Shown: positions 1 to 64,000 of the stretch, piece after piece
Layout of the letters: each line of letters begins with the position of its first letter
How positions within the stretch are numbered: the stretch's first letter is position 1
Origin: Bacillota bacterium
Lineage (GTDB): Bacteria; Bacillota; Clostridia; Acetivibrionales; JAMNXU01
Assembly: GCA_023623175.1 (NCBI GenBank)
Contig: JAMNXU010000031.1
Coordinates: forward strand, 1 to 64,000
Length of the DNA: 64,000 bases
Direction of reading: 5' to 3'
Made by a program: the position numbers and the translations under genes
The notes under the pieces: model-generated
Database searches by the model: none
Told to the model about the DNA's origin: nothing
The model's input: the letters and a program-made list of their open reading frames with translations, nothing else

Positions 1-210
1 TTCCAAGGTCAAAGTTACAGGCTGACGCACTCAACCATGAAATCCCATTAATGGGAAAGGGGTGCTCGGAAAATTAAGTTCCGCACTGCTCGGATTTATA
101 CTTGCCAAAAACATTTGAGACCCATGGCTTCGAGTGTGTGTTCAAGTTAAAGGTTAAAAGTAAATGAAAGAAACACATTTATATTAGCTGTTCTTGTATT
201 TTTCTGAATA
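1..210. other. Left-edge stretch, no recognisable gene
   Basis: A short open frame enters from the left edge and stops at a TAA at 49-51, giving 16 residues with YRLTHS in the middle. It could be the tail of an upstream gene, possibly a transposase, but it is too short to identify. The rest is AT-rich with a small palindrome (CCCATTAATGGG) near 44-55. I see no tRNA, known riboswitch or complete gene here. Confidence 0.3.
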
Positions 211-239
211 TTGACACAAGGAATGATATAAAATACATT
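211..239 (+). promoter_or_regulatory. Predicted sigma-A promoter upstream of the fibre locus
   Basis: TTGACA at 211-216 is a perfect -35, followed by a 17-bp spacer and TACATT at 234-239 as a -10. Transcription would start near 246, leaving a leader of about 300 nt before the DUF5305 gene. That leader contains an intrinsic terminator at 360-386, so the promoter drives either an attenuated mRNA leader or a short RNA. Confidence 0.55.
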
Positions 240-359
240 TAGAGGTATTGTTTGGAAAACAGTTACTGCGGATGTTCCAATTTTATTTGAAAAATTTAAG
301 AAAATTATATAGGCAAAAGAAAAAAAAGTAATTTTCAGCAAAGAGAATGTACTTTGGAC

Positions 360-386
360 GGGCTGCAAAAAAGCAGCTCTTTTTTG
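360..386 (+). terminator. Intrinsic terminator inside the leader of the fibre locus
   Basis: GGGCTGC (360-366), a six-A loop, and GCAGCTC (373-379) form a 7-bp stem followed directly by six T. It lies between the promoter at 211-239 and the first gene at 553. It therefore either ends a short transcript of about 140 nt or acts as an attenuator. I do not recognise a known aptamer in the 247-359 leader. Confidence 0.65.
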
Positions 387-552
387 TTGCCTTGATTCCA
401 TCGAAATTTTAAAGGGAGGCGACAAAAGAAGTTATCATACAACAAGATTAGATCTTTTTCGCTGAAGGAAAAAGTAAATTATTCTTGAATATAGATATAT
501 TACATTTACCTGGAAGGTATTTTCAGTATACATCTATGGAGTTGAATCACCG

Positions 553-1638
553 ATGAACAAATGGAAGAAGTTAAAAGTAAGGTTTTGGGCTCTTTCCAAA
601 ATAGCCATGATAATCATTATATTGATTTGGCTTGCTGTTGCAGCGTTAACTGCTCACGCGTTTACAACAAAGCAGTTTATAGAACAGAAGATAAATAAAA
701 ATGTAATTATTCAAAGTACGGTTTTTGATTACAAAACCAAGGCATTGCCTTACGGTGTTGTCGGAGTTGAGGGAGTGATATTCCCAAAAACGCAGAATGT
801 CGTGGATGTATATGTCAAAACTGCGATAACTGCTGACAAGCCAGTCACTGTCAAAGGCAATTATTCAATATTGCTTAAATTAGTAGCTGAAGGTTTATGG
901 GAGCGTACCACGACACTCAAGGGCAGACAGAATTTTAACATGAAAGGAGAAAGTGTAGAAGTTATAAATCAAAAGGTTTCTATTGATCTAGGAAAAATTT
1001 ACAGCGACATTGAGACAATTTCCAACAAGGCCATAGGGCACATGCCGGCCAAATTTTTATTGCATGTTATCCCGGTTATTGAGGGGGATATAACTTTTGA
1101 AAACAGAAAGATAAATCTTGAATCAAACACGGCCATGATGTTTGAACTGTCTGAAAGCCAGATGATGTTAAGCGGAGAAAATGAATATTTCTGGCGGACC
1201 CCTGTTGATGAGATTAAAGTAGTGGAATATAAACTAAACTTGTTTAATCTGATGGTACCCGTTCCGGTTTACAGGTATGTTTCGCTTTCTGTTTTTCTGA
1301 TTTATTCTGCTTTTGTATTACTGGTTTTGATATCAAGAAAACAGATAGAAATTGAACATATGACCGAGGATGACAAGATAGAAAAGAGGTACAGGAACAG
1401 GCTGGTTTCCGTCCGACAGCCTATAGAATTTAAGGATAAAACGCTCATTCCCCTGGACAGCATGAAAGAGCTGGTAAGAATATCTGATGAGCAGGACAGG
1501 GGAATATTAAAATATCGCGATGATATGGAGGAAAAGACATATTACTGTGTAATTGAAGATGATTATATCTATATATATACCGTTAATGAAGATAACGGAA
1601 AAAAGAAGGGACTGTACAACTACATGTACGATTTTTAA
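553..1638 (+). CDS. DUF5305-type membrane protein of a SipW/TasA-like locus
   Basis: A 361-residue protein with an N-terminal membrane segment (about 16-35), an extracellular beta-rich region of about 200 residues, a second membrane segment (about 240-261) and a charged cytosolic tail of about 100 residues. This layout and the central region fit DUF5305 proteins, which in Clostridia and archaea often sit beside SipW-like signal peptidases, as here. The enzymatic role is unknown; a scaffold or sensor for export or assembly of surface fibres is an inference. The ATG has a GGAG about 10 nt upstream. The DUF assignment comes from sequence character and neighbourhood, not from a search. Confidence 0.7.
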   Translation: MNKWKKLKVRFWALSKIAMIIIILIWLAVAALTAHAFTTKQFIEQKINKNVIIQSTVFDYKTKALPYGVVGVEGVIFPKTQNVVDVYVKTAITADKPVTVKGNYSILLKLVAEGLWERTTTLKGRQNFNMKGESVEVINQKVSIDLGKIYSDIETISNKAIGHMPAKFLLHVIPVIEGDITFENRKINLESNTAMMFELSESQMMLSGENEYFWRTPVDEIKVVEYKLNLFNLMVPVPVYRYVSLSVFLIYSAFVLLVLISRKQIEIEHMTEDDKIEKRYRNRLVSVRQPIEFKDKTLIPLDSMKELVRISDEQDRGILKYRDDMEEKTYYCVIEDDYIYIYTVNEDNGKKKGLYNYMYDF

Positions 1639-1809
1639 GTTTGAACTCTCCTTCTGTTATTACTCCAAAGTATACCATGAGGCTAACCCGGAGTGTAAGA
1701 TTAATATTACACTTCCAAAATCTGAAAAATAGCCCGAAGGTCAATGCATTGATATCCAGGATTGGAGATAATTTACTTGTAAAAACAAAATCATGAAGGA
1801 GGGTTTTAA

Positions 1810-2439
1810 ATGAAAAAAGGTAAAATTTTTGTAGTGCTGACCCTTTTGATAGTGGCAGCAGTAATGGCTTCGATAGGAACCGGAGCTATTGACGTATTCA
1901 AGGCAGAACGTACGTCCAGCATGAAAGTTGCCAGCGATGCAGAAGGTTTTATTGGAATTTCGTCCAGTTCGCCCTATGCGAAGGTTAACAAGGAAGGAGC
2001 CATTGAGTTCGACTTCTCTACGGCTCTCGCAAAAGGTTTTAATGCTCAGTCTTTAACAGAGGTCCACAACGTATTTACTGTTACCAACCAGAGCGCACAG
2101 ACACTTTATGTATGGCTCGAAGCTGAAGGTTGGGATTCCTGGCATAATGCAGGATTAAGATACAGGATCCAGGATACCAACGGCGAAGTCACAAACGTGG
2201 ATGCCTGGTATGGAAATACCAAGCCCGAGGGCAAGGATTTGCTCATGTCCACTTCCTGGAACTTCAAGGACGGCGTAGGTAAGATGGCATATGTAAAACT
2301 CGATCCCGGTGAATATTTCACTGCAAAAGTAATTGTCAACACCAAGCTGTCCAATGGATACGGAAGAGCCGGCAAGGATTGGAGCCATACCGTTATATTC
2401 AAGGCAAACAAGGAAGCTCCGAAGAGACCTGCCCAATAA
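1810..2439 (+). CDS. TasA/DUF1102-like exported fibre protein
   Basis: A 209-residue protein with a basic N-terminus, a hydrophobic segment (residues 6-24) and a GTGAIDVF motif just after it. That motif resembles the processing region of TasA-type substrates of SipW signal peptidases. The mature part starts with VASDAEGFIGI, reminiscent of DUF1102 and archaeal TasA-like pilin proteins, and is a predicted beta-sandwich with Thr/Asn-rich strands. No LPXTG anchor is present. A strong Shine-Dalgarno site (AAGGAGGG) precedes the ATG. It is probably the main structural subunit of an extracellular fibre, secreted through the signal peptidase encoded next door. A strong terminator follows, which would make this gene more highly expressed than the peptidase. 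Confidence 0.72.
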   Translation: MKKGKIFVVLTLLIVAAVMASIGTGAIDVFKAERTSSMKVASDAEGFIGISSSSPYAKVNKEGAIEFDFSTALAKGFNAQSLTEVHNVFTVTNQSAQTLYVWLEAEGWDSWHNAGLRYRIQDTNGEVTNVDAWYGNTKPEGKDLLMSTSWNFKDGVGKMAYVKLDPGEYFTAKVIVNTKLSNGYGRAGKDWSHTVIFKANKEAPKRPAQ

Positions 2440-2468
2440 ACGAAAACTTTAAGTCAGTAAACTTCATG

Positions 2469-2512
2469 GTGGAACTTTAGCAAAATCTAAAGTTCCACTA
2501 TGTATTTATTTT
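2469..2512 (+). terminator. Strong hairpin/terminator between fibre subunit and signal peptidase
   Basis: A perfect 12-bp stem (2469-2480 with 2487-2498, GTGGAACTTTAG and its complement) has a 6-nt loop and is followed by a T-rich stretch (TATGTATTTATTTTTT). It probably reduces read-through from the abundant fibre subunit gene into sipW. Confidence 0.75.
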
Positions 2513-2674
2513 TTAAATTACCGGCAGCTTCGAGTCATTAACAGGATGCCTGCAAACGATAATTAGCCTGTAGAATCTTTGTTTAAATAAATATGCCTTG
2601 GAACAAAAAGACTTAAGTCAAATAAACCTGATAAATATAAAACTAGAAAAAAACTTGTTAAACGGAATAAAAAG

Positions 2675-3799
2675 ATGAAAACGGTAAACAGGTTTTTAAA
2701 AGCGATGATATATGTCATTATAACCGGTTTATTAATAAATCTCGCAATTAACGTCATATACAGAGATAATGAATCGAGACCAATAAGCCTGTGGTACGTT
2801 TATTCAGAAAGTATGGAACCAACCATAATGACCAATGACGGGTTTATTCTGGTTTCATCGAAAACATATAAGGTAGGAGATATCATAACATTTAAACCCA
2901 GGGTTCTTGAACAGCCTTTTGTAACTCACAGAATAATAGATATAACGAAGGATGGAAAATTCATAACAAAGGGCGACAATAATGTAATGACAGATCAGCA
3001 GGGCGGTGAACCCCTGATACAGCAAAGCCAGGTGATAGGCAAGGTGCTGAACATATGGGGCAAGCCAGTTATTATACCCAGGCTGGATTTGATAGATAAA
3101 AAATTGCAGGATAGTATTTCAAAACTAAATATATTTATGCTCATATCCGTATTGATTCTTGTATATGCCCTTGGATTTGCGCTGGACATGTTATTTAACA
3201 GGGAGCTTTCCAGGAAAAACAAAAAGGACAGAATTCGCCTGCTTGATATTGCGCCCTTTTTTGATCCCGTGTTTTTCCTGATTTGCCTGATAATTATCGC
3301 CAATGCCCTGTTTATAGGGCAGACTATGAAAAGCTGGAAAGCGGAAGAGATTGCCTATGTTGTAGTTAGCACGAAAGGACTGCCTAATCCATTACCGGGA
3401 GAGAAGTTCGAAAGGACACGAAGCCTTGAAAATTTGTCCTTTATTCCATACTATACGGTTTTGGAGGCAAAAGACGCCAATATGATTATAAAACCGGGAT
3501 TTTTCACGATGAATCCGAAAGAAAAAACCGATTATGTTGTGTCTATTACTGCTCCTGAGAAAACAGGATACTACGTGCAAAAGATTTATATAAAAACATA
3601 TCCCCGGCTGATTTCTCAGAAATTAATGGAGTACCTGTATTCAATAAACCCTTATATACCGCTGATAATTGTTTTTTCTCCCGGAATAATTCTTGTCGTG
3701 GCGTTGTATTTCCTGTGGGCGAGAAGATGGGAAAAAGGCAGAAAATTGGTCATGGACTGGTTAATACCTCTTCGTGTTAAATTGAAGAAATTTGTATAA
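2675..3799 (+). CDS. SipW-like (ER/archaeal-type) signal peptidase I
   Basis: A 374-residue S26B-type signal peptidase. The serine box is SESMEPT with the nucleophile at S46. The general base region reads FVTHRI with H85 where bacterial LepB has lysine, and KGDNN (D101) completes the third box. These are the marks of the SipW/archaeal/eukaryotic-ER class. After the catalytic core come membrane segments at about 152-175 and 195-215, an extra extracellular domain of about 115 residues, and a last membrane segment near 332-352. The protein is thus much longer than the roughly 190-residue Bacillus SipW. It presumably processes the two TasA-like neighbours. Confidence 0.88.
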   Translation: MKTVNRFLKAMIYVIITGLLINLAINVIYRDNESRPISLWYVYSESMEPTIMTNDGFILVSSKTYKVGDIITFKPRVLEQPFVTHRIIDITKDGKFITKGDNNVMTDQQGGEPLIQQSQVIGKVLNIWGKPVIIPRLDLIDKKLQDSISKLNIFMLISVLILVYALGFALDMLFNRELSRKNKKDRIRLLDIAPFFDPVFFLICLIIIANALFIGQTMKSWKAEEIAYVVVSTKGLPNPLPGEKFERTRSLENLSFIPYYTVLEAKDANMIIKPGFFTMNPKEKTDYVVSITAPEKTGYYVQKIYIKTYPRLISQKLMEYLYSINPYIPLIIVFSPGIILVVALYFLWARRWEKGRKLVMDWLIPLRVKLKKFV

Positions 3800-3845
3800 A
3801 AATAGAAAATTACGATGATAAAAAAACAAGAGCAGGTCACATATA

Positions 3846-3873
3846 TTTACAAAAAAATTAAGAAAACTATTAT
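3846..3873 (+). promoter_or_regulatory. Possible promoter of the riboswitch transcript
   Basis: TTTACA (3846-3851), a 16-bp spacer and TATTAT (3868-3873) would start RNA near 3880, just before the c-di-GMP aptamer. The elements are weak matches, and other AT-rich hexamers nearby could serve instead. Confidence 0.4.
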
Positions 3874-3889
3874 ATACTTTAATAGAATT

Positions 3890-3957
3890 TGGGCGCGATG
3901 AAGCATATATCATAATCTGGGCACCTGATATATGTGGAGCTAGTGGTGCAACCGACC
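3890..3957 (+). ncRNA. Class II cyclic-di-GMP riboswitch aptamer
   Basis: The segment contains CTGGGCACCTGA, then GGAGCTAGTGGTGC, then AACCGACC, in the order and spacing of the Clostridium acetobutylicum c-di-GMP-II aptamer. CATATATC (3904-3911) pairs with GATATATG (3927-3934), and GGCAC pairs with GGTGC as in the known fold. The 3-prime CCGACC, conserved in the aptamer, is also the 5-prime arm of the following terminator. Ligand binding should therefore compete with termination, which predicts an ON switch (inference). It controls the TasA-like gene at 4097 and perhaps the two-component genes after it. Confidence 0.93.
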
Positions 3958-3989
3958 AATGAGATTATGTTCTTATTGGTCGTTTTTTT
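3953..3989 (+). terminator. Terminator (expression platform) of the c-di-GMP-II riboswitch
   Basis: CGACCAATGAG (3953-3963) and CTTATTGGTCG (3972-3982) form an 11-bp stem with one wobble and an 8-nt loop, followed by seven T. Its 5-prime arm overlaps the last bases of the aptamer, so aptamer and terminator are mutually exclusive. Confidence 0.9.
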
Positions 3990-4096
3990 AGGTTTTTCCT
4001 ATAAGTATAATTATTCCAGTATGTGTGTATAATCCATATAAGATCAGACCTATGCGTGTATTTAATGGTTTGATCGGAAAGAGGGAAAGGGCCGGG

Positions 4097-4975
4097 ATGA
4101 AAATAAGAGGGAATAGAAGAAAAAGGCATAAAAGAACGCTATCATTACATTATTTATTAGCATTAATGATGCTTATATCAGTATTGATTTCGACTACCCA
4201 GAGCAGCTTCGGAATAGATGTCCTGCAGGCAGGCAGGGGAATAAATGCTGTAATTGCCGCTAACGACAGCGCTTTTGTTGGAATAATGCATGACGATGTA
4301 TATAAAGTTGTTTATTCTGAAGAAAAAAGTAATAACTTTATATCCATGCATGTTAAAAACAACATGCCAGAACAGGCGACATTTTCTATATCCTTATCGG
4401 GTCAGACGGTCAAAGATTATTTACCGGGCAGCTTTACGCTGAGCCCCGGCGAAGTTCAGTTCATTGAAATTCAGTTGCTGGACCTGGAAGAAGCATTTGA
4501 AAAATCCATAGAAGGGATTTCAGATATTTTGGGTATTGTTTCTGCCCAGTCCGGCCAGGGAAGCGTAAATGCTCAGTTCTCGTTTGCAGTGGAAGTAGAT
4601 TTGCCGGAAAAGAAAGAGACTCGTGAAGAGTTGCAGGAAGGCGAAAACAAAGAGGAAGCGGCAGAAAAGAATGCAATGGAAAAGGCTGCAGGAAAAGACG
4701 CTACTGAAAAGGATGGACCGAAACTGGATGCGCCTGGTAAGGATATGTCTGAAAAGCAAGCAATTGAAAAGAATGTGATGAAAGTAGACACAACTGAAAA
4801 GAAAACGACTGAAAATGATGATAACGAGAAAGGAACGATCACAGAAGATTTAAATAAAAAGGAAGTCTCAGCAGAAAATGCATCCGGAAAGAAAGTTGTG
4901 CAGGAAAATTCTGTACGGGAAGACGGGGGCAATGAAAAAACAAAGGAAGCGGATGCTGAAGGCACCGATACCTGA
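4097..4975 (+). CDS. Second TasA-like exported protein with Lys/Glu-rich tail
   Basis: The ATG at 4097 has a GAGGGAAAGGG ribosome site; an upstream in-frame GTG at 4025 lacks one. The 292-residue product has a very basic N-terminus and a hydrophobic segment (about 18-37). The mature start ANDSAFVGI resembles the DUF1102/TasA-like start of the gene at 1810. It continues with a beta-rich domain to about residue 168, then a low-complexity tail of about 120 residues built from EK/KD/TEK units. There is no cell-wall sorting motif. It is probably a fibre-associated or anchoring subunit that is exported and processed by the SipW-like peptidase and made only when c-di-GMP is high. The function of the tail is unknown; ionic binding to wall polymers or matrix is a guess. 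Confidence 0.68.
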   Translation: MKIRGNRRKRHKRTLSLHYLLALMMLISVLISTTQSSFGIDVLQAGRGINAVIAANDSAFVGIMHDDVYKVVYSEEKSNNFISMHVKNNMPEQATFSISLSGQTVKDYLPGSFTLSPGEVQFIEIQLLDLEEAFEKSIEGISDILGIVSAQSGQGSVNAQFSFAVEVDLPEKKETREELQEGENKEEAAEKNAMEKAAGKDATEKDGPKLDAPGKDMSEKQAIEKNVMKVDTTEKKTTENDDNEKGTITEDLNKKEVSAENASGKKVVQENSVREDGGNEKTKEADAEGTDT

Positions 4976-5022
4976 AACACGACCCAAAAAGAGAAAGATG
5001 CCAAAGAATAAGAAGGGGTTTT

Positions 5023-6729
5023 ATGTTCAAGGTATTAATCAATAAAATAGCAAACAATAATTCTAGAGAAATCAGGGTTATATACCTGTACAGATATCTT
5101 TCGCTGGTTTTTACTTCCTTATTCTACTTATTTGACAACCTTACCAAATATTTTCTTTATAAATTGGGAGTAATCATCATATTGTTCATAACTTCAAGAA
5201 TATTGACAAATTTATACTCCAGGTACTCGAACAATTCAAAGGCAATCAAGAGTCTTGTGCTGAGCGAGACCTTCGGAATTTCGATGCTGTTGTTGCCCAC
5301 GGGCGGACTGAACAGCCCCTTCATTTGGTACGCGATGAATCCCGTGCTGGTTTCCGCGAGCTTTTTGACGGGTTTGTTCTGCTGGTTCAATCTTGGTTTC
5401 TATCTTGCGATTTCGGCAAGCGTGTCATATTTCATTTTTAACACCGGGAACAAATCGGCAGTTGAAATATTGTCCGATAATTCTCATCTTATTTTAATAT
5501 TCATCCTGATGACTTTGGGAGTGCAGCTCCTGTTGAAGCTGGCCCATGAGCTCTGCAACGAAAGGAACAGGCTGAGGGAAAAAAACGACCAGTTGGCCGA
5601 GGCAAACGAAAAGATAAAAGAATCCATTGAACATATAATGTCGCTGTACCAGGCGGTTGAAACGTTTACGGCCCAGGACAGCAGGGAAAAACTGATGAAT
5701 ACCATAATTTTTTACGCAAGGGAACTGACGAAGTCAAAATCTTCATTTTTCAGACAGGCAGGCTTAAACAATTCGAATGGAATCATTACGTGCGGAGATA
5801 TTTCTCCCGAAGACCAACGGCTGATAGGGGAGGAACTGGACGGATTAGCCGAATTGCAGGAAGAAGCTGATAAGAATATATTGCATGTAAGAATACGGAA
5901 CAGGACATTTGCCATAAGCGTTGTAAAATCGGCATCGAGGCTTTTCGGAATCCTCGGGGTTGAAACGGAAGAATTCCATGAAAATGATTACCTGTTTGAA
6001 AAGCTGTTCAGCTTCCTGACAGAGTTAAGCGCCGTAATACTGGAAAGATTGTACCTGGAGGAATTCAGCCAGAAGCTGGTTATAACGGAGGAACAGAACC
6101 GTATAGCGAACGAAATGCACGACAGTGTTTCCCAGAGGCTATTCAGTATTTCATGCGCAATACATACGCTGGTAGCTAAGTATTCGAAGATGTCCGAAGC
6201 AGAATTGCGCGATCAGTTGATAAGGATCATGAAAACATCGAACATGGCCATGGAGGAACTGCGATCGGCCATATACAAGCTCAGTTCCAGGAAACAGGGA
6301 AAAAGGGCATTTCAGACGGATATCAGGGACTACCTCGAAAGTATTGCGAAATTAAACAATGTTAATGTCAGGTTTAAATGCTCCGGGGACGAAGATCTTC
6401 TTACGGGTGCGTTGAAGAAGGCGCTGTACAGGATTATAGCGGAATCGACAGGCAACTCCATAAAACATGGCAAATGCAGCGAAATTGTTGTTGATCTTAA
6501 TATTAATGATATCTGTACTGAATTAACTGTAAAGGATGACGGAAAAGGTTTTATTGTTGAAAATGCGGCAAAAAGAAAAGGCCTTGGCATTGACAATATA
6601 AAGAGGCTTGTAAATTCCTTCAACGGGAGTCTGAATATTGACAGCGAACCTGAAAAGGGAACATGCATCAGGGTAAGTATTCCCAACAGGAAACTGGTTA
6701 CTCTTGATGAGGGAGGTTTGGTGGTATGA
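5023..6729 (+). CDS. NarL/DegS-type membrane sensor histidine kinase
   Basis: A 568-residue kinase. The first 180 residues carry several membrane segments and no large extracellular domain. A coiled coil (about 180-215) and a GAF-like region (about 220-340) follow, then a HisKA_3 domain with NEMHDSVSQRLF (phospho-accepting H366) and a HATPase domain (N-box near N478, DDGKGF at 505-510, GLGIDNI). The small transmembrane input suggests it senses a membrane or intracellular cue. It starts 47 nt after the riboswitch-controlled gene with no terminator visible between them, so it may share that transcript. It overlaps the response regulator by 4 nt and presumably phosphorylates it. Confidence 0.93.
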   Translation: MFKVLINKIANNNSREIRVIYLYRYLSLVFTSLFYLFDNLTKYFLYKLGVIIILFITSRILTNLYSRYSNNSKAIKSLVLSETFGISMLLLPTGGLNSPFIWYAMNPVLVSASFLTGLFCWFNLGFYLAISASVSYFIFNTGNKSAVEILSDNSHLILIFILMTLGVQLLLKLAHELCNERNRLREKNDQLAEANEKIKESIEHIMSLYQAVETFTAQDSREKLMNTIIFYARELTKSKSSFFRQAGLNNSNGIITCGDISPEDQRLIGEELDGLAELQEEADKNILHVRIRNRTFAISVVKSASRLFGILGVETEEFHENDYLFEKLFSFLTELSAVILERLYLEEFSQKLVITEEQNRIANEMHDSVSQRLFSISCAIHTLVAKYSKMSEAELRDQLIRIMKTSNMAMEELRSAIYKLSSRKQGKRAFQTDIRDYLESIAKLNNVNVRFKCSGDEDLLTGALKKALYRIIAESTGNSIKHGKCSEIVVDLNINDICTELTVKDDGKGFIVENAAKRKGLGIDNIKRLVNSFNGSLNIDSEPEKGTCIRVSIPNRKLVTLDEGGLVV

Positions 6730-7337
6730 AGATAGGGATAATTGATGATCATCCCCTGGTAAGGCAGGGACTTATCTCGGTTCTGTCAATATATGAAGAT
6801 TTTGAAGTTGTGGGAGAAGCGACGAACTGCCGCGAAGGCATAGCCATGATAATGGAAAAAAGGCCGGAGATCGCGCTTATTGATCTTAAACTCGGAAATG
6901 ATTGCGGCTTTGATATTATAAGAGAAGTGAAGGATAAAACCGAATCAAGATTTGTAATACTTACTTCATCGGCTGAACAGGGCGATTTTCTGCAGGCGGA
7001 ATTACTGGATGTCGACGGATATATCCTTAAGGAAGCTCTTCCCGAGGAGCTTATATATGGACTGAGACTGATTTATAAAGGAAGAAAATACTATGATCCG
7101 GGCCTTGTGAGATTACAGATGAAGAGGGACGACGACCCTCTCGAGCTGCTTACCCAAAGAGAAAAAGAGGTTTTGCTGGCCCTCGGCGAGGGACTCAGCA
7201 ACAGGGAAATTTCCGAGAGGCTTTATGTGACTGAACACACGGTAAAGAAACATGTAAGCCAGATCCTCTCAAAGCTGAATCTTGCCGACAGAACCCATGC
7301 CGTCATATTTGCCTACAACAGGGGGCTTATTGGATAA
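6726..7337 (+). CDS. LuxR/NarL-family response regulator
   Basis: A 203-residue regulator with a receiver domain (acidic pocket DDHP at 6-9, phospho-acceptor D53 in LIDLKL, the usual T/S and K positions in LTSSA and ILKEAL) and a LuxR-type helix-turn-helix from about 138 (LLTQREKEVL, then a recognition helix near EHTVKKHV). The ATG overlaps the kinase stop codon (ATGA), so the pair is translationally coupled. Likely targets are the neighbouring fibre genes or the lipoprotein, but no operator repeat is evident. Confidence 0.94.
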   Translation: MKIGIIDDHPLVRQGLISVLSIYEDFEVVGEATNCREGIAMIMEKRPEIALIDLKLGNDCGFDIIREVKDKTESRFVILTSSAEQGDFLQAELLDVDGYILKEALPEELIYGLRLIYKGRKYYDPGLVRLQMKRDDDPLELLTQREKEVLLALGEGLSNREISERLYVTEHTVKKHVSQILSKLNLADRTHAVIFAYNRGLIG

Positions 7338-7590
7338 TTGCGATTTTTGGTATTATAAAATTGGTTTTAAAAAAGCATAATTTTTAGTCAAAACCTGAAA
7401 AGGCACGCTTTGAGCAGGAACAGATTAAGCAAGTATAATGATAAAAGTGTAAATTAAACCAAGCGCGAATTTGGGCAAGAAACTTCAGGTATAAGGGTAT
7501 AAATCGACGCAAGTTAACTACAGGCAAGCACGATTTTAACGGATACAAACCCAGGTCAACATAATTTTATACAAGCATAAAAAAACAGGC
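7338..7590. other. Intergenic stretch without a gene
   Basis: AT-rich sequence with several loosely repeated AAGCA/GCAAG words. I see no open frame with a ribosome site and no known RNA. The operon ends at the hairpin that follows. Confidence 0.4.
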
Positions 7591-7620
7591 AAAAACAGGT
7601 GATATCCACCTGTTTTTATT
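7591..7620 (+). terminator. Terminator after the two-component operon
   Basis: AAAAACAGGTG (7591-7601) and CACCTGTTTTT (7607-7617) form an 11-bp stem with a 5-nt loop and an A-tract/T-tract, so it could work in both directions. Confidence 0.85.
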
Positions 7621-7775
7621 TTGGTTCAAAGTTAATCATATGAAGATAAAAAAATAAAGTTTAAGTTCAGGAGAAAACCGTGTTTTTTTGCCATATTTCC
7701 TGTTTTATAATATTCCCTACGGGCAAAAACCCGGCTAATTTACAACACAGGACAAAACAAACAGGGAGTGATAAC

Positions 7776-9125
7776 ATGACATTTAAAAAAACGGCCGTTA
7801 TTCTGCTTAGCCTGTCTGTATTTCTATCGGGATGCTCATCCGGGATATCCAACAAAGGGAGCAAGAAAACTGAAAAAGGCGAAGAAATTGCAGATATCCA
7901 GGAGACTGTTGAACCAGAAAACCAGGAACCTGTTGGTACAGAAATCCGGGAACCTGTTGAAACAGACGGCCTGGAGCCCGGCGAAAAAACAGGTGAGAGC
8001 TCCGGGACGCAAAATGTACCAGCGGACGTGCCGGCTCCCGGTGACAATTCAAAAGAAGGTAAAACATCGGGAATAAAAGATGCGGATAATGGAACCAAAG
8101 GCACAAAGACAGGGGACAGCAATTCCGAAAAAAGCCCGACGGACCAGGCAGGTAAAAAGAATACGGACAACGCGGCAAAAGAAAGCAGCAATGTCGAGAG
8201 CTCCAAAAGCAACAATGATGGCCTGGTGAAGCTTATACCCATGGCAAAGCTTCCCGACCTTAACATGGATCCGCAGGAACCCTTTACGCTGGAGGAGAAG
8301 GCGGGAATGGGAACCTGCATGCTCGTTCCCGTTTATCATAAAACTCTCAGGTACCAGATCCGGGAGTTCACGAGAAATCCATCGAGGCTTGTTATCGATA
8401 TCGGCAACACGAGCGATAAAACAATTGTTATTACTGACGAAAACATGTACTTCTCCATCCTTGACATGGAAGGCAATAACATTGCCGGGTCGAAGGTCCA
8501 GGGAGCCCCGGTGTCCATAGCCCCGGGGGAAATTAAAAGGGTTGTGGTGACGGCGCAAAACCCGGATGCCGGGATCGTGTTTTTTGAATTTGAACAGGAG
8601 ACTATTCCCAGCATATCCGTTCCCATCTTCCGCCCCTTCCCGAATGAAGCTGCGGACGTAACGGACACCACTCCATATAATAAGCATGCGTATATCACTA
8701 ATGATGATGAAGGAAATCCCTTTATTGTTTCCCAGCACCCCATGCAGGTGGTGGGAAACGGAAAAGCGAAAATGGTCGGGTGCGGTCTGATGATCCTGGA
8801 AAATGAGAAAATCGGCCCCGTGGAAAAGCAGGATGGATTCCTCGCTCTGGTCAAGGTCAGGATTGCCAATACTTCCAACGAGGTCATGACAATCAACAGG
8901 CTGACTTCCCATGGAGGAGGGCAAATTGTAGATCTGACTGAAAAAGATCTGGCCGTTTTGGGCGACAAGGCCCTGCCTTTCACTATCAAGCCCCATTCCA
9001 TCGTGGAAGGCTGGATTCCTTTCAAGGTCAGGGAAGCACGCGACGGTCACGGTATTGTCTTTTACACTAATCTGGGAGGATTCATCCTGGGGTATCTTCA
9101 AACCTATCCGGTTTTTGAGCGATGA
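7776..9125 (+). CDS. Lipoprotein of unknown function with acidic linker
   Basis: The ATG at 7776 follows CAGGGAG; an open frame extends upstream but has no ribosome site. The 449-residue protein has a type-II signal peptide with lipobox LSGC (C20). A low-complexity linker of about 130 residues (residues 25-155, rich in Glu, Gly, Lys and Ser with EPVET/EPVGT units) follows, then two beta-rich domains that look like DUF4352 or other immunoglobulin-like folds, with phrases such as SIAPGEIKRVVV and TIKPHSIVEGWIPF. It is surface-anchored. The function is unknown; its position suggests a link to the envelope or fibre locus upstream. Confidence 0.75.
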   Translation: MTFKKTAVILLSLSVFLSGCSSGISNKGSKKTEKGEEIADIQETVEPENQEPVGTEIREPVETDGLEPGEKTGESSGTQNVPADVPAPGDNSKEGKTSGIKDADNGTKGTKTGDSNSEKSPTDQAGKKNTDNAAKESSNVESSKSNNDGLVKLIPMAKLPDLNMDPQEPFTLEEKAGMGTCMLVPVYHKTLRYQIREFTRNPSRLVIDIGNTSDKTIVITDENMYFSILDMEGNNIAGSKVQGAPVSIAPGEIKRVVVTAQNPDAGIVFFEFEQETIPSISVPIFRPFPNEAADVTDTTPYNKHAYITNDDEGNPFIVSQHPMQVVGNGKAKMVGCGLMILENEKIGPVEKQDGFLALVKVRIANTSNEVMTINRLTSHGGGQIVDLTEKDLAVLGDKALPFTIKPHSIVEGWIPFKVREARDGHGIVFYTNLGGFILGYLQTYPVFER

Positions 9126-9160
9126 AAACAGGTTGCAATTCAAAATATTGAATATTGTGC

Positions 9161-9195
9161 AAAACCGCCGTTGGCTGCCTTCGGCGGTTTTTTAA
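9161..9195 (+). terminator. Terminator after the lipoprotein gene
   Basis: AAAACCGCCG (9161-9170) pairs with CGGCGGTTTT (9182-9191) and is followed by a T run. Confidence 0.9.
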
Positions 9196-9326
9196 CGGGA
9201 AAATTATCCTGACAAAGGCAAGCGTAGCAGGTTAAAATATTTGCCTGGAACTTAATCCGGCAGATTTGCGGGGAAATAGATTGGGAAATATTTACTCGGG
9301 TAAATATTGTATAGTAAAATTTAATT

Positions 9327-9384
9327 GAAATATTCCATTGAAATATTTCATTAAAGATACAGCGAAATATTTCATTAAAAATAC
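9327..9384. repeat. Short AT-rich direct repeats
   Basis: The word GAAATATTTCATTAAA occurs at 9340 and again at 9364 (24-bp period, with ATAC following in both). A partial copy, GAAATATTCCATT, lies at 9327. The rest of the 590-bp gap up to 9784 is AT-rich, with no open frame or known RNA that I recognise. The repeats may be regulatory sites for the large secreted protein gene downstream, or only local slippage. Confidence 0.5.
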
Positions 9385-9784
9385 AACTATCATAAATAAT
9401 TACTGACATCGCTGCACGTCCTGATCAGTTGCCTGATTTTTAAATCTTCTGACTTTCTTGAGTTCAACAGCATGAGTGTGCTTTTGACCCTAGTTTGCCG
9501 GCCCGGGAGTTTTAGAATTAAATCTGCCGACTCTAATGCCGACAGATGTGGTTATCAGTCCTCAAATTATCAATATTAGACTCGTTATCTTAAACCCATT
9601 AATTAAAAAACATTATTTATAAATTAGTTAGTAATAAATTATTGACCTGTAATTACGTTACCCCGGTAAATGTATACGTGTATGTACTACTTAATGTCAA
9701 TAAACAAAAATAAAAGTTTTATCATAAATCGATATAAAGGTTTTACTAAATATAAATTAAAAAATAAAGAAAGGAGAGGTCGAA

Positions 9785-12700
9785 ATGGCAAAGAAAAGGT
9801 TTCTCAGCGTGCTGCTCGTGTTGCTCATCATTGCTGGCTGTTTGAATGCGTCCCCGGTGTTTTCTTCGGAAGAAAAGCCAGAAGAACTGACAGAATTCAC
9901 TGAAGATGAACAGGGCGAGATTGTGATTGAAGAAACAGGCGATTTGCCGTCAGGGGAGGTGACGGAGGATGGCCAAGCTGCGCAGGAACCGGCCCAGGAG
10001 TCCGGAGTGGAATCCCGGGCTGAGGGTGCATCAATGCAGGAACAGTCACTGCAGGGGCAAACCACGCTTATTGTGGACTTCGGCGCAACAGAATCCCAGA
10101 ACGTGTACGGCCTTGGTTTTGATGTCCCGGTGCTGTCGGATTACTGTGACTATGTACCCTACGGACCGGGCGGGACCGCAACGGTCAGGGGAGCGGGCGG
10201 CGGCAACGGACAGGGCGTCAGAAGGTCGAGCGGAACCTACACATTTAATGAGGGAGATATCATTATCGTAACCTGGTATAACTTCAGCGACAGCGTCAGG
10301 ACGTTCAGACCCGCAGTGAAATTTTACTCCGGCACCGGTCAGACCTACTACAACATGTCCCAGGTCAGGATCCCGGCTTTCGGTACTGCAATTTCCACGT
10401 ATACGGTCGGTCCGAACGTTGCCGTGAACAGCGACATGGTTTACGTGACATCTAATTTTGAAAATGCCGAGGGAGAGCTTGTCTGTGACAAAATAGAAGT
10501 GGCACCTCCGGGAACCATTATTCCTGAAAACCTTCCAACGGTTTTGCTGTATGCCCTGGATGAGTGGGCTTCGGAACCGGGTTCGCTGCCGCGTGATACG
10601 GACATAGCCAGGTTCAGGATTAAAAGAAGCGGCCCGAGCACATCGGACATTGTTGTCAATTACAGCATTTCAGGAACTGCAACAAATGGAATTGATTACG
10701 AGGCAATAGGCAATTCAGTAATAATACCTGCAGGCGGGGATACCCAGTATGTGTATGTAGATATTGTACCCATAAACGATTCCGAGAGCGAGCCTGATGA
10801 AACGGTAACCATTACGCTGCAAGGCGGCACGGGTTATGTGGTGCCTCCATACCCCATTCCTCCAAAGAAGACTGATTCCTACGACGATGCAAATCCTACG
10901 GGCGCAGGAACGTCTTATACCGTAACAATCAGGGATGATGATACGACGCCCACGGTCAGAATGGAAGCAACGGACACCGTGGCGAAGGAGCCGATTAACT
11001 CGGGCAGGCTGACCATAATCCGTACCGGAAGCACGATCAATCCGCTGACGGTCAACTATTCGATTTCAGGTACGGCTGTAAACGGTGTTGACTATGAAAC
11101 CCTCGGAACAAGCATAACCATTCCTTCGGGAAGCGACAGGGCCGTTGTAAGAATAACGCCCATTGACGATGACGAATTTGAAAGTACCGAAACCGTTACT
11201 GTTACAATCATGCCGGGAACAGGCTACAATGTGCATCCTGCGGAAAACAGCGCAACCGTTACCATTGAGGATAATGACATACCGGGCAGGGTGGTGCGCC
11301 AGGTAGGACCGACGAGGCAGTATAAAACGATCCAGGCTGCCGTCAATGCCGCCAATCCCGGAGACATAATCGAAATAGATGCAGGAGTGTATTATGAGGC
11401 CGAGGGAGAAACAAGGGTGACAAAGAACAACCTCATTATCCGCGGCGTAGGCGGCATTGTGAGAATTGAAAACAATGACCAGAACATTCCCGACAGCAAG
11501 GGAATATTCTCCATCACCAGTGATAATGTAATAGTTGAAAATATTGCATTTATCCGCGGTGAGTCCAAGTATGTGACAAACGGAGCGGGCATAAGGTACT
11601 ACGGAAACGGTGACCTTGTTGTCAGGAACTGCTGGTTTGTTGACTGTGATACAGCTCTCCTGACGGGCAGTTCCAACAAGGACAACGAAACGCTTGTGGA
11701 ATACTGCGAATTCTTCAGCGGAAGCAGCCAGACGGGGCTTGAACACAATATATACATTTCCAACCATACAAGATGCTTCACATTGCGCTATTCCTACTCC
11801 CATGCCTGCCATGAAGGCCATCTTGTAAAGAGCCGGGCTCTCGAGAACTACATCCTGTACAACCGCCTGACGGAGGAAACGGAGAGCTCGAGTTACAATA
11901 TAGATATTCCCCAGGGTGGAACGAGCTACGTGATAGGCAACATACTCCAGCAAAGAGCGGCTACCGGTGTAAATTACCACATGCTGATGTACGCCGCTGA
12001 AAGTGGAAGATTTGCCAATCCCGACATGCACCTGTATGTCATAAACAACACGTTTGTGAATGAAATGAATGACGGCGTGTTTGTGTGCAACCGCGCGTAC
12101 CAGCCCGCCGTTGTTATCAATAACATTTTTAAGGGACCCGGGCTGGCCATAGACGGAAATGCTGTGGCAAGCCATAATATCACCGATCCCGTGGATCCGA
12201 TGCTGTTTGACGTAGCGGGAATGGATTACCGCCTCATGCCTTCGTCTCCGGCGATAGACGCAGGTATTGATCCGGGCATTTCGGCCTTCGGCTATCCATT
12301 AAAACCCACGGAGCATTACGTGGACTACATGAGCAGGGAGCCTCGCCCGGTGTACGGTTCGGCCATAGATATAGGGGCTTATGAATATACGGGTACGCCT
12401 CCGACGCCGAGACCGACGCCGACGCCCACGCCGACTCCTACACCAACACCTACGCCTACACCTACGCCTACACCTACTCCTACACCGACACCCGTACCGA
12501 CAGTATCACCCGGAGCTGTTCCTGAGCTGTTGTCAGAGAATATGCCTGCAATGGCCAGTCAGTCGCAGGGAGGATTCCCGCCGTCAAATGCTAATGACGG
12601 CAATCCTGCAACAAGATGGGCTTCGGGAACGAGCGCCTATCCCCAGTGGTGGGCCGTGGATCTTGGATGGATAAAGACAATTACACAGGTTACTATAGAC

Positions 12701-13990
12701 TGGTATTCGTCCCACGCGATCCAGTACAGGATTGAAGTGAGCGATGACGGAGTCAACTATACCACCGTTCTCGACAGGACGGACAACACATCGGCAGGAG
12801 TAACCACCGACTATCTGCTGGCAGTGGGAAGGTATGTAAGGATTTACATGGTGAGCTCTTCGGGCGCATGGGCGTCGATGGACGAGTGCAAGGTATACGG
12901 TTACCATGGCCTGCTGCCGTCGCCGTGGCCGACGTTTACACCCACACCTTCATCTACTCCTTCTGCGTCGCCAACACCAACACCCACGCCGACTCTCACA
13001 CCAACACCAACGCCAACAGCGACTCCGACACCTACGCCTACACCGACTCCGACACCGTCGTCTTCGCCGACACCCGTACCGACAGTATCGCCGGGAGTAG
13101 AACCGGAACTGCTGTCGGAGAACATGCCCGCAAGCGCAAGCCGTTCCCAGGGAGGTTTTCCGCCGCAGAACGCCAACGACGGCAACCCGTCAACGCGCTG
13201 GGCTTCCGGAACTGCGACTTACCCGCAATGGTGGGCCGTGGACCTCGGAGGTATCAAGACTATTACGAAGGTTGTCATTGACTGGACATCGGCCTATGCG
13301 ATCCAGTACAGGATTGAAGTGAGTGACGACGGGGTCAATTATACCACCGCACTCGACAGGACGGACAACACATCGGCGGGAATAACCACCGATGAGCTGC
13401 TGGCAGTGGGAAGGTATGTAAGGATTTACATGGTAAGCTCTTCGGGTGCATGGGCGTCGATTGACGAATGCAAGGTATACGGTTACCATGGACTGCTGCC
13501 GTCGCCCGGACCGACGCCAACACCCACACCCATGCCTACACCTTCTGAGTCTCCAACACCCACACCCACGCCGACTCCGACACCGCCTCCTGGTGAACCG
13601 GTATTGATATCCCTGAACAAACCGGCTTCTGCCAGCCAGTCCCAGGGAGGATTCCCACCGAAGAACGCCAATGACGGAAGCAATTCTACACGGTGGGCCG
13701 CAGGCGTATCCACTTTCCCGCAGTGGTGGGCCGTGGACCTGGAGTCTGTGTACACCATAAACCAGGTGACAATCCGCTGGTATTCGTCCCATGCGACCCA
13801 TTACCTGATACAGGTAAGCGATGACGGTGTAAATTATACGACGGTCGTGGACAAATCGGACAACACGCAAACCGGTACCACCACGGACACGTTCAGCGCG
13901 ACGGGAAGGTACGTGAGGATCTATATGCCGAGCTCGGCGGGAGCCTGGGCGTCGATTGTGGAGTGCAGCGTCTATACGTTTTATCCATGA
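9785..13990 (+). CDS. Secreted modular protein: Calx-beta, beta-helix, three discoidin domains
   Basis: A 1401-residue exported protein with AGGAGAGG before the ATG. In order: signal peptide (1-27); acidic linker; a beta-sandwich (about 92-245); two Calx-beta repeats (about 252-390 and 393-499, with YSISGTA.NG.DYE and [18 protein letters not shown]); a right-handed parallel beta-helix (about 502-869, starting [15 protein letters not shown]); then three F5/8-type C (discoidin/CBM32-like) domains (about 913-1039, 1106-1235, 1272-1401). The discoidin domains are separated by Thr-Pro linkers and each carries ANDG...TRWA and QWWAVDLG. The beta-helix resembles polysaccharide lyases and related glycan-binding proteins. 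There is no dockerin or SLH domain. It is probably a secreted polysaccharide-active protein; activity and substrate cannot be read from the sequence. Confidence 0.82.
12399..13593 (+). repeat. Thr-Pro linker minisatellites and triplicated domain DNA
   Basis: Three ACN-CCN repeat tracts (about 12399-12500, 12935-13090 and 13513-13593) encode TPTPTP linkers. The first two discoidin domains between them are also highly similar at the DNA level, for example the shared stretch around 12715-12900 and 13300-13500. This indicates recent internal duplication and a site prone to recombination. Confidence 0.8.
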
Positions 13991-14311
13991 TGCAGGTGCA
14001 GCCTGGAGGACTGGCCGTTTACCAACTGTCAGTCTGGCAAAAAGCAGGAATGTTAATTATAGATTGATATAAAATGCAAGGAAGGGGCGTCGAAAAAACA
14101 CGGCGCTCCTTTGCTATCATGAACCGTGTTTCGACATGTCTCAGAAGAAGTTTAACGGGAAAAATGCTTTACAGGCTGTGTCAACCATGATTGCTTTTGA
14201 GCCTTGCATATTTAAACAACTGCCTTTTATCCGAATTTCCATTATGCTAAAATATATGAAGCCGGATGTGAAAAAACCGGAGGCTTTAACATATTTAAGG
14301 GGGACTTTGTA
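13991..14311. other. Intergenic stretch with an imperfect hairpin
   Basis: A GC-rich imperfect hairpin lies at about 14083-14123 (AAGGGGCGTCG against CGGCGCTCCTT with wobbles), without a T-tract in either direction. Nothing else is recognisable before the GGGGG ribosome site of the next gene. Confidence 0.35.
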
Positions 14312-15496
14312 ATGTTATTAGTAAAAAACGGTATTATCCTAACCATGGCGGGCAAAGAGTTCAAAAACGGATATGTTCTTGCAGAAGGGGAAAAAATATC
14401 AAAAGTCGGTGAGAATCCCGATGAAGTTACCGCAATTATGGAAGGAAACAAGGATATAACCGTTATTGACGCAAAAGGGGGATATGTGCTCCCCGGTTTT
14501 ATCGACGCTCACTGCCATGTCGGCATGTGGGAAGACTCTCTCGGGTTTGAAGGCGCAGACGGAAATGAGAAGACCGACCCCGTCACTCCCCAGTTAAGAG
14601 CAATTGACGGTGTCAATCATTTGGACAGGGCTTTTGAAGAAGCCCGGGAAGGCGGCGTAACAACCGTTGTAACGGGACCCGGAAGTGCCAATGTTATCGG
14701 CGGCCAGTTTGCCGCGCTTAAAACTTATGGAAGATGCGTGGACGAAATGATAGTCAGGGAGCCCGTTGCTCTTAAGGTGGCATTTGGCGAAAATGTCAAG
14801 AAAACCTATAACGAGAGAAAACAGACACCTACGACAAGAATGGCGACAGCGGCGCTGCTCAGGCAATATTTTTACAAGGCGCTGGATTACAAGGGCAAAC
14901 TTGACGACTACGGCAGGGACAGCGAAAAGTATAACAAGCCCGAGTTTGATATGGCAATGGAAGCCATTCTGATGGTGTTAAGAGGTGAAATCCCCCTGAA
15001 AGCTCACGCCCACAGGGCGGACGACATTATGACGGCAATCAGGATAGCAAGGGAATTCAATGTTGATTTTACCATAGAACACTGTACTGAAGGCGCGTTA
15101 ATCAAGGACATCCTTAAAGAACAAAACATTTCGGTCGTTGTCGGCCCCCTGCTGACCGACAGGTCCAAGCCGGAGCTCAAAAACCTGAGCCTGAAAACGC
15201 CGGGAATACTGGCCAATGCCGGTATCAAGCTGGCGATAATGACGGACCATCCCGTGGTGCCAATCCAATATCTGCGTTTGTGCGCTTCGATGGCTGTAAG
15301 CGAAGGCATGGACCCCGGCGAAGCATTAAAGGCTATAACCATAAACGCAGCTGAAATATGCAGAATATCCGACCGCGTGGGCAGCCTCGAAGAAGGAAAG
15401 GACGCCGATATAGTTGTTTTCGACAGGCATCCTTTCGAAATAGAGGCGAAGGTTGTCACCACGATTATTAATGGTAAAGTTGTATATACCCGGTAA
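14312..15496 (+). CDS. Amidohydrolase family metal-dependent hydrolase
   Basis: A 394-residue enzyme of the amidohydrolase superfamily (imidazolonepropionase/dihydroorotase-like). Metal-binding residues visible are H67 and H69 in DAHCH, H232 and H234 in KAHAH, a histidine in IEHC, and D312 in MTDHP. N- and C-terminal strands form the usual small beta-domain (LVKNGIILTM; DIVVFDRHPFEIEA). A GGGGG ribosome site lies 10 nt upstream. The substrate is unknown; the family hydrolyses C-N bonds in ring amides and similar compounds. It is monocistronic as far as I can see. Confidence 0.85.
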   Translation: MLLVKNGIILTMAGKEFKNGYVLAEGEKISKVGENPDEVTAIMEGNKDITVIDAKGGYVLPGFIDAHCHVGMWEDSLGFEGADGNEKTDPVTPQLRAIDGVNHLDRAFEEAREGGVTTVVTGPGSANVIGGQFAALKTYGRCVDEMIVREPVALKVAFGENVKKTYNERKQTPTTRMATAALLRQYFYKALDYKGKLDDYGRDSEKYNKPEFDMAMEAILMVLRGEIPLKAHAHRADDIMTAIRIAREFNVDFTIEHCTEGALIKDILKEQNISVVVGPLLTDRSKPELKNLSLKTPGILANAGIKLAIMTDHPVVPIQYLRLCASMAVSEGMDPGEALKAITINAAEICRISDRVGSLEEGKDADIVVFDRHPFEIEAKVVTTIINGKVVYTR

Positions 15497-15695
15497 AGTT
15501 GCCGGTAAAGTTATATGAACCTGGTAAAGGAGTGTATCTGCTTATCAGGTTGTGTAGGCGGTATATTTCCAGGAGCAAAACCAAAGTCCAGGTTCCTGCG
15601 ACGAAAGGATTTTAATACATCAATACATCGTAAAAGCGGATGTTATAAACTCATAATAGTTATAAGCTCATAATAATGGATTTAAAGAGGATATA

Positions 15696-16208
15696 ATGAA
15701 ACAGGTAATTACAAATTCACGGGAAGAAACTGCCTTTGTCGGAAAGTCGCTGGGAAAGATTCTGAAAAAGGGTGATGTTGTAGCCCTTTCAGGGGACCTC
15801 GGCGCGGGCAAGACGGTCTTTACCGGCGGCATTGCCGCGGGTCTCGGAATAGAGGGATACATTACAAGCCCTACATTTACCCTTATCAATGAGTATGAAG
15901 GGGACCCTCCCCTTTATCATTTTGATGTCTACAGGATTACAGATCCGGAGGAAATGTTTGAGATCGGATTTGAAGAATACCTGGACGGCAACGGAGTGGT
16001 GGTTGTTGAATGGGCGGACATTATAGAGCCGCTGCTGCCCCCGGAACATATAAGGGTCAATATACGCAAGGGAGATTACCGTGGTGAGGATACAAGGATA
16101 ATAACCATTGAATTTGCAGGGGAAAAATATCGAGGGTTGGAGGACGCTTTTGTCCTGCACCTGGACTCTAAAGATGAGGGAAAACACGATGAGGATTCTG
16201 GCGGTTGA
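15696..16208 (+). CDS. tsaE: tRNA threonylcarbamoyladenosine biosynthesis ATPase TsaE
   Basis: A 170-residue ATPase with Walker A GDLGAGKT, the switch region SPTFTL, and VVEWAD near the C-terminus, all typical of TsaE (YdiB/YjeE). It helps TsaB-TsaD transfer the threonylcarbamoyl group to A37 of ANN-decoding tRNAs. It is slightly longer than average. The gene overlaps tsaB by 20 nt, forming the usual tsaE-tsaB-rimI operon. Confidence 0.96.
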   Translation: MKQVITNSREETAFVGKSLGKILKKGDVVALSGDLGAGKTVFTGGIAAGLGIEGYITSPTFTLINEYEGDPPLYHFDVYRITDPEEMFEIGFEEYLDGNGVVVVEWADIIEPLLPPEHIRVNIRKGDYRGEDTRIITIEFAGEKYRGLEDAFVLHLDSKDEGKHDEDSGG

Positions 16209-16908
16209 CACTGCCGCTGCCGTTGCGTCGGTGGCGGTGATGGAAAATAATGTACTGCTCGGAGAATACAGCGTTAATCATAAAAGGACCCATTCACAGA
16301 AACTGATGCCGATGATGGACAGCCTGCTGAAGGATCTTGAGCTCAAAGCGTCGGATATGGACCTGTTTGCCGTTTCAGGCGGTCCGGGATCTTTCACGGG
16401 GCTGCGCATAGGAATGACGACCGTGAAAGCGCTGGCTTACGCAGTCAATAAGCCCATGGTTGTTGTTCCGACGCTTGATGCAATTGCCTGCAATGTCGTC
16501 GACCGTGACTGCCTTATTTGCCCGATAATGGATGCGAGAAACAACCAGGTGTTTACCTCGGTGTACCGCTGGGACAACGAAAAGCCGGTCAGCATAACCG
16601 AATATATGGGCATTGCAGTATCAGAACTCGCTGATCTGCTCATGGACATGAACCGGCCTGTAATTTTCGCCGGAGACGCCGTCGGGCTTCACGGGCCTTT
16701 CCTGGCTGATCGGCTCGGCGAGCGATGCAGGTTTGCTCCGGCCCACCAGTTGCTTCCAAGGGCGGCTTCTGTAGCTTATGCAGCTTTCATTAAAGCTTCT
16801 GCGGGAGAAATCACCGACAGCTTTTCTGCCGTGCCTTTCTACCTGAGAAAATCCCAGGCTGAAAGAGAATTTGAAAAAAAGAAATCAGTTTTACCGGAAA
16901 GTTGTTGA
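16189..16908 (+). CDS. tsaB: tRNA threonylcarbamoyladenosine biosynthesis protein TsaB
   Basis: A 239-residue ASKHA-fold protein. It starts MRILAVDTAAA and carries SGGPGSFTGLRIG, the family signature. It partners TsaD, encoded 16 kb away at 32981, in t6A37 synthesis. The ATG at 16189 was chosen because it aligns with the family start; a longer open frame upstream overlaps tsaE extensively. Confidence 0.95.
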   Translation: MRILAVDTAAAVASVAVMENNVLLGEYSVNHKRTHSQKLMPMMDSLLKDLELKASDMDLFAVSGGPGSFTGLRIGMTTVKALAYAVNKPMVVVPTLDAIACNVVDRDCLICPIMDARNNQVFTSVYRWDNEKPVSITEYMGIAVSELADLLMDMNRPVIFAGDAVGLHGPFLADRLGERCRFAPAHQLLPRAASVAYAAFIKASAGEITDSFSAVPFYLRKSQAEREFEKKKSVLPESC

Positions 16909-16924
16909 AGGGCGGCCTTAAGCA

Positions 16925-17389
16925 ATGGGAAACAGTGAGGCAACAGAAAATATTGAAGTTATCAGGGCTTCCATTGACCACGTTGATGAGATAGTTAGCA
17001 TTGAAAACATCTGTTTTACGATTCCGTGGTCAAGACAGGCTTTTATAAATGAAATATCGAAGAACGATTTTGCGAGGTATTTTGTGGCGCTGTGCGACAA
17101 AAAGGTTGTAGGTTATGCCGGTATTTGGATTGTTTGCGAAGAAGGCCACATAACCAATATTGCCGTTCATCCCGATTACCGGCACAAGGGAATAGCAAGC
17201 CGGCTGATGGCAGAGTTGATTGATACGGCCAGGAGCGAAGGAGTTGCCGACCTGACACTGGAGGTCAGGCGGGGCAATGCAGATGCGATTAAATTGTATG
17301 AAAAGTTTGGCTTTAAAGTGGAAGGAATCCGCAAGGGTTACTATCCGGATAACGGGGAAGATGCATTAATAATGTGGAAACATTTTTGA
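16925..17389 (+). CDS. rimI: Ribosomal protein S18-alanine N-acetyltransferase RimI
   Basis: A 154-residue GNAT acetyltransferase with the acetyl-CoA site HPDYRHKGIASRL and the C-terminal EVRRGN.DAIKLYEKFGF motif of RimI. It acetylates the N-terminal alanine of ribosomal protein S18. It is encoded 16 nt after tsaB in the common tsaE-tsaB-rimI order. Confidence 0.93.
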   Translation: MGNSEATENIEVIRASIDHVDEIVSIENICFTIPWSRQAFINEISKNDFARYFVALCDKKVVGYAGIWIVCEEGHITNIAVHPDYRHKGIASRLMAELIDTARSEGVADLTLEVRRGNADAIKLYEKFGFKVEGIRKGYYPDNGEDALIMWKHF

Positions 17390-17426
17390 CGCGTTCCTGT
17401 GTTCCGCTTCATCAAAAACAGTTTCT

Positions 17427-17450
17427 GCTCAGTTTCAGCTGAGCTTTTTT
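17427..17450 (+). terminator. Terminator after rimI
   Basis: GCTCAG (17427-17432) pairs with CTGAGC (17439-17444) and is followed by six T. The stem is short but GC-rich, and correctly placed to end the tsaE-tsaB-rimI operon. Confidence 0.7.
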
Positions 17451-17460
17451 ATTTCCATAT

Positions 17461-17551
17461 GGGACAAGAGAACCGTCCCCGTGTCCCGCCATGGGACAAG
17501 AGAACCGTCCCCGTGTCCCGCCATGGGACAAGAGAACCGTCCCCGTGTCCC
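17461..17551. repeat. 32-bp tandem repeat (GGGACAAGAGAACCGTCCCC family)
   Basis: Two full 32-bp units (17461-17492 and 17493-17524) and a third partial one (17525-17551) are identical over their shared length. Each holds GGGAC...GTCCC and GTGTCCC words that can fold back on each other. Single degenerate relatives lie at about 31859-31880 and 55904-55930. There are no spacers, so this is not a CRISPR array. Confidence 0.9.
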
Positions 17552-17560
17552 ACCCGCGTC

Positions 17561-17610
17561 CCAAAAAAAAGATCGGGCAGGTTTCCTGACCGGAAAACTG
17601 CCCGATCTTT
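17561..17610 (-). terminator. Terminator of the chemotaxis receptor gene
   Basis: A perfect 13-bp stem (17568-17580 with 17598-17610, AAAGATCGGGCAG) is followed, in the minus direction, by a run of eight T. It lies 12 nt beyond the receptor stop codon. Confidence 0.93.
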
Positions 17611-17621
17611 GTATTTTCGCT

Positions 17622-19949
17622 TTATTCCACCTTGAATGCAGATATGGCGTCGGCCAGTTCCTGGGCCATATCACGCAAATCTTTCGCATATTTTGCGAGT
17701 TCCTCGGCGCCGGCCATCTGTTCCTCGGTGCTCGCGGAAACTTCTTCGGCTGTCGCAGCGGATTCCTGGGACACGGCCGAGATGTTTTCGATGGATGACA
17801 GAGCGCTGTCTTTCGAGGAAATCATTGTTTCCACCGCCTCTTTCATGCTTTCAATCTGATTTGATATGCCCTCCATGGCTGTTAATATGGTGTTGAACGC
17901 ATTGTCAGCCATGTGGACGGCTTCCATCTGCTGATTTACTATTTCGCTTGCATTGGTGGCGGTATTGACCGTCAGCTCTGTCTTTTGCAGTATCCTGGTA
18001 ATTATGTCATTGATATTGATTGATGCCACTTTTGATTGGTCGGCCAGTTTCTTGACTTCGTCTGCTACAACGGCAAAGCCTCTTCCGGCTTCTCCGGCCC
18101 TGGCCGCTTCTATGGCGGCGTTGAGCGAGAGCAGATTTGTCTGGTCGGCTATCTGGACAATCATCTTGACGATCTTCTTGATTTCCTTCATGTCATTGCT
18201 GAGGTCCATTATGTCGTCGACAATCTTCTTTGAAGCGGCATCGGTTTCGACGGCCTTGTCGTTAAGGGTTTTTACGGCTGACAGGGCTTCCTGGCTCAGG
18301 GATCTCGTGGTGGTTACGACACCGGAGACATTGGCCATTTCGCTGCCGACCCTGTTTATACCGTCAGCAAGGTTGTTCATGTAATTTACGCCCTGTGCTA
18401 TTTCGGCTGCCTGTTCCGAAGCGCCCTTTGCTATTTCCTGTATTGTAAGCGCTATCTGCTCCGATGAAGCGTGGGACCGTTCGGAAAGTATCGATATTTC
18501 ATCGGAATTCGAAAGCACTTTCTGAGCGGAAGCATGGACCTTCGCTATCAATTGCTTTATGTTGGATACCATTTCGTTGAGGTTCCGTATAACTTCGGAA
18601 ATTTCGTCCCTGCCCCTGTCATTGATATTAACCGTAAGGTCGCCCTCTTTTACCTGCTTCATTATGCTGACCATCTTTTTCAGCGGAGTGGATATGCTGA
18701 TTGCAATGAGGAGTGAAAATACCACCGCTACTACAAGGCATATCACGGTAATTAACGCGATGAACCACCCAACGGCCCTTGTCTCATTTTGCAGGTAGCT
18801 GTAAGGCACCGTTCCCACAATATACCACTCAAGCTCAGGATAGTAGGTATATGCAACGAGGGTTTTTTCCGAATTTACGTTCGTTGGGAAAGCTGGAACA
18901 ATCTCGGCATAACTGTCTGCCGTTTCCCTTGATTCTGTCTCATGCTTTACAATTGCCTCAAGCAAACCGCTGTCGCTGAACGGCTCCAGCTTTGCTTCGT
19001 TTTCTTCGTTGGTATTGGCAATGTTTGTGCCGTCTGCGGTAAATATGTACACCTGGGATCCTTCGCCCATGTTGATGTCCCGGATTACATCATTCAGCAT
19101 GGCCGGGAACATTACGAGGAATAAATACCCGATTTCCTTTCCTTCATATTCAGGAAGTATCGATCTGACTTTTTTGCCCGTTACCAGGTGGACACCGTTA
19201 TCTATGGAATGTCTGACCAAAGCCCAGAATTGCCTGCCGTCAGCCTGGTCAGCCAGTTCTTTCAGCTGATCGGCAAAGTTTGTATCCCTGCCGGATATGC
19301 TGACATAGCTGTTATTTATTATGAATTTCTTTGTTATGAATATGACGCCGTTTGCATTGGGAGCGCCGATAATTTTGCCCTCAAGGTAATTGGCAACTTT
19401 AGTGGTCAGTAATTCTTCTTCTCCCTCCCTGGTGAAGCCGGCCCTGAGTCCCCTTACATAGGGCAGGTCAGGTTCTGTCCTGGTTTTATATTCAATGGAA
19501 TTTTCAATTTCCTTATCGGCTTCCGAGGCCAAGAATCTCTGGATCATCTCATCCGACAGGATTTCATTGTACAGGTTCTGATACCTGTTAATTTCAAACT
19601 GCAGATTTTTTGCAACAAGCTTCACAATCTCAGAGGTGGAAACTTTTGTCTTGTTCTCTATGGCTGAACTGGATTTTGTGAATGAGAAAAGCGCGGTTAT
19701 GGTCAAGGGTACAAAGGAAACCAGGAGAAGGATGACTATCAGTCTCACCTGGATCCTGGTGTTTCTGAACAATCCCCCTGCATTGGCGAAAAACTTTATT
19801 ATTCCTAAAAATACTTTTTTCAAAAAGGTCAACACATGCCGCAAGGGTTTTAAAACTCGCTTCGTATTATGCGTTATTTTTTTCCCGGCCGGTTTGTTTG
19901 TTGAAGGTTTTGCTTCTTTTTTAAGCGGCTTCTTCCTCCTGAACAGCAT
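17622..19949 (-). CDS. Methyl-accepting chemotaxis protein
   Basis: A 775-residue receptor. The ATG at 19949 was chosen because GGAGG lies 7 nt upstream; the frame stays open further but without a ribosome site. A very basic N-terminus of about 60 residues precedes the first membrane segment (about 65-87). The extracellular dCache-like sensor covers roughly 90-390. The second membrane segment (about 392-415), a HAMP domain and the MCP signalling domain follow, with the hairpin tip at [20 protein letters not shown]. The long basic cytosolic N-terminus is unusual for this family. The ligand is unknown. The gene is alone on the minus strand with its own terminator. Confidence 0.95.
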
Positions 19950-20315
19950 ACGAATACCTCCTGCGAAAATCGTTGTGTTATAATTCGACCAAATTTCCAA
20001 AGTTTCCTTCTAAAATGATAAAAAAATTGTGGATTTTACACAAACCGTATTTTAGCATTTTAATCCTATATTTTTTGTCGTACTGCCAATAAGAACGCGA
20101 TTTTTTCCCCAAATCCGTCCATGGCGCATAACCTGGCCATTAACGCCGAGTTCGGGTAAAACTTCTCTCTAATCTGGTTATCGGCAAGTTTGCCTGCGAA
20201 GTTAAACGGATATCCCATTTTTTATAACAGACAAAAGAAAGGATTTGGCGTAAAATATTAATAAGTCGGTACGATTTTGGGCGAAAGTCGCCGGTGGAGG
20301 GAGGTGGAGACTCAA
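19950..20315. other. Divergent intergenic region, chemotaxis receptor / sigma operon
   Basis: It must hold divergent promoters, but I could not pick a convincing -35/-10 pair for either side. No open frame or known RNA is seen. Confidence 0.35.
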
Positions 20316-20870
20316 TTGGAAATACCGGATTCCGATGTTGTAAAAATGTGTTTGAACGGGAACAAGGAAGCCTTTTCAATACTCGTGGCAAGATACAAGA
20401 AACTGATTTACAGCGTAGTATATAATATGATAGAAGACAAGGAAGAGGTCAATGATATTTCCCAGGAAGTATTTTTAAGAATATACAAGTCCCTCGACCG
20501 GTATAATCCAGAGTACAGGTTCTCCACCTGGTCAGTAAAAATCGCGACAAACCTCTGCCTCGACATAATTCGCAGGAAAAAGATCCAGTCCGTTCCCATT
20601 GAAGAAGCCTTCGGGATTTCCAGCAATTCCGACACCCCGGAAGAGTCGGTGTTCAAAACGGAACGGATAAGGGAAATAAACGAAGCTGTGGACAGTCTGC
20701 CCGAGAAATACCGGATACCCATTATACTGTTTCACAGGAACGGTTTGTCTTATGAAGAAATGACGAAGGTTTTGAATGAACCGATGAGTATAATTAAGAA
20801 CAGGCTATACAGGGCGAGGCTGATGCTGAGAGAAAAACTGGCGTCCTACAGAAAGGAGGAGGTCCTGTGA
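20316..20870 (+). CDS. ECF-family RNA polymerase sigma factor
   Basis: A 184-residue sigma factor with region 2 (about 17-85: FSILVARYKKLIYSVVY, DISQEVFLRIYKSLD, FSTWSVKIATN) and region 4 (from about 125: LPEKYRIPIILFHRNGLSYEEM). The TTG at 20316 is preferred because GGAGGGAGGTGG lies just upstream; an earlier TTG at 20277 has no ribosome site. Region 2-3 carries an IRRKK stretch. Its stop overlaps the GTG of the anti-sigma gene, so the two are translationally coupled. Confidence 0.93.
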   Translation: MEIPDSDVVKMCLNGNKEAFSILVARYKKLIYSVVYNMIEDKEEVNDISQEVFLRIYKSLDRYNPEYRFSTWSVKIATNLCLDIIRRKKIQSVPIEEAFGISSNSDTPEESVFKTERIREINEAVDSLPEKYRIPIILFHRNGLSYEEMTKVLNEPMSIIKNRLYRARLMLREKLASYRKEEVL

Positions 20871-21433
20871 ATTGTGAAGAAGCGAGAAATCTTATGATGA
20901 AGCATTTCGACGGCGAGCTGAGCGATATTGAGTTCACAAGGCTTTGCAGGCACACGGAAATGTGCGAAAAATGCGGCGCGGAGTTTGGCGCGCTTAAGGA
21001 AATACTTGGTTTAATGGAAGAAAGCGGTACAATCGATCCTCCTGAAAATTTTGAAGAAAGTGTGATGAAAAAAATACATCAGTGGGAAGCCCTCGTGAAA
21101 AAACGCCGGGAAATGCTGGTAACGATACTGTACAGTGTTTTTGCCGTCGGAATTGTTCTAATGTCTTTGCTGATATCCTACGTTTCCCAGAATGAAACCC
21201 TCAGGGCGCTGATGGACAATATGCAGGCTTTGTCCGGAGCGGTCCGTTCAGTGATTAATTTTTCAGCCAAGTGGTATGTTTTCATGTCCGGAATAGCCCA
21301 TGCCCTGATTCAAACATTCATAACCTTTGCAAAAACCTCCTTCTCAGTATTTGCGCTGGTTACCGGCATTCTGCTTTTAAGCTATGGTTTAATCAGCAGG
21401 CAGAACGGAAAGAAAGAGGAGGGTGTGGGATGA
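20867..21433 (+). CDS. Anti-sigma factor with zinc-finger domain
   Basis: A 188-residue membrane protein. The cytosolic N-terminus has a zf-HC2/ZAS-type motif (CEEARNL near the start, then RHTEMCEKC). A membrane segment lies at about 86-106 and a second near 150-170. It should hold the upstream ECF sigma factor inactive at the membrane. The GTG start overlaps the sigma stop codon (GTGA) with AGGAGG upstream, and its own stop overlaps the next start. Confidence 0.88.
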   Translation: MNCEEARNLMMKHFDGELSDIEFTRLCRHTEMCEKCGAEFGALKEILGLMEESGTIDPPENFEESVMKKIHQWEALVKKRREMLVTILYSVFAVGIVLMSLLISYVSQNETLRALMDNMQALSGAVRSVINFSAKWYVFMSGIAHALIQTFITFAKTSFSVFALVTGILLLSYGLISRQNGKKEEGVG

Positions 21434-22317
21434 AAAAGCTCCTGTTTCTGTTACTGCCTGCCATGTTGCTGCTGATGATGACGTCCCGCTCCTTTGCCGC
21501 AGGTCTGGCGCTTCATTCAGGAACTGACAGGATCTTTATTTTGAGAAACATTTCCGTGGACGATACCGTTAGGGGCGATATTGTCGCAATATCATCGGAT
21601 GTCGAAGTAAACGGCGCTGTTCGGAGAGATGTTATTTCGATTTTCGGCAATGTCAGCATTAATTCCGAAGTTAAGGGGGATGTCGTTGTAATTTACGGCA
21701 GTTTAAACGTAAATGACAACGGGATCGTGCACGGCGACGCAATTTCTGTCGGCACGTTTGAAAAAAACGGCAATGCCAGGATTTACGGCAATGAAATAAA
21801 CGTGGACATGAGTTTTCTTAACCTGGGAAGGGCAGCATTGGCGGTAATAGTGATTGCTATGGGCGTTTTGCTTTTTGTTTTTGCTTTCCCGGTTCTTGCA
21901 ATTTTCAACAGGAGATTCAGGACCATTGCGGGCACATTTGAAAGTAATACGGGCAAAAGGATTGCGGCGGGGTTTCTTTTTATCCTGGCTGCAACTATAT
22001 TGCTGCCGATTTTATCGATTACCGTAATCGGTTTGTTCGTTTACCTTCTCGTTCTTATCCTGGCGGAAACAACGGTGTGTATCTTTTTCGGAAAAGCCAT
22101 TATCAGGGCGGTTTCGGGAAAAGATAACCTTTATCTTGATTTTATCGCCGGTTTTGTTTTCTCCGGTCTGATAAAGGCGGTCCTCCTGGCGGCTGCTCCG
22201 CGCATCGGCGTCGTTTTTGCCGCAGTGGTCATTTTGCTCATGTATATTTTTATATTTTCCTTTGGTACAGGAATTTTGCTGGATACCAGGTTCGGCTATT
22301 CGAAAAAATTAATGTAA
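21430..22317 (+). CDS. Bactofilin-like polymer domain membrane protein
   Basis: The ATG at 21430 overlaps the previous stop. The 295-residue protein has a signal peptide (1-24), then about 90 residues of short beta-helix-like repeats (VRGDIVAISSDVEVNGAVRR, VKGDVVVIYGSLNV), as in bactofilin/DUF583-type polymer-forming domains but on the outer side. Three or four hydrophobic membrane segments follow. As the third gene of the sigma/anti-sigma operon it is a likely sensor or effector of that system. This association recurs in Firmicutes, but the function is unknown. Confidence 0.75.
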   Translation: MKKLLFLLLPAMLLLMMTSRSFAAGLALHSGTDRIFILRNISVDDTVRGDIVAISSDVEVNGAVRRDVISIFGNVSINSEVKGDVVVIYGSLNVNDNGIVHGDAISVGTFEKNGNARIYGNEINVDMSFLNLGRAALAVIVIAMGVLLFVFAFPVLAIFNRRFRTIAGTFESNTGKRIAAGFLFILAATILLPILSITVIGLFVYLLVLILAETTVCIFFGKAIIRAVSGKDNLYLDFIAGFVFSGLIKAVLLAAAPRIGVVFAAVVILLMYIFIFSFGTGILLDTRFGYSKKLM

Positions 22318-22418
22318 ACCATCGGATTTAAACGTTTGTGCGTTCGTTCTCCAAATATTAAGCGGTATTTTAATTTTTCAGGTCATCCATAATAGAATCA
22401 CGGAGGTGATTCCTATGG

Positions 22419-23306
22419 GTGTTACAGCAAATGGAAAATATCCGGCAAGGTCTGGTTGTTTTTAGAGTTTTTGCCGTGTTCCTTGCAGCGATTGTTCTTT
22501 GCGGTTGCGACATGCTGGAAGGGAACAGGGTGCGCGATGATGTCTGGCTAGGAAATACCAATGTCGGAGGATATAAAAGAAGGGAATTGGAAAGCGCGGT
22601 CCGCGCGCTGGCCGATTCAACCTATGTTGAACCGGAGGATGCGGTGCTCGACGACAAAAAATGGGTGGTGATCCGCGCTGAAAAATACGGCCGGCAGGTT
22701 AACATTGAAAAAACCATTGAAGCGGTTTTAAACGCGCAGAAGGGAGAAAGGGTTGAACCTGTTGTTGAGCCCGTGGAACCCCTTGTCACGGCTGACCTGC
22801 TGATGGCCAACATTGTTGAGGTGGCGCGGTATTCGACGCCGCTGCTTGACAAAAGCCCCAACAGGATAAATAATATCAGCCTCGCGGCTGAAAAAATCGA
22901 CTATGCACAGCTCGAGCCCGGCGAGGAATTCTCCTTTAACAGGGTTGTGGGCAAAAGGACCGTTGCCGGTGGTTTCGAGGAAGCGCCGATTATCATTGAG
23001 ACTCCCGAGGGAGCAAAAACGGAAAATGAAGTCGGCGGGGGCATCTGCCAGGTAGTCACCACCTTGTACAACGCTGCCAGGCAGGGCGGATTTGAAATAA
23101 CGGAGAGACATCCCCATTCGGGGTATGTGGCCTATGCTCCCAAAGGGCAGGACGCGACGGTATACTACGGCGAAATTGATTTCCGCTTCAAAAACAACAG
23201 GTCCTATCCCGTTATGATGCGGGTCGTCATGGAAGAGAACAGCGTTACCGTTAAAATACTTGAAAACAGGAATTATAACCTGGGAACCGAGTCCGGAAAC
23301 AAATAA
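22419..23306 (+). CDS. VanW family lipoprotein
   Basis: A 295-residue protein starting at GTG 22419, 8 nt after an ideal GGAGGTGAT. The N-terminus has a lipobox VLCGC. Residues of about 135-260 form a VanW domain: LEPGEEFSFNRVVG, GGGICQVVTTLYNAA, RHPHSGYV, ATVYYG.IDFRFKNN. VanW proteins occur with some vancomycin-resistance operons but are widespread in Clostridia without them, and their activity is uncertain. The context gives no resistance genes, so an envelope role is more likely. Confidence 0.9.
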   Translation: MLQQMENIRQGLVVFRVFAVFLAAIVLCGCDMLEGNRVRDDVWLGNTNVGGYKRRELESAVRALADSTYVEPEDAVLDDKKWVVIRAEKYGRQVNIEKTIEAVLNAQKGERVEPVVEPVEPLVTADLLMANIVEVARYSTPLLDKSPNRINNISLAAEKIDYAQLEPGEEFSFNRVVGKRTVAGGFEEAPIIIETPEGAKTENEVGGGICQVVTTLYNAARQGGFEITERHPHSGYVAYAPKGQDATVYYGEIDFRFKNNRSYPVMMRVVMEENSVTVKILENRNYNLGTESGNK

Positions 23307-23327
23307 CATTCCGGACTTGTTGTTTTG
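23289..23327 (+). terminator. Terminator overlapping the vanW-family stop
   Basis: GTCCGGAA (23291-23298) pairs with TTCCGGAC (23309-23316), followed by TTGTTGTTTTG. The stem starts inside the last codons of the gene. Confidence 0.7.
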
Positions 23328-23398
23328 TAGCCTGTTGACTTGCGTGTCAGGACTGTTACTATATTAGTGAAAACGGATAATATATTAAATGAAAGAAT

Positions 23399-23545
23399 AT
23401 GAAAATTAAAAGAAAAAATATGAAAAAGTATTTCAGGATGCAAAGCAAAGATATGTATAATAATCAGCTAAAAGAAGATAAAGAAGCAGAAAGGATTAAG
23501 CACATATTTAATTTTGCATTCAATTTTGAAAAGAACAAGCATTAA
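23399..23545 (+). CDS. Possible 48-residue basic peptide
   Basis: An ATG at 23399 opens a 48-codon frame rich in Lys, Asn and Phe, ending at TAA 23545. A promoter-like pair lies upstream (TTGACT 23335-23340, 16 bp, TACTAT 23357-23362), but the ribosome site is weak (GAAAG). It fills part of the 370-bp gap between the VanW gene and uvrC. It may be noise in AT-rich DNA. Confidence 0.25.
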   Translation: MKIKRKNMKKYFRMQSKDMYNNQLKEDKEAERIKHIFNFAFNFEKNKH

Positions 23546-23676
23546 GCTCCGGTTGTTATTTTCTGCAGGATGCTGATAACAGGCAATTTTATTGAAAAGT
23601 ATTTAATCAAGGTTAATCGGAAAGCGAAAATTTTAATCAGAATCAATTAGATATCTATAAGGAAAGAACAGGTGAA

Positions 23677-25521
23677 ATGTTGAGAGCCCGTTTTGACATA
23701 CAGGAGGAGTTGAAAAAACTGCCTGAAAAACCCGGCGTCTATATTATGAAGGACGAAACCGGGAAAATAATATATATAGGAAAAGCCGTCGTGCTTAAAA
23801 ACAGGGTAAGGCAGTATTTCCAGGGTTCCCATGGACTTTCGCCGAAAACCGCGGCCATGGTTTCGAAAATCAGGGAATTTGAGTACATCGTGACCGATTC
23901 GGAACTCGAGGCCCTGATCCTGGAGTGCAACCTGATAAAGAAGCACAAACCGAAGTTTAATATCCTGCTGCGCGACGACAAGCATTACCCGTATATAAAG
24001 GTCACGCTTAACGAGGAATATCCAAGGGTTATAATGGCGAGGAGGCAAGTTGCGGACGGGGCGAAGTATTTTGGCCCCTATGCCAACGTGGCGTCGGTCC
24101 GGGAAACATTGAGCCTGCTCAGAAAACTGTTTCCCGTAAGATCGTGCAGCCTGGTGTTCCCCAGGGATATCGGCAGGAACAGGCCGTGCCTCTATTACCA
24201 CATGAACCAGTGCCTCGCGCCGTGCCAGGGAAACGTGGACAGGAATGAATACATGGGCATGATAAAAGATATTTGCAATTTCCTGGGCGGGCGCCAGGAA
24301 GAAGTGGTAAGAAGGCTCGAAGACGAGATGAAAAAGGCCGCGGAAAACCTCGAATTTGAAAAGGCGGCGGCGTACAGGGACAGGCTGAACAGCCTGAGGC
24401 ATATCGGGGAGGAACAAAAGGTTCTATCCACCTCGATGGAGGACCAGGATGTGATCGGCTATGCGTCAGGCAGCACCGATACGTGCGTCCAGGTGTTTTT
24501 GATCCGCAACGGGCGCCTGATAGGACGTAAAAATTTCATGTTTGAAGGTGTCGGAGAAGGAGACACAAAGGAGATGCTGGCGTCCTTTGTAAAGCAGTTT
24601 TATTCCAACGCCGACTATATCCCCGATGAAATCCTTCTTGTTGAAGATATAGAAGAAAAGGAAGTCATTGAAAAATGGCTTTCTGAAAAAAGAGGCAAAA
24701 GGGTGCGCCTGAGAGTGCCCAAAAGAGGGGAAAAGCACCACCTGGTCCAGATGGTTGTGGAAAACGCCAGGACGGAACTGGGCCTTTTCCATGAGAGGCT
24801 TGCCCGGGAGAACGAGACGGTAAATGAAGAGCTCGAAGAGCTTGCGTCGCTACTCGGCATGGAAAGCGCGCCTGGAAGAATTGAGGCCTATGATATTTCC
24901 AATATGGGTATTACCGACATGGTAGCGTCAATGGTCGTTTTTGAAAACGGCAGACCTGCGAGGAAAGAATACAGGAGATTCAGAATCAGGTCGCAGACCG
25001 GGCAGAATGACTACGGCAGCATGCAGGAGGTATTGTACAGGCGGTTCAGGCGGGCTGCAGGAGATTCCGAAGATCAGAAGTTTTCAAAACTGCCGGACCT
25101 TATACTGGTTGACGGCGGACTGGGTCATGTAAATGCGGCGCTGGAAGTATTGAGGGAATTTGGCCTGGATATTCCCGTCCGCGGCATGGTGAAGGACTCG
25201 AGGCATAAAACAAGGGGGCTGGTTTCTCCCGAAGGAGAAATTGACCTCAAGGACAACCTGCCCGTATTGAGGCTTGTAACGTCCATCCAGGATGAGGCAC
25301 ATCGTTTCGCGGTGGAATACAATAAAAAACTCAGGGAGAAAAGGTACACGAAGTCGGTGCTCGATGAAATAAAGGGCATTGGTCCGAAACGCAAGAAGCT
25401 GCTGCTCAGGCATTTTGGTTCCGTTGCCGGAATAAGGGCTGCCGGAATGGATGATTTGCTCGCGGTCGAGGGGATAACCCGCGAACTGGCTGAGAGGATT
25501 TACAGGCATTTTAACGAATAG
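23677..25521 (+). CDS. uvrC: Excinuclease ABC subunit C
   Basis: A 614-residue UvrC of normal length. The GIY-YIG nuclease domain is at the N-terminus (KPGVYIMKDETGKIIYIGKA), the UVR motif near 205-235, the RNase H-like 5-prime nuclease in the C-terminal half (IEAYDISNMG and LILVDGGLGHVNAA), and the helix-hairpin-helix pair at the end (IKGIGPKRKKLLLRHFGS, LLAVEGI). It incises DNA on both sides of lesions in nucleotide excision repair together with UvrA and UvrB, which are not in this window. Confidence 0.98.
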   Translation: MLRARFDIQEELKKLPEKPGVYIMKDETGKIIYIGKAVVLKNRVRQYFQGSHGLSPKTAAMVSKIREFEYIVTDSELEALILECNLIKKHKPKFNILLRDDKHYPYIKVTLNEEYPRVIMARRQVADGAKYFGPYANVASVRETLSLLRKLFPVRSCSLVFPRDIGRNRPCLYYHMNQCLAPCQGNVDRNEYMGMIKDICNFLGGRQEEVVRRLEDEMKKAAENLEFEKAAAYRDRLNSLRHIGEEQKVLSTSMEDQDVIGYASGSTDTCVQVFLIRNGRLIGRKNFMFEGVGEGDTKEMLASFVKQFYSNADYIPDEILLVEDIEEKEVIEKWLSEKRGKRVRLRVPKRGEKHHLVQMVVENARTELGLFHERLARENETVNEELEELASLLGMESAPGRIEAYDISNMGITDMVASMVVFENGRPARKEYRRFRIRSQTGQNDYGSMQEVLYRRFRRAAGDSEDQKFSKLPDLILVDGGLGHVNAALEVLREFGLDIPVRGMVKDSRHKTRGLVSPEGEIDLKDNLPVLRLVTSIQDEAHRFAVEYNKKLREKRYTKSVLDEIKGIGPKRKKLLLRHFGSVAGIRAAGMDDLLAVEGITRELAERIYRHFNE

Positions 25522-25540
25522 CAAAATAAAGGAGTCACGT

Positions 25541-26260
25541 ATGGCGATATATGCGATATCCGACCTGCACCTTGCCGTAGGCGTGGACAAACCCATGGAC
25601 ATATTCGGCAGCCGCTGGTCGAATTACATGGAGAGGCTCAGGACAGAATGGATTAATACGGTGAAACCTGAAGATTACGTAATTATTCCCGGTGATATAT
25701 CCTGGGCGACTTACCTCGAACAGGCCGTTGAGGATTTCCGCTTTATTGAGGCACTGCCGGGCAGAAAAATAATTTCAAAGGGGAACCATGATTACTGGTG
25801 GACCACGGCGAGCAAGCTCCGGCAGTTCCTGGAGGAAAACGGCTTAAAAACAATAGAGTTTCTTCACAACAACAGCTTTGACCTTGGTGAAGCCGTATTG
25901 TGCGGCACGAGGGGATGGGATGTCCCGGGCAATGATGGTTTTTCACAGCATGACGGAAAAATTTACAAGCGGGAACTCCAGAGACTGGAATTATCTTTAA
26001 AGAGCATTGTTTACCGCGACGGGGAAAAGGATAAAAAAATAATAGCTGCTTTGCATTTTCCTCCGTTCAGCGTGCGGGGCGAACCGACGGATTTCAACAG
26101 GATTCTTTCGGAGTATGGGGTTTCGTGCTGCATTTACGGGCACTTGCACGGAGAGGGCATTAGAAACGCGGTTGAAGGAATGTTTGACGGAGTGCGCTAC
26201 ATACTGGTATCTTCGGATCACCTGGCTTTCAAGCCGCTTTTGCTTGTTCCCGGCATTTGA
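25541..26260 (+). CDS. Calcineurin-like metallophosphoesterase
   Basis: A 239-residue protein with the five metallophosphoesterase motifs: AISDLHL, IPGDISW, KGNHDYWW, LHFPPF and GHLHG. It follows uvrC by 19 nt with a GGAG ribosome site, so the two are probably co-transcribed. The substrate is unknown; relatives include phosphodiesterases and nucleotidases. Confidence 0.9.
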   Translation: MAIYAISDLHLAVGVDKPMDIFGSRWSNYMERLRTEWINTVKPEDYVIIPGDISWATYLEQAVEDFRFIEALPGRKIISKGNHDYWWTTASKLRQFLEENGLKTIEFLHNNSFDLGEAVLCGTRGWDVPGNDGFSQHDGKIYKRELQRLELSLKSIVYRDGEKDKKIIAALHFPPFSVRGEPTDFNRILSEYGVSCCIYGHLHGEGIRNAVEGMFDGVRYILVSSDHLAFKPLLLVPGI

Positions 26261-26300
26261 CCCTTAAATTTTAGCGGCGGGATTTATGGTGTGTTTTTTA

Positions 26301-26329
26301 TTGTACTGCCGGGAACTATGTGTTATAAT
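26301..26329 (+). promoter_or_regulatory. Predicted promoter of tig
   Basis: TTGTAC (26301-26306), a 17-bp spacer and TATAAT (26324-26329) lie about 130 nt upstream of the trigger factor start. No heat-shock operator (CIRCE or CtsR-type) is apparent. Confidence 0.65.
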
Positions 26330-26461
26330 GTATTAGCTAATTTGGCATAATGTCGTTTTGTTGGCTGTTTAAGGCGTTAAGCCTTATTATTTTGGCAGAT
26401 AAATGCTTGACAACGAAAACAAAATATCGAAAAAACATAATATTGGGAGGAAAACCTGAAG

Positions 26462-27745
26462 ATGAACGTAAAAGTGGAGAATATCGATAAGAATGTGGTT
26501 CAACTTGAAATAGAAGTTGACGCAGCCAAGTTTGAAGAAGGCATGGAGAAATCTTATCGCAAAAACGCCAAGAAATTCAACGTGCCCGGATTCAGAAAGG
26601 GAAAAGCTCCGAGAAAAATTGTCGAGAGGTATTACGGCGAACAGGTGCTGTACGAGGACGCCATCAATTTTGTCTGCCCTGAAGCTTATGACCTTGCCGT
26701 AAAGGAGAAAGGACTGCAGCCCGTGGAGAGGCCGGAAATTGATATCAAGCAAATAGGCGGCGGAAACAGCCTTATATTCACGGCCAGGGTAACGGTTAAG
26801 CCCGATGTTGAGCTCGGCGAATACAAGGGCGTTGAAGTGAAGAAAGCCGAAGCTTCGGTAACTGACGAGGATGTGGAGAATGAACTCAAAAGAATCGCCG
26901 AGAGGAATGCAAGGCTTGTGACCGTAGAGGACAGGCCTGCGCAGAACGGGGATACGGTGTTTATAGATTTTGAAGGATTCATCGACGGAAAACCTTTTGA
27001 AGGCGGCTCGGGCAAGGGCTATCCACTGGTGCTGGGATCGGGGACCTTTATTCCCGGTTTCGAGGATCAGCTGGTAGGCGTGTCGGCCGGAGAGGAAAAG
27101 GAAGTAAACGTAACCTTCCCCGAAGATTACAAGGCAGATTTGGCAGGCAAGCAGGCAATGTTCAAGGTAAAGGTTAACGAGATCAAGCTAAGGGAATTGC
27201 CTGCGCTGGATGATGAGTTTGCCAAGGATGTAAGCGAATTTGACACGCTTGAAGCCTTCAAGGCTGATCTCAGGGAAAAGCTCCGGAAGGAAGCCGAGCA
27301 TCGCGCCGAGCATGAAAATGAAAACAATGTGATTGACCGTGTTGTGGAAAATGCAACTGTTGACATACCTCGGGTAATGATTGATAATCGCATTGATTCC
27401 ATGGTGCGCGATTTTGATCTGAGGCTGCGCTACCAGGGACTGGATTTGCAGAAATATCTCGAGATAATGGGCCTTGAATATGATGATTTCAGGAAACAGT
27501 TTGAACAGTCGGCCGAGAAGGATGTCAAGACGCAGCTTGTCATTGAAAAGATAGGCGAAGTGGAAAATGTTGAAGTTTCCGAGGCGGACGTGGAGGCCGA
27601 AATCGCCAGGATTGCGGAAAATTACAAGCAATCGGCTGAAGATTTTAAGAAACATTTAACTGACGATGATATACAATATATTAAGGCTGATCTGAAATTC
27701 CGCAATACAATAAAGCTCCTTGTAGACAACGCAAAATTTGTTTAA
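26462..27745 (+). CDS. tig: Trigger factor chaperone
   Basis: A 427-residue trigger factor. The ribosome-binding N-domain includes the signature NVPGFRKGKAPRKI. An FKBP-type prolyl isomerase domain lies at about 160-245 (NGDTVFIDFEGFIDGKPFEGG, SGTFIPGFEDQLVG), and the helical C-domain follows. It binds nascent chains at the ribosome exit. It heads the conserved tig-clpP-clpX-lonB group. Confidence 0.98.
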   Translation: MNVKVENIDKNVVQLEIEVDAAKFEEGMEKSYRKNAKKFNVPGFRKGKAPRKIVERYYGEQVLYEDAINFVCPEAYDLAVKEKGLQPVERPEIDIKQIGGGNSLIFTARVTVKPDVELGEYKGVEVKKAEASVTDEDVENELKRIAERNARLVTVEDRPAQNGDTVFIDFEGFIDGKPFEGGSGKGYPLVLGSGTFIPGFEDQLVGVSAGEEKEVNVTFPEDYKADLAGKQAMFKVKVNEIKLRELPALDDEFAKDVSEFDTLEAFKADLREKLRKEAEHRAEHENENNVIDRVVENATVDIPRVMIDNRIDSMVRDFDLRLRYQGLDLQKYLEIMGLEYDDFRKQFEQSAEKDVKTQLVIEKIGEVENVEVSEADVEAEIARIAENYKQSAEDFKKHLTDDDIQYIKADLKFRNTIKLLVDNAKFV

Positions 27746-27825
27746 TTTGCTTTGCGGGTAATATGGTTTAATTTATAATACAATTGGGAAACAATATGTA
27801 AAGGTTTTATCAGGGAGGCGATAAA

Positions 27826-28410
27826 ATGAGTCTTGTACCGATAGTTGTTGAACAGACCAACCGTGGTGAGCGCTCCTACGATATTTTTTCAAGACTTTTG
27901 AAGGATAGAATAATTGTATTGAGCGATGAAATAAATGATGTTACCGCCAGCCTGGTTGTAGCGCAAATGCTGTTCCTGGAAGCCGAGGATCCGGAAAAGG
28001 ATATCCAGCTTTACATAAACAGCCCCGGCGGTTCAGTGACGGCAGGTTTTGCCATTTATGACACCATGCAGTATGTAAAGCCCGATGTGTCAACGATATG
28101 CGTCGGAATGGCCGCGAGCATGGGAGCATTTCTCCTTGCTGCGGGAGCCAAGGGTAAAAGGTTTGCCCTGCCGAACAGCGAGATCATGATACATCAGCCC
28201 ATTGGCGGTACAAGGGGTCAGGCAACGGATATAAAAATCCATGCAGAGCATATCTTAAAGATTAAGAATAAACTGAACAGGATACTGGCTGAAAGAACGG
28301 GTCAACCTCTTGAAAAGATAGAAAGGGACACTGACAGGGATTTCTTTATGTCTGCGGAGGAAGCCAAGGAATACGGAATTGTGGACGAGGTAATGGTCAG
28401 AAGAAAATAA
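27826..28410 (+). CDS. clpP: ATP-dependent Clp protease proteolytic subunit
   Basis: A 194-residue serine peptidase with the catalytic triad S98 (GMAASMGAF), H123 (MIHQP) and D172. The short N-terminus [20 protein letters not shown] is the usual ClpP start. GGGAGGCG precedes the ATG. It forms a double heptamer barrel fed by ClpX, encoded 13 nt downstream. A TATAAT at 27774-27779 may provide its own promoter. Confidence 0.99.
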
Positions 28411-28423
28411 ACGAGGTGGAATA

Positions 28424-29719
28424 ATGTCCAGATATGACGAAAAGAAACAGCTAAAATGCTCTTTTTGTGGCAAATCGCAGGAGCAGGTCAGAAGGCTGGT
28501 TGCCGGTCCCGGAGTTTATATCTGTGATGAGTGCATTGAGCTGTGTTCGGAAATAATAGAAGAAGAGTTCGAGGATACAAGGATAGATTCCGAGCTTAAC
28601 GAGTTGCCGAAGCCAACGGAAATAAAGGCTATTCTTGACCAGTATGTCATTGGACAGGAAGAAGCAAAAAAGGCGCTGTCGGTTGCCGTATACAACCATT
28701 ATAAGAGGATTTACAGCGATTTCAAATCATCGGATGTTGAGTTGCAGAAGAGCAATATAGTTATGCTGGGACCTACAGGGGTGGGCAAGACGATGCTGGC
28801 CCAGACCCTTGCGAAAATTCTGAATGTGCCGTTCGCTATCGCTGACGCCACTTCTCTCACCGAAGCAGGTTATGTCGGCGAGGACGTCGAGAATATACTT
28901 CTCAAGCTCATACAGGCTGCGGATTACAATATTGAAAGAGCCGAAAAAGGCATTATATATATTGATGAGATCGACAAGATAGCAAGGAAATCCGAGAATC
29001 CTTCGATTACGAGGGATGTAAGCGGCGAGGGCGTTCAACAGGCGCTCCTCAAAATACTTGAGGGCACCATTGCGTCCGTTCCGCCCCAGGGCGGCAGAAA
29101 GCATCCGCACCAGGAATTTATCCAGATTGACACCACAAACATACTGTTTATATGCGGCGGAGCTTTTGACGGGATAGAAAAAATCATACAGAACCGCATC
29201 GGCAAAAAGGCCATCGGTTTTGGCGCCGAGATTGAAAACCGTAAGGAGAAGGACGTCGGTGAAATACTTAAGCATGTATTGCCGCAGGATTTGCTGAAGT
29301 TCGGGCTCATACCCGAGTTTGTCGGAAGGCTTCCCATTATCGTAACGCTGCATTCGCTCGACAAGGAAGCCCTGATACGCATTTTGACGGAGCCTAAAAA
29401 CGCCCTCGTGAAACAGTATCAAAAACTGTTCGAGATGGATGACGTGATACTGGAATTTGACGAAGGCTCCCTTGAGGCCATTGCGCAGAAGGCTATCGAG
29501 AGGAATACCGGTGCCCGCGGCCTGAGAGCGATCCTCGAAGAAATAATGCTCGATGTCATGTATACGATACCTTCATGCACGAATATAGAAAAGTGTATCA
29601 TAACGCGGGATACGGTTCTCAATAACAAGGAGCCGACACTCATATACAATGAAAACAGGAAGTCGCTAAAGAAGACTGCTAGCAAAAAAACGAGAGTAAA
29701 AAGAGAGTCAGTTTCCTAG
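28424..29719 (+). CDS. clpX: ATP-dependent Clp protease ATP-binding subunit ClpX
   Basis: A 431-residue AAA+ unfoldase. The N-terminal C4 zinc-binding domain (CSFCGKS...CDECIELC) is followed by Walker A GPTGVGKT, Walker [11 protein letters not shown], the IGF loop (KKAIGFGAE) and the arginine-finger region VGRLP. It unfolds substrates for ClpP and is co-transcribed with it. A terminator follows. Confidence 0.99.
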
Positions 29720-29731
29720 AAACGAAATAAA

Positions 29732-29760
29732 AAAGTGCCTTTTCAGGCACTTTTTTTATT
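29732..29760 (+). terminator. Terminator after clpX
   Basis: AAAGTGCCT (29732-29740) pairs with AGGCACTTT (29745-29753) and is followed by a T run. Confidence 0.92.
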
Positions 29761-29887
29761 TGCAGCCCATTAACGTTCTTTACGATTTTTCAGTTCAAAT
29801 TTTTTGCCAATTACGGGTAAAATGAAATAATTCTTAGCTGTGCTGGATAAAATATTCTCCGATGTCAATACTATAACAGGGAAATAT

Positions 29888-30099
29888 GATTTTACTGTAA
29901 AAACTCTATTTGCCAAAGATTCGTTGAAATCAGCAACGTCTCGCCTCGTGTCTAAAACGACCGGACAACATACGCGCCTCCTGCGCTAAGAGTGGTCCTT
30001 TCGCAGGCATCCGGCCTGCGAATCGTTTTCGACGCTGCGGCTCGACGGCTGATTTTGGCAACTCATCTTTAAAGCAAATTTAGTTTTTGCAGTAAAATC
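29888..30099. mobile_element. MITE-like element with 6-bp target duplication
   Basis: The 212-bp segment begins GATTTTACTG and ends CAGTAAAATC. Its first 78 bp or so and last 80 bp are imperfect inverted repeats of each other (for example AAAAACT...TTTGC...AAATCAGC...AAAACGA on both arms). It is flanked by the direct repeat AAATAT (29882-29887 and 30100-30105), as expected for a target-site duplication. It has no coding capacity. An exact copy of its right 85 bp lies at 47570-47654. This suggests a non-autonomous element moved by a transposase encoded elsewhere. It sits between the clpX terminator and lonB. Confidence 0.8.
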
Positions 30100-30164
30100 A
30101 AATATTGGTTTGCGGCCGGGAAGTTGCGACCAGCAAAGGCAAAAGGTACAAGAGGAGGATATTG

Positions 30165-31850
30165 ATGCTTAGCAGCACGCTTTTTATTATACAGTTTTTC
30201 TTTTCAGTGGTTATCGGCATCTATTTTTTGACATTGCTGAAATCCCAGCAGGTAAACAAGGGAGCAATAGAAAAGGAAGCCAAAAAGGAGCTGGAAAAGC
30301 TCAGGCGAATGAGGGAAATCAAGCTGACAGAGCCTTTGTCGGAAAAGACAAGGCCCACTTCCCTCGATGAAATCATCGGCCAGGAACAGGGATTGAAGGC
30401 CCTGAGAGCAGCGCTCTGCGGACCGAATCCGCAGCATGTCATCCTGTACGGTCCGCCCGGGGTTGGCAAAACTGCCGCTGCGAGGGTTATACTGGAAGAA
30501 GCCAAAAAAATGCCGATGTCGCCGTTTAAGAAAGACGCCAAGTTTGTAGAAGTGGACGCCACAACGCTGCGTTTTGATGAAAGGGGAATTGCCGATCCCC
30601 TGATAGGGTCGGTCCATGACCCCATATACCAGGGCGCAGGGGCATATGGCGTCGCCGGTATTCCGCAGCCGAAGCCGGGAGCCGTTACAAAAGCCCACGG
30701 AGGCATCCTTTTCATCGACGAAATAGGCGAACTCCACCCGATACAGATAAACAAGCTGCTTAAGGTACTGGAAGACAGGAGGGTATTTCTCGAAAGCGCG
30801 TATTATAATTCGGAAGACACCAATATTCCTTCTCACATCCATGAAATTTTCCAAAAGGGTCTTCCCGCCGATTTCAGGCTTGTGGGCGCAACTACGAGAA
30901 CGGCCGATGAAATTCCGCCGGCCATAAGATCAAGATGCGTGGAAATATATTTCCGGCCGCTGGTCGCGGAAGAAGTGGCTTCCATTGCGCGGAACGCCGC
31001 AAAAAAAGGAGGTTTTGACATCGAGGAAGGGGTTCCGGAGCTTGTGGCCAAATATGCCCAAAACGGCAGGGATGCGGTGAACATCGTACAGATAGCCGGC
31101 GGCATAGCCCAGGTAGAAGGCAAGGATAAAATAACAAGAAAAGACGTGGAATGGGTTATAGAATTCGGACATTACAGCCCGCGCATCGACAAGAAGATTA
31201 AAGTCGAAGAACGAGTGGGCTGCATTTGCGGAATGGCCGTTTACAGCGCGGCAACCGGGATGCTGATTGACATAGAGGCTACCGCTCTCAAGGCATCAGC
31301 CAGGGGGCAGGGCGTTATCAAGATAACAGGCATCGTCGAAGAAGAAGAGATGGACGGCAAGGGACACAAGCTAAAGAGAACGGGAACGGCCAGGGCGTCG
31401 GTGGACAATGTGATGACCGTGCTGAAGAAGTTTTTTGACATTGATTGCAGGGAATACGACATACATGTTAATTTCCCCGGGGGAATCCCCATAGACGGAC
31501 CTTCTGCGGGAGTGGCCATTGCGGTGGCAATATATTCGGCGGTAAAGAATGAACCCATACGAAGCGACATTGCGATTACGGGCGAACTGTCCATCCGCGG
31601 CAAGGTCAGGCCCGTAGGCGGCGTAACGGCCAAGATTGAGGCAGCGAAACTCGCGGGCATAAAAAAAGTGATTATACCGCGAGAAAACTGGCAGGAAACC
31701 TTCAATGAAATGGGCTTGGAAATCATACCTGTGGACGAAATAACCGAAGCCATGGAACATGTTTTCAGGAAGAGTTTCAAAAAACGCGAGGAAATACCTT
31801 TGCAAAATCCTTCCGTAACCGTGCTCAGTGCATCCGGCGCCCAAACATGA
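30165..31850 (+). CDS. lonB: LonB-type membrane-anchored ATP-dependent protease
   Basis: The ATG at 30165 has AGAGGAGGAT 6 nt upstream. The 561-residue protein has an N-terminal membrane anchor (about 4-24), a charged coil, an AAA+ domain (Walker A GPPGVGKT, Walker B GILFIDEIGEL) and a C-terminal Lon peptidase domain with DGPSAGV (catalytic S447) and the downstream Lys in KIEAAKLAGIKK. It lacks the large Lon N-domain, as in Bacillus LonB, which acts in sporulating cells. The usual partner lonA does not follow; uppP does. Confidence 0.95.
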   Translation: MLSSTLFIIQFFFSVVIGIYFLTLLKSQQVNKGAIEKEAKKELEKLRRMREIKLTEPLSEKTRPTSLDEIIGQEQGLKALRAALCGPNPQHVILYGPPGVGKTAAARVILEEAKKMPMSPFKKDAKFVEVDATTLRFDERGIADPLIGSVHDPIYQGAGAYGVAGIPQPKPGAVTKAHGGILFIDEIGELHPIQINKLLKVLEDRRVFLESAYYNSEDTNIPSHIHEIFQKGLPADFRLVGATTRTADEIPPAIRSRCVEIYFRPLVAEEVASIARNAAKKGGFDIEEGVPELVAKYAQNGRDAVNIVQIAGGIAQVEGKDKITRKDVEWVIEFGHYSPRIDKKIKVEERVGCICGMAVYSAATGMLIDIEATALKASARGQGVIKITGIVEEEEMDGKGHKLKRTGTARASVDNVMTVLKKFFDIDCREYDIHVNFPGGIPIDGPSAGVAIAVAIYSAVKNEPIRSDIAITGELSIRGKVRPVGGVTAKIEAAKLAGIKKVIIPRENWQETFNEMGLEIIPVDEITEAMEHVFRKSFKKREEIPLQNPSVTVLSASGAQT

Positions 31851-31858
31851 TTTTGTTT

Positions 31859-31880
31859 TTGAGAACCGTCCCCATTGTGA
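31859..31880. repeat. Fragment of the GGGAC repeat family
   Basis: GAGAACCGTCCCCATTGTG matches the core AGAGAACCGTCCCCGTGTC of the tandem repeat at 17461-17551. It is a single degenerate unit just after the lonB stop. Confidence 0.55.
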
Positions 31881-31930
31881 TAAAATCATAGGTGTGCTTC
31901 ATAGACATATACTAAAATGGGGAGGGTGCC

Positions 31931-32734
31931 ATGAATTTTTTTGAAGCTTTGTTTCTAGGGATTGTGCAGGGGTTGTCGGAGTTTTTGCCTATCAGCAGTT
32001 CGGGCCACCTGGTTCTTTTTCAGAAACTCCTGGGGATTTCGAAAGTCGGCCTTACATTTGAAATTGCCGTCCACCTGGCTACACTGTTGTCCGTAATCAT
32101 CGTGTTTCGCAGGGACATTGTTGAATTATTGAAACGGCCTTTTAACAAGCTGACGCTGATGATTGTCATTGCGACTATTCCGACCGGCGCCATAGGCCTT
32201 TTGTTTGACGACATTTTTGACAGGTTGTTTCAGACGGGAGCAACGCTGGGACTGGAATTCATACTTACCGGCGTAATTTTGTTGTTTGCCGAATCCTGCA
32301 GAAATAAACGCAAAAAACTGGATGACATGAACGTGGTTGACGCAGCGGTTATAGGCACGGCCCAGGGGCTTGCCATTCTGCCCGCTGTTTCAAGGTCAGG
32401 GCTGACGATAGCGGCAGCGCTTGTAAGGGGACTGGACAGAAAATTTGCTGCCAAATTCTCGTTTCTGATTTCGATACCTGCCATTCTCGGCGCAGCACTG
32501 AAAGATGTGCTTGACATCGTTGACAGCGGCGGCTTCAGTACAGGCATCGATCCGCTGGTTTTGGCCGGAGGGATGCTCGCGGCCGCTATTTCAGGTTATT
32601 TTGCCGTCAAGTTCATGGTCAGGATTCTGACCCAAAGGAATTTGAAGATATTCGCCTATTATGTTTTTGTTATAGGCGGGCTTGTGCTATTAGACCAACT
32701 GTTTTTCGGAAAATTTTTTGTTAAGCTTTTTTAG
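31931..32734 (+). CDS. uppP: Undecaprenyl-diphosphatase
   Basis: A 267-residue polytopic membrane protein with the two BacA/UppP signatures: GLSEFLPISSSGHL near the start and PAVSRSG in the middle. It dephosphorylates undecaprenyl diphosphate to recycle the wall-lipid carrier and gives intrinsic bacitracin tolerance when abundant. GGAGGG precedes the ATG. Confidence 0.97.
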   Translation: MNFFEALFLGIVQGLSEFLPISSSGHLVLFQKLLGISKVGLTFEIAVHLATLLSVIIVFRRDIVELLKRPFNKLTLMIVIATIPTGAIGLLFDDIFDRLFQTGATLGLEFILTGVILLFAESCRNKRKKLDDMNVVDAAVIGTAQGLAILPAVSRSGLTIAAALVRGLDRKFAAKFSFLISIPAILGAALKDVLDIVDSGGFSTGIDPLVLAGGMLAAAISGYFAVKFMVRILTQRNLKIFAYYVFVIGGLVLLDQLFFGKFFVKLF

Positions 32735-32858
32735 GACCTGATGCCCTGTATTAAACCGGGACTCTGGTACTATTAAAAGGAGTCCTAATCACTATATACA
32801 TAAAAAAGCATATTTGATATTTTTAAATTGAACATTAGCATTTCTCCTCTGGGAGCAT

Positions 32859-32880
32859 GGGGTAAACCACCCCGTTTTTT
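32859..32880 (+). terminator. Weak terminator between uppP and tsaD
   Basis: GGGGT (32859-32863) pairs with ACCCC (32869-32873), followed by G and a run of eight T. The stem is short but GC-rich. Confidence 0.6.
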
Positions 32881-32980
32881 TTATGCCTTCCTTTCGATTC
32901 CCTCGGTTGAAAAATGGGAATAATAAGTTTAATATATTAATGCTGTGAACATATTCGTAAAATCGAATGGAGACTTTGGC

Positions 32981-34009
32981 ATGGATATAAAAGGCGATTT
33001 TTTTGTATTGGGAATTGAAACAAGCTGTGATGAAACTTCCGCGGCGGTGGTAAGAAACGGCCGGGAAATTTTGTCCAATGTAATATCGTCCCAAACTGAC
33101 GCGCACAGGAAATTCGGGGGCGTCGTGCCGGAAATTGCCTCAAGAAAACACGTTGAGCTCGTAATTCCGGTAATAGACGAGGCGCTGAAGGAAGCGGGGA
33201 TTACACCGGAAAGGCTTGGTGCGATTGGAGTGACGTATGGCCCGGGATTGGCCGGGGCCCTGCTTGTTGGCGTTTCCGCTGCAAAAGCCCTGGCTTTTGG
33301 ATGGAATCTGCCGCTTGTGGGAGTGCATCACATTGAGGGGCATGTTGCGGCCAATTTCCTCGAGCATCGCGACCTCGAGCCTCCGTTCGTATGCCTTATC
33401 GTGTCCGGGGGCCACAGCCATATTGTTTATATGAAAGATTACGGTGAATTTGAAATTCTCGGGCAGACAAGGGATGATGCGGCCGGAGAGGCCTTTGACA
33501 AGATTGCGAGGGCACTGGGACTGGGTTATCCGGGCGGTCCCCAAATTGACAGGGCTGCAAGGGCGGGAAACAGGGACGCGGTAAAATTTCCGAGGGTATA
33601 TTTTGATGGAGAGTCCCTGGATTTCAGCTTCAGCGGGTTAAAGACGGCAGTTTTGAATTATATCAACGGCTTTGTCCAAAAAGGGGAGCCTGTTCCCGTG
33701 GAGGATATCAGTGCATGTTTCCAGGAGGCGGTTGTGGATGTGCTTGTGAACAACGCCTTTCGCGCTGTGAGACTCAAAAAGGCGCGGGAAATAGTCCTTG
33801 CCGGAGGAGTGGCTGCAAACTCAAGACTGAGAGAAAGGTTCAGGGAAGAGGCAGTATCCTGCAACTGCAGTTTTTATTATCCCAGTCCCGTTCTTTGCAC
33901 GGACAACGCGGCAATGATAGCGGCTGCAGCGTACTATGAATTCCGCAAGGGCAGGATTGCAGGGCTGGATCTCAACGCCGTTCCCGGCCTCAGGCTGGGA
34001 ACCCGTTAG
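32981..34009 (+). CDS. tsaD: tRNA N6-threonylcarbamoyltransferase TsaD
   Basis: The ATG at 32981 has GGAG 8 nt upstream; an earlier GTG at 32945 has no site. The 342-residue ASKHA-fold enzyme has [13 protein letters not shown], the metal-binding HHIEGH, SGGHSH, and [13 protein letters not shown] near the end. It carries out the final transfer step in t6A37 synthesis together with TsaB and TsaE from 15.7-16.9 kb. Confidence 0.97.
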
Positions 34010-34157
34010 TTTTCCCCAATGAAAAATGTTTATATGCATTGTATTTTGTCGAATTTGTTCAATGTTACAATTTGGAAACAGTCAGAAAATGTCTTTAGTA
34101 ATATAGTCCTATAATTGTTGTCCCAGTTTTCGACACGGTTGCTGTTGAAATTTGATG

Positions 34158-34240
34158 TGTGAATAATGTGGAAAAGGAAAAGAAATAACGATTTTTGTAA
34201 TATCGTGAAGTGTGGATAAGTATGTGGATATTGTGGATTT
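34158..34240 (+). promoter_or_regulatory. Cluster of DnaA-box-like 9-mers
   Basis: Two exact matches to the DnaA box (TGTGNATAA in this orientation) occur: TGTGAATAA at 34158-34166 and TGTGGATAA at 34211-34219. Three near matches lie in the same orientation: TGTGGAAAA at 34167, TGTGGATAT at 34223 and TGTGGATTT at 34232. All fall within 83 bp of AT-rich DNA after tsaD. There is no dnaA or dnaN nearby, so it is not the usual chromosomal origin. A titration or regulatory site is possible. Confidence 0.5.
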
Positions 34241-34433
34241 ATTACGGGATTTAAATTTGTTTAAGAACAGTGTTTTAATAAGCTTAAATACAGTTGATGG
34301 AATAAATGTTGCAAAATTGGCAAAAATTTTATCCCAAAATCATGACATTATGGCAGTTTATGATAATATATCTAAAAAATCACTGAAAATTACAAAATCA
34401 GTGATCTATAATAAAATTACCAGCATGAAATAA
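34212..34433 (+). CDS. Possible 73-residue protein of unknown function
   Basis: A GTG-started frame with a balanced mix of hydrophobic and charged residues (VDIVDLLRDLNLF, then a Lys-rich end). It has no clear ribosome site, and its first codons overlap the DnaA-box-like cluster. It resembles no family that I know. It may be spurious. Confidence 0.25.
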   Translation: MDKYVDIVDLLRDLNLFKNSVLISLNTVDGINVAKLAKILSQNHDIMAVYDNISKKSLKITKSVIYNKITSMK

Positions 34434-34460
34434 ATAAAATTACCGGGTAAAAAAGCTCAT

Positions 34461-34496
34461 TTAAAACAAAAACGCTGATTTTAAGCAAAATCAGCG
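34461..34496 (-). terminator. Terminator of the lytic transglycosylase gene
   Basis: CGCTGATTTT (34473-34482) and AAAATCAGCG (34487-34496) form a perfect 10-bp stem with a 4-nt loop. In the minus direction it is followed by TTTTTGTTTT. It lies about 100 nt beyond the stop codon. Confidence 0.85.
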
Positions 34497-34592
34497 AATA
34501 AAATACAGCAAATCAGTGACGGAAAACAGAACCAGTATTAAAAACAGCATTAAAGCGGTGATCCAAAAGGTGATCCGAAATAAAAAGCGGCT

Positions 34593-35270
34593 TTATTCAA
34601 TGCCGCTGTAAATCCGGTAATAACTCAGCACCTTATCAACATAATTCCTTGTTTCTTCATACGGCGGTATGCCTCCGTACCTGAACACGCTGTTTGGGCC
34701 GGCGTTGTACGCCGCAAGCGCGAGGGAAAGGTCCCCGTTGAACCGGTCCAGCTGTTCTTTCAGGTATCGCGTTCCGCCGTTTATGTTCTGCTCAATATCC
34801 CAGGGGTCATTTATATTAAGCGCTTCTGCAGTTTTGGGCATCAATTGCATCAAGCCCTGGGCGCCCGCGGGAGAGAGGGCCTCGGGATTGAAATCCGATT
34901 CCTGTTTTATAACTGCCTTTATCAGGTTGGGATCTATTCCATATTTTTCTGATGCTGCATAAATGCTTCTTTCAATTAGCTGCATCAAGCCGCTGTTTTC
35001 ATCAGGCACAACGCTGCTGCCTGGATAACGCCGACAGGCCGACAATGCCGATGTGTACAGCGAATTCGCCAGGAAATATGAGGCGTTTGCATAAGATTTG
35101 CCCGCTACCGTGCCAGCGGTGTTTTGGCGCGCCAAATCAAGGTACTGCCGGAACGAGTTATCTTCATTCTGCACTGCTTCGGCATTGCGAAAACCATTAA
35201 GTTTTACCGGAAGTCTTTCCTGGATCTCGGATATTTTTTGCCTGAATATTTCCGAAACTTTTATGGGCAT
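34593..35270 (-). CDS. Lytic transglycosylase (SLT domain)
   Basis: A 225-residue protein; the ATG at 35270 is preferred over one 12 nt upstream because GAGGTGG precedes it. The C-terminal half is a goose-lysozyme/Slt70-type domain: [22 protein letters not shown] (catalytic Glu in KQES), [26 protein letters not shown] and ALAAYNAGP. It cleaves peptidoglycan between MurNAc and GlcNAc. The N-terminal 110 residues have no obvious signal peptide, which is common in this clostridial group. Confidence 0.9.
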
Positions 35271-35466
35271 TTTCCACCTCATACCACCATAATATTACTA
35301 TAATATTACCATAAATCTCCCACATAAAAAACTGGCTTAATGCCATTATACGGTGCAATAGCCGCATCGGCGAAAATTGCAAACGTCAGCCGGGATATAT
35401 TCGCAAATAATATATTTGCGAATAATATATTCACAAATAATAGATCGGACAATTTCGGAATAATTT

Positions 35467-35784
35467 TTACCCAACCTTTTCAGCTTCTTTTTGCTGGAAT
35501 TTGGAACAGGCGTTTTTCAACGATCCGTCAAAAAACCTGACTGAGAACAGGCGGCATACGCCTATTGTCATTTCGTCGGGGGTGTTGTTTTTTGTGACGA
35601 AGTGCTCGCAGTCAATGCATTTAGGCCCTTCGGATCTGGCGACGGTTTTTTTTACCGGCGCAAATTTGTGCCTGGAGCAGACATAATCAGGAGTAACGGC
35701 TCCCTTAATAAGACAGAATATATCGTCATTTACCGGAATTGCCATGCCTCTTATGCAGTTGCTGCAGCTTTTTTTCAGTTTCAA
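35467..35784 (-). CDS. Small cysteine-rich protein, probably zinc-binding
   Basis: The frame is open to 35817, but GGGAGG lies 8 nt before a TTG at 35784, giving 105 residues starting MKLKKSCSNCIRG. Eight cysteines are spaced CSNC...C...C...CIDC...C...C, suggesting two metal sites. I do not recognise the family. It is divergent from the PHP gene, with the two starts about 157 nt apart. Confidence 0.6.
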   Translation of the reverse strand: MKLKKSCSNCIRGMAIPVNDDIFCLIKGAVTPDYVCSRHKFAPVKKTVARSEGPKCIDCEHFVTKNNTPDEMTIGVCRLFSVRFFDGSLKNACSKFQQKEAEKVG

Positions 35785-35941
35785 TACAGGTTCCTCCCAC
35801 AAAATATGCTTTATCATAAGTACATTTCGGGTATATTTTATTATAGCATTGTTTGCTGCGATGTGGGATAATATGGGAAATAATACAGGGCTGGTTCAAT
35901 GTGTAAAAAAGTGTAATTGTCATTTCGGAGGTTTTTATAAA

Positions 35942-36796
35942 ATGAAAGGTTATGTGGACCTGCATACCCATTCAACGGCATCGGACGGGAGCATGGAGCC
36001 TGCAGAACTGGTTTTGTACGCCAGCAAATCGGGGATTGATGCCATGGCCCTTACCGACCACGATACCGTCGACGGGCTTGAAGAAGCGTTGGAATGGGGC
36101 AAAAAAACCGGTTTGGAGGTATTGGCCGGAGTGGAAATAAGCGCGGAGTTTGAAGGACAGCTTCACTTTCTCGGTTATTTCCCGGATGACAGGTACAGGC
36201 AGCTGGACGGTGTTCTTGCGGATCTCAGGAGAAGCCGGTACGAAAGGAATCCGAAAATCGTGGAAAAACTCAAGCGGCTGGGTATTAATATTTCCATGGA
36301 TGAAGTGGAGCGCGAAGCCACCGGTAACATTACGGGAAGATCCCATATTGCCAGGGTTTTGATGAAGAAAGGCTATGTTGAAAGTATAAAAGAGGCTTTC
36401 GACAAGTTCCTCGGAGAAGGGAAACCGGCGTACGTCGAAAAGGAAAAACTCAGCCCGCGGGAGAGCATTGCCGCAATTTCCAATGCCGGCGGCATACCTG
36501 TTCTTGCCCACCCGGGTTTGACAGGCCTTGGTGAGGAGCGCCTGGAACGGTTGGTGGCTGAGTGGCGGAATTACGGGCTGATGGGAATTGAATGCCACTA
36601 TGTTGAACACAGCCAGAAAGAGACGGAATTTTTCCTGGGGCTTGCAAGGAAATACGGTTTGATTGTAACCGGCGGCAGCGATTTTCACGGAAGTTTCAAG
36701 CCTGATATAGACATTGGCAGGGGAAAAGGCAATTTGAAAGTGCCCCGCGAGTGTTTTTTGAATCTGAAGGCGGCGTTTGCAGTGAGAGCGATATAA
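35942..36796 (+). CDS. PHP-domain phosphoesterase (RNase AM / YciV-like)
   Basis: The ATG at 35942 follows GGAGG. The 284-residue protein has PHP-domain metal motifs DLHTHST, ALTDHDT, EIS, AHPG and GGSDFHG. This layout matches the YciV/TrpH family, whose Escherichia coli member is a 5-to-3-prime exonuclease acting on short RNA and 3-prime,5-prime-bisphosphonucleotides. The exact substrate here is inferred from the family. Confidence 0.88.
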   Translation: MKGYVDLHTHSTASDGSMEPAELVLYASKSGIDAMALTDHDTVDGLEEALEWGKKTGLEVLAGVEISAEFEGQLHFLGYFPDDRYRQLDGVLADLRRSRYERNPKIVEKLKRLGINISMDEVEREATGNITGRSHIARVLMKKGYVESIKEAFDKFLGEGKPAYVEKEKLSPRESIAAISNAGGIPVLAHPGLTGLGEERLERLVAEWRNYGLMGIECHYVEHSQKETEFFLGLARKYGLIVTGGSDFHGSFKPDIDIGRGKGNLKVPRECFLNLKAAFAVRAI

Positions 36797-36981
36797 TGGA
36801 AGCAATGTAATAAATAATGTAATAAATAAAAATGAAAAATATAATATAAACGTTATAAATAGGAGTAGTGAGATAAATATATAAAAAAATAAATAAAAAT
36901 TAAAATAAAACAGGCGCCGGAAAATGTCAAAAGCGAAAATCGGAAAGAAAAAATGGGAAAGCGGAAAAAAAGAAACACAAA

Positions 36982-37019
36982 AGCAAAATAGCCCCGGTTG
37001 GGGGCGAGGCTATTTTGCT
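36982..37019 (-). terminator. Hairpin in a long intergenic region
   Basis: A 12-bp perfect stem (AGCAAAATAGCC at 36982-36993 with its complement at 37008-37019) has a G-rich loop. In the minus direction it is followed by TTTTGTGTTTC, so it is terminator-like for leftward transcription; in the plus direction there is no T-tract. The rest of 36797-37297 is AT-rich with no gene seen. It could end an unrecognised leftward RNA or simply be the end of the PHP transcript. Confidence 0.5.
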
Positions 37020-37297
37020 GATTGGTATAAGGGGTATTTATCAGGTCTACAATGTATCGGGTAATTGATACTGATCTTGGGACCGCTCCAAACTCGATGT
37101 AATTTGACGAATTTTGTTTCTTCCAGTTGTAATAATAAAACGAATTTTGTTAAAATTCAATGAATCAATAGACCTTTTTCAATAGGAAATTTTTCTTGGT
37201 TTTGTCCAGGGACTTTTTTCCTATACAATATCAGACCCAGATATATAATTATTTCATGCCAAAACATGTGGATGATTGTTCCAGGGCTTGTTTTCAC

Positions 37298-37325
37298 TTG
37301 ACATTGACGTCAGAAATGCTATAAT
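37298..37325 (+). promoter_or_regulatory. Strong predicted promoter of smpB
   Basis: TTGACA (37298-37303) and TATAAT (37320-37325) are both perfect, with a 16-bp spacer. The leader to smpB is about 150 nt. Confidence 0.8.
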
Positions 37326-37481
37326 ATCCTTGCAGATTTGTGTTCACTCATTAACAGCCTTCTTTGCCTGAGCAATAAATACTTTTGCAAAATCCCTTCT
37401 GTCCGGAAGGGTATTTTTATCAGTATTATTGCGGCAGTCGGGGGGACAAGGCAATCCGGCAGGGTATGGAAAGAGATAAGC

Positions 37482-37946
37482 ATGGAAAGAGATAAGATTA
37501 AAGTAGTTGCACAAAACAAGAAAGCAAGGCATGACTATTTCATAGAACAGACTTTTGAAGCGGGCATTGTGCTGTCCGGAACTGAAGTGAAGTCCATAAG
37601 GCAGGGCAAGGTCAATCTCAAGGACAGCTATGCGACCATTGAGCACGGAGAAGTGTTTCTGACAGGAATGCATGTAAGCCCCTATGAACAGGGCAATATA
37701 TTTAACAAGGATCCCGAGAGGGACAGGAAGCTACTGTTGCACAAAAGTGAAATAAACAGGCTTGCCGGGTATGTGCAGCAAAAAGGCATGACACTGGTGC
37801 CCCTGCAGCTCTATTTCAAAAACGGGAAGGTAAAAGTGGAGCTTGGCGTCGCAAGAGGAAAGAAGCTCTATGACAAGCGTGAAGACATAGCGAGACGCGA
37901 CGCAAAGCGCGAGATTGACAGAAAACTGAAGGAACAAATGCGATAA
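37482..37946 (+). CDS. smpB: SsrA-binding protein SmpB
   Basis: A 154-residue SmpB starting [21 protein letters not shown], with [21 protein letters not shown] and the basic C-terminal tail ([17 protein letters not shown]) that enters the mRNA channel. It brings tmRNA to stalled ribosomes, and the tmRNA gene lies 66 nt downstream. The 16-nt word before the start is duplicated (ATGGAAAGAGATAAG occurs twice), giving two possible ATGs; only the second is in frame. Confidence 0.98.
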
Positions 37947-38012
37947 AACGAAAGTAATGTATAATAGTGACATTGCTCTTTGCCAATTAAATATGTATCA
38001 TGTTTTATACAT

Positions 38013-38397
38013 GGGGGCGTAATGGTTTCGACGGGATCGTTGAGACTTGAGTAGCGGGTAGAGGATTCTCGTTGGCCTCTTTAAAAAACGAGAGATTAAA
38101 ATAAACGCTAACAACAATTACGAATTAGCTGCTGCCTAAGTTAAGGCAGCCCGTCGGTCCCGGGTTCCTGCGCCCGGGGGTGCCGGCGTCATCAAGTCAG
38201 GCCTTTTGAGTGGGAAGGTTAAACTCTAGCACTGTCGGCGTGGTAGCCTTGAGCGCCGACGGATTCTAAAGGCTACCGAAGTACAAAGCCTGCACATGGG
38301 CGTTGTACCGAGGGAATGACCAAAACATGTGCTACACCCGTAGAAGCTCTTGTTGATACGGTTTCGGACAGGGGTTCGACTCCCCTCGCCTCCACCA
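38013..38397 (+). ncRNA. ssrA: Transfer-messenger RNA (tmRNA)
   Basis: The 5-prime end GGGGGCG pairs with CGCCTCC just before the encoded ACCA. The T-arm GGGGTTCGACTCCCC is present at the end and GGTTTCGACGGGATC near the start. The tag frame starts at GCT 38107 and reads ANNNYELAAA before TAA at 38137-38139, which fits a clostridial degradation tag. Pseudoknot-forming segments follow. It lies directly after smpB. Confidence 0.98.
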
Positions 38398-38420
38398 AAT
38401 CTATAAAGTAAATATTGATA

Positions 38421-38456
38421 CAGTAAAGGTCAACCATATTGGGTTGACCTTTACTG
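38421..38456 (+). terminator. Hairpin after ssrA
   Basis: A perfect 15-bp stem (CAGTAAAGGTCAACC at 38421-38435 with its complement at 38442-38456) has a 6-nt loop. The following T-tract is poor (TTAAATTATG), but position and strength suggest termination of ssrA. Confidence 0.75.
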
Positions 38457-38608
38457 TTAAATTATGAAAATTATACTATAATGCAATTAAAAGGGAACTG
38501 GAAAGAAAGTTTGTCGAACTTGACATTGGAAATTCCTGAATTTCCAAAGGGCAAGAGATATATGCCCTATTCCGGGCCGCGAAAGAGAGGACAAACAGTG
38601 CGGAGTGC

Positions 38609-38947
38609 ATGGTCCCCAAAATGGTGTACGAAGAGAAAAGGACAATGAGGGCAGACCGTATATACTGGGCAGGACATATACCCTTTGTTTTCGGACCAAG
38701 CTTTGATGAGCAGTATGCGCCAGCAATGCCTTCGTTCCGCGATTTGTTCGATTATGGTGATATAAGCGGCCTTGAAAAGAACTGGGGTGAAATTTCCGGG
38801 AAATACTGTGGAGTATTTTTGCATCAGGGCAGAAATTGTTTGCGTGTGATTTCCAAAAATGGAATTAATAACCTGCAACAAAATCCACAGATTCTGTTCT
38901 TGCATCAGCAGATGAACGGAGGGGATATGAACGGAGAGGATATATAA
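38609..38947 (+). CDS. Hypothetical protein or gene remnant
   Basis: A 112-codon frame with no good ribosome site at its first ATG. The frame is open upstream to a stop at 38537, and neighbouring frames overlap it. The composition (IYWAGHIPFVFGP, FRDLFDYGDISGLEKNW) is protein-like but matches nothing I know. It could be a decayed gene between ssrA and the esterase operon. Confidence 0.25.
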   Translation: MVPKMVYEEKRTMRADRIYWAGHIPFVFGPSFDEQYAPAMPSFRDLFDYGDISGLEKNWGEISGKYCGVFLHQGRNCLRVISKNGINNLQQNPQILFLHQQMNGGDMNGEDI

Positions 38948-39033
38948 GTAATTGAAAACGCATCCGAAGGCTGTCATAATAAAAATAAACCTGATAAAAT
39001 CTCGGATTAAATTTATTTATACAGGAGGTTGCC

Positions 39034-39927
39034 ATGCCACTCTCAGAAAAGTTTGTCAGAGGGCAGCTTGAAATCCTCAAGCCCATTACTGCTGGCGCCT
39101 CTTTGCAGGCCGCGCGCCTCGGTCAAAATGCACTGGGCAGGCTTGCGGCAAACAGACTCAGACGAAAAGTTACTGTAGATATTAAGGATTTTGGTGAATT
39201 TTCCGCCGCATGGATTACTTCGAAAAAGCAAAGAGCAAATCAGGTAATTCTTTATCTTCATGGAGGCGGATATGTCGCCGGAGGCATGGATTATGCCAAA
39301 GGTTATGGTTCTGTGCTGGCAGCACAGAATGGCATAGCCGTATTTTGCCCGGCATACAGACTTGCTCCGGAACATCCTTTTCCCGCTGCACTTAATGATG
39401 CCATGACAGCATACCAATATCTGTTAGACCAGGGATATCGAAGCTCGCAGATCGTCCTGTGCGGTGAGAGCGCCGGAGGAGGGCTCGTGTTTTCGCTTTG
39501 CCTGCAATGCAAGGCCACGGGTACTCCACTGCCATGCGGCATTGTAGCTATTTCGCCCTGGACAGACCTTACTTTATCCGGTCATTCATATGAGAAAAAC
39601 CGGGAAAGCGATCCGTCTATGACGATTGAGCGCCTGCGATATTATGTGTCCTGTTACACAGATGATGTTAAGAATCCTTTGGTATCACCGCTGTTCGGAG
39701 ATTTGACCGGTTTACCTCCGTCACTGATTTTTGCAGGCGGAGACGAGATAATGCTCGATGATGCGGTCGCAATGAATCGAAAGCTGTGTGACGCCGGAAA
39801 CCAGTCTGAACTTGTAATATCGCCAAAAATGTGGCATGCTTATATACTCTATGGTTTAAAAGAAAGAAAAGCAGATTCTGAAAAAATAACACGTTTTATA
39901 GAGAAGGTATTATATGAGAGAGACTAA
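39034..39927 (+). CDS. HSL-family alpha/beta hydrolase (esterase)
   Basis: A 297-residue hydrolase of the hormone-sensitive-lipase family (bacterial family IV). It has the oxyanion-hole motif HGGGYV, nucleophile S146 in GESAGG, an acid in GGDEIMLDD and a histidine in MWHAY. No signal peptide is present. The AGGAGG ribosome site is strong. Its end overlaps the acyltransferase-like gene by 14 nt, so an ester-forming protein and an ester-cleaving enzyme are translationally coupled. The natural substrate is unknown. Confidence 0.88.
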   Translation: MPLSEKFVRGQLEILKPITAGASLQAARLGQNALGRLAANRLRRKVTVDIKDFGEFSAAWITSKKQRANQVILYLHGGGYVAGGMDYAKGYGSVLAAQNGIAVFCPAYRLAPEHPFPAALNDAMTAYQYLLDQGYRSSQIVLCGESAGGGLVFSLCLQCKATGTPLPCGIVAISPWTDLTLSGHSYEKNRESDPSMTIERLRYYVSCYTDDVKNPLVSPLFGDLTGLPPSLIFAGGDEIMLDDAVAMNRKLCDAGNQSELVISPKMWHAYILYGLKERKADSEKITRFIEKVLYERD

Positions 39928-41194
39928 ACTTCGCTGGATGAAATTAGATAACGCAGCTAAAGTATATCCTGCTACAAAACGGCGCAATTGGAGTAATGTG
40001 TTCAGGCTTTCTGCGACACTTACAGAAAACGTTGACCCAAACGTGCTGCAAAACGTGCTGGATAATGTGGTCAAACGTTTTCCGTCCATTTCCGCCCGTA
40101 TCCGCCGCGGCATGTTCTGGTACTATATCGAAGAACTGCCGAAGGCACCAAAAATACAAATGGAAGCATGTCATCCTTTAGCTCCCATGCCTTTTCACAT
40201 GATACGAAAGTGCGCATTCAGGGTGCTCTACTATGAAAACCGGATTGCTATTGAAGTATTCCATGCCTTAACCGACGGAAACGGCGCAATGGTATTCCTG
40301 AAAACCCTTCTTTCAGAATACCTTAAAGCAAAATACAACATTACCGTCACACCAGGCCATGGAGTGCTCGATTGCGAAGAAGAACCGCGGGAGGAAGAAC
40401 TCCAGGACAGCTTTCTTGTTCATGCGGGGAGTGTCAAACAGAGCCGCCGTGATGTGAGTGCCTACAGACTGCGCGGCACGCCGGAACCTGACAGATATAT
40501 TACTGTTACAACCGGAATACTTGATGTAAAAGAAGTCCTGGCAAAGGCAAAATCCTATAACGTAAGCGTTACCGTGTTCCTGGCATCAGTTTTGATACAA
40601 TCTATCATAGAGATACAGGAAGCCGCAGTGCCGGACATCAGAAAAAGAAAGCCTGTCAAAATTCTCATTCCTGTAGATTTAAGGCGCATTTACAACAGTG
40701 AAACATTGCGCAATTTTGTGCTCTATGTCACTCCGGGTGTCAACCCAAAACTCGGCACATTTACACTTGAGGAGATCATGCGGGCTGTACATCACCAGAT
40801 GGGCGTTGAGATTACGGATAAGCAAATGAGGACGAAAATTTCAAAAAACGTTGCGGATGAATTAAATCCCGTGTTGCGTATCGCTCCACTTTTCCTGAAG
40901 AACATAGTTGTAAAACTGGTGTACAACGCAATCGGTGAAACCAAATCCTGTCTTACCTTATCCAATCTCGGCGCAATTAAGCTGTCCGACGAAATGTATC
41001 CTTATATTAAGAGAATGGACTTTATTCTGGGTACGCAGGCAACCAGGCCAAACAACTGTGGAGTCCTTTCCTACGGCGATAAAATGTATATCAATTTTAC
41101 GCGCAACATCAAAGAGTCAACATTAGAGCGTATTTTCTTCACAAAATTACGATCCATGGGACTGCATGTCAAAGTTGAGAGCAATAGCAGATAA
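39914..41194 (+). CDS. Condensation-domain-like acyltransferase
   Basis: A 426-residue protein of the chloramphenicol-acetyltransferase-like / condensation-domain superfamily. It has an HxxxDG-type motif (HALTDGNG; H117, D121), a mid-protein PVDLRR, and a C-terminal latch-like region. Such stand-alone proteins include alcohol acetyltransferases and PapA-type enzymes, which transfer an acyl group from CoA or a carrier protein to a hydroxyl. It lies between an esterase and a DUF6320 membrane protein in an apparent operon. The acyl donor and acceptor cannot be read from the sequence. Confidence 0.75.
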   Translation: MRETKLRWMKLDNAAKVYPATKRRNWSNVFRLSATLTENVDPNVLQNVLDNVVKRFPSISARIRRGMFWYYIEELPKAPKIQMEACHPLAPMPFHMIRKCAFRVLYYENRIAIEVFHALTDGNGAMVFLKTLLSEYLKAKYNITVTPGHGVLDCEEEPREEELQDSFLVHAGSVKQSRRDVSAYRLRGTPEPDRYITVTTGILDVKEVLAKAKSYNVSVTVFLASVLIQSIIEIQEAAVPDIRKRKPVKILIPVDLRRIYNSETLRNFVLYVTPGVNPKLGTFTLEEIMRAVHHQMGVEITDKQMRTKISKNVADELNPVLRIAPLFLKNIVVKLVYNAIGETKSCLTLSNLGAIKLSDEMYPYIKRMDFILGTQATRPNNCGVLSYGDKMYINFTRNIKESTLERIFFTKLRSMGLHVKVESNSR

Positions 41195-41238
41195 TAAAGA
41201 AAATTAATAATTTCTTGCAGGGAAAGAGGTAATTTATA

Positions 41239-41946
41239 ATGGCTTTCTGCATCAAATGCGGAGTTGAACTGTCGGACACTGAAAAAAAGTGTCCGTTATG
41301 CAACACGATCGTCTACCATCCTGATATAAAAAGGGCCGAATCAAAGCCACCCTATCCTCAGCATGAAGTTTTTCCTGAAGTTCAAACGAATAAATGCGGT
41401 ACGCTGTTCATCCTGACCACCTTGTGCATCCTTGCATTAGTGGTTACCCTTCTTTGCAACTTCAGTATAAATGGCAGTTTGACCTGGTCACATTATGCCT
41501 GGAGCAGCATTGTCATGCTGTATATCATTGTCGTACTCCCGATATGGTTTAGCAGACCGAATCCCGTGATTTTTGTTGCAGCTGACTACGCAGCCCTGGC
41601 ATTATACCTTTGGTTTATCTGCTACTTAACCGGTGGCACATGGTTTTTAACCTTTGCCCTCCCAGTCGTCGGGTTAAATGCCCTTTTGGTCATCACGATG
41701 ATCGTGCTGATACGCAATTTAAAGCATCGTATTCTGTATATACTTGGCGGTGGCTTTATTGTAGGCGGATTATTCATGCTGCTGACAGAATTTCTCATCA
41801 ACTATACCTTTGAAATTCGCGGGATGCTCCGGTTGATTTGGTCTATCTATCCCTTTGCCGCCCTTTCTATAATAGGAATTGCACTTATAATCATTGAACT
41901 TAATCCTCCATTAAAGGAAGCTCTTCGTAAGAGATTTTTCGTTTAA
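41239..41946 (+). CDS. DUF6320-type zinc-ribbon membrane protein
   Basis: A 235-residue protein with an N-terminal C4 zinc ribbon (C4, C7, C18, C21) on the cytosolic side, then a linker and six hydrophobic membrane segments (from about 55 to 225). This layout fits DUF6320, commonly found beside condensation-like acyltransferases in Clostridia. It is the last gene of the operon before a strong terminator. Its role is unknown; a membrane partner or transporter for the acylated product is a guess. Confidence 0.7.
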   Translation: MAFCIKCGVELSDTEKKCPLCNTIVYHPDIKRAESKPPYPQHEVFPEVQTNKCGTLFILTTLCILALVVTLLCNFSINGSLTWSHYAWSSIVMLYIIVVLPIWFSRPNPVIFVAADYAALALYLWFICYLTGGTWFLTFALPVVGLNALLVITMIVLIRNLKHRILYILGGGFIVGGLFMLLTEFLINYTFEIRGMLRLIWSIYPFAALSIIGIALIIIELNPPLKEALRKRFFV

Positions 41947-42015
41947 TATATTTATAAGCATGAACTTGAGGCGTTTAAAAAAGAGTCAGCAAAGTTGAAA
42001 AAGAAATCTTAAATG

Positions 42016-42046
42016 AAAAAGGGCTGTGCAATGACAGCCCTTTTTT
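42016..42046 (+). terminator. Terminator after the DUF6320 gene
   Basis: GGGCTGT (42021-42027) pairs with ACAGCCC (42034-42040), flanked by an A run before and six T after. It closes the three-gene esterase operon. Confidence 0.93.
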
Positions 42047-42229
42047 GGGAAAAAGCCCGGAAAGAATTCCAGGCTTTGGTTTTTTTACTTAACAGGGATA
42101 AATCTGAACTCTGCATGGTTGGGTGCATCCAGGTCTTAAAAGGAGTTAATCTCCACTTTATTTCTTGCGAGACTGAAATTGTTCTAAAGTGCCGGCATCG
42201 AAAACGAAAAGGTTTGCACCCTGATGATT

Positions 42230-42279
42230 CTTGACTGAAAAAACCTGTTTACTCAATTTACATATTAACTTCAGTCAAG
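42230..42279. promoter_or_regulatory. Spaced inverted repeat upstream of xylA
   Basis: CTTGACTGAA (42230-42239) and TTCAGTCAAG (42270-42279) are perfect inverted copies 30 bp apart, about 280 bp before xylA. They could be operator half-sites for looping, or part of a leader hairpin. No classical XylR operator is apparent. A TATAAT lies at 42475-42480 with a poor -35. Nothing else is recognisable in the 600-bp gap. Confidence 0.45.
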
Positions 42280-42558
42280 TAAATAAGACGGGTATCTGCA
42301 TGAAATACTGAAAAATCGACATGAAATGAGGGAAAAAGGTTTCGGTTGTCTGCACTGATCGCTGATATTTCCGAGGCAACAAATTCCAGTATGCGGAGGA
42401 GATGGAACTGAAATCAAAGGCTGGTATTGGACAAATACTATGCTAAACTTATGTTTTTAATTTTTTAAATGCTGTATAATTTTGCTTGTAGAGCCAGGAA
42501 AGAAAAAATATTCTTGAGATAAGCAAAGAATATTGAAACAGAAATGGGAGGGAGTATT

Positions 42559-43893
42559 TTGAAAGAAATTTTTGAAAACCTGCCGAAGGTGCGGTATGAA
42601 GGTCCGGAGAGCAATAACCCCTATGCCTTTAAGTTTTATGACGCCGATCGTGTTATTATGGGTAAGCCCATGAAAGATCATCTTCGCTTTGCGATGGCCT
42701 GGTGGCACAATCTTTGCAATGAAGGTTCAGATATGTTCGGAGCTGCAACCGGAGACAAAAGCTTCGGCTGTATTCCCGGGACCATGGAGCATGCGTATGC
42801 CAAGGTAGATGCCGGTTTTGAATTCATGGATAAGCTGGGCATTGACTATTTCTGTTTCCACGATGCCGACATTGCGCCGCAGGCGGATACCATTGAAGAA
42901 ACCAACCGTCGACTGGACGAAATTACCGATTACATCAAGGAGAAAATGGAAAAGCATAACAAGAAGCTGCTTTGGGGAACGGCGAATTTGTTCAGCAGCC
43001 CTGTGTACATGAACGGAGCGGGAAGCACCAACAGCGTGGATGTATACTGTTATGCGGCTGCGCAGGTAAAGAAGGCGCTGGAACTGACAGTGAAACTGGG
43101 CGGGCTTGGTTATGTATTCTGGGGCGGACGCGAGGGCTATGAAACCTTGTGGAATACCGATATGAAGTTTGAGCAGGAAAATATCGCTGCCTTGATGCGC
43201 ATGGCGGTTGATTACGGGCGCCGGATCGGGTTTAAGGGCGATTTTTACATTGAGCCTAAAGCGAAAGAGCCCATGAAGCATCAATATGATTTTGATACCG
43301 CCACTGCAATTGGTTTCCTGCGCCAGTACGGGCTTGATAAGGATTTCAAAATCAATGTTGAAGCTAACCATGCCACGCTGGCGGGCCACACCTTCCAGCA
43401 CGAGTTGCGAGTCGCGGCGATCAACGGAATGCTCGGTTCCATAGATGCCAACCAGGGTGATCTGCTGCTGGGCTGGGATACGGACGAATTCCCTTACAAT
43501 GTTTACGAAACCACTGCCTGTATGTATGAAGTGCTGAAAGCAGGCGGTTTTAAAAACGGCGGCCTCAATTTTGACGCCAAAACGCGCCGTTCAAGTTATA
43601 CTTATGAAGATATGTTCCTGGCCTTTATTCTGGGTATGGACAGTTTTGCGCTTGGCCTGATAAACGCCGCCCGCATCATTGAGGACGGCCGCCTGGACGC
43701 TTTTATAAAACAGAGGTACAGTTCCTTTGATTCGGAAATCGGCCTTCGCATCCGCAGCGGTCAAACTACGTTGGAAGAATTGGCCGAATACGCTGTGAAA
43801 AAAGGAAAACCGCCTCTGCCGGGTTCGGGCAGGCAGGAATATATTCTGAGTATTATAAATCAACTGATTAATAAATGGCAGGGATTAAAATGA
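42559..43893 (+). CDS. xylA: Xylose isomerase
   Basis: A class-II xylose isomerase of 444 residues. The frame begins with ATG at 42544, but the ribosome site GGGAGGG lies inside its first codons and points to a TTG at 42559 ([15 protein letters not shown]). It has FHDADIAPQ (catalytic His), the metal-binding [20 protein letters not shown] and GSIDANQGD. It converts D-xylose to D-xylulose in the cytosol and is the first gene of a coupled xylose/xylan operon with a GH3 enzyme and xylB. Confidence 0.97.
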
Positions 43894-45986
43894 CGCGTGA
43901 AGAAGCCAGATTAAAGGCATCAGAATTGGTTGCACAGATGACAACTGAAGAGAAGATATCGCAGCTTGTATACGACGCCCGCTCTGTCGAGCGGCTGGGC
44001 ATTCCATCATATAACTGGTGGAATGAGGCGCTGCATGGCGTGGCCCGTGCCGGCCTGGCAACGGTTTTCCCGCAGGCGATTGCGATGGCCGCTTCCTTTG
44101 ATCCGGAACTGCTGTATGAAGTAGCATCCGCAATTGCCGATGAAGCCCGGGCAAAATACAACGCTGCGCAGCAGGAAGGGGATCACGGCATCTATAAAGG
44201 ACTGACCTTCTGGTCACCCAATATCAATATTTTTCGTGACCCTCGCTGGGGACGCGGCCAGGAAACCTATGGCGAAGATCCGTTCCTTACCGCGACGATG
44301 GGTATGGCCTTTGTAAAAGGGCTCCAGGGGGACGGGGAATTCATGAAAGCAGCTGCCTGCGCGAAGCATTTCGCAGTACACAGCGGACCGGAGGCTTTAA
44401 GGCATTCCCTTGATGCCCGCGTGGATGATCGTGACTTGTTTGAGACTTACCTGCCTGCCTTTGAGTGGCTGGTGAAAGAGGCTAAGGTAGAAGCTGTGAT
44501 GGGCGCATACAACCGCGTCAACGGAGAACCGGCATGCGGAAGCAAACGGTTGCTGGTTGATATCCTGCGCGGAGAGTGGGGATTTGAAGGGCATGTGGTT
44601 TCCGACTGCGGCGCCATCGCCGATTTCCATGAAAATCATCATGTCACATCCTCCGCTTATGAATCGGAGGCAATGGCTCTCAAGGCTGGTTGTGACCTGA
44701 ACTGCGGGTGTGTGTACGCCGCCGGAAACATCCTGGTAGCCTTGGAGAAGGGATTGATTACGGAAGAGGATTTGGACCGTTCGGTCATTCGCTTGATGAC
44801 CACGCGTTTCCTTTTGGGAATGTTTGAAGAAAAACCACCCTATGCGGATATCCCGCTTGAGGTGGTGGATTGTCCTGCTCACCAGGAGCTGAACCTGAAA
44901 ATGGCGCAAGAATCCATTGTGTTATTGAAAAATACAGACAATTTTTTGCCTTTAGACCCTGCACAGCTTAAATCCGTGGCGATTATCGGTCCAAACGCAC
45001 AGTCCGTTTCGGTGCTGAAGGGCAATTACTGCGGTACTGCCGGTGAATATATCACAATTGCTGATGGAATTCGCCGTTCGCTGCCAGGGGCCCGGGTTAA
45101 TGTCATAACGGGCTGTAAATTATATGACCGCAAAGAAAGGGGCTATGAATGGGATGGCGGCATTTCCGAAGCGGTAGCTTACGCACGCAGGGCAGACCTG
45201 ACCGTTTTGTGTGTCGGACTGGATCCGACCATTGAGGGCGAAGAAGGCGAAGCGTCAAGCGAATATGCTATCGGGGACAAGCATAATCTGCTTTTGCCCA
45301 GGAGCCAGCAAAACCTGGTGGAAGCAGTATGCAGGGTTACCGACCGCCTGGTTGTTGTGGTTACAGCGGGAAGCTGTATCGATCTTGGCATTGCAAACAC
45401 CCATGCGAAGGCCATCCTTCATGCCTGGTATCCCGGAGCGCGCGGTGGCGAAGCCGTGGCAGACATTCTGTTTGGGCGTGTCAGTCCTTCGGGCCGTTTG
45501 CCGGTTACATTCTATCACGACAATAACAATATCCCGGATATTACCGACTATCGGATGGCCGGGCGTACATATCGCTTTTTGAAAGAAAAGCCGCTCTATC
45601 CTTTCGGTTACGGTTTGAGTTACACAACCTTTGCTTATCAGGATTTTGATATCACAAAAACCGACGCTGGCCTCATCGCATCTGTAAGCGTAACCAATAC
45701 CGGCTGTTGTTCCGGCCGCGAAGTGGTGCAGGTATACGCGAAGTTGAAAGACAGCCGTTTTCCTGCTCCCAATTTCCAGCTGTGCGGTATTGCCAGTGTT
45801 ACACTGGATCCCGGTGAAACCGCCCGGGTGAATATTCCTGTTTCCGGGTATTGGCTCAAGGTTGTAACGGATAAAGGAAAACGTGTGGACCCCGACGAAG
45901 GCATTACCCTGTACGTGGGAGGTCATCAGCCTGATGAATACAGCTGTCAGCTGTGCGGTACAAAATGCTTGGAACGGAGGATATAA
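43890..45986 (+). CDS. GH3 family beta-xylosidase/beta-glucosidase
   Basis: The ATG at 43890 overlaps the xylA stop (ATGA). The 698-residue enzyme has the GH3 N-domain ([30 protein letters not shown], nucleophile D239 in VSDCGAI), the middle alpha/beta domain and a C-terminal fibronectin-III-like domain. The [15 protein letters not shown] and LNCGCVY segments resemble the plant-type beta-xylosidase branch. Its place between xylA and xylB makes xylo-oligosaccharides the likely substrate (inference). With no signal peptide it acts on imported oligomers. Confidence 0.92.
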
Positions 45987-45989
45987 CAC

Positions 45990-47507
45990 ATGTATTTATT
46001 AGGCATCGATATTGGTACATCCGGAACGAAAACCGTTCTTTTCAATGAACAGGGCCAGGCATTGGCGAGTTATACCGGGGAATATCCTTTATATCAGCCT
46101 CGTAACGGCTGGGCGGAACAGGATCCTGAGGATTGGTGGCAGGCAACCGTGAAGGGAATCCGGGCAGTACTTGCCTCGGTTCCCGAAGCAAGGAAGGATC
46201 GGATCGCTGTTGGCCTTTCAGGTCAAATGCACGGGCTGGTTATGCTGGATAAGGAAGGCAGGCTGCTGCGACGCTCTATCATCTGGTGCGATCAGCGTAC
46301 CAGCGAAGAAGTCGAGCAGATGAACAGGATCGCAGGGGCACAGCGGCTGATCGAAATTTCAGCCAATCCAGCCATGACGGGATTTACCGCCGCAAAAATT
46401 CTATGGGTGCAGAATCACGAGCCTGATATTTATTCACGCTGCGCACACATTCTTCTGCCGAAGGATTATATACGGTATCGACTGACTGGTGAGTTTGCTA
46501 CCGAGGTTTCCGATGCCTCCGGCATGCAGCTGATGGATGTGAGAAACCGTTGCTGGTCCTCCGAGCTGCTGACTGCGTTTAATATTGACCGGGATGTTTT
46601 GGGTACGATGTATGAGTCGCCGGAGCTGACCGGCAATGTACATGACGAAGCTGCCAATGCTACGGGTTTGCCGGCAGGCACACCGGTGGTGGCCGGCGCC
46701 GGTGATAATCCCGCCGCGGCAATTGGAACCGGCATTGTGCGCCAGGGCAGAGCTTTCAATACCATAGGTTCTTCGGCTGTGATTTATGCCGTTACCGACG
46801 AACTGCGCCTGGACATGCAGGGACGTATACACAGCCTGTGTGCTTCCGTTCCGGGGAAATGGACTCTCATGAGCTGTACTCAAAGCGCCGGGCTGTCCCT
46901 GAAATGGCTGCGGGATACCTGCTGTACTGCTGAAATCGCCCTGGCCCGATGTGAAAAGGTGGATCCCTATAAAATCATGGATGAGTTGGCTGAAGGTGTA
47001 CCGATCGGTGCTGATAAGCTGCTGTTTCTGCCTTACCTGATGGGTGAGCGTTCTCCGCATCCGGACCCGTTGTGCCGCAGCGCGTTTGTGGGGCTTACTG
47101 CCCGTCACGGCCGGCCGCATTTGATTCGGGCGGTGATGGAGGGTGTTGCGTATTCCCAGCGGGAATGCCTGGATGTATTCCGCGAAATGGGATTGAAGGT
47201 GGATTGCATGACCATTTGCGGCGGAGGCGGGAGGAGCAGGCTTTGGAGGCAGATGCTTGCGGATGTGTATGGCTGCCCCGTCAATACATTGAAGGTTGAT
47301 GAAGGAGGTGCTCTGGGTGCCGCACTGCTGGCCGGGGTTGGAACCGGCATTTACACCAGCGTGGAACAGGCCTGTGAAGCGGTAGTGCAGTACAATGAGC
47401 CGCAGGCGCCATCTCCGAACGCCAGTGAATATGAACCTTATTATGATTTGTATAAAAAGCTGTATCCCTGCTTGAAGCCGATTTTTGATCAACTGGCGGA
47501 AATTTAA
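45990..47507 (+). CDS. xylB: Xylulokinase
   Basis: A 505-residue FGGY-family kinase with DIGTSGTKTVLF at the N-terminus, the catalytic region GLSGQMHGLV, IIWCDQRT, and the C-terminal ATP-site segments AGAGDNPAAAIG and ICGGGGRS. It phosphorylates D-xylulose to D-xylulose 5-phosphate, completing the xylose entry route. It begins 3 nt after the GH3 stop, with GGAGG upstream. Confidence 0.96.
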   Translation: MYLLGIDIGTSGTKTVLFNEQGQALASYTGEYPLYQPRNGWAEQDPEDWWQATVKGIRAVLASVPEARKDRIAVGLSGQMHGLVMLDKEGRLLRRSIIWCDQRTSEEVEQMNRIAGAQRLIEISANPAMTGFTAAKILWVQNHEPDIYSRCAHILLPKDYIRYRLTGEFATEVSDASGMQLMDVRNRCWSSELLTAFNIDRDVLGTMYESPELTGNVHDEAANATGLPAGTPVVAGAGDNPAAAIGTGIVRQGRAFNTIGSSAVIYAVTDELRLDMQGRIHSLCASVPGKWTLMSCTQSAGLSLKWLRDTCCTAEIALARCEKVDPYKIMDELAEGVPIGADKLLFLPYLMGERSPHPDPLCRSAFVGLTARHGRPHLIRAVMEGVAYSQRECLDVFREMGLKVDCMTICGGGGRSRLWRQMLADVYGCPVNTLKVDEGGALGAALLAGVGTGIYTSVEQACEAVVQYNEPQAPSPNASEYEPYYDLYKKLYPCLKPIFDQLAEI

Positions 47508-47569
47508 TGCCCGGTTGATAGAGCTTCTGTAGATTTGGCTATCCACCGGACGCCTGAATACGGCTCCGA

Positions 47570-47654
47570 CCTGCGAATCGTTTTCGACGCTGCGGCTCGA
47601 CGGCTGATTTTGGCAACTCATCTTTAAAGCAAATTTAGTTTTTGCAGTAAAATC
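47570..47654. mobile_element. Truncated copy of the MITE-like element
   Basis: These 85 bp are identical to 30015-30099, the right arm of the element between clpX and lonB. The left arm is absent, so it is a 5-prime-truncated remnant downstream of xylB. It ends in the same CAGTAAAATC terminus, followed by TTATAT. Confidence 0.85.
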
Positions 47655-47763
47655 TTATATAATGTTAGATGCAGCAAGAATGTATAACCAGCGCTAAAAT
47701 ATAAAATCATGGAAAGCTTTTTTATTCTGTTCATTTTAAGATCATAAAAGGAAGGATAAGAAA

Positions 47764-49869
47764 ATGGAATCACTATTTAAAAGAGCATTGCCGGTATGGC
47801 ATAAGGGTCATGAAAAGGAAATGAACTACCGCCTGCGATTCAAGTCGGTAACCAGGGAGCCGATGAGCGGCGATGCTGTTATCAAAATCGCAACTTCAGG
47901 TATTTATAACCTCTTCATTAACGGGCATTTTGCGGCGCATGGCCCGGCACGGGCTGGGAAAAATCATTTCAGATTGGATGAAATCCCGATTTCGAAATAT
48001 TTAACCGGACCGGAGTCAATAATTGATATTGAAGTATGCGGATATAACGTCAACGCTTACAGCATGCAAAACCAGCCGTCTTTTCTGCAGGCAGAGGTAA
48101 CACTGGACGGAGAGCCTGTCCTGTGGACCGGAGGGGACCATTTTTCCGCGCAAAAAAATCCGTGGTACTATCAAAAAACACAGCGTTACAGTTTTCAGCG
48201 TCCCATGGCGGAAGCATATCATTTTCCGATCCCGGATAATTTCCACAGCGAGTTGGATATTTCAAATCCTGTGGAATTGGCTGTGGTGGAACCCAGAAAA
48301 ATAATTCCCCGCCTGGCCCCATACCCAATATATGAATCCATTCCAGCTTATCCGATTTCAAAAGGCGATATCAGATTTGAAAAGCCGGAGGCTTATTTTG
48401 CCGACCGGTCCTGGGCGAATATAAGCGAAGAATTACTTGGTTTTCCCGTTCCTGAGCTTGAAGTTTATGCAACCCGTGAATGCCAGGATTTTAAATTTGA
48501 AAATTTGACTCCGTACTCCGCAGAAGGTGAAACAGAGTTGTCTGCAAATCAGTTTGCTGTCTTTTCGTTTTCCCGGAATTCTACCGGCTTGCTCCGGTTC
48601 AGAATAAAATGCAAAAACGATACCCGAGTTTATGTTCTTTTTGATGAGTTGCTTTCCAACGGCACCGTGAATTTTTTAAGGCTAAGCTGCGCAAATGTGG
48701 TCCGATATGATCTCGGAAAAGGAGAACATGATCTGCAGTTTTTTAACGTATATACCATGAAATATGTGCAGTTCTGCGTTACAGGAGGTTCCTGCACGAT
48801 AGACGGGGTCAGCATGGTGGAATACAAACATCCGCCGGTAGATTACACCTTTAAGAGCGATGACCAGGATATGAACTTAATAGCAGCGGCAGCTTTGGAG
48901 ACTTACCGCCAAAATGCAGTAGATATCTTCATGGACTGCCCGTCAAGAGAACGCGCAGGATGGCTGTGCGACAGCTATTTTACATCAAGAGTTGAGTATT
49001 TGCTTACCGGAAAAAATCCTATTGAGAAAAGCTTCCTGGAAAACTTTCTGCATGAAGAAAGCTATGAGTTTCTCCCGGATGGCGTGCTTCCTATGTGTTA
49101 TCCTGCAGATCATTATAACCGGGTTTTTATCCCCAACTGGAATATGTGGCTGGTTTTGGAGTTGCAGGAATATTACGACCGTAGCGGAGATGCGGATTTG
49201 ATTTGCCGTTTTAAAAGCAAAATAGAAAAGCTGTTCAGATATTTCGAAAAGTTTGAAAATGAAGATGGCCTGCTTGAAAAACTGGAAAGCTGGATTTTTG
49301 TAGAATGGTCCAGGGCCAATGAGTTTGTACAGGATGTAAATTACCCTACTAACATGTTGTATGCTGCAGCGTTAAAAGCTGCCGGTAAACTTTACAACAA
49401 CGCAACCTGGATTCAAAAGTCCGAACGGGTCAAAGAGCAAATATTAAAGCAGTCTTTTAACGGCAAATTTTTTACGGACAATGCCGTCAGGGTTGACGGG
49501 AAACTGGTTAATTCCGGTGAGTCCACGGAGGTTGCCCAGTATTATGCATTTTTTTGCGGTATTGCTACTCCGGAAACTCACAGGGAATTGTTTGAAACGC
49601 TTATAAGAGATTTCGGCCCCGGGCGCAAACAGAAAAATTTATGGCCCGAAATCCACTTTGCAGCGCCGTTTATTGGCTATTATTTAAGGCTCGATATCAT
49701 GATGAAATATGGGTATAAAAAAGAGGTCTATGAAAATATCAAAGGGTTCTTCCTTCATATGGCTAAGAAAACAGGAACCCTTTGGGAGTACGCCGATGAA
49801 TCGGCAAGCTGCAATCACGGTTTCGCAAGCTATGTCCTGTACTGGCTTGATAAAATGAAAATCAGTTAA
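47764..49869 (+). CDS. GH78-like alpha-L-rhamnosidase family protein
   Basis: A 701-residue cytosolic protein. The N-terminal half has beta-sandwich domains (YRLRFKS..., ISGIYNLFINGHFAAHGPARA-type segment). From about 370 it has an (alpha/alpha)6 toroid with MDCPSRERAGW (D391-W400), the hallmark of GH78 and related six-hairpin glycosidases. Acidic pairs in SWIFVEWSRAN and NSGESTEVAQY could be catalytic. GH78 enzymes release L-rhamnose; the exact linkage here is not known. The gene follows a MITE remnant and probably has its own promoter. Confidence 0.82.
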   Translation: MESLFKRALPVWHKGHEKEMNYRLRFKSVTREPMSGDAVIKIATSGIYNLFINGHFAAHGPARAGKNHFRLDEIPISKYLTGPESIIDIEVCGYNVNAYSMQNQPSFLQAEVTLDGEPVLWTGGDHFSAQKNPWYYQKTQRYSFQRPMAEAYHFPIPDNFHSELDISNPVELAVVEPRKIIPRLAPYPIYESIPAYPISKGDIRFEKPEAYFADRSWANISEELLGFPVPELEVYATRECQDFKFENLTPYSAEGETELSANQFAVFSFSRNSTGLLRFRIKCKNDTRVYVLFDELLSNGTVNFLRLSCANVVRYDLGKGEHDLQFFNVYTMKYVQFCVTGGSCTIDGVSMVEYKHPPVDYTFKSDDQDMNLIAAAALETYRQNAVDIFMDCPSRERAGWLCDSYFTSRVEYLLTGKNPIEKSFLENFLHEESYEFLPDGVLPMCYPADHYNRVFIPNWNMWLVLELQEYYDRSGDADLICRFKSKIEKLFRYFEKFENEDGLLEKLESWIFVEWSRANEFVQDVNYPTNMLYAAALKAAGKLYNNATWIQKSERVKEQILKQSFNGKFFTDNAVRVDGKLVNSGESTEVAQYYAFFCGIATPETHRELFETLIRDFGPGRKQKNLWPEIHFAAPFIGYYLRLDIMMKYGYKKEVYENIKGFFLHMAKKTGTLWEYADESASCNHGFASYVLYWLDKMKIS

Positions 49870-49946
49870 TGACTGATCCTTTGAGTTTTGAAAATGGTAT
49901 TCCGCTAATTACTTAACCCCGGAAAATACAGGAATAGAGATCAAAT

Positions 49947-50765
49947 ATGGATAGATTGCTGTTTGGTATTTCAGGTTTGCCGATGGGTGATGGCAACAGG
50001 AGAATGAATTATGCAACCGGTATCCGTTATCTGAGGTCTGTTGGATTGGATGCCATGGAGCTTCTTTTCGTACGGAGCATCAATGTAACGGATAACAACA
50101 AAGATGACATCCTTGAGGCGAAGAAAGTGGATAATTTCTATCTTTCCGCCCATGCGTCCTATTATATAAACCTGAATGCCGATGATAAAGTTAAGCAAAT
50201 GCAATCTGTCAAGAGGATAATGGATGCAGCCGAAGCATTGGCCAAGGTTGGAGGGAGGAGCCTGGTGCTGCATCCCGGTTATTACATGAATGACTCAAAG
50301 GAAAGAGCTTACTCGGACATCAAGAGAAATCTCACGGAGCTTCCTGACTGCGGGGTGGACTTCAGGCTCGAAACAACGGGAAAAGGTTCTCAATTCGGGA
50401 CCCTGGAGGAATTGGTTTCGCTTTGCAAAGAAATTTCTTCCTGCAAGCTTTGTATAGATTTTTCGCATATACATGGAAGATCAAATGGCGGGCTCAAGAA
50501 GTATGAAGACTTTGCCGGAATTCTGAATTATATTCAGGATAACCTTGGTGCACAGGTCTTGAAGGATATGCACATCCATATCGGAGGGATTAAGTATAGC
50601 CATAAAGGCGAAAAAAATCATGTTCCGCTGCTGGAAAGCGATTTCAACTTCAGAGACTGCCTGAGGGCTTTGAAGGATTTTAATGTTCGGGGGTGTGTAA
50701 TTGCAGAAGGGCCTTTGCTGGAGAAGGATGCTTTATTATTAAAAGATACCTTTGAAAAATTGTGA
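49947..50765 (+). CDS. AP endonuclease family 2 (endonuclease IV-like) protein
   Basis: A 272-residue TIM-barrel protein with the endonuclease IV metal-site motifs HASYYIN, LHPGYYM, ETTGKGSQFG, CIDFSHIHGR, HIHIGGI and IAEGP. The pattern matches the compact archaeal/clostridial branch of Nfo. It cuts the backbone at abasic sites, although some relatives are sugar isomerases. The position after glycoside hydrolase genes makes the second option worth keeping open, but the full set of DNA-repair-type motifs favours Nfo. Confidence 0.8.
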   Translation: MDRLLFGISGLPMGDGNRRMNYATGIRYLRSVGLDAMELLFVRSINVTDNNKDDILEAKKVDNFYLSAHASYYINLNADDKVKQMQSVKRIMDAAEALAKVGGRSLVLHPGYYMNDSKERAYSDIKRNLTELPDCGVDFRLETTGKGSQFGTLEELVSLCKEISSCKLCIDFSHIHGRSNGGLKKYEDFAGILNYIQDNLGAQVLKDMHIHIGGIKYSHKGEKNHVPLLESDFNFRDCLRALKDFNVRGCVIAEGPLLEKDALLLKDTFEKL

Positions 50766-50796
50766 TGCTGTAACAGAACCAAAGCAGCTCACAGAT

Positions 50797-51510
50797 TCAA
50801 TCATTTTTCTGGGAAAGGGCCTTGTACCATTTTTCCGGGAGGACGTATTCCTTTCCGTCGATTTCTATTGAATAGGCTTCATTATTGAAGTTTGAGACAT
50901 ATAACTTAATTGCCAGGTTTGGTTCATCCTTAAAATACCCAAAAGCAACATAGTTGATATGATTGTCCAAGGTTCCGTCAGGTTTTCTTACCAAATTGTA
51001 TAAACCTGCTTCTTCAGCTGTTTTTTGGCTTCTGACATCTGCCAAAAATGCCTTTAAATCATCAGGGTTTACAATACCGTCATTGCAGGTCATGTGTTTA
51101 ATGTCTGGAATCCAGGGGTTATCTTTTATTAGCTCAAAACGTATACAATTGTCCGGTGTTAAATCCAGTTTCGGCAGCGAGGCTTTACGATAATAAAACA
51201 ACCATTCACTGTCAGGAACAACTCGTACGAGGGTCCTTCGTTCAGGGTCCTTTTCGCAAGAATAGATACCTGTATACATTTCAGCATCCAGATGGCAAAA
51301 GCTTGTCTTTTCGCCTTCAATTCTTCCAAGAAAATATCGTGAACCGAAAGTAGTCACCAGGCTTTCTTCTTCATTTGCAAGAAAGACATACTTGATTCCG
51401 CCGGGTGAAATAATTGTGTAGCCTTCTTCTTTAAACAATTCTGTATTTGAATAAATTAAAAGGCAAAAAACCATAACCAGGGTCAAACTTAGCCGTATGA
51501 TCTTTTTCAT
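50797..51510 (-). CDS. Exported protein of unknown function
   Basis: A 237-residue protein with a basic, hydrophobic N-terminus (residues 4-22) that could be a signal peptide or membrane anchor, preceded by AAGGG. The rest is beta-rich with YTIISPGGIKYVFLAN and WYKALSQ near the end. I do not recognise a family. It converges on the endonuclease IV-like gene with a 31-bp gap and no clear terminator. Confidence 0.6.
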   Translation of the reverse strand: MKKIIRLSLTLVMVFCLLIYSNTELFKEEGYTIISPGGIKYVFLANEEESLVTTFGSRYFLGRIEGEKTSFCHLDAEMYTGIYSCEKDPERRTLVRVVPDSEWLFYYRKASLPKLDLTPDNCIRFELIKDNPWIPDIKHMTCNDGIVNPDDLKAFLADVRSQKTAEEAGLYNLVRKPDGTLDNHINYVAFGYFKDEPNLAIKLYVSNFNNEAYSIEIDGKEYVLPEKWYKALSQKND

Positions 51511-51572
51511 ATTTATCTAACCCTTTTAAAAAGCTTTTTATTACTCAGTATATTAAAAATAAAGCCTGAGTT

Positions 51573-51750
51573 TTACAACAGGCCAGTCTGATTAGTCAAA
51601 AAAGAGACAATATCAATGCGGAAAGCAAAATAATTTACCTTTATCAGTTCAGCGGCCAGGGCATCCTTGGAGTCAAAATGGACATTAAACACGCCCTTGG
51701 AAACATCTGCGGCTTTCACCTCATATTTCCTGTATCTCCTCCATCCCGGA
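51573..51750 (-). pseudogene. Remnant of a TetR-family regulator
   Basis: On the minus strand a frame without a start reads KAADVSKGVFNVHFDSKDAL, which matches the helix-turn-helix of TetR/AcrR regulators (VSKG.FY.HFKSKE.L). It is cut off upstream by loss of the N-terminus and ends at a stop at 51573-51575 about 20 residues later. No intact TetR gene is present. It abuts a second remnant. Confidence 0.55.
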
Positions 51751-51756
51751 AAAACA

Positions 51757-52080
51757 TTAGAGATAATTTACCGGTATCACACGGTCATTGTCCTTCAGCG
51801 TAACGAGGTTGTCATACATGCAAATCACGCCGCCGGGACCGCGCTTTACAGAAGGTATATTGTCAATCCGGGCAAATGCAGCAATATCCTTTTTTTGCGG
51901 GTCAGCGTGTTTTTTGATTTTCAGCGGATAAAGCATGCCGTTGTCTTCGATCAGCAGGTCTATCTCATTCATGTTTTTATCGCGGTAAAAATACAGTGGC
52001 GGCTCCAAAATGCCTTTGTTATAATAGCTTTTTAAAATCTCAGCAATCACAAAATTTTCAAAGAACGCGCCTAAAGACAA
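51757..52080 (-). pseudogene. Remnant of an AAA/DUF4143 ATP-binding protein
   Basis: A 107-codon frame has the C-terminal part of DUF4143 proteins: GAFFENFVIAEIL, LYFYRDKNMNEIDLLIED, YPLKIKK and GGVICMYDNLV. The AAA ATPase half (about 300 residues) is missing, and the frame closes at a stop at 52105-52107. It is a truncated pseudogene in a decayed stretch before the ABC exporter. Confidence 0.8.
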
Positions 52081-52265
52081 TATTAAAGTATATTTCCCTG
52101 AAATTTATAAAAACTCAATTTTGCTCTTAATGACATTAAAAAGACTCAAAAATATGTTGATTTGCCCGGGGCAAAAAATTGTATAATTGAAAATGTATAA
52201 TTGTGAATATAACAATCGGCTTGAGCATAATAATCGACTTCAATGAAAGACAGGGATAGCGCGGC

Positions 52266-54002
52266 ATGAATTTTTACGGCAGGTATTTCAGAAAATACAA
52301 GTTTCCTTTTTTTGCAGCTGTTTTTTGCGTGACATCGGAAGCAATCTGCGATTTGCTCGCTCCCACGCTGATGTCTAATGTAATCAACAGGGGAATCGGC
52401 CAGGGGATGATTTCCCAGGTTTATTACTGGGGAAGCCTGATGCTGGCGGTAACTGCCTTCGGCGCGTGTTTTGCCGTTACAAGGAACATCCTGGCTAGCA
52501 GGGTATCCCAGCGCATGGGAGCAGATTTAAGGTACGACCTGTTTGAGAAGATTATAAATTTCTCGGAGCAAAGCGCTGATAAAATTGAAAGCGGATCCCT
52601 TATCACGCGCATGACCAATGATACGTCGCAGGTGATCCTGTTTGTAAACGGCATCATGCGTATTTTCCTGAAAGCGCCGATTACATGCGTCGGCAGCATC
52701 ATTCTCGCGACTCTGCTCAATTTCAGGCTGAGCCTTATTATTTACAGCGTTGTCGCGGTGATAGCCACGCTCATCATTATCAGCATGAGGCTCAGTTATC
52801 CCCGTTATTCGATATTGCAAAAAGCCATGGACAAGGTAAACACGGTTGTACAGGAATACCTTATAGGAGTTCGCCTGGTCAAGGCTTTTGGCACATACGA
52901 GCAGGAAAGTGAAAAATTTGAAAGCGCCAATTCTGATCTCATGCAAAAAGGCATATCGGCACAAATGATCATCACTCTGCTGTCGCCCTTCATGAGCCTG
53001 GCCGTGGGCTTTGGCACGGTTATTGTTATTTTTGCCGGCAGCAGGCTGTTTAGCCTGGATCTCGCAAATCCAGGCGATATTACCGCATTTACGGTTTACA
53101 TGGCACAGATACTCACATCCATTATCATGATAACAAATGTTTTCAACGCTTTTGTAAGGACAAAGGCGTCCACCGCGCGCATAAGGGAAGTGTTTGAATG
53201 CGACTGCGATTTTACCGGAAGCGGCAGTGCCGGTAATGCGGAAGAGCTCAGCGGAGATATCGTTTTTGAAAATGTCACCTTTGCATACCCGAGCGGCAGC
53301 GGCGTTCCCGCGATAAAGAATCTTTCATTTTCCGTGGAAAGCGGACAGACCCTGGCGATAATCGGACCGACGGGAAGCGGGAAATCCACTGTCGCATGGC
53401 TTCTTCTGAGGTTCTATGATGTAAACGAAGGCAGGATACTGCTGGGCGGCCGCGATATCCGGGACCTGGACGTGGACACGCTGCGCAGGAACATTGCGAT
53501 CGTGCCGCAGAAGCCAATGCTTTTTTCGGGAACCGTTGCAGAAAACATAAGGTGGGGAAACCGCGAAGCCAGCGATGAAATGGTTAAACAGGCCGCGGAA
53601 AAAGCTCAGGCGGATTTCATTTACAGGATGCAGGACGGTTTTGACAGCCTCCTGGGCAGCGCCGGTGTTAATATTTCCGGGGGACAGAAGCAGCGGCTGG
53701 CAATAGCGCGCGCAATACTGAAAAATTCGCCGGTTCTCATACTGGATGATGCCACGAGCGCGCTGGATGCGGTAACGGAAGCCAGGGTGCGGGAAAACCT
53801 GAAGGATATGGCCGGAAAACAGACCGTAATAATAATTACGCAGCGCTGCGGAACGGCCATGACCGCAGACCGGATCCTTGTCCTGGATAACGGTGAAAAA
53901 GCCGGGTTTGGAACCCATGAACAGCTGATGATGGATTGCGGGATTTATCGCGATATTTACAGGACTCAAATAGAAAGCAGCAGGGAGATGCAGGAAGAAT
54001 GA
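52266..54002 (+). CDS. Heterodimeric ABC exporter, subunit with degenerate site
   Basis: A 578-residue half-transporter with six membrane segments (about 12-310) and an ATPase domain. Walker A is GPTGSGKS (367-374) and the signature is NISGGQKQR. Walker B reads LILDDATSALD with Asp (D495) in the catalytic Glu position, and the H-loop is ITQRCG with Gln (Q526) instead of His. These two changes mark the degenerate ATP site in heterodimeric exporters such as TM287/288 and BmrCD. The stop overlaps the partner start by 4 nt. Multidrug or lipid export is likely. Confidence 0.93.
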   Translation: MNFYGRYFRKYKFPFFAAVFCVTSEAICDLLAPTLMSNVINRGIGQGMISQVYYWGSLMLAVTAFGACFAVTRNILASRVSQRMGADLRYDLFEKIINFSEQSADKIESGSLITRMTNDTSQVILFVNGIMRIFLKAPITCVGSIILATLLNFRLSLIIYSVVAVIATLIIISMRLSYPRYSILQKAMDKVNTVVQEYLIGVRLVKAFGTYEQESEKFESANSDLMQKGISAQMIITLLSPFMSLAVGFGTVIVIFAGSRLFSLDLANPGDITAFTVYMAQILTSIIMITNVFNAFVRTKASTARIREVFECDCDFTGSGSAGNAEELSGDIVFENVTFAYPSGSGVPAIKNLSFSVESGQTLAIIGPTGSGKSTVAWLLLRFYDVNEGRILLGGRDIRDLDVDTLRRNIAIVPQKPMLFSGTVAENIRWGNREASDEMVKQAAEKAQADFIYRMQDGFDSLLGSAGVNISGGQKQRLAIARAILKNSPVLILDDATSALDAVTEARVRENLKDMAGKQTVIIITQRCGTAMTADRILVLDNGEKAGFGTHEQLMMDCGIYRDIYRTQIESSREMQEE

Positions 54003-55864
54003 GCCGGCAGGTTTCAAGTACGCAGGTGCCTGGTACGGAAGCAAAAGTTCCTTCCATTGGAATGATGAGACCGGGAGGCGGCGGAGCCAACCGATTTGCG
54101 CCCGGTGCTAAACCCAGGAATGCAAGGAGCACTTTTTTGCGAATCGTAAAAATATACATGCGCTGGGCAAAATCGATAATCCTGGCGATGCTGCTGACAG
54201 CTGTTTCATCGCTTATTTCCGTTTCAATACCCTATTTTGTCGGCAAAGCCATCGGTACCTTTGAAATGGCCGACAGGACCGTGGACAGGGAAATGCTCGC
54301 GTGGTACCTGGCGATAATCGCAGTTTTGCATTCGGTCAACTGGCTGGTTTCATCAGTGAACGGCGTTATAATGCTCAGGGTGTCGCAAAAGCTCGTGTAT
54401 ACGCTGCGCAGGCAGGTATTTGAAAAAATGCAGAAGCTTCCGCTGGAATTCTACGACACTCGCTCCCACGGGGACACAATGAGCAGGATTACCAACGACG
54501 TGGATAATATAAGCACCACCATTGCGCAGACAACCACGCAGCTTTTGTCAAGCATTTTAACATTGGCGGGATCAATTGTGGTTATGGTGAGGCTTAACCT
54601 GCCGCTCACCTTCGTTGTCCTGCTTTGCGTACCGCTTGTGGCGCTCCTGACGCGGGTTATTGCGTCGCGGAGCCGGGCGCATTTTCTGGCCCAGCAGCGT
54701 AATCTCGGCATGCTTAACGGAGTCATTGAAGAAAACATACTGGGCCTGAAAATGGTGAAGGCTTTCGGAAGGCAGCAGGATGTCCTCGAACAGTTCAAAG
54801 AAATTAATGAAAAACTCAATGAAAGCAGTACCAGGGCGCAGATCTGGGCCGGGTACATGATGCCGCTTCTGAATGTCATAAACAACTTCATATTCACGGT
54901 TACGGCGATTACGGGAGGCATACTTTCAGTGGGATACGGCCTTCCCGTAAGCACCGTTGTAAGTTTTCTCAGTTATTCAAAACAATTCGCCCATCCGCTG
55001 AATGCAGTCGCGGGGATGTTCAATACTATCCAGTCGGCCCTGGCGGGAGCTGAACGCGTTTTCGAAATACTTGACTGCGAAGAGGAAAAGCCCGATTCTG
55101 AAAATGCCGTTGACATGCAACGCCCGCGCGGGGAGGTCGCCTTTGAAAATGTTTGTTTCTCGTACGATAAAACCACGCCTGTCTTGAAAAATGTCAGCTT
55201 CAATGTCAGGGCAGGAGAAGTCATTGCGCTGGTGGGTGAAACGGGAGCCGGAAAAACAACGATCGTCAATCTCCTGATGCGGTTCTACGACGCCGACGAA
55301 GGCAGAATACTGATTGACAATATGCCTGTTACGGATTTGAAACGGAACAGCCTCAGGAAATGCTTCTCCGTGGTGCTGCAGGACACGTGCCTTTTTACCG
55401 GCACTATCATGGACAACATCCGCTACTCGCAGAAAGACGCAACTGACGAGCAGGTGATAGAAGCAGCCAAAATAGCCCGAGCCCATGATTTTATAGTCCG
55501 ATTGCCGAACGGATATAACACGATGGTTTCAGGCGCCACGGACAATCTCAGCCAGGGGCAAAGGCAGCTCATAGCCATTGCGCGCGCGGTTCTTTGCAAC
55601 AGCCCCATATTAATCCTCGATGAAGCGACCAGCAGTGTTGACACAAAAACCGAAAAGGATATCCAGCGCGCATTGCTGAGCCTGATGAAGAACCGCATAA
55701 GTTTCCTGATAGCCCATCGCCTGTCCACGATAAGGGACGCGGACCGCATTCTGGTAATCAGCAATGGTGAAATAATCGAGAACGGGAACCACGAAAGCCT
55801 CATGAACAGGAAAGGTCATTATTATAAAATGGTTATGAGCCAGATGGGCAGGGCTGTAGAGTAA
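53999..55864 (+). CDS. Heterodimeric ABC exporter, catalytic subunit
   Basis: The ATG at 53999 overlaps the previous stop. The 621-residue half-transporter has about 60 extra N-terminal residues before its six membrane segments. It has Walker A GETGAGKT, a signature LSQGQRQ (altered from LSGGQ), Walker B LILDEATSSVD with catalytic E542, and IAHRLST with H573. In the dimer, the altered signature of this subunit pairs with the partner's degenerate Walker site, so a single site hydrolyses ATP. The substrate is unknown. Confidence 0.93.
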   Translation: MSRQVSSTQVPGTEAKVPSIGMMRPGGGGANRFAPGAKPRNARSTFLRIVKIYMRWAKSIILAMLLTAVSSLISVSIPYFVGKAIGTFEMADRTVDREMLAWYLAIIAVLHSVNWLVSSVNGVIMLRVSQKLVYTLRRQVFEKMQKLPLEFYDTRSHGDTMSRITNDVDNISTTIAQTTTQLLSSILTLAGSIVVMVRLNLPLTFVVLLCVPLVALLTRVIASRSRAHFLAQQRNLGMLNGVIEENILGLKMVKAFGRQQDVLEQFKEINEKLNESSTRAQIWAGYMMPLLNVINNFIFTVTAITGGILSVGYGLPVSTVVSFLSYSKQFAHPLNAVAGMFNTIQSALAGAERVFEILDCEEEKPDSENAVDMQRPRGEVAFENVCFSYDKTTPVLKNVSFNVRAGEVIALVGETGAGKTTIVNLLMRFYDADEGRILIDNMPVTDLKRNSLRKCFSVVLQDTCLFTGTIMDNIRYSQKDATDEQVIEAAKIARAHDFIVRLPNGYNTMVSGATDNLSQGQRQLIAIARAVLCNSPILILDEATSSVDTKTEKDIQRALLSLMKNRISFLIAHRLSTIRDADRILVISNGEIIENGNHESLMNRKGHYYKMVMSQMGRAVE

Positions 55865-55903
55865 AACCTTCGGCGGTGTTTTCGGTTGCTGTGACTGTTT
55901 TTT

Positions 55904-55930
55904 GGTGCCTGTGACGGTTCTTTTGTAGTG
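55904..55930. repeat. Degenerate fragment of the GGGAC repeat family
   Basis: TGTGACGGTTCTTTTGTAG resembles the complement of the 17461-17551 unit (GGGACGGTTCTCTTGTCCC). It lies just after the ABC exporter stop. Confidence 0.4.
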
Positions 55931-56104
55931 TTGAAATGCTTCGTCTGTAAACCGGAAACTTTTTAAAAAATGAAATAATCGAACTGGTCGATGAGTTCAA
56001 TAAATAAACGAGTTGAGTAATAATAAGATTAGTAACCAGTGGATCAAAAAATCAATAAGCTTAACAGGTTGAATGTATTAAATGAGTTCAATGGGGTGAG
56101 AGCA

Positions 56105-57796
56105 TTGCGGGAAATATACATTGATATCATGGACAAGTCCCTTTCAGCCTATACTCAGCAGAGAATAGACGAATACGTAAGGGATGTGAGAGAGAACGGG
56201 CTTACGGAGCATGGTTTTCCGCGCCTTGCAGCCAACATCGGAATTCTCATTGCCCTGGGAAGACGTCGGGAACTGGTGCAGCACTTTATTGAAATGATGG
56301 ACTTGTGCTGTGACCAGATACCGAGGAAAAAGGCGGCGAATGATTTCTCTATAAAGGAGATCTGCTTTGCGCTGATGCTGCTTGGAGAAAAACATGCCCT
56401 GGACAATGCTCTCATAGAAAAATGGCGCAATCAGCTACGCGCTTTCAATCCGTGGAAAGGCTACAATATCATCGCCGAATCCCCTGACACTCCCGTAAAC
56501 AACTGGGCGGCCTACGGCGCCGCCAGTGAATATATGCGAATGCTGTTTTGCGGCGTGGACAGTTCCGATTTTGTTGATTTGCAGGTTTCATCCCAGCTTT
56601 TATCCTTCGATGAAAACGGCATGTACAGGGATCCGAACAACCCGATGGTTTATGATATTGTTACCAGGGTCCAGCTGGCGCTTTTGCTCCGTTTCGGATA
56701 CACCGGGAAACTTGCGGACGAAATTCGTATGAACCTTGATAAGAGCGCCGAGCTTACTTTAAAAATGCAGTCGGTGACAGGTGAAATGCCCTATGGCGGT
56801 CGAAGCAACCAGATGCTTTTCAACGAGGCTTACCTGGCGGCAGTGCTTGAATATTACGCGACAACGACGGCGGAACGGGGCGACATTAAGAATGCGGCAA
56901 TATATAAGGCTGCGGCTTTGAATGCAGCAAACGCTTTGCTGAAATGGCTGTCGCTGACGCCGATAAGTCATGTCAAGAACCGCTATGATGCGGACAGCCT
57001 TATAGGCTGCGAAGATTATGCATATTTTAACAAATATATGATAACAGTGGCTTCCATGGCCTATGCGGCATATCTTCTGGCCGATGACGGCATTGACGCC
57101 GCTGACGCCCCCGTGCCGGCGGAAAACTGTTATTTGGCGCAAACCGGGCCGGATTTTCACAAGGTGTTTGTCAGGGCAGCCGATTATTTTCTTGAATTCG
57201 ACACCAATGCCGACCCGCATTACGATGCAAACGGTCTCGGCCGCGTTCACAAAAAGGGATGCCCATCGGCCATATGCCTGTCTGTACCATTCGCCCGCGA
57301 CCCTAAGTACAAAACAGAGGGTGAAAACAGTTCAGCAATGTCGATATGCGGATATGCAATACATGAAGGCAGGTATCTTATTGGCGCCGAGCCGACATCA
57401 ACCTATCGACTGACTGAAACCCGCAATAACGGCGACAGTATTGATTTTGAATTTGAATGCCGCCTTTCGGAGGAAGTAAGCCTTACTGAAAAATACCATG
57501 TATCCCGGAAGGGAGTAGATATAACCCTGTCGGGGCATGATAATGTCGGATTCATGGTCCCGGTTTTTGAATTTGACGGTTATAACACTACGACAATATC
57601 CCTTGATAAAAACAGCATCAGGGTTGAGTACGGTGATTCCCGCTGCATCTACAGTTTCCCGGGCGAGCTTTCGAACGAGTATAAGCATTACTATAACCGC
57701 AACGGCCGGTATCGTGTATATGCGATAAGCGGGAATAATCTGCATATAGAGATAGAAAAGATCAGTGGTGAAACGCTTTTCTTACAGGATGCCTGA
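56105..57796 (+). CDS. Putative alpha/alpha-toroid carbohydrate-active protein
   Basis: The frame is open from 56039, but GGGGTGAG points to a TTG at 56105, giving 563 residues; the upstream codons look like AT-rich repeats. The first 330 residues are helical repeats with WNWAAYG-like NNWAAYGAASEYMRM and GEMPYGGRSNQMLFNEAYLAAV, as in toroid-fold polysaccharide lyases and hydrolases. The last 200 are beta-rich. No signal peptide. The family is not certain (heparinase- or GH88/GH105-like folds are possible). Its 3-prime end overlaps the convergent GyrI-like gene by 35 bp. Confidence 0.6.
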   Translation: MREIYIDIMDKSLSAYTQQRIDEYVRDVRENGLTEHGFPRLAANIGILIALGRRRELVQHFIEMMDLCCDQIPRKKAANDFSIKEICFALMLLGEKHALDNALIEKWRNQLRAFNPWKGYNIIAESPDTPVNNWAAYGAASEYMRMLFCGVDSSDFVDLQVSSQLLSFDENGMYRDPNNPMVYDIVTRVQLALLLRFGYTGKLADEIRMNLDKSAELTLKMQSVTGEMPYGGRSNQMLFNEAYLAAVLEYYATTTAERGDIKNAAIYKAAALNAANALLKWLSLTPISHVKNRYDADSLIGCEDYAYFNKYMITVASMAYAAYLLADDGIDAADAPVPAENCYLAQTGPDFHKVFVRAADYFLEFDTNADPHYDANGLGRVHKKGCPSAICLSVPFARDPKYKTEGENSSAMSICGYAIHEGRYLIGAEPTSTYRLTETRNNGDSIDFEFECRLSEEVSLTEKYHVSRKGVDITLSGHDNVGFMVPVFEFDGYNTTTISLDKNSIRVEYGDSRCIYSFPGELSNEYKHYYNRNGRYRVYAISGNNLHIEIEKISGETLFLQDA

Positions 57797-58394
57797 TGAC
57801 AGTTTTCAGTTTCTCGGGGGCTGTTTTCCTCGGATCGGAAATATAGATTTCATGGTGGCGGCGGATATCGTTGATGTCTACTATGTAGCCGTTTTCGGTT
57901 GCAAAGCGGTCAAGTGCCATTATTGTAGCGGGTTCGCTGTCATAGGGGCCAATGTGCATTACCTGCACGCATAATCCTTCCGTCAGTTTATCCAGGCGGG
58001 CCCTGGACACGTCAAGGTCGGGTTTTTTCTTTTTCAGCGCATCAACCGCGGATAAAAACACTTCCTGTGTCACAAAATCCGGCTGGCGGATCATCATAGT
58101 CCACTCAAATTTGCTTTTGTCCGGGATCGGGGCGCCGCCTCCCCTGAAATCTTTATCTGAAACGCTCCAGAATCCCTCAAGGGGCGGAACAACATACTCC
58201 AAAACGGCCCTGTTGCTCATTTTGATGGTATAGGAAAGACCGTACAGCAATTCAACCGCCTCTTTGTATTCCAAGCTTGTGTTGGGATCGCCCCTGCCGT
58301 CAACCATGATGAATGTCATTTCAGGAACATCTACGATCGACGGTGTAGTTTTGGGCATGTACAGTTCCCTGAATTCCTTTTTAAAATCCAGCAT
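57762..58394 (-). CDS. GyrI-like small-molecule-binding domain protein
   Basis: A 210-residue stand-alone GyrI-like (SOUL/AraC-effector-type) protein with FIMVDGRGDPN, LEGFWSV, MHIGPYDSEPATI and HHEIYISDPRKTAPEKLKT, all typical of this group. Such proteins bind hydrophobic or cyclic small molecules; some hydrolyse cyclopropanoids. No DNA-binding domain is present. It is the end of a minus-strand group with two other small genes. Confidence 0.88.
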   Translation of the reverse strand: MLDFKKEFRELYMPKTTPSIVDVPEMTFIMVDGRGDPNTSLEYKEAVELLYGLSYTIKMSNRAVLEYVVPPLEGFWSVSDKDFRGGGAPIPDKSKFEWTMMIRQPDFVTQEVFLSAVDALKKKKPDLDVSRARLDKLTEGLCVQVMHIGPYDSEPATIMALDRFATENGYIVDINDIRRHHEIYISDPRKTAPEKLKTVIRHPVRKAFHH

Positions 58395-58537
58395 ATCGTC
58401 ATCAATCCTTTAAATTTAAATTACTTATCGTTTAAATTTACTTTAACATTTATTGTTTTCTTTATTTTATATTACTTTATTAATATATTTACCATATCAC
58501 GAATTTTAGCTGCTTTATCAATACCGACCTTACCATA

Positions 58538-59248
58538 TTATTTTTTTGCATTGTAGCTCATGCCCATGTAGGAATCGCCTCTTCTCAGCTCATCGATCAT
58601 TTGGTCCAGTCTCTTCAGGCGGGTTTCCTCGCGCTTGCCCCGGGTGATCCAGCGAATATAGTCGTTTTGCTGGTAGGGGGGTCTTGCACGGTAGCGATCC
58701 CATAAACCCGTTTCATCTAGCGCGGTGGCGACATAATCGGGGATTTCACATATCTCCCTTGTCATCCGCGGGCTCCTGGTGGTGTATTCAATTTCAATTT
58801 TTGTTTTTTTATCAGTTTTGTTGACTCTTTTAGTATTGCTCCGCTTTTTTTCCGCCTGTTCAACTCTCCAACGCGTAATTTCTGCAATGAGGTCATAATC
58901 AATGGGTTTGTCCAGTGGAAACTGGATTGTTCCTTTTGAGGTTTTGTAACCGGTCAGTTTTTCTTTAAAATACACTATTGCTTCATCGCCGGGGAAGATG
59001 CTGATGTGATTTTTAAAAGCCGCAAAGTGAATAAGATTCTCACCTTGCCAGAACGTAGGCATGCGGTATGATATTTTTTCGGCAGCATTGGGAGCGGCAT
59101 TGCGTATCGTTTCGCGGATTTTACAGAGCATGGGCTGAATTTCTTCGCTTTGCTCAGAGATATATTCCTCAACCGGACTTATTTTACTGCAATTATGGTC
59201 TTGTTCGGTTTTATTGAACTGTTGGCCGCATTTAGGACATTTCCACAT
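58538..59248 (-). CDS. DUF1801 and YdeI-type fusion protein
   Basis: The ATG at 59248 has GGAAG upstream. The 236-residue protein starts with a small zinc-ribbon-like WKCPKCG...HNC, then a DUF1801 (YdhG/frataxin-like fold) domain (about 30-115: YISYRMPTFWQGE-type segment, IHFAAFKNHISIFPG, GTIQFPLDKPI), and ends with a YdeI/OmpD-associated-type segment (RSPRMTREICEIPDYV, NDYIRWITRGKREETR). Both domains usually occur as separate proteins. Function unknown; stress or ligand binding is suggested for relatives. Confidence 0.75.
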   Translation of the reverse strand: MWKCPKCGQQFNKTEQDHNCSKISPVEEYISEQSEEIQPMLCKIRETIRNAAPNAAEKISYRMPTFWQGENLIHFAAFKNHISIFPGDEAIVYFKEKLTGYKTSKGTIQFPLDKPIDYDLIAEITRWRVEQAEKKRSNTKRVNKTDKKTKIEIEYTTRSPRMTREICEIPDYVATALDETGLWDRYRARPPYQQNDYIRWITRGKREETRLKRLDQMIDELRRGDSYMGMSYNAKK

Positions 59249-59363
59249 AAATTTCACTTCCCGGATTTAATTTGAAGTTTCAAGTTACAAATTAATTTAA
59301 GATTTCAGGTTGCAATTTAAAGTCTCAGGATACGCGATCGACTGTACAAATATCCAATGGGGA

Positions 59364-59714
59364 TTATTTTCTGAGTATTTTATCCATAGGTTTTCCTTTT
59401 GCCAGTTCATCGACCAGTTTGTCAAGCCAGCGTATTTTCTGCATGAGGGGGTCCTGGATTTCCTCGACGCGGCAGCCGCAGATCACTCCTTTGATTTTAT
59501 CTGCATTGGGGTTTATTTGCGGTGCTTCATTGAAAAAGGTTTCGAAATCCACGTTTTTTGATATTTGCGATTGCAGGCCCTGTTCATCATATCCTGTCAG
59601 CCAGCAAATCACGGTATCGACTTCGGATTTGGTACGGCCTTTTCTCTCCGCTTTCTGCACATACAAGGGATAAACGGCGGAAAAAGGCGTTTTGAATATT
59701 CTCTCGTTTGCCAT
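59364..59714 (-). CDS. DUF2200 family protein
   Basis: The ATG at 59714 has AGGAGTG 8 nt upstream. The 116-residue protein [19 protein letters not shown]...[17 protein letters not shown] matches DUF2200, a small, widely spread cytosolic family of unknown function. It stands at the head of the minus-strand group with the DUF1801-YdeI and GyrI-like genes. Confidence 0.9.
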
Positions 59715-59973
59715 TAGTGTCACTCCTGTACTTTGAAATAACAATAATTAACAATACTTATTATACCCCACGATTGTCCACCGTTAACAGGCCTGTTCTT
59801 TCCGCGTCTCTTTTTTTTACTTCCGGTTTGGGCCGAAGCTCAGCTGCCAACGTGCACAGTTATTTGTTCCAATCAGGGGAGTCTTGAAGCAAACTGAGAA
59901 TTATGGAATCATATAACCTGGGAAAGAATTCGGGAGGGAAAAATACTTTTCCCTGTAACATGAAAGGACGGAT

Positions 59974-60837
59974 ATGATGGTACATCGAAAGCTGGAAATC
60001 GGGCATGCGGTCGCTGATCCGTTTTTGATTTCGCGCCCTGAGGGCTATTATCTCACCGGGACACATCATGGGCCGGACAATGAAACCAGGTTTGAAATGT
60101 TCTTTTCAAAAGACCTGGAAAAATGGGATCCCCTGGGCAACATCCTTATACTTCCCGATTATCCCGGAAGCTGTGAAGGGTTTTTCTGGGCTCCTGAAAT
60201 TTTCGTTTTCGGGGATAAATTTTACCTTTATTATACTGCCGATTCCGACAAAGATCCGTATAGGAGGTACGTACGGGTTGCCGTTTCGGACAGGGTGAAC
60301 GGCCCCTATCGGGATTTGGGAGCGCTTACCCGGTACCCGTCCATCGACGGCCATCCTTTTGTTGATTTCAAAGGCAACATGTATTTGATTTATACCGGAA
60401 ATGAAGGCAATCCCGACATGGGACAGCTCCTGGTTGATCGCCTGATCGAGCCCGGCAGGCTCGCGGGCGAGCCGAGAAAAGTATTTCCATCAGAAACAGT
60501 GGAATGGGAAGAAGGCGCTTTTACCTTCATGCATGAGGGATGTATTTTTCTTTTCAGCAGCATGGGAAACTGGCGCGACGGTACATATCACATTATCGTT
60601 TCACGGGCTGAATCAGCGGATAAGCCTTTTAAACGAATTTTGGACAACGGAAAGCCTTACGCGTTGTTGTCCACCATGGGCGACCGCATAGGGCCGGGCC
60701 ATTGTTCGCTTTTTAAAGCACATGACGGCACGGTTTATATTTGCTATCATGCCTGGGACCGGGAGAAGACGGGGAGATATGCCTGGATTGCTCCTTTAGA
60801 TTTTGATAACGGGGTTCCGAAAATTGCGCAGCGATAG
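59974..60837 (+). CDS. GH43 family glycoside hydrolase
   Basis: A 287-residue five-bladed beta-propeller enzyme. It has VADPFLI with catalytic D15, WAPEIFVFGDKFYLYYTA, the pKa-modulating Asp in SIDGHPFVD and a Glu in EWEEGAF (E179/E180). GH43 enzymes are inverting arabinofuranosidases or beta-xylosidases, in line with the xylose operon at 42.5 kb. There is no signal peptide, so it acts inside the cell. GAAAGGACGG precedes the ATG. Confidence 0.9.
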   Translation: MMVHRKLEIGHAVADPFLISRPEGYYLTGTHHGPDNETRFEMFFSKDLEKWDPLGNILILPDYPGSCEGFFWAPEIFVFGDKFYLYYTADSDKDPYRRYVRVAVSDRVNGPYRDLGALTRYPSIDGHPFVDFKGNMYLIYTGNEGNPDMGQLLVDRLIEPGRLAGEPRKVFPSETVEWEEGAFTFMHEGCIFLFSSMGNWRDGTYHIIVSRAESADKPFKRILDNGKPYALLSTMGDRIGPGHCSLFKAHDGTVYICYHAWDREKTGRYAWIAPLDFDNGVPKIAQR

Positions 60838-60927
60838 TATCCCGCACCATTTTTCAGGGAGGCCCGGAGAACCGGAAATTATCTGTTAAAATGCGGTGAA
60901 AATTTTCTTAAATTATCCTTTTTTCCC

Positions 60928-60956
60928 TTGACAAATAAAAAAACAGGGTTTAGAAT
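60928..60956 (+). promoter_or_regulatory. Promoter of the dtxR-feo operon
   Basis: TTGACA (60928-60933), a 17-bp spacer and TAGAAT (60951-60956). The operator at 60969-60984 lies over the expected start of transcription, so repressor binding would block initiation. Confidence 0.8.
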
Positions 60957-60968
60957 TAGAATGAAAAT

Positions 60969-60984
60969 GTTAGCCTAGACTAAC
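60969..60984. promoter_or_regulatory. DtxR-type iron operator 1
   Basis: GTTAGCCTAGACTAAC is a near-perfect palindrome with TTAG...CTAA half-sites, the pattern bound by DtxR/IdeR/MntR-type repressors. The same element, with one base change, precedes feoB at 61877. Confidence 0.82.
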
Positions 60985-61051
60985 TTTTATATCGAAGAAA
61001 ACATGAAACAGGTTGTTATTTTAACGCGTGTTTATTTTTATGGAGGTTAAT

Positions 61052-61480
61052 GTGAGCAATAATGAGTCAATGGAAATGTACCTCGAAACGGTATATTTGC
61101 TGGAGAATGACCACGGCCATTCCCATGTCGTGGACATAGCGAAGACGCTTGGGGTGTCAAAGCCGAGCGTAACAAAGGCTATAAAGCAGCTCAAGGACCT
61201 GGGTTATGTCCATACCGAAAAATATGGGACAATCACATTGACGGATAAAGGAAGGGAAGTATCCAGGGAGATATATGAAAACCACCGCCTTATAGAGCTG
61301 TTTTTACAGCACTCTCTTGATTTGCCGGCGGATGAGGCCAGTTACAACGCGTGCAAGATGGAACATGTCATCAGTGAAAAAATGCTCGCGGCAATCAGGA
61401 ACTATATGGAAAAGAATTCCATTGAAGTAAAAAGTGAATTTGAAAAAGAGAATGAAACAGATATCCAGAACAAGTTATAA
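61052..61480 (+). CDS. DtxR/MntR-family metal-dependent repressor
   Basis: The GTG at 61052 has GGAGG 5 nt upstream; longer frames lack a site. The 142-residue protein has a winged helix-turn-helix (VVDIAKTLGVSKPSVTKAIKQL) and the metal-binding dimerisation domain with HRLIELFL and CKMEHVISEKM. No SH3-like C-domain is present, as in MntR and short DtxR forms. Its operon promoter carries a matching operator, so it should repress itself and the Feo genes when Fe(II) or Mn(II) is plentiful. Confidence 0.92.
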   Translation: MSNNESMEMYLETVYLLENDHGHSHVVDIAKTLGVSKPSVTKAIKQLKDLGYVHTEKYGTITLTDKGREVSREIYENHRLIELFLQHSLDLPADEASYNACKMEHVISEKMLAAIRNYMEKNSIEVKSEFEKENETDIQNKL

Positions 61481-61496
61481 CAGGGGGTCCGGAATC

Positions 61497-61793
61497 ATGA
61501 ACGGCACAGTAAGTCTCAAAACAATCATGCCAACCAAGAAAAGGATGGGAAGGTACGACGGAGGAACTGTCAACCTGACAAATGCCCAAGCTAACAGGGA
61601 GTATATTATTAAAGACATTAAAACCGACGATTTGGAGCTTAAAGGGTTTTTGTTCACGCTGGGATGCTATGAGGGCGAAAAAGTTACACTGCTGTCGGTA
61701 CTGGGAGATAATTACATTATTACGATAAAAGACGCAAAATACAGCATTGACAGGAATCTGGCAGAAGCTATATTGGTCAGCCGGTCTTTTTGA
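61497..61793 (+). CDS. feoA: Ferrous iron transport protein A
   Basis: A 98-residue FeoA; the SH3-like domain covers about 35-98 (REYIIKDIKTDD, LGCYEGEKVTLLS, YSIDRNLAEAI). The N-terminus is about 25 residues longer than typical. It assists FeoB in Fe(II) uptake. The start at 61497 was chosen for its GGGGG site and position 16 nt after the repressor. Confidence 0.9.
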   Translation: MNGTVSLKTIMPTKKRMGRYDGGTVNLTNAQANREYIIKDIKTDDLELKGFLFTLGCYEGEKVTLLSVLGDNYIITIKDAKYSIDRNLAEAILVSRSF

Positions 61794-61876
61794 AGGTAAA
61801 CGCGTGCCAAAGCCGGACTGCTGTTTTTCAATAGCCTGGGTTGATGTTCGGACCCAGGTTGAATTATGGATATAAA

Positions 61877-61892
61877 GTTAGCCCAGACTAAC
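61877..61892. promoter_or_regulatory. DtxR-type iron operator 2, before feoB
   Basis: GTTAGCCCAGACTAAC differs by one base from operator 1 (60969-60984). It lies 48 bp upstream of feoB, so feoB may have its own iron-regulated promoter in addition to read-through. A hairpin (CCTGGGT at 61835-61841 with ACCCAGG at 61852-61858) lies before it. Confidence 0.82.
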
Positions 61893-61940
61893 AATTTTAA
61901 ATAATTTAACTGTAATATTCTCATAAAGCGGAGGGTTCTT

Positions 61941-63941
61941 ATGAAAATTGCTCTTGCCGGTAATCCAAACAGCGGGAAAACGACGCTTTTCAATGCTATA
62001 ACAGGAAGAATCGAACGGGTCGGAAACTGGCCCGGGGTAACCATTGAGAAAAAGGAAGGGCCCGTAAAGAAAAATCTTGCGGGTGGCAAAACAAATATTG
62101 TTGTAGTGGACCTGCCCGGAACATATTCGATGTCTCCTTTTACCCAGGAGGAAGACATAACGAGGAGCTTTATCAAGTATGAAAAGCCCGATGTTATCAT
62201 TAACATCGTGGACGCCACCAATTTAAGCAGGAGCCTGTTTTTCACGACTCAGCTGCTGGAGCTCGGAATACCGGTGATTGTTGCCCTTAACAAGAGCGAT
62301 CTGAACAGGAAAAAGGGAACGGTTATCAACGTGCAGGCATTGTCTGAAAGGCTGAAGTGCCCGGTCATAGAAACCATTGCCACGTCGGGCAGAAACAACG
62401 GTCTCAAAGAACTTATATCCACTGCGCTGAAGATCAGGGGAACAAAACAGGAAGCGCCTTTTGTCGGAAAGGTGGCAAACAGCAATGATAAAAGCGAAAT
62501 TGAAGCAGTGGACAGGCAAAGGTTTGAATTTGTGAAAAGCGTTGTGTCTGAAGTCGAGATCAAAAAGCATGACGACAATCGCCTGTCAAGGCAGGATGCC
62601 GCTGACAGGATAATTGCGCACAGGTGGCTTGGAATACCTATTTTCGCAGTGGTGATGTGGGGGGTATTCTCCATTTCCCAGGCATACCTGGGACCGTTCC
62701 TCGCGGATATATTTGTAGGATGGATTGACGCTTTCCACGCCTGGGTTGAGGGAATTCTAGGCGAAGGTGTGTCGCCTGTACTGAGAAGTATTCTTCTTGA
62801 CGGTATCATAGGAGGCGTGGGAGCAGTTGTAGGGTTCCTGCCGCTTATCATGGTGTTGTTCTTCCTGCTGGCACTGCTTGAAGATTGCGGATACATGGCG
62901 CGTGTCGCCGTTGTAATGGACAGATTCTTAAAGAAGGTAGGATTATCAGGCAAGTCTATTATCCCGATTATTATAGGCACCGGTTGTGCCGTTCCGGGCG
63001 TCATGGCGACGAGGACGATCAAAAACGACAGGCAGAGAAGGACCACTGCCATGCTGACGCCATTCATGCCCTGCGGCGCGAAACTTCCCGTTATTGCCCT
63101 GTTTTCAGGTGTATTTTTCAATGATTCGCCCTGGGTCGGCACCTTGATGTACTTTGTAGCCGTTGCCCTTATCATTGCCGGGGCTTTGATTATAGTAAGA
63201 ATAACCGGCGAAAGGAACGCAAAAACCTACTTTATCATGGAACTTCCTGAATACAGGTTCCCGAGCTTGAAGAGAGCTGCGATTTCGATGCTGTCGAGGG
63301 GCAAGGCGTTTATTATCAGGGCCGGTACCATTATCCTGCTTTGCAACGTGGTTGTTAACCTGATGCAGAGCTTCGACTGGAGCCTGCATGTAGTTGAGGA
63401 AGGCGCTGAAAACACCAGCATTCTTGCAAGCATCGCCTCGCCTTTTGCCGTACTGCTGATACCCCTGGGATTCGGCGCATGGCAGCTGGCAGCGGCCGCG
63501 ATTACCGGTTTTATTGCCAAGGAAAACGTCGTCGGTACGCTGGCCGTCGTGTACTCAATTACCAACTTCATTGACACGGAAGAATTCGAACTCGTCGGAG
63601 GGGCGACGAATGTCGCCGGCGTAATGGGTCTGACCTCCGTCGCAGCATTGGCCTACCTGATGTTCAACCTGTTTACAACGCCGTGCTTTGCGGCCATAGG
63701 TGCCATGCGGGCGGAAATGGAGAATAAAAAATGGTTCTGGGGCGGTATTGCGTTCCAGTTGTGCATAGGATATACCGTTGCATTTATTACTTACCAGTTT
63801 GGCACACTGTTTACGACAGGTGCGTTCGGAACCGCTTTTCTGCCGGGCCTGGCAGTCGTAATAATAATGATGAGCGTAATTGCATATTTTGCGGGAAAAG
63901 GAGAGCAAAAGGCGGCAGTAAAAGCCACTTTGAGAGCGTGA
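61941..63941 (+). CDS. feoB: Ferrous iron transport protein B
   Basis: A 666-residue membrane protein. The N-terminal G-domain has GNPNSGKTTLFNAITG (G1), DLPGTYSM (G3) and NKSDL (G4); it is followed by the GDI helices and an NfeoB-linked transmembrane core with GTGCAVPGV and the two gate regions. It imports Fe(II). GGAGGG precedes the ATG. It is the main transporter of the operon and is followed by a small accessory gene. Confidence 0.98.
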   Translation: MKIALAGNPNSGKTTLFNAITGRIERVGNWPGVTIEKKEGPVKKNLAGGKTNIVVVDLPGTYSMSPFTQEEDITRSFIKYEKPDVIINIVDATNLSRSLFFTTQLLELGIPVIVALNKSDLNRKKGTVINVQALSERLKCPVIETIATSGRNNGLKELISTALKIRGTKQEAPFVGKVANSNDKSEIEAVDRQRFEFVKSVVSEVEIKKHDDNRLSRQDAADRIIAHRWLGIPIFAVVMWGVFSISQAYLGPFLADIFVGWIDAFHAWVEGILGEGVSPVLRSILLDGIIGGVGAVVGFLPLIMVLFFLLALLEDCGYMARVAVVMDRFLKKVGLSGKSIIPIIIGTGCAVPGVMATRTIKNDRQRRTTAMLTPFMPCGAKLPVIALFSGVFFNDSPWVGTLMYFVAVALIIAGALIIVRITGERNAKTYFIMELPEYRFPSLKRAAISMLSRGKAFIIRAGTIILLCNVVVNLMQSFDWSLHVVEEGAENTSILASIASPFAVLLIPLGFGAWQLAAAAITGFIAKENVVGTLAVVYSITNFIDTEEFELVGGATNVAGVMGLTSVAALAYLMFNLFTTPCFAAIGAMRAEMENKKWFWGGIAFQLCIGYTVAFITYQFGTLFTTGAFGTAFLPGLAVVIIMMSVIAYFAGKGEQKAAVKATLRA

Positions 63942-63968
63942 GAGCTCCGGGAACACAGGAGGGATATT

Positions 63969-64000
63969 ATGGGTAATATAATTGGTAACATAATTGTTGC
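63969..64000 (+). CDS. FeoB-associated Cys-rich membrane protein (partial)
   Basis: An ATG 8 nt after AGGAGGG starts MGNIIGNIIVA and runs off the right edge. The position just after feoB and the hydrophobic N-terminus fit the small Cys-rich FeoB-associated membrane proteins common in Clostridia. The cysteine part lies outside the window. Confidence 0.55.
   Translation, partial: MGNIIGNIIV

What the first reader, a model, noticed from the sequence alone, without database searches (positions are those of the whole stretch)
553..7337. c-di-GMP-controlled SipW/TasA-like surface-fibre locus with its own two-component system
A DUF5305 membrane protein, two TasA/DUF1102-like exported proteins, a Ser-His SipW-type signal peptidase with extra domains, and a NarL-type kinase/regulator pair are adjacent and co-oriented. 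A class-II c-di-GMP riboswitch lies directly before the second fibre gene. TasA-SipW fibres and archaeal bundling pili are known families. The combination with direct second-messenger RNA control and a dedicated two-component pair is, as far as I know, not well described.
Basis: partly seen in the sequence, partly recalled or inferred. Interest (0 to 1): 0.85.

Follow-up and report, generated by a model that had tools for sequence, protein, structure and literature searches.

The report
Second-messenger RNA switch controlling surface fibres
A bacterium of the class Clostridia carries a set of genes that most likely builds a thin protein fibre on the cell surface, and an RNA switch that should sense the signal molecule c-di-GMP turns on part of it (a small fibre partner plus its own sensor-regulator pair); the same wiring recurs in several distant clostridial families, which makes it easy to test.

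Summary
Window 553-7337 carries six co-oriented genes: DUF5305, TasA1, long archaeal-type SipW, TasA2, histidine kinase and response regulator. A bona fide c-di-GMP-II riboswitch sits at 3882-3966 (69.1 bits; the only one in the genome). Its 3' arm is also the 5' arm of an intrinsic terminator (3953-3982), so it should be an ON switch. It directly controls the second unit only: TasA2-kinase-regulator.

The TasA1 model best matches archaeal bundling pili (Z 9.7), then Tafi pili, archaeal threads and TasA. TasA2 has a TasA-like N-terminus, a generic Ig-like core and a disordered charged tail, like the TapA/CapP assembly helpers.

The gene order and switch are conserved in three other families of the order; two carry a second switch before the kinase. 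Across 391 genomes of the class the strong hits of this kinase family sit beside SipW/TasA-like/DUF5305 genes. Six loci have c-di-GMP-II switches and one a class-I switch. Other c-di-GMP-II switches precede ordinary SipW-camelysin operons.

Both halves have precedents: C. difficile cmrRST and C. perfringens BsaRS. Their union on TasA-type fibre loci appears undescribed in the papers I could search. New variant of a known kind. Function is inferred.

The parts
553..1638 (+). DUF5305 membrane protein (361 aa); in archaea and Peptococcaceae also found beside long SipW and TasA-like genes
   Evidence: Pfam PF17231 58.3 bits, cut-off 29; same place in L025, L026, L027 at 60-65% identity
1658..1676 (+). 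TATTACTCCAAAGTATACC, candidate operator of the response regulator upstream of TasA1 (weak)
   Evidence: conserved in the four genomes of the order; single exact copy in the genome; no binding evidence
1810..2439 (+). TasA1: probable main fibre subunit (209 aa), SipW-type signal peptide ending ...GTGA|IDVF
   Evidence: model pLDDT 68, pTM 0.73; best PDB match archaeal bundling pilus 7ueg Z 9.7, then Tafi pilus 9p0a 7.8, thread 7pnb 7.2, TasA 8aur 5.7; sequence profile hit to 9p0a E 1.9e-9
2465..2502 (+). terminator-like hairpin after TasA1 (16 pairs, T-rich tail), likely limiting read-through into SipW
2675..3799 (+). Long archaeal/ER-type signal peptidase I (SipW-like, 374 aa) with an extra C-terminal membrane and exported region
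   Evidence: TIGR02228 80 bits, cut-off 51.85; Ser46/His85 invariant
3846..3873 (+). promoter-like TTTACA-16-TATTAT ending 8 nt before the aptamer
   Evidence: 10 of 12 matches; promoter hits in the region overall are not above chance, only its place is telling
3882..3966 (+). c-di-GMP-II riboswitch aptamer
   Evidence: RF01786 69.1 bits, gathering 53.5
3953..3989 (+). expression platform: intrinsic terminator (stem 3953-3982 plus T7) whose 5' arm is the 3' strand of aptamer P1; mutually exclusive, hence predicted ON switch
4097..4975 (+). TasA2: exported small subunit or assembly partner (292 aa from ATG 4097); Ig-like core and charged low-complexity tail
   Evidence: N-terminal match to TasA1 profile E 2.6e-7 over 35 columns; core matches Ig/PapD-like domains generically; model poor, pLDDT 48.7
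5023..6729 (+). Histidine kinase (568 aa): membrane sensor region, HisKA_3 and HATPase_c
   Evidence: family search in the class; strong hits flanked by SipW/TasA-like/DUF5305 genes
6726..7337 (+). NarL/LuxR-type response regulator (203 aa), overlapping the kinase gene by 4 nt
   Evidence: Response_reg and GerE; 81-89% identical in relatives
7591..7617 (+). bidirectional terminator-like hairpin that closes the locus

Best explanation
This is a TasA-superfamily donor-strand fibre locus of archaeal type with a two-step control. Step 1 (inferred from RNA architecture): when c-di-GMP is high, the class-II aptamer folds, its P1 helix takes up the 5' arm of the terminator, and transcription from the promoter just upstream reads through into TasA2, kinase and regulator. 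Step 2 (inferred): TasA2 is exported, cleaved by the long SipW and helps start, anchor or chaperone the fibre, as TapA or CapP do. The kinase responds to an envelope or matrix signal and its NarL-type partner activates DUF5305, TasA1 and SipW. TasA1 polymerises by donor-strand exchange. The circuit would act as an AND-type gate: fibre output needs both c-di-GMP, to make the regulator, and the kinase's signal, to activate it. Shown here: the genes, the riboswitch, the overlapping terminator, conservation of order, and the recurrent linkage of c-di-GMP riboswitches with this kinase family and with SipW-TasA loci. Inferred: ligand, ON direction, target promoter and fibre formation.
For: Riboswitch and terminator: RF01786 69.1 bits. 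The terminator begins 14 nt inside the aptamer, dG -17.0; the same overlap of 11 to 23 nt is found in 16 of 18 associated riboswitches, counting the class-I one. The genome has eight GGDEF genes. Conserved locus: DUF5305-TasA1-SipW-[switch]-TasA2-[switch]-kinase-regulator in G008 and G010; G007 has lost most of TasA2 and its first switch but kept the one before the kinase. Linkage beyond the order: c-di-GMP-II switches head TasA2-like-DUF5305-kinase-regulator in G306 and G397 and kinase-regulator in G362, G136 and G382; G221 has a class-I switch (80 bits) before kinase-regulator-SipW-camelysin. Expected by chance about 0.007 loci; 6 class-II seen among 22 kinase hits (rough). The label changes at least three times on the kinase tree. 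Other class-II switches precede SipW-camelysin operons in G405, G185, G096 and G260, with G022 below the gathering score. Fibre fold. TasA2-kinase linkage also without riboswitch in Lederbergia, G281, G346 and G092. Published analogues: BsaRS activates the sipW-bsaA promoter (PMC7395162); cmrRST lies behind an ON class-II switch (PMC6837544); TapA/CapP chaperone roles (PMC10151520, PMC13082335).
Against: No expression, binding or microscopy data. The TasA1 model is of moderate confidence (pLDDT 68) and Z 9.7 is only modestly above unrelated folds. TasA2's model is poor. The candidate operator upstream of TasA1 is only a conserved string in an intergenic region that is conserved as a whole. Several relatives of the same locus have no riboswitch (Lederbergia, G281, G346, G263, G332, G092), so c-di-GMP control is not obligatory.
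Confidence: 0.7

Rival explanations
1. TasA2 is not an assembly partner but the kinase's own exported sensor or ligand (a matrix-status reporter). c-di-GMP then switches on a sensory unit that watches fibre assembly, and TasA1 is controlled independently.
For: TasA2 is directly before the kinase, or before DUF5305-kinase, in most loci with or without riboswitch, while TasA1-SipW wander. PapD-like Ig domains are common ligand-binding modules.
Against: TasA2 shares TasA1's N-terminal maturation and donor-strand region, expected of a fibre partner. G152 has a TasA2-like gene under a riboswitch with no kinase in the stretch read.
Confidence: 0.25
2. The switch is an OFF switch or a decayed relic, so c-di-GMP does not raise expression.
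For: One relative (G007) carries a decayed first copy and the window lacks the second copy seen in G008 and G010.
Against: All consensus core nucleotides are kept. Terminator and P1 compete for the same strand in the intact copies of this locus. Class-II switches of C. difficile at pilA1 and cmrRST are ON (PMC8470499, PMC6837544).
Confidence: 0.08
3. The locus is a general secretion or envelope-stress module, with TasA1/TasA2 being soluble or wall-bound exported proteins and no fibre.
For: No fibre has been seen. HMMs for TasA and camelysin do not match TasA1, and the TafE match is far below its cut-off (23 of 155 bits).
Against: Fold and profile matches to filament-forming pilins rank first, and a dedicated SipW-type peptidase is adjacent.
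Confidence: 0.15

Closest known systems
C. perfringens sipW-bsaABCRSD (PMC7395162)
   Same: SipW, TasA-like filament protein and a cognate two-component system that activates the sipW promoter
   Different: No c-di-GMP riboswitch is described there; the operon order differs; no DUF5305 or long SipW is named in the passages I read
C. difficile cmrRST with riboswitch Cdi-2-2 (PMC6837544, PMC6200980)
   Same: A class-II c-di-GMP ON riboswitch controls a two-component system
   Different: CmrRST has two response regulators and a phase-variable switch, and is not described as part of a SipW/TasA locus
Archaeal bundling pili (7ueg), Tafi pili (9p0a) and Sulfolobus threads (7pnb)
   Same: Predicted fold of TasA1. 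Archaeal and Peptococcaceae loci also combine TasA-like genes with a long SipW, some with a DUF5305-type gene
   Different: No two-component pair or c-di-GMP riboswitch was seen in the archaeal loci read here
B. subtilis tapA-sipW-tasA and B. cereus sipW-tasA/calY/capP
   Same: Main subunit, helper with Ig-like or beta-rich domain and disordered tail, dedicated SipW peptidase (PMC10151520, PMC13082335)
   Different: Controlled by SinR; short SipW; no riboswitch and no adjacent kinase/regulator described
c-di-GMP-II riboswitches before surface proteins and type IV pili
   Same: Aptamer and terminator platform; such targets also seen here in G034, G040, G029
   Different: Targets there are large adhesins and pilins, not TasA-type fibres

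Membership tests
c-di-GMP-II riboswitch (RF01786) | covariance-model score at or above the gathering score | tested here: met
   69.1 against 53.5 bits, full length 1-84
c-di-GMP-II riboswitch (RF01786) | expression platform overlapping the aptamer | tested here: met
   terminator 3953-3982 shares the P1 3' strand
c-di-GMP-II riboswitch (RF01786) | binds c-di-GMP | not testable with these tools
   needs in-line probing or transcription assay
TasA / archaeal bundling pilin superfamily (TasA1) | shared fold with solved fibre subunits | tested here: met
   7ueg Z 9.7, 130 residues, rmsd 3.7; 9p0a Z 7.8; 7pnb Z 7.2; 8aur Z 5.7; moderate model
TasA / archaeal bundling pilin superfamily (TasA1) | donor-strand filament | not testable with these tools
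   needs electron microscopy
TasA / camelysin proper (PF12389, NF046066) | curated HMM cut-off | tested here: not met
   no match for TasA1 or TasA2
DUF1102 (PF06510) | curated HMM cut-off | tested here: not met
   window proteins do not match; the Lederbergia homologue does at 25.0 against 22.2
Archaeal/ER-type signal peptidase I (TIGR02228) | curated HMM cut-off and catalytic Ser/His | tested here: met
   80 against 51.85 bits; Ser46 and His85 invariant
Bacillus SipW equivalog (NF046067) | curated HMM cut-off | tested here: not met
   48.5 against 190 bits
DUF5305 | curated HMM cut-off | tested here: met
   58.3 against 29 bits
NarL-type two-component system | HisKA_3 plus HATPase_c; receiver plus GerE domain | tested here: met
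TapA/CapP-like assembly helper (TasA2) | SipW-processed Ig-like or beta domain with disordered tail | tested here: inconclusive
   poor model; Ig-like core and charged tail seen; function untested

The most novel reading that the evidence does not exclude
Direct c-di-GMP riboswitch control of TasA-type fibre loci, either through a dedicated kinase/regulator family or at SipW-camelysin operons, is a recurrent, repeatedly acquired regulatory theme of Clostridia that uses both known classes of c-di-GMP riboswitch; in its fullest form it is an AND gate of second messenger and envelope signal.
Probability: 0.5. Interest if true: 0.72.

Novelty: new variant of a known kind. Interest (0 to 1): 0.58.

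Why it matters
In Gram-negative bacteria c-di-GMP is the classical switch for matrix fibres (own knowledge). In Bacillus, TasA fibres are under SinR control. These loci would put TasA-type fibres of Clostridia directly under c-di-GMP through RNA, and they tie archaeal-type fibre modules to a bacterial second messenger. The kinase family also becomes a marker for finding further fibre loci, and the riboswitch gives a direct, cheap test.

Tried and rejected
- DUF1102/TasA membership by HMM for the window proteins: not met.
- Sequence search of TasA2 against PDB: nothing. Its structure model was too poor to assign a specific fold; Foldseek and VIA list generic Ig/PapD-like domains. TapA did not appear among the listed rows, which is no evidence against it.
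- Search for a regulator box: the string at 1658-1676 is unique in the genome. At three mismatches the two further hits are no more than the reversed-pattern control, so no regulon could be defined. A palindrome CTACTTAAGTAG before TasA1 in Lederbergia and G281 is absent from the window.
- Promoter scan: 24 sites against 20.1 expected, so only the position of the one before the aptamer is of use.
- Literature: searches for TasA with c-di-GMP and riboswitch, SipW with cyclic di-GMP, and riboswitch with SipW/camelysin/DUF5305/BsaA/TasA gave no listed paper that describes this link. The library lacks most subscription papers, so prior description elsewhere cannot be excluded.
- TafE/TafA model names found no explanatory paper; PDB 9p0a 'Tafi pilus' of Natrinema probably explains them.
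- The first HMM set for the neighbourhood survey held one out-of-frame kinase row and one bad SipW row; both were dropped and the survey repeated with the same outcome.
Full report
Observation. Window 553-7337 holds six co-oriented genes: DUF5305 (553-1638), exported TasA1 (1810-2439), a long signal peptidase (2675-3799), exported TasA2 (best start ATG 4097, end 4975), a HisKA_3 kinase (5023-6729) and a NarL-type regulator (6726-7337). Rfam places a c-di-GMP-II riboswitch at 3882-3966 with 69.1 bits against a gathering score of 53.5. It is the only one in the genome. The genome has eight GGDEF genes, so c-di-GMP is probably made. The window starts at the first base of contig C2, so nothing further upstream can be read.

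The RNA. The aptamer keeps all core consensus stretches. The terminator stem 3953-3982, followed by seven T, begins 14 nt inside the aptamer and uses the 3' strand of P1. Free RNA prefers the terminator: predicted -33.7 kcal/mol against -19.2 with P1 forced, without ligand or pseudoknot terms. Ligand binding would favour P1 and read-through. This is the ON arrangement known for class-II switches of C. difficile at pilA1 (PMC8470499) and cmrRST (PMC6837544). A promoter-like element ends 8 nt before the aptamer, so TasA2-kinase-regulator is probably a separate unit; fewer than 50 nt and no terminator separate TasA2 from the kinase.

The order. In 60 relatives the TasA1 gene was found in three other genomes, each of a different family. 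All three have DUF5305-TasA1-SipW-TasA2-kinase-regulator, downstream of what looks like rpsI. G008 and G010 carry two class-II switches, one before TasA2 and one before the kinase. G007 has a truncated TasA2 with a decayed switch before it and an intact switch before the kinase. The window keeps only the first. In all four, then, the kinase-regulator pair stands behind an intact switch.

Beyond the order. Without riboswitch, the same parts occur in Lederbergia panacisoli (TasA2-like-DUF5305-kinase-regulator-TasA1-SipW) and in G281 and G346 (TasA2-kinase-regulator-TasA1-SipW). Archaeal and Peptococcaceae loci show TasA-like genes with long SipW, some with a DUF5305-like gene. A profile search of the kinase family over 391 genomes of the class gave 22 matches in 19 genomes. 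The strong hits lie beside SipW, TasA-like or DUF5305 genes; a few sit on contigs too short to judge. Class-II switches head this unit in the window, G306, G397, G362, G136 and G382, and a class-I switch does so in G221. A rough binomial estimate expects 0.007 class-II cases; relatedness makes it optimistic, but the cases span five families and the kinase tree requires at least three changes of the label. Independently, class-II switches precede SipW-camelysin operons in G405, G185, G096 and G260, and below the gathering score in G022 and G092. In 16 of the 18 associated switches examined, counting the class-I one, the terminator overlaps the aptamer by 11 to 23 nt.

The proteins. TasA1's model (pLDDT 68, pTM 0.73) matches first the bundling pilus of Pyrobaculum (Z 9.7), then the Natrinema Tafi pilus (7.8) and the Sulfolobus thread (7.2), with B. 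subtilis TasA lower (5.7). A profile of TasA1 homologues also finds the Tafi pilin by sequence (E 1.9e-9). Membership in TasA or camelysin HMM families is not met. TasA2 shares the N-terminal maturation region of TasA1 (E 2.6e-7 over 35 columns). It has an Ig-like core of generic type and a charged low-complexity tail; a related first-gene-of-the-unit family in other loci aligns to its core (E 6e-6). This resembles TapA (Ig domain, flexible C-terminus; PMC10151520) and CapP (beta-rich N-domain, disordered anchoring C-domain; PMC13082335), but the model is too poor to decide. The peptidase is archaeal/ER type with invariant Ser46 and His85.

Mechanism. Most likely c-di-GMP opens transcription of TasA2 and the kinase/regulator pair, and the regulator then activates the fibre and peptidase genes when the kinase is stimulated. 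The second step leans on C. perfringens, where BsaR binds the sipW promoter and BsaRS is required (PMC7395162). A conserved string before TasA1 (1658-1676) may be the operator, but the evidence is weak.

Novelty. A class-II riboswitch before a two-component system is known (cmrRST), a two-component system for a SipW operon is known (BsaRS), and TasA-type fibres are known. Their union on an archaeal-type TasA locus, and its recurrence with two riboswitch classes, was not found in the papers searched. I rate it a new variant of a known kind.

Noticed in passing
G000:C15:36000-44900 (locus L200 4186-12812), outside the window: The same genome has a second module of this kind: PilT-like gene, kinase paralogue, 400-aa SipW-like protein, DUF5305 (84.8 bits), several TasA-like exported proteins and a regulator on the other strand; no riboswitch above the gathering score.
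   Followed up: partly
L196 985-1070 and 1210-4096 (G221): Class-I c-di-GMP riboswitch (80 bits) directly before the same kinase family, regulator and SipW: a different riboswitch class in the same place.
   Followed up: partly
L141 69-4163 (G345): c-di-GMP-II switch followed by regulator, large kinase and regulator, resembling cmrRST of C. difficile.
   Followed up: no
G362:C1:1601258-1601427 (L087): Two c-di-GMP-II riboswitches in tandem, 2 nt apart, before a large exported protein.
   Followed up: no
window 9785-13990: 1401-aa secreted protein with two Calx-beta domains, a right-handed beta-helix-like middle and three F5/8 type C domains joined by PT-rich linkers.
   Followed up: no
window 7680-9125: 481-aa lipoprotein-like protein with a long charged linker and no Pfam match, right after the locus; absent from this place in the three relatives.
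   Followed up: partly
window 211-379: A good promoter match (TTGACA-17-TACATT) followed by a terminator-like hairpin (360-379) upstream of DUF5305; could be a leader or the end of the preceding operon cut by the contig edge.
   Followed up: no
L134 (G096): Two c-di-GMP-II switches 6 kb apart, one before a 1589-aa adhesin-like protein, the next before SipW-camelysin.
   Followed up: partly

Follow-up and report, generated by a model that had tools for sequence, protein, structure and literature searches.

A predicted c-di-GMP-II ON riboswitch before a two-component system at a SipW-type secretion locus of a clostridial genome

We analysed a 64,000-nucleotide stretch of DNA (the window) from a Bacillota genome. 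The locus that follows its SipW-type signal peptidase gene is best explained as a c-di-GMP-II riboswitch acting as a predicted transcriptional ON switch, with the genes of a secreted protein, a sensor kinase and a response regulator probably under its control; we put the probability of this reading at about 0.87. Computed support was obtained for the aptamer, the terminator, the overlap between the two, the recurrence of that overlap, the order of the genes and the switches carried by relatives (Table 1). The most likely meaning of the arrangement is that c-di-GMP would gate the two-component system accompanying a SipW secretion locus, for which CmrRST of C. difficile offers a precedent.

Table 1. 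Positions of the predicted switch and of the genes and sites around it in the window
Feature	Position	Strand	Score or remark
DUF5305 membrane protein	553..1638	+	PF17231 58.3 bits, cut-off 29
Small secreted protein, presumed peptidase substrate	1810..2439	+	No Pfam/NCBIfam family over cut-off; weak TafE match, 23.1 bits vs 155
SipW/archaeal-type signal peptidase I with C-terminal extension, directly upstream of the switch	2675..3799	+	TIGR02228 80.0 bits, cut-off 51.85
Sigma-70-like promoter, TTTACA - 16 nt - TATTAT	3846..3873	+	Consensus scan; start point would be about 3880
c-di-GMP-II riboswitch aptamer (RF01786)	3882..3966	+	69.1 bits, gathering 53.5
P1 5′ strand (UUGG)	3889..3892	+	Pairs with 3956-3959
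Rfam consensus hairpin, 3903-3910 / 3928-3935	3903..3935	+	8/8 pairs standard
Intrinsic terminator hairpin	3953..3982	+	12 pairs, loop of 6, about -17.6 kcal/mol
Shared strand CCAA: P1 3′ strand and part of the terminator 5′ arm	3956..3959	+	
Run of seven T (terminator)	3983..3989	+	
Secreted protein, 292 aa (signal segment, beta-sandwich-like core, charged low-complexity tail); first gene under predicted control	4097..4975	+	
Sensor histidine kinase (HisKA_3, HATPase_c)	5023..6729	+	47 nt after the previous stop codon
Response regulator with LuxR/GerE DNA-binding domain	6726..7337	+	
Next terminator-like site after that of the riboswitch	7591..7617	+	

Aptamer, terminator and the strand they share

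A scan of the whole window with the Rfam covariance models returned two matches, a tmRNA and the c-di-GMP-II aptamer, the latter covering positions 1-84 of the 84 in the model (E 2e-13) and lying above the gathering score. A preliminary description of this DNA had proposed such an aptamer and named the Rfam model as its check, and the covariance-model match bore this out; the element was indeed present, but the proposed start at 3890 was 8 bases late compared with 3882. It was the single c-di-GMP-II copy found in the genome (2.85 Mb, 39 contigs). Class I c-di-GMP riboswitches gave no match in this genome, and the control likewise gave none; GGDEF matches in the same genome numbered eight.

Judged by its sequence, 3882-3966 is a member of the c-di-GMP-II class and is predicted to bind the ligand. 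Standard pairs were found at 15 of the 22 model pairs: the long hairpin was complete, the short inner helix kept 2 of 3 pairs and P1 kept 5 of 11, with its inner four intact. On reading the sequence, GCACC in the hairpin loop (3921-3925) was also found to be complementary to GGUGC in the 3′ joining strand (3945-3949), a pairing that would correspond to the pseudoknot of published class II aptamer structures.

The terminator stem is built from the arms 3953-3964 and 3971-3982, and its 5′ arm consists of CGACC plus AATGAGA. The earlier proposal that the CCGACC at the aptamer end (3952-3957) also makes the terminator stem thus held for CGACC but not for the first C, which is unpaired. P1 and the terminator are mutually exclusive, as had likewise been proposed, because the CCAA strand is needed by both helices. 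When the fold of 3882-3992 was compared with 200 dinucleotide shuffles, none was as stable (z -3.14), and when the aptamer was kept fixed while its 3′ flank was shuffled by mononucleotides, none of the 2000 shuffles produced an overlapping terminator as good.

Folds of the growing transcript in a nested model contained no terminator until about 3970 and the full terminator by 3983. In this model, which leaves out the pseudoknot and the ligand, the terminator state reached -33.7 kcal/mol as against -16.2 kcal/mol with the aptamer pairs enforced, and since the former is favoured by about 17 kcal/mol, OFF would be the default in the absence of ligand. The incomplete set of standard model pairs and a P1 of 4 strong pairs count against the switch: the ligand would have to beat a terminator favoured to this extent, which calls for a kinetic advantage.

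For the window switch, we infer the following ligand response and transcript ends. RNA polymerase would start at about 3880 and transcribe the aptamer first. When c-di-GMP is absent, the weak P1 (4 standard pairs) would open, its 3′ strand would enter the 5′ arm of the 12-pair terminator, and transcription would end at about 3989. When c-di-GMP is bound, P1 would keep the CCAA strand during transcription, the terminator would come too late to form, and the polymerase would proceed through the genes of the secreted protein, the sensor kinase and the response regulator.

Genes around the switch

The candidate promoter came from a consensus scan that is weak alone, because 28 sigma-70-like sites were found in the stretch against 24.6 expected. 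An alignment of the window with its three related loci (see below) placed a TTTACA/TTAACA-like hexamer and an A+T-rich -10 region at the same place. No terminator-like site was found on the + strand between 2502 and 3953, and the switch therefore probably gates read-through from the SipW operon as well. Against the narrow Bacillus SipW model NF046067, the peptidase at 2675-3799 scored 48.5 bits, below the cut-off of 190, and it is called SipW-like in the broad family sense only.

For both secreted proteins (1810-2439 and 4097-4975), no Pfam or NCBIfam model for TasA or camelysin was over its cut-off, and fold searches with their low-confidence models gave no TasA among the best 50 matches listed for each. 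Naming the small secreted protein by its fold was abandoned: its model had a mean pLDDT of 54, and the matches, an enterotoxin fold and assorted sandwiches with a query TM of about 0.3 or below, were treated as noise.

Two further conserved stretches were observed in this upstream part. Some 80 nt at about 420-500, ahead of the DUF5305 gene, were strongly conserved across the four loci, and a regulator-binding region or a promoter is possible there. The leader before gene 1810 (1639-1809) was also conserved in all four, with a mean pairwise identity of 0.75 over its core; its 5′ CUCUCC/CCCUCC paired with the ribosome site in 4/4 predicted folds (probability paired 1.0), and the folds had z values of -2.87, -1.89, -1.62 and -2.59. 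Rfam gave nothing near a gathering score for this leader, a model built from it matched only the four related loci among 58 genomes, and it may represent an undescribed translational leader. A short ORF within it was rejected, with codon-position differences of 66/49/58 and an in-frame stop in one relative (G421).

Behind the switch, the preliminary description had placed a fibre gene. This identity was not established: the protein encoded at 4097-4975 matched no Pfam/NCBIfam family over cut-off, and its low-confidence AlphaFold model (beta-sandwich core, mean pLDDT 51) looked more like an Ig-like sandwich than like any known fibre. Its best PDB matches were mostly PapD/MSP-type Ig-like sandwiches at a query TM of 0.20-0.29; they were treated as noise about function, and the protein was not named from them. 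Homologues were found only in the relatives G425 and G418 (42-43% identity) among the genomes searched: matches were obtained in 1 of 391 genomes of the class (the window's own) and 3 of 58 genomes of the order (the window's own included), and a search of genome contigs returned two loci, those of the same two relatives. Both homologues align from about 4097, and a GTG at 4025 offers an alternative start. The 4097-4975 product begins with GIDV..A.R, much as the small secreted protein does, and so may be a substrate of the same SipW-type peptidase.

The kinase and regulator genes behind it, apparently of the same transcription unit, had been missed earlier. Since no terminator was found before 7591, the three genes would form one transcription unit, and the switch probably controls the secreted protein, the kinase and the regulator together, the two grounds for this being spacing and the absence of a terminator. 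It is unlikely, by comparison, that the switch governs the secreted-protein gene alone and that the kinase and regulator use a promoter inside that gene, an arrangement which would rival only the operon part of the reading. Promoter-like sites within genes do occur at chance frequency, and the kinase of the relatives has its own leader and switch, so that an independent kinase promoter is probably ancestral; in the window, however, the two genes have lost the ancestral leader that lay between them and stand 47 nt apart with no trace of an aptamer, no terminator separates them, and no second aptamer was detected before the kinase in 4880-5080, even at E up to 10.

Related loci and switch history

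Close homologues of the SipW peptidase (66-71% identical) were found in three other genomes of the 58 in the order (G421, G418 and G425), and these also carry the kinase at 74-79% identity; the locus with this SipW gene is thus present in 4 of 58, the window's genome included. In all four, a c-di-GMP-II switch precedes the kinase: no other gene comes between them in three, and the secreted-protein gene stands between them in the window. In G425 and G418, the secreted-protein gene and the kinase gene are each preceded by an aptamer of their own (73.4-80.5 bits), and the terminator overlap is the same in all four of these aptamers; that relatives have a further switch immediately ahead of the kinase had also escaped the preliminary description. 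In G421, an aptamer was found solely before the kinase (69.4 bits). At the first position of this genome (L074 7700-7840, G421:C171), a hairpin with the same arms was seen beside an aptamer decayed to recognisable scraps, with no RF01786 match in L074 7600-7900 at E up to 10, and the secreted-protein gene that follows has lost its 5′ half. The window keeps the first aptamer only, and its kinase is joined 47 nt behind the secreted-protein gene without a remnant of the second.

Over aptamer plus terminator, the three second-position copies were 0.89-0.93 identical to one another. The window copy was closest to the first-position copy of G425 (0.87), followed by the second-position copy of G421 (0.85) and the first-position copy of G418 (0.83). 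The simplest reading of these comparisons is that the ancestor carried both switches and that they were lost independently.

A rival reading is that the window aptamer has itself decayed or never reaches a bound state, its hairpin being a constitutive terminator of the SipW operon. This appears to have happened at the first position of G421, where the hairpin was retained beside an unmatched aptamer and a truncated gene, and the short P1 of the window aptamer would fit such a state as well. For the window we consider it very improbable: the aptamer scores 69.1 bits with an intact conserved core, the gene behind it is undamaged and shares 42-43% identity with its homologues, and the decayed copy of G421 is itself the picture of what lost constraint looks like. 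That decayed aptamer with its living terminator suggests how a riboswitch whose gene dies can revert to being a terminator and nothing more. If the ON-switch reading is true, the four related loci constitute a small natural experiment on the merging and loss of riboswitches.

Shortly after the first terminator in L034 and L035, G425 and G418 share an almost unchanged stretch, TTCCAGGAAGTATAGTT...AATATGTATATAAT, and the window preserves part of it; this stretch could serve as a further promoter whose transcripts avoid the switch.

No c-di-GMP-II aptamer over the gathering score was present in L075-L079, five further stretches that are SipW-like or bear a kinase. In L075, L076, L077 and L079, a related kinase and regulator occur together with a DUF5305-like protein; blast also recognised a peptidase in the first three of these but not the candidate in L079. 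L078 contains a peptidase and a small secreted protein, and no kinase was recognised there. The kinase/regulator pair therefore often accompanies such secretion loci, and the riboswitch seems to have been added in one branch. L075 (G000:C15 37439-46068) comes from the same genome as the window; it is a further SipW/DUF5305/kinase/regulator cluster, lacks a riboswitch and adjoins the gene of a GGDEF protein.

A broader joint reading may be offered tentatively. The locus would be a conserved cascade in which c-di-GMP, via one or two class II ON riboswitches within the one locus, licenses a two-component system dedicated to a SipW-type locus; the kinase would add an outside signal and so make an AND gate, and the regulator would feed back on the secretion locus by activating the DUF5305/secreted-protein/SipW operon. 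The second switch would have been deleted in the window lineage, so that one switch runs both genes, and the first would have decayed with its gene in another lineage, and a structured leader of a kind not yet described may hide the ribosome site of gene 1810. If true, c-di-GMP would be tied to a SipW-type secretion locus by an RNA switch, not a protein receptor, in a poorly known clostridial lineage.

Recurrence of the platform, polarity and known systems

Of the 391 genomes searched in the class, 51 had a c-di-GMP-II aptamer (45 of them above the cut-off), as had 13 of the 58 in the order (9 above it). Forty-six loci were examined with their flanks, made up of 30 of the 86 places in the class and 16 of the 17 in the order, the 17th being the window itself. 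By a fixed rule, a terminator 5′ arm covering the inner P1 strand was present at 20 of the 46, and 14 of these 20 lie outside the locus family of the window; 26 failed the rule, and the count of 20 is a lower bound because some failing loci have longer arms (e.g. L007). Across the 20 loci, P1 pairs amounted to 88/100, against a shuffled mean of 70.4 and a best of 84 in 2000 shuffles. The terminator pairs amounted to 96/100 (shuffled mean 73.2, best of 2000 shuffles 85), a count that is biased because the loci were chosen for having a hairpin. In these shuffles, partner strands were dealt among the loci and the relatedness of the loci was ignored; when the five aptamers related to that of the window were removed, P1 gave 69/75 and the terminator 71/75, with shuffle maxima of 63 and 61. 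The shared-strand design is a recurrent expression platform, not peculiar to the window.

At five c-di-GMP-II loci, L051, L054, L041 (G416), L043 (G427) and L044 (G407), a T run was observed at once or a few bases after the aptamer CCGGC/CCAGC, and no strong separate terminator hairpin was recognised by the rule. The platform in these five may work differently.

The ON polarity put forward in the preliminary description is very likely, as judged from the architecture, from the same platform at 19 other loci and from the ON behaviour that has been published for the class II switches of C. difficile. These are reported as transcriptional ON switches with cmrRST among their targets (accessible part of PMC11477304), a class II ON switch is described before cmrRST (accessible part of PMC8844915), and positive control by all four class II switches of that species is stated in the accessible text of PMC3649979, where one figure legend reads 'negatively', contrary to the paper's own text. 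That the ligand might instead promote termination or hide a ribosome site is scarcely credible here: a class II switch with a ribozyme is reported to act on translation in C. difficile (accessible part of PMC11477304), but the ribosome site of the window lies >100 nt past the terminator, and no alternative anti-terminator that the ligand could disrupt was seen in the growing-transcript folds.

In the openly licensed literature, no description was found of a c-di-GMP riboswitch at such a SipW/TasA/camelysin-type locus, and the combination of a class II c-di-GMP riboswitch with a histidine kinase was found for C. difficile only, not for this locus. The predicted ON switch resembles Cdi2_3 and Cdi2_4 of C. 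difficile, which precede adhesin and pilin genes, in its aptamer family, its positive control (predicted here) and its surface-protein targets, as far as these are given in the accessible parts of PMC3649979 and PMC11477304, but its target genes are others. Riboswitches for c-di-GMP are described as tending to occur in tandem (accessible part of PMC12452182), whereas the two switches of the related loci precede different genes.

On the secretion side, the locus is like sipW-bsaABCRSD of Clostridium perfringens in joining a SipW peptidase, a secreted protein (polymer-forming in bsa) and a two-component system, with BsaR reported to bind the sipW promoter (PMC7395162, accessible part); the gene order there differs from that of the window, and within that part of the paper, words on c-di-GMP or riboswitches were found only in titles of references. 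It is also like tapA-sipW-tasA of Bacillus subtilis in having a SipW-type peptidase beside likely secreted substrates (in part after PMC7395162), but unlike it in that the secreted proteins of the window match no Pfam/NCBIfam model over cut-off, TasA or other.

On the signalling side, the locus resembles cmrRST with Cdi-2-2 of C. difficile, where a class II c-di-GMP ON switch (predicted in the window) likewise stands before a signal-transduction operon (PMC8844915, accessible part). Published accounts give cmrRST regulators of the OmpR family and a promoter element that can be inverted, whereas the window has a HisKA_3 kinase, a LuxR-type regulator and an adjoining SipW secretion locus. The mechanism of the switch and the type of sensor are already known, while the set of controlled genes appears to be undescribed; what the locus adds to the known systems is a conserved coupling of c-di-GMP to the two-component system of a SipW-type locus, together with a legible history of switch loss.
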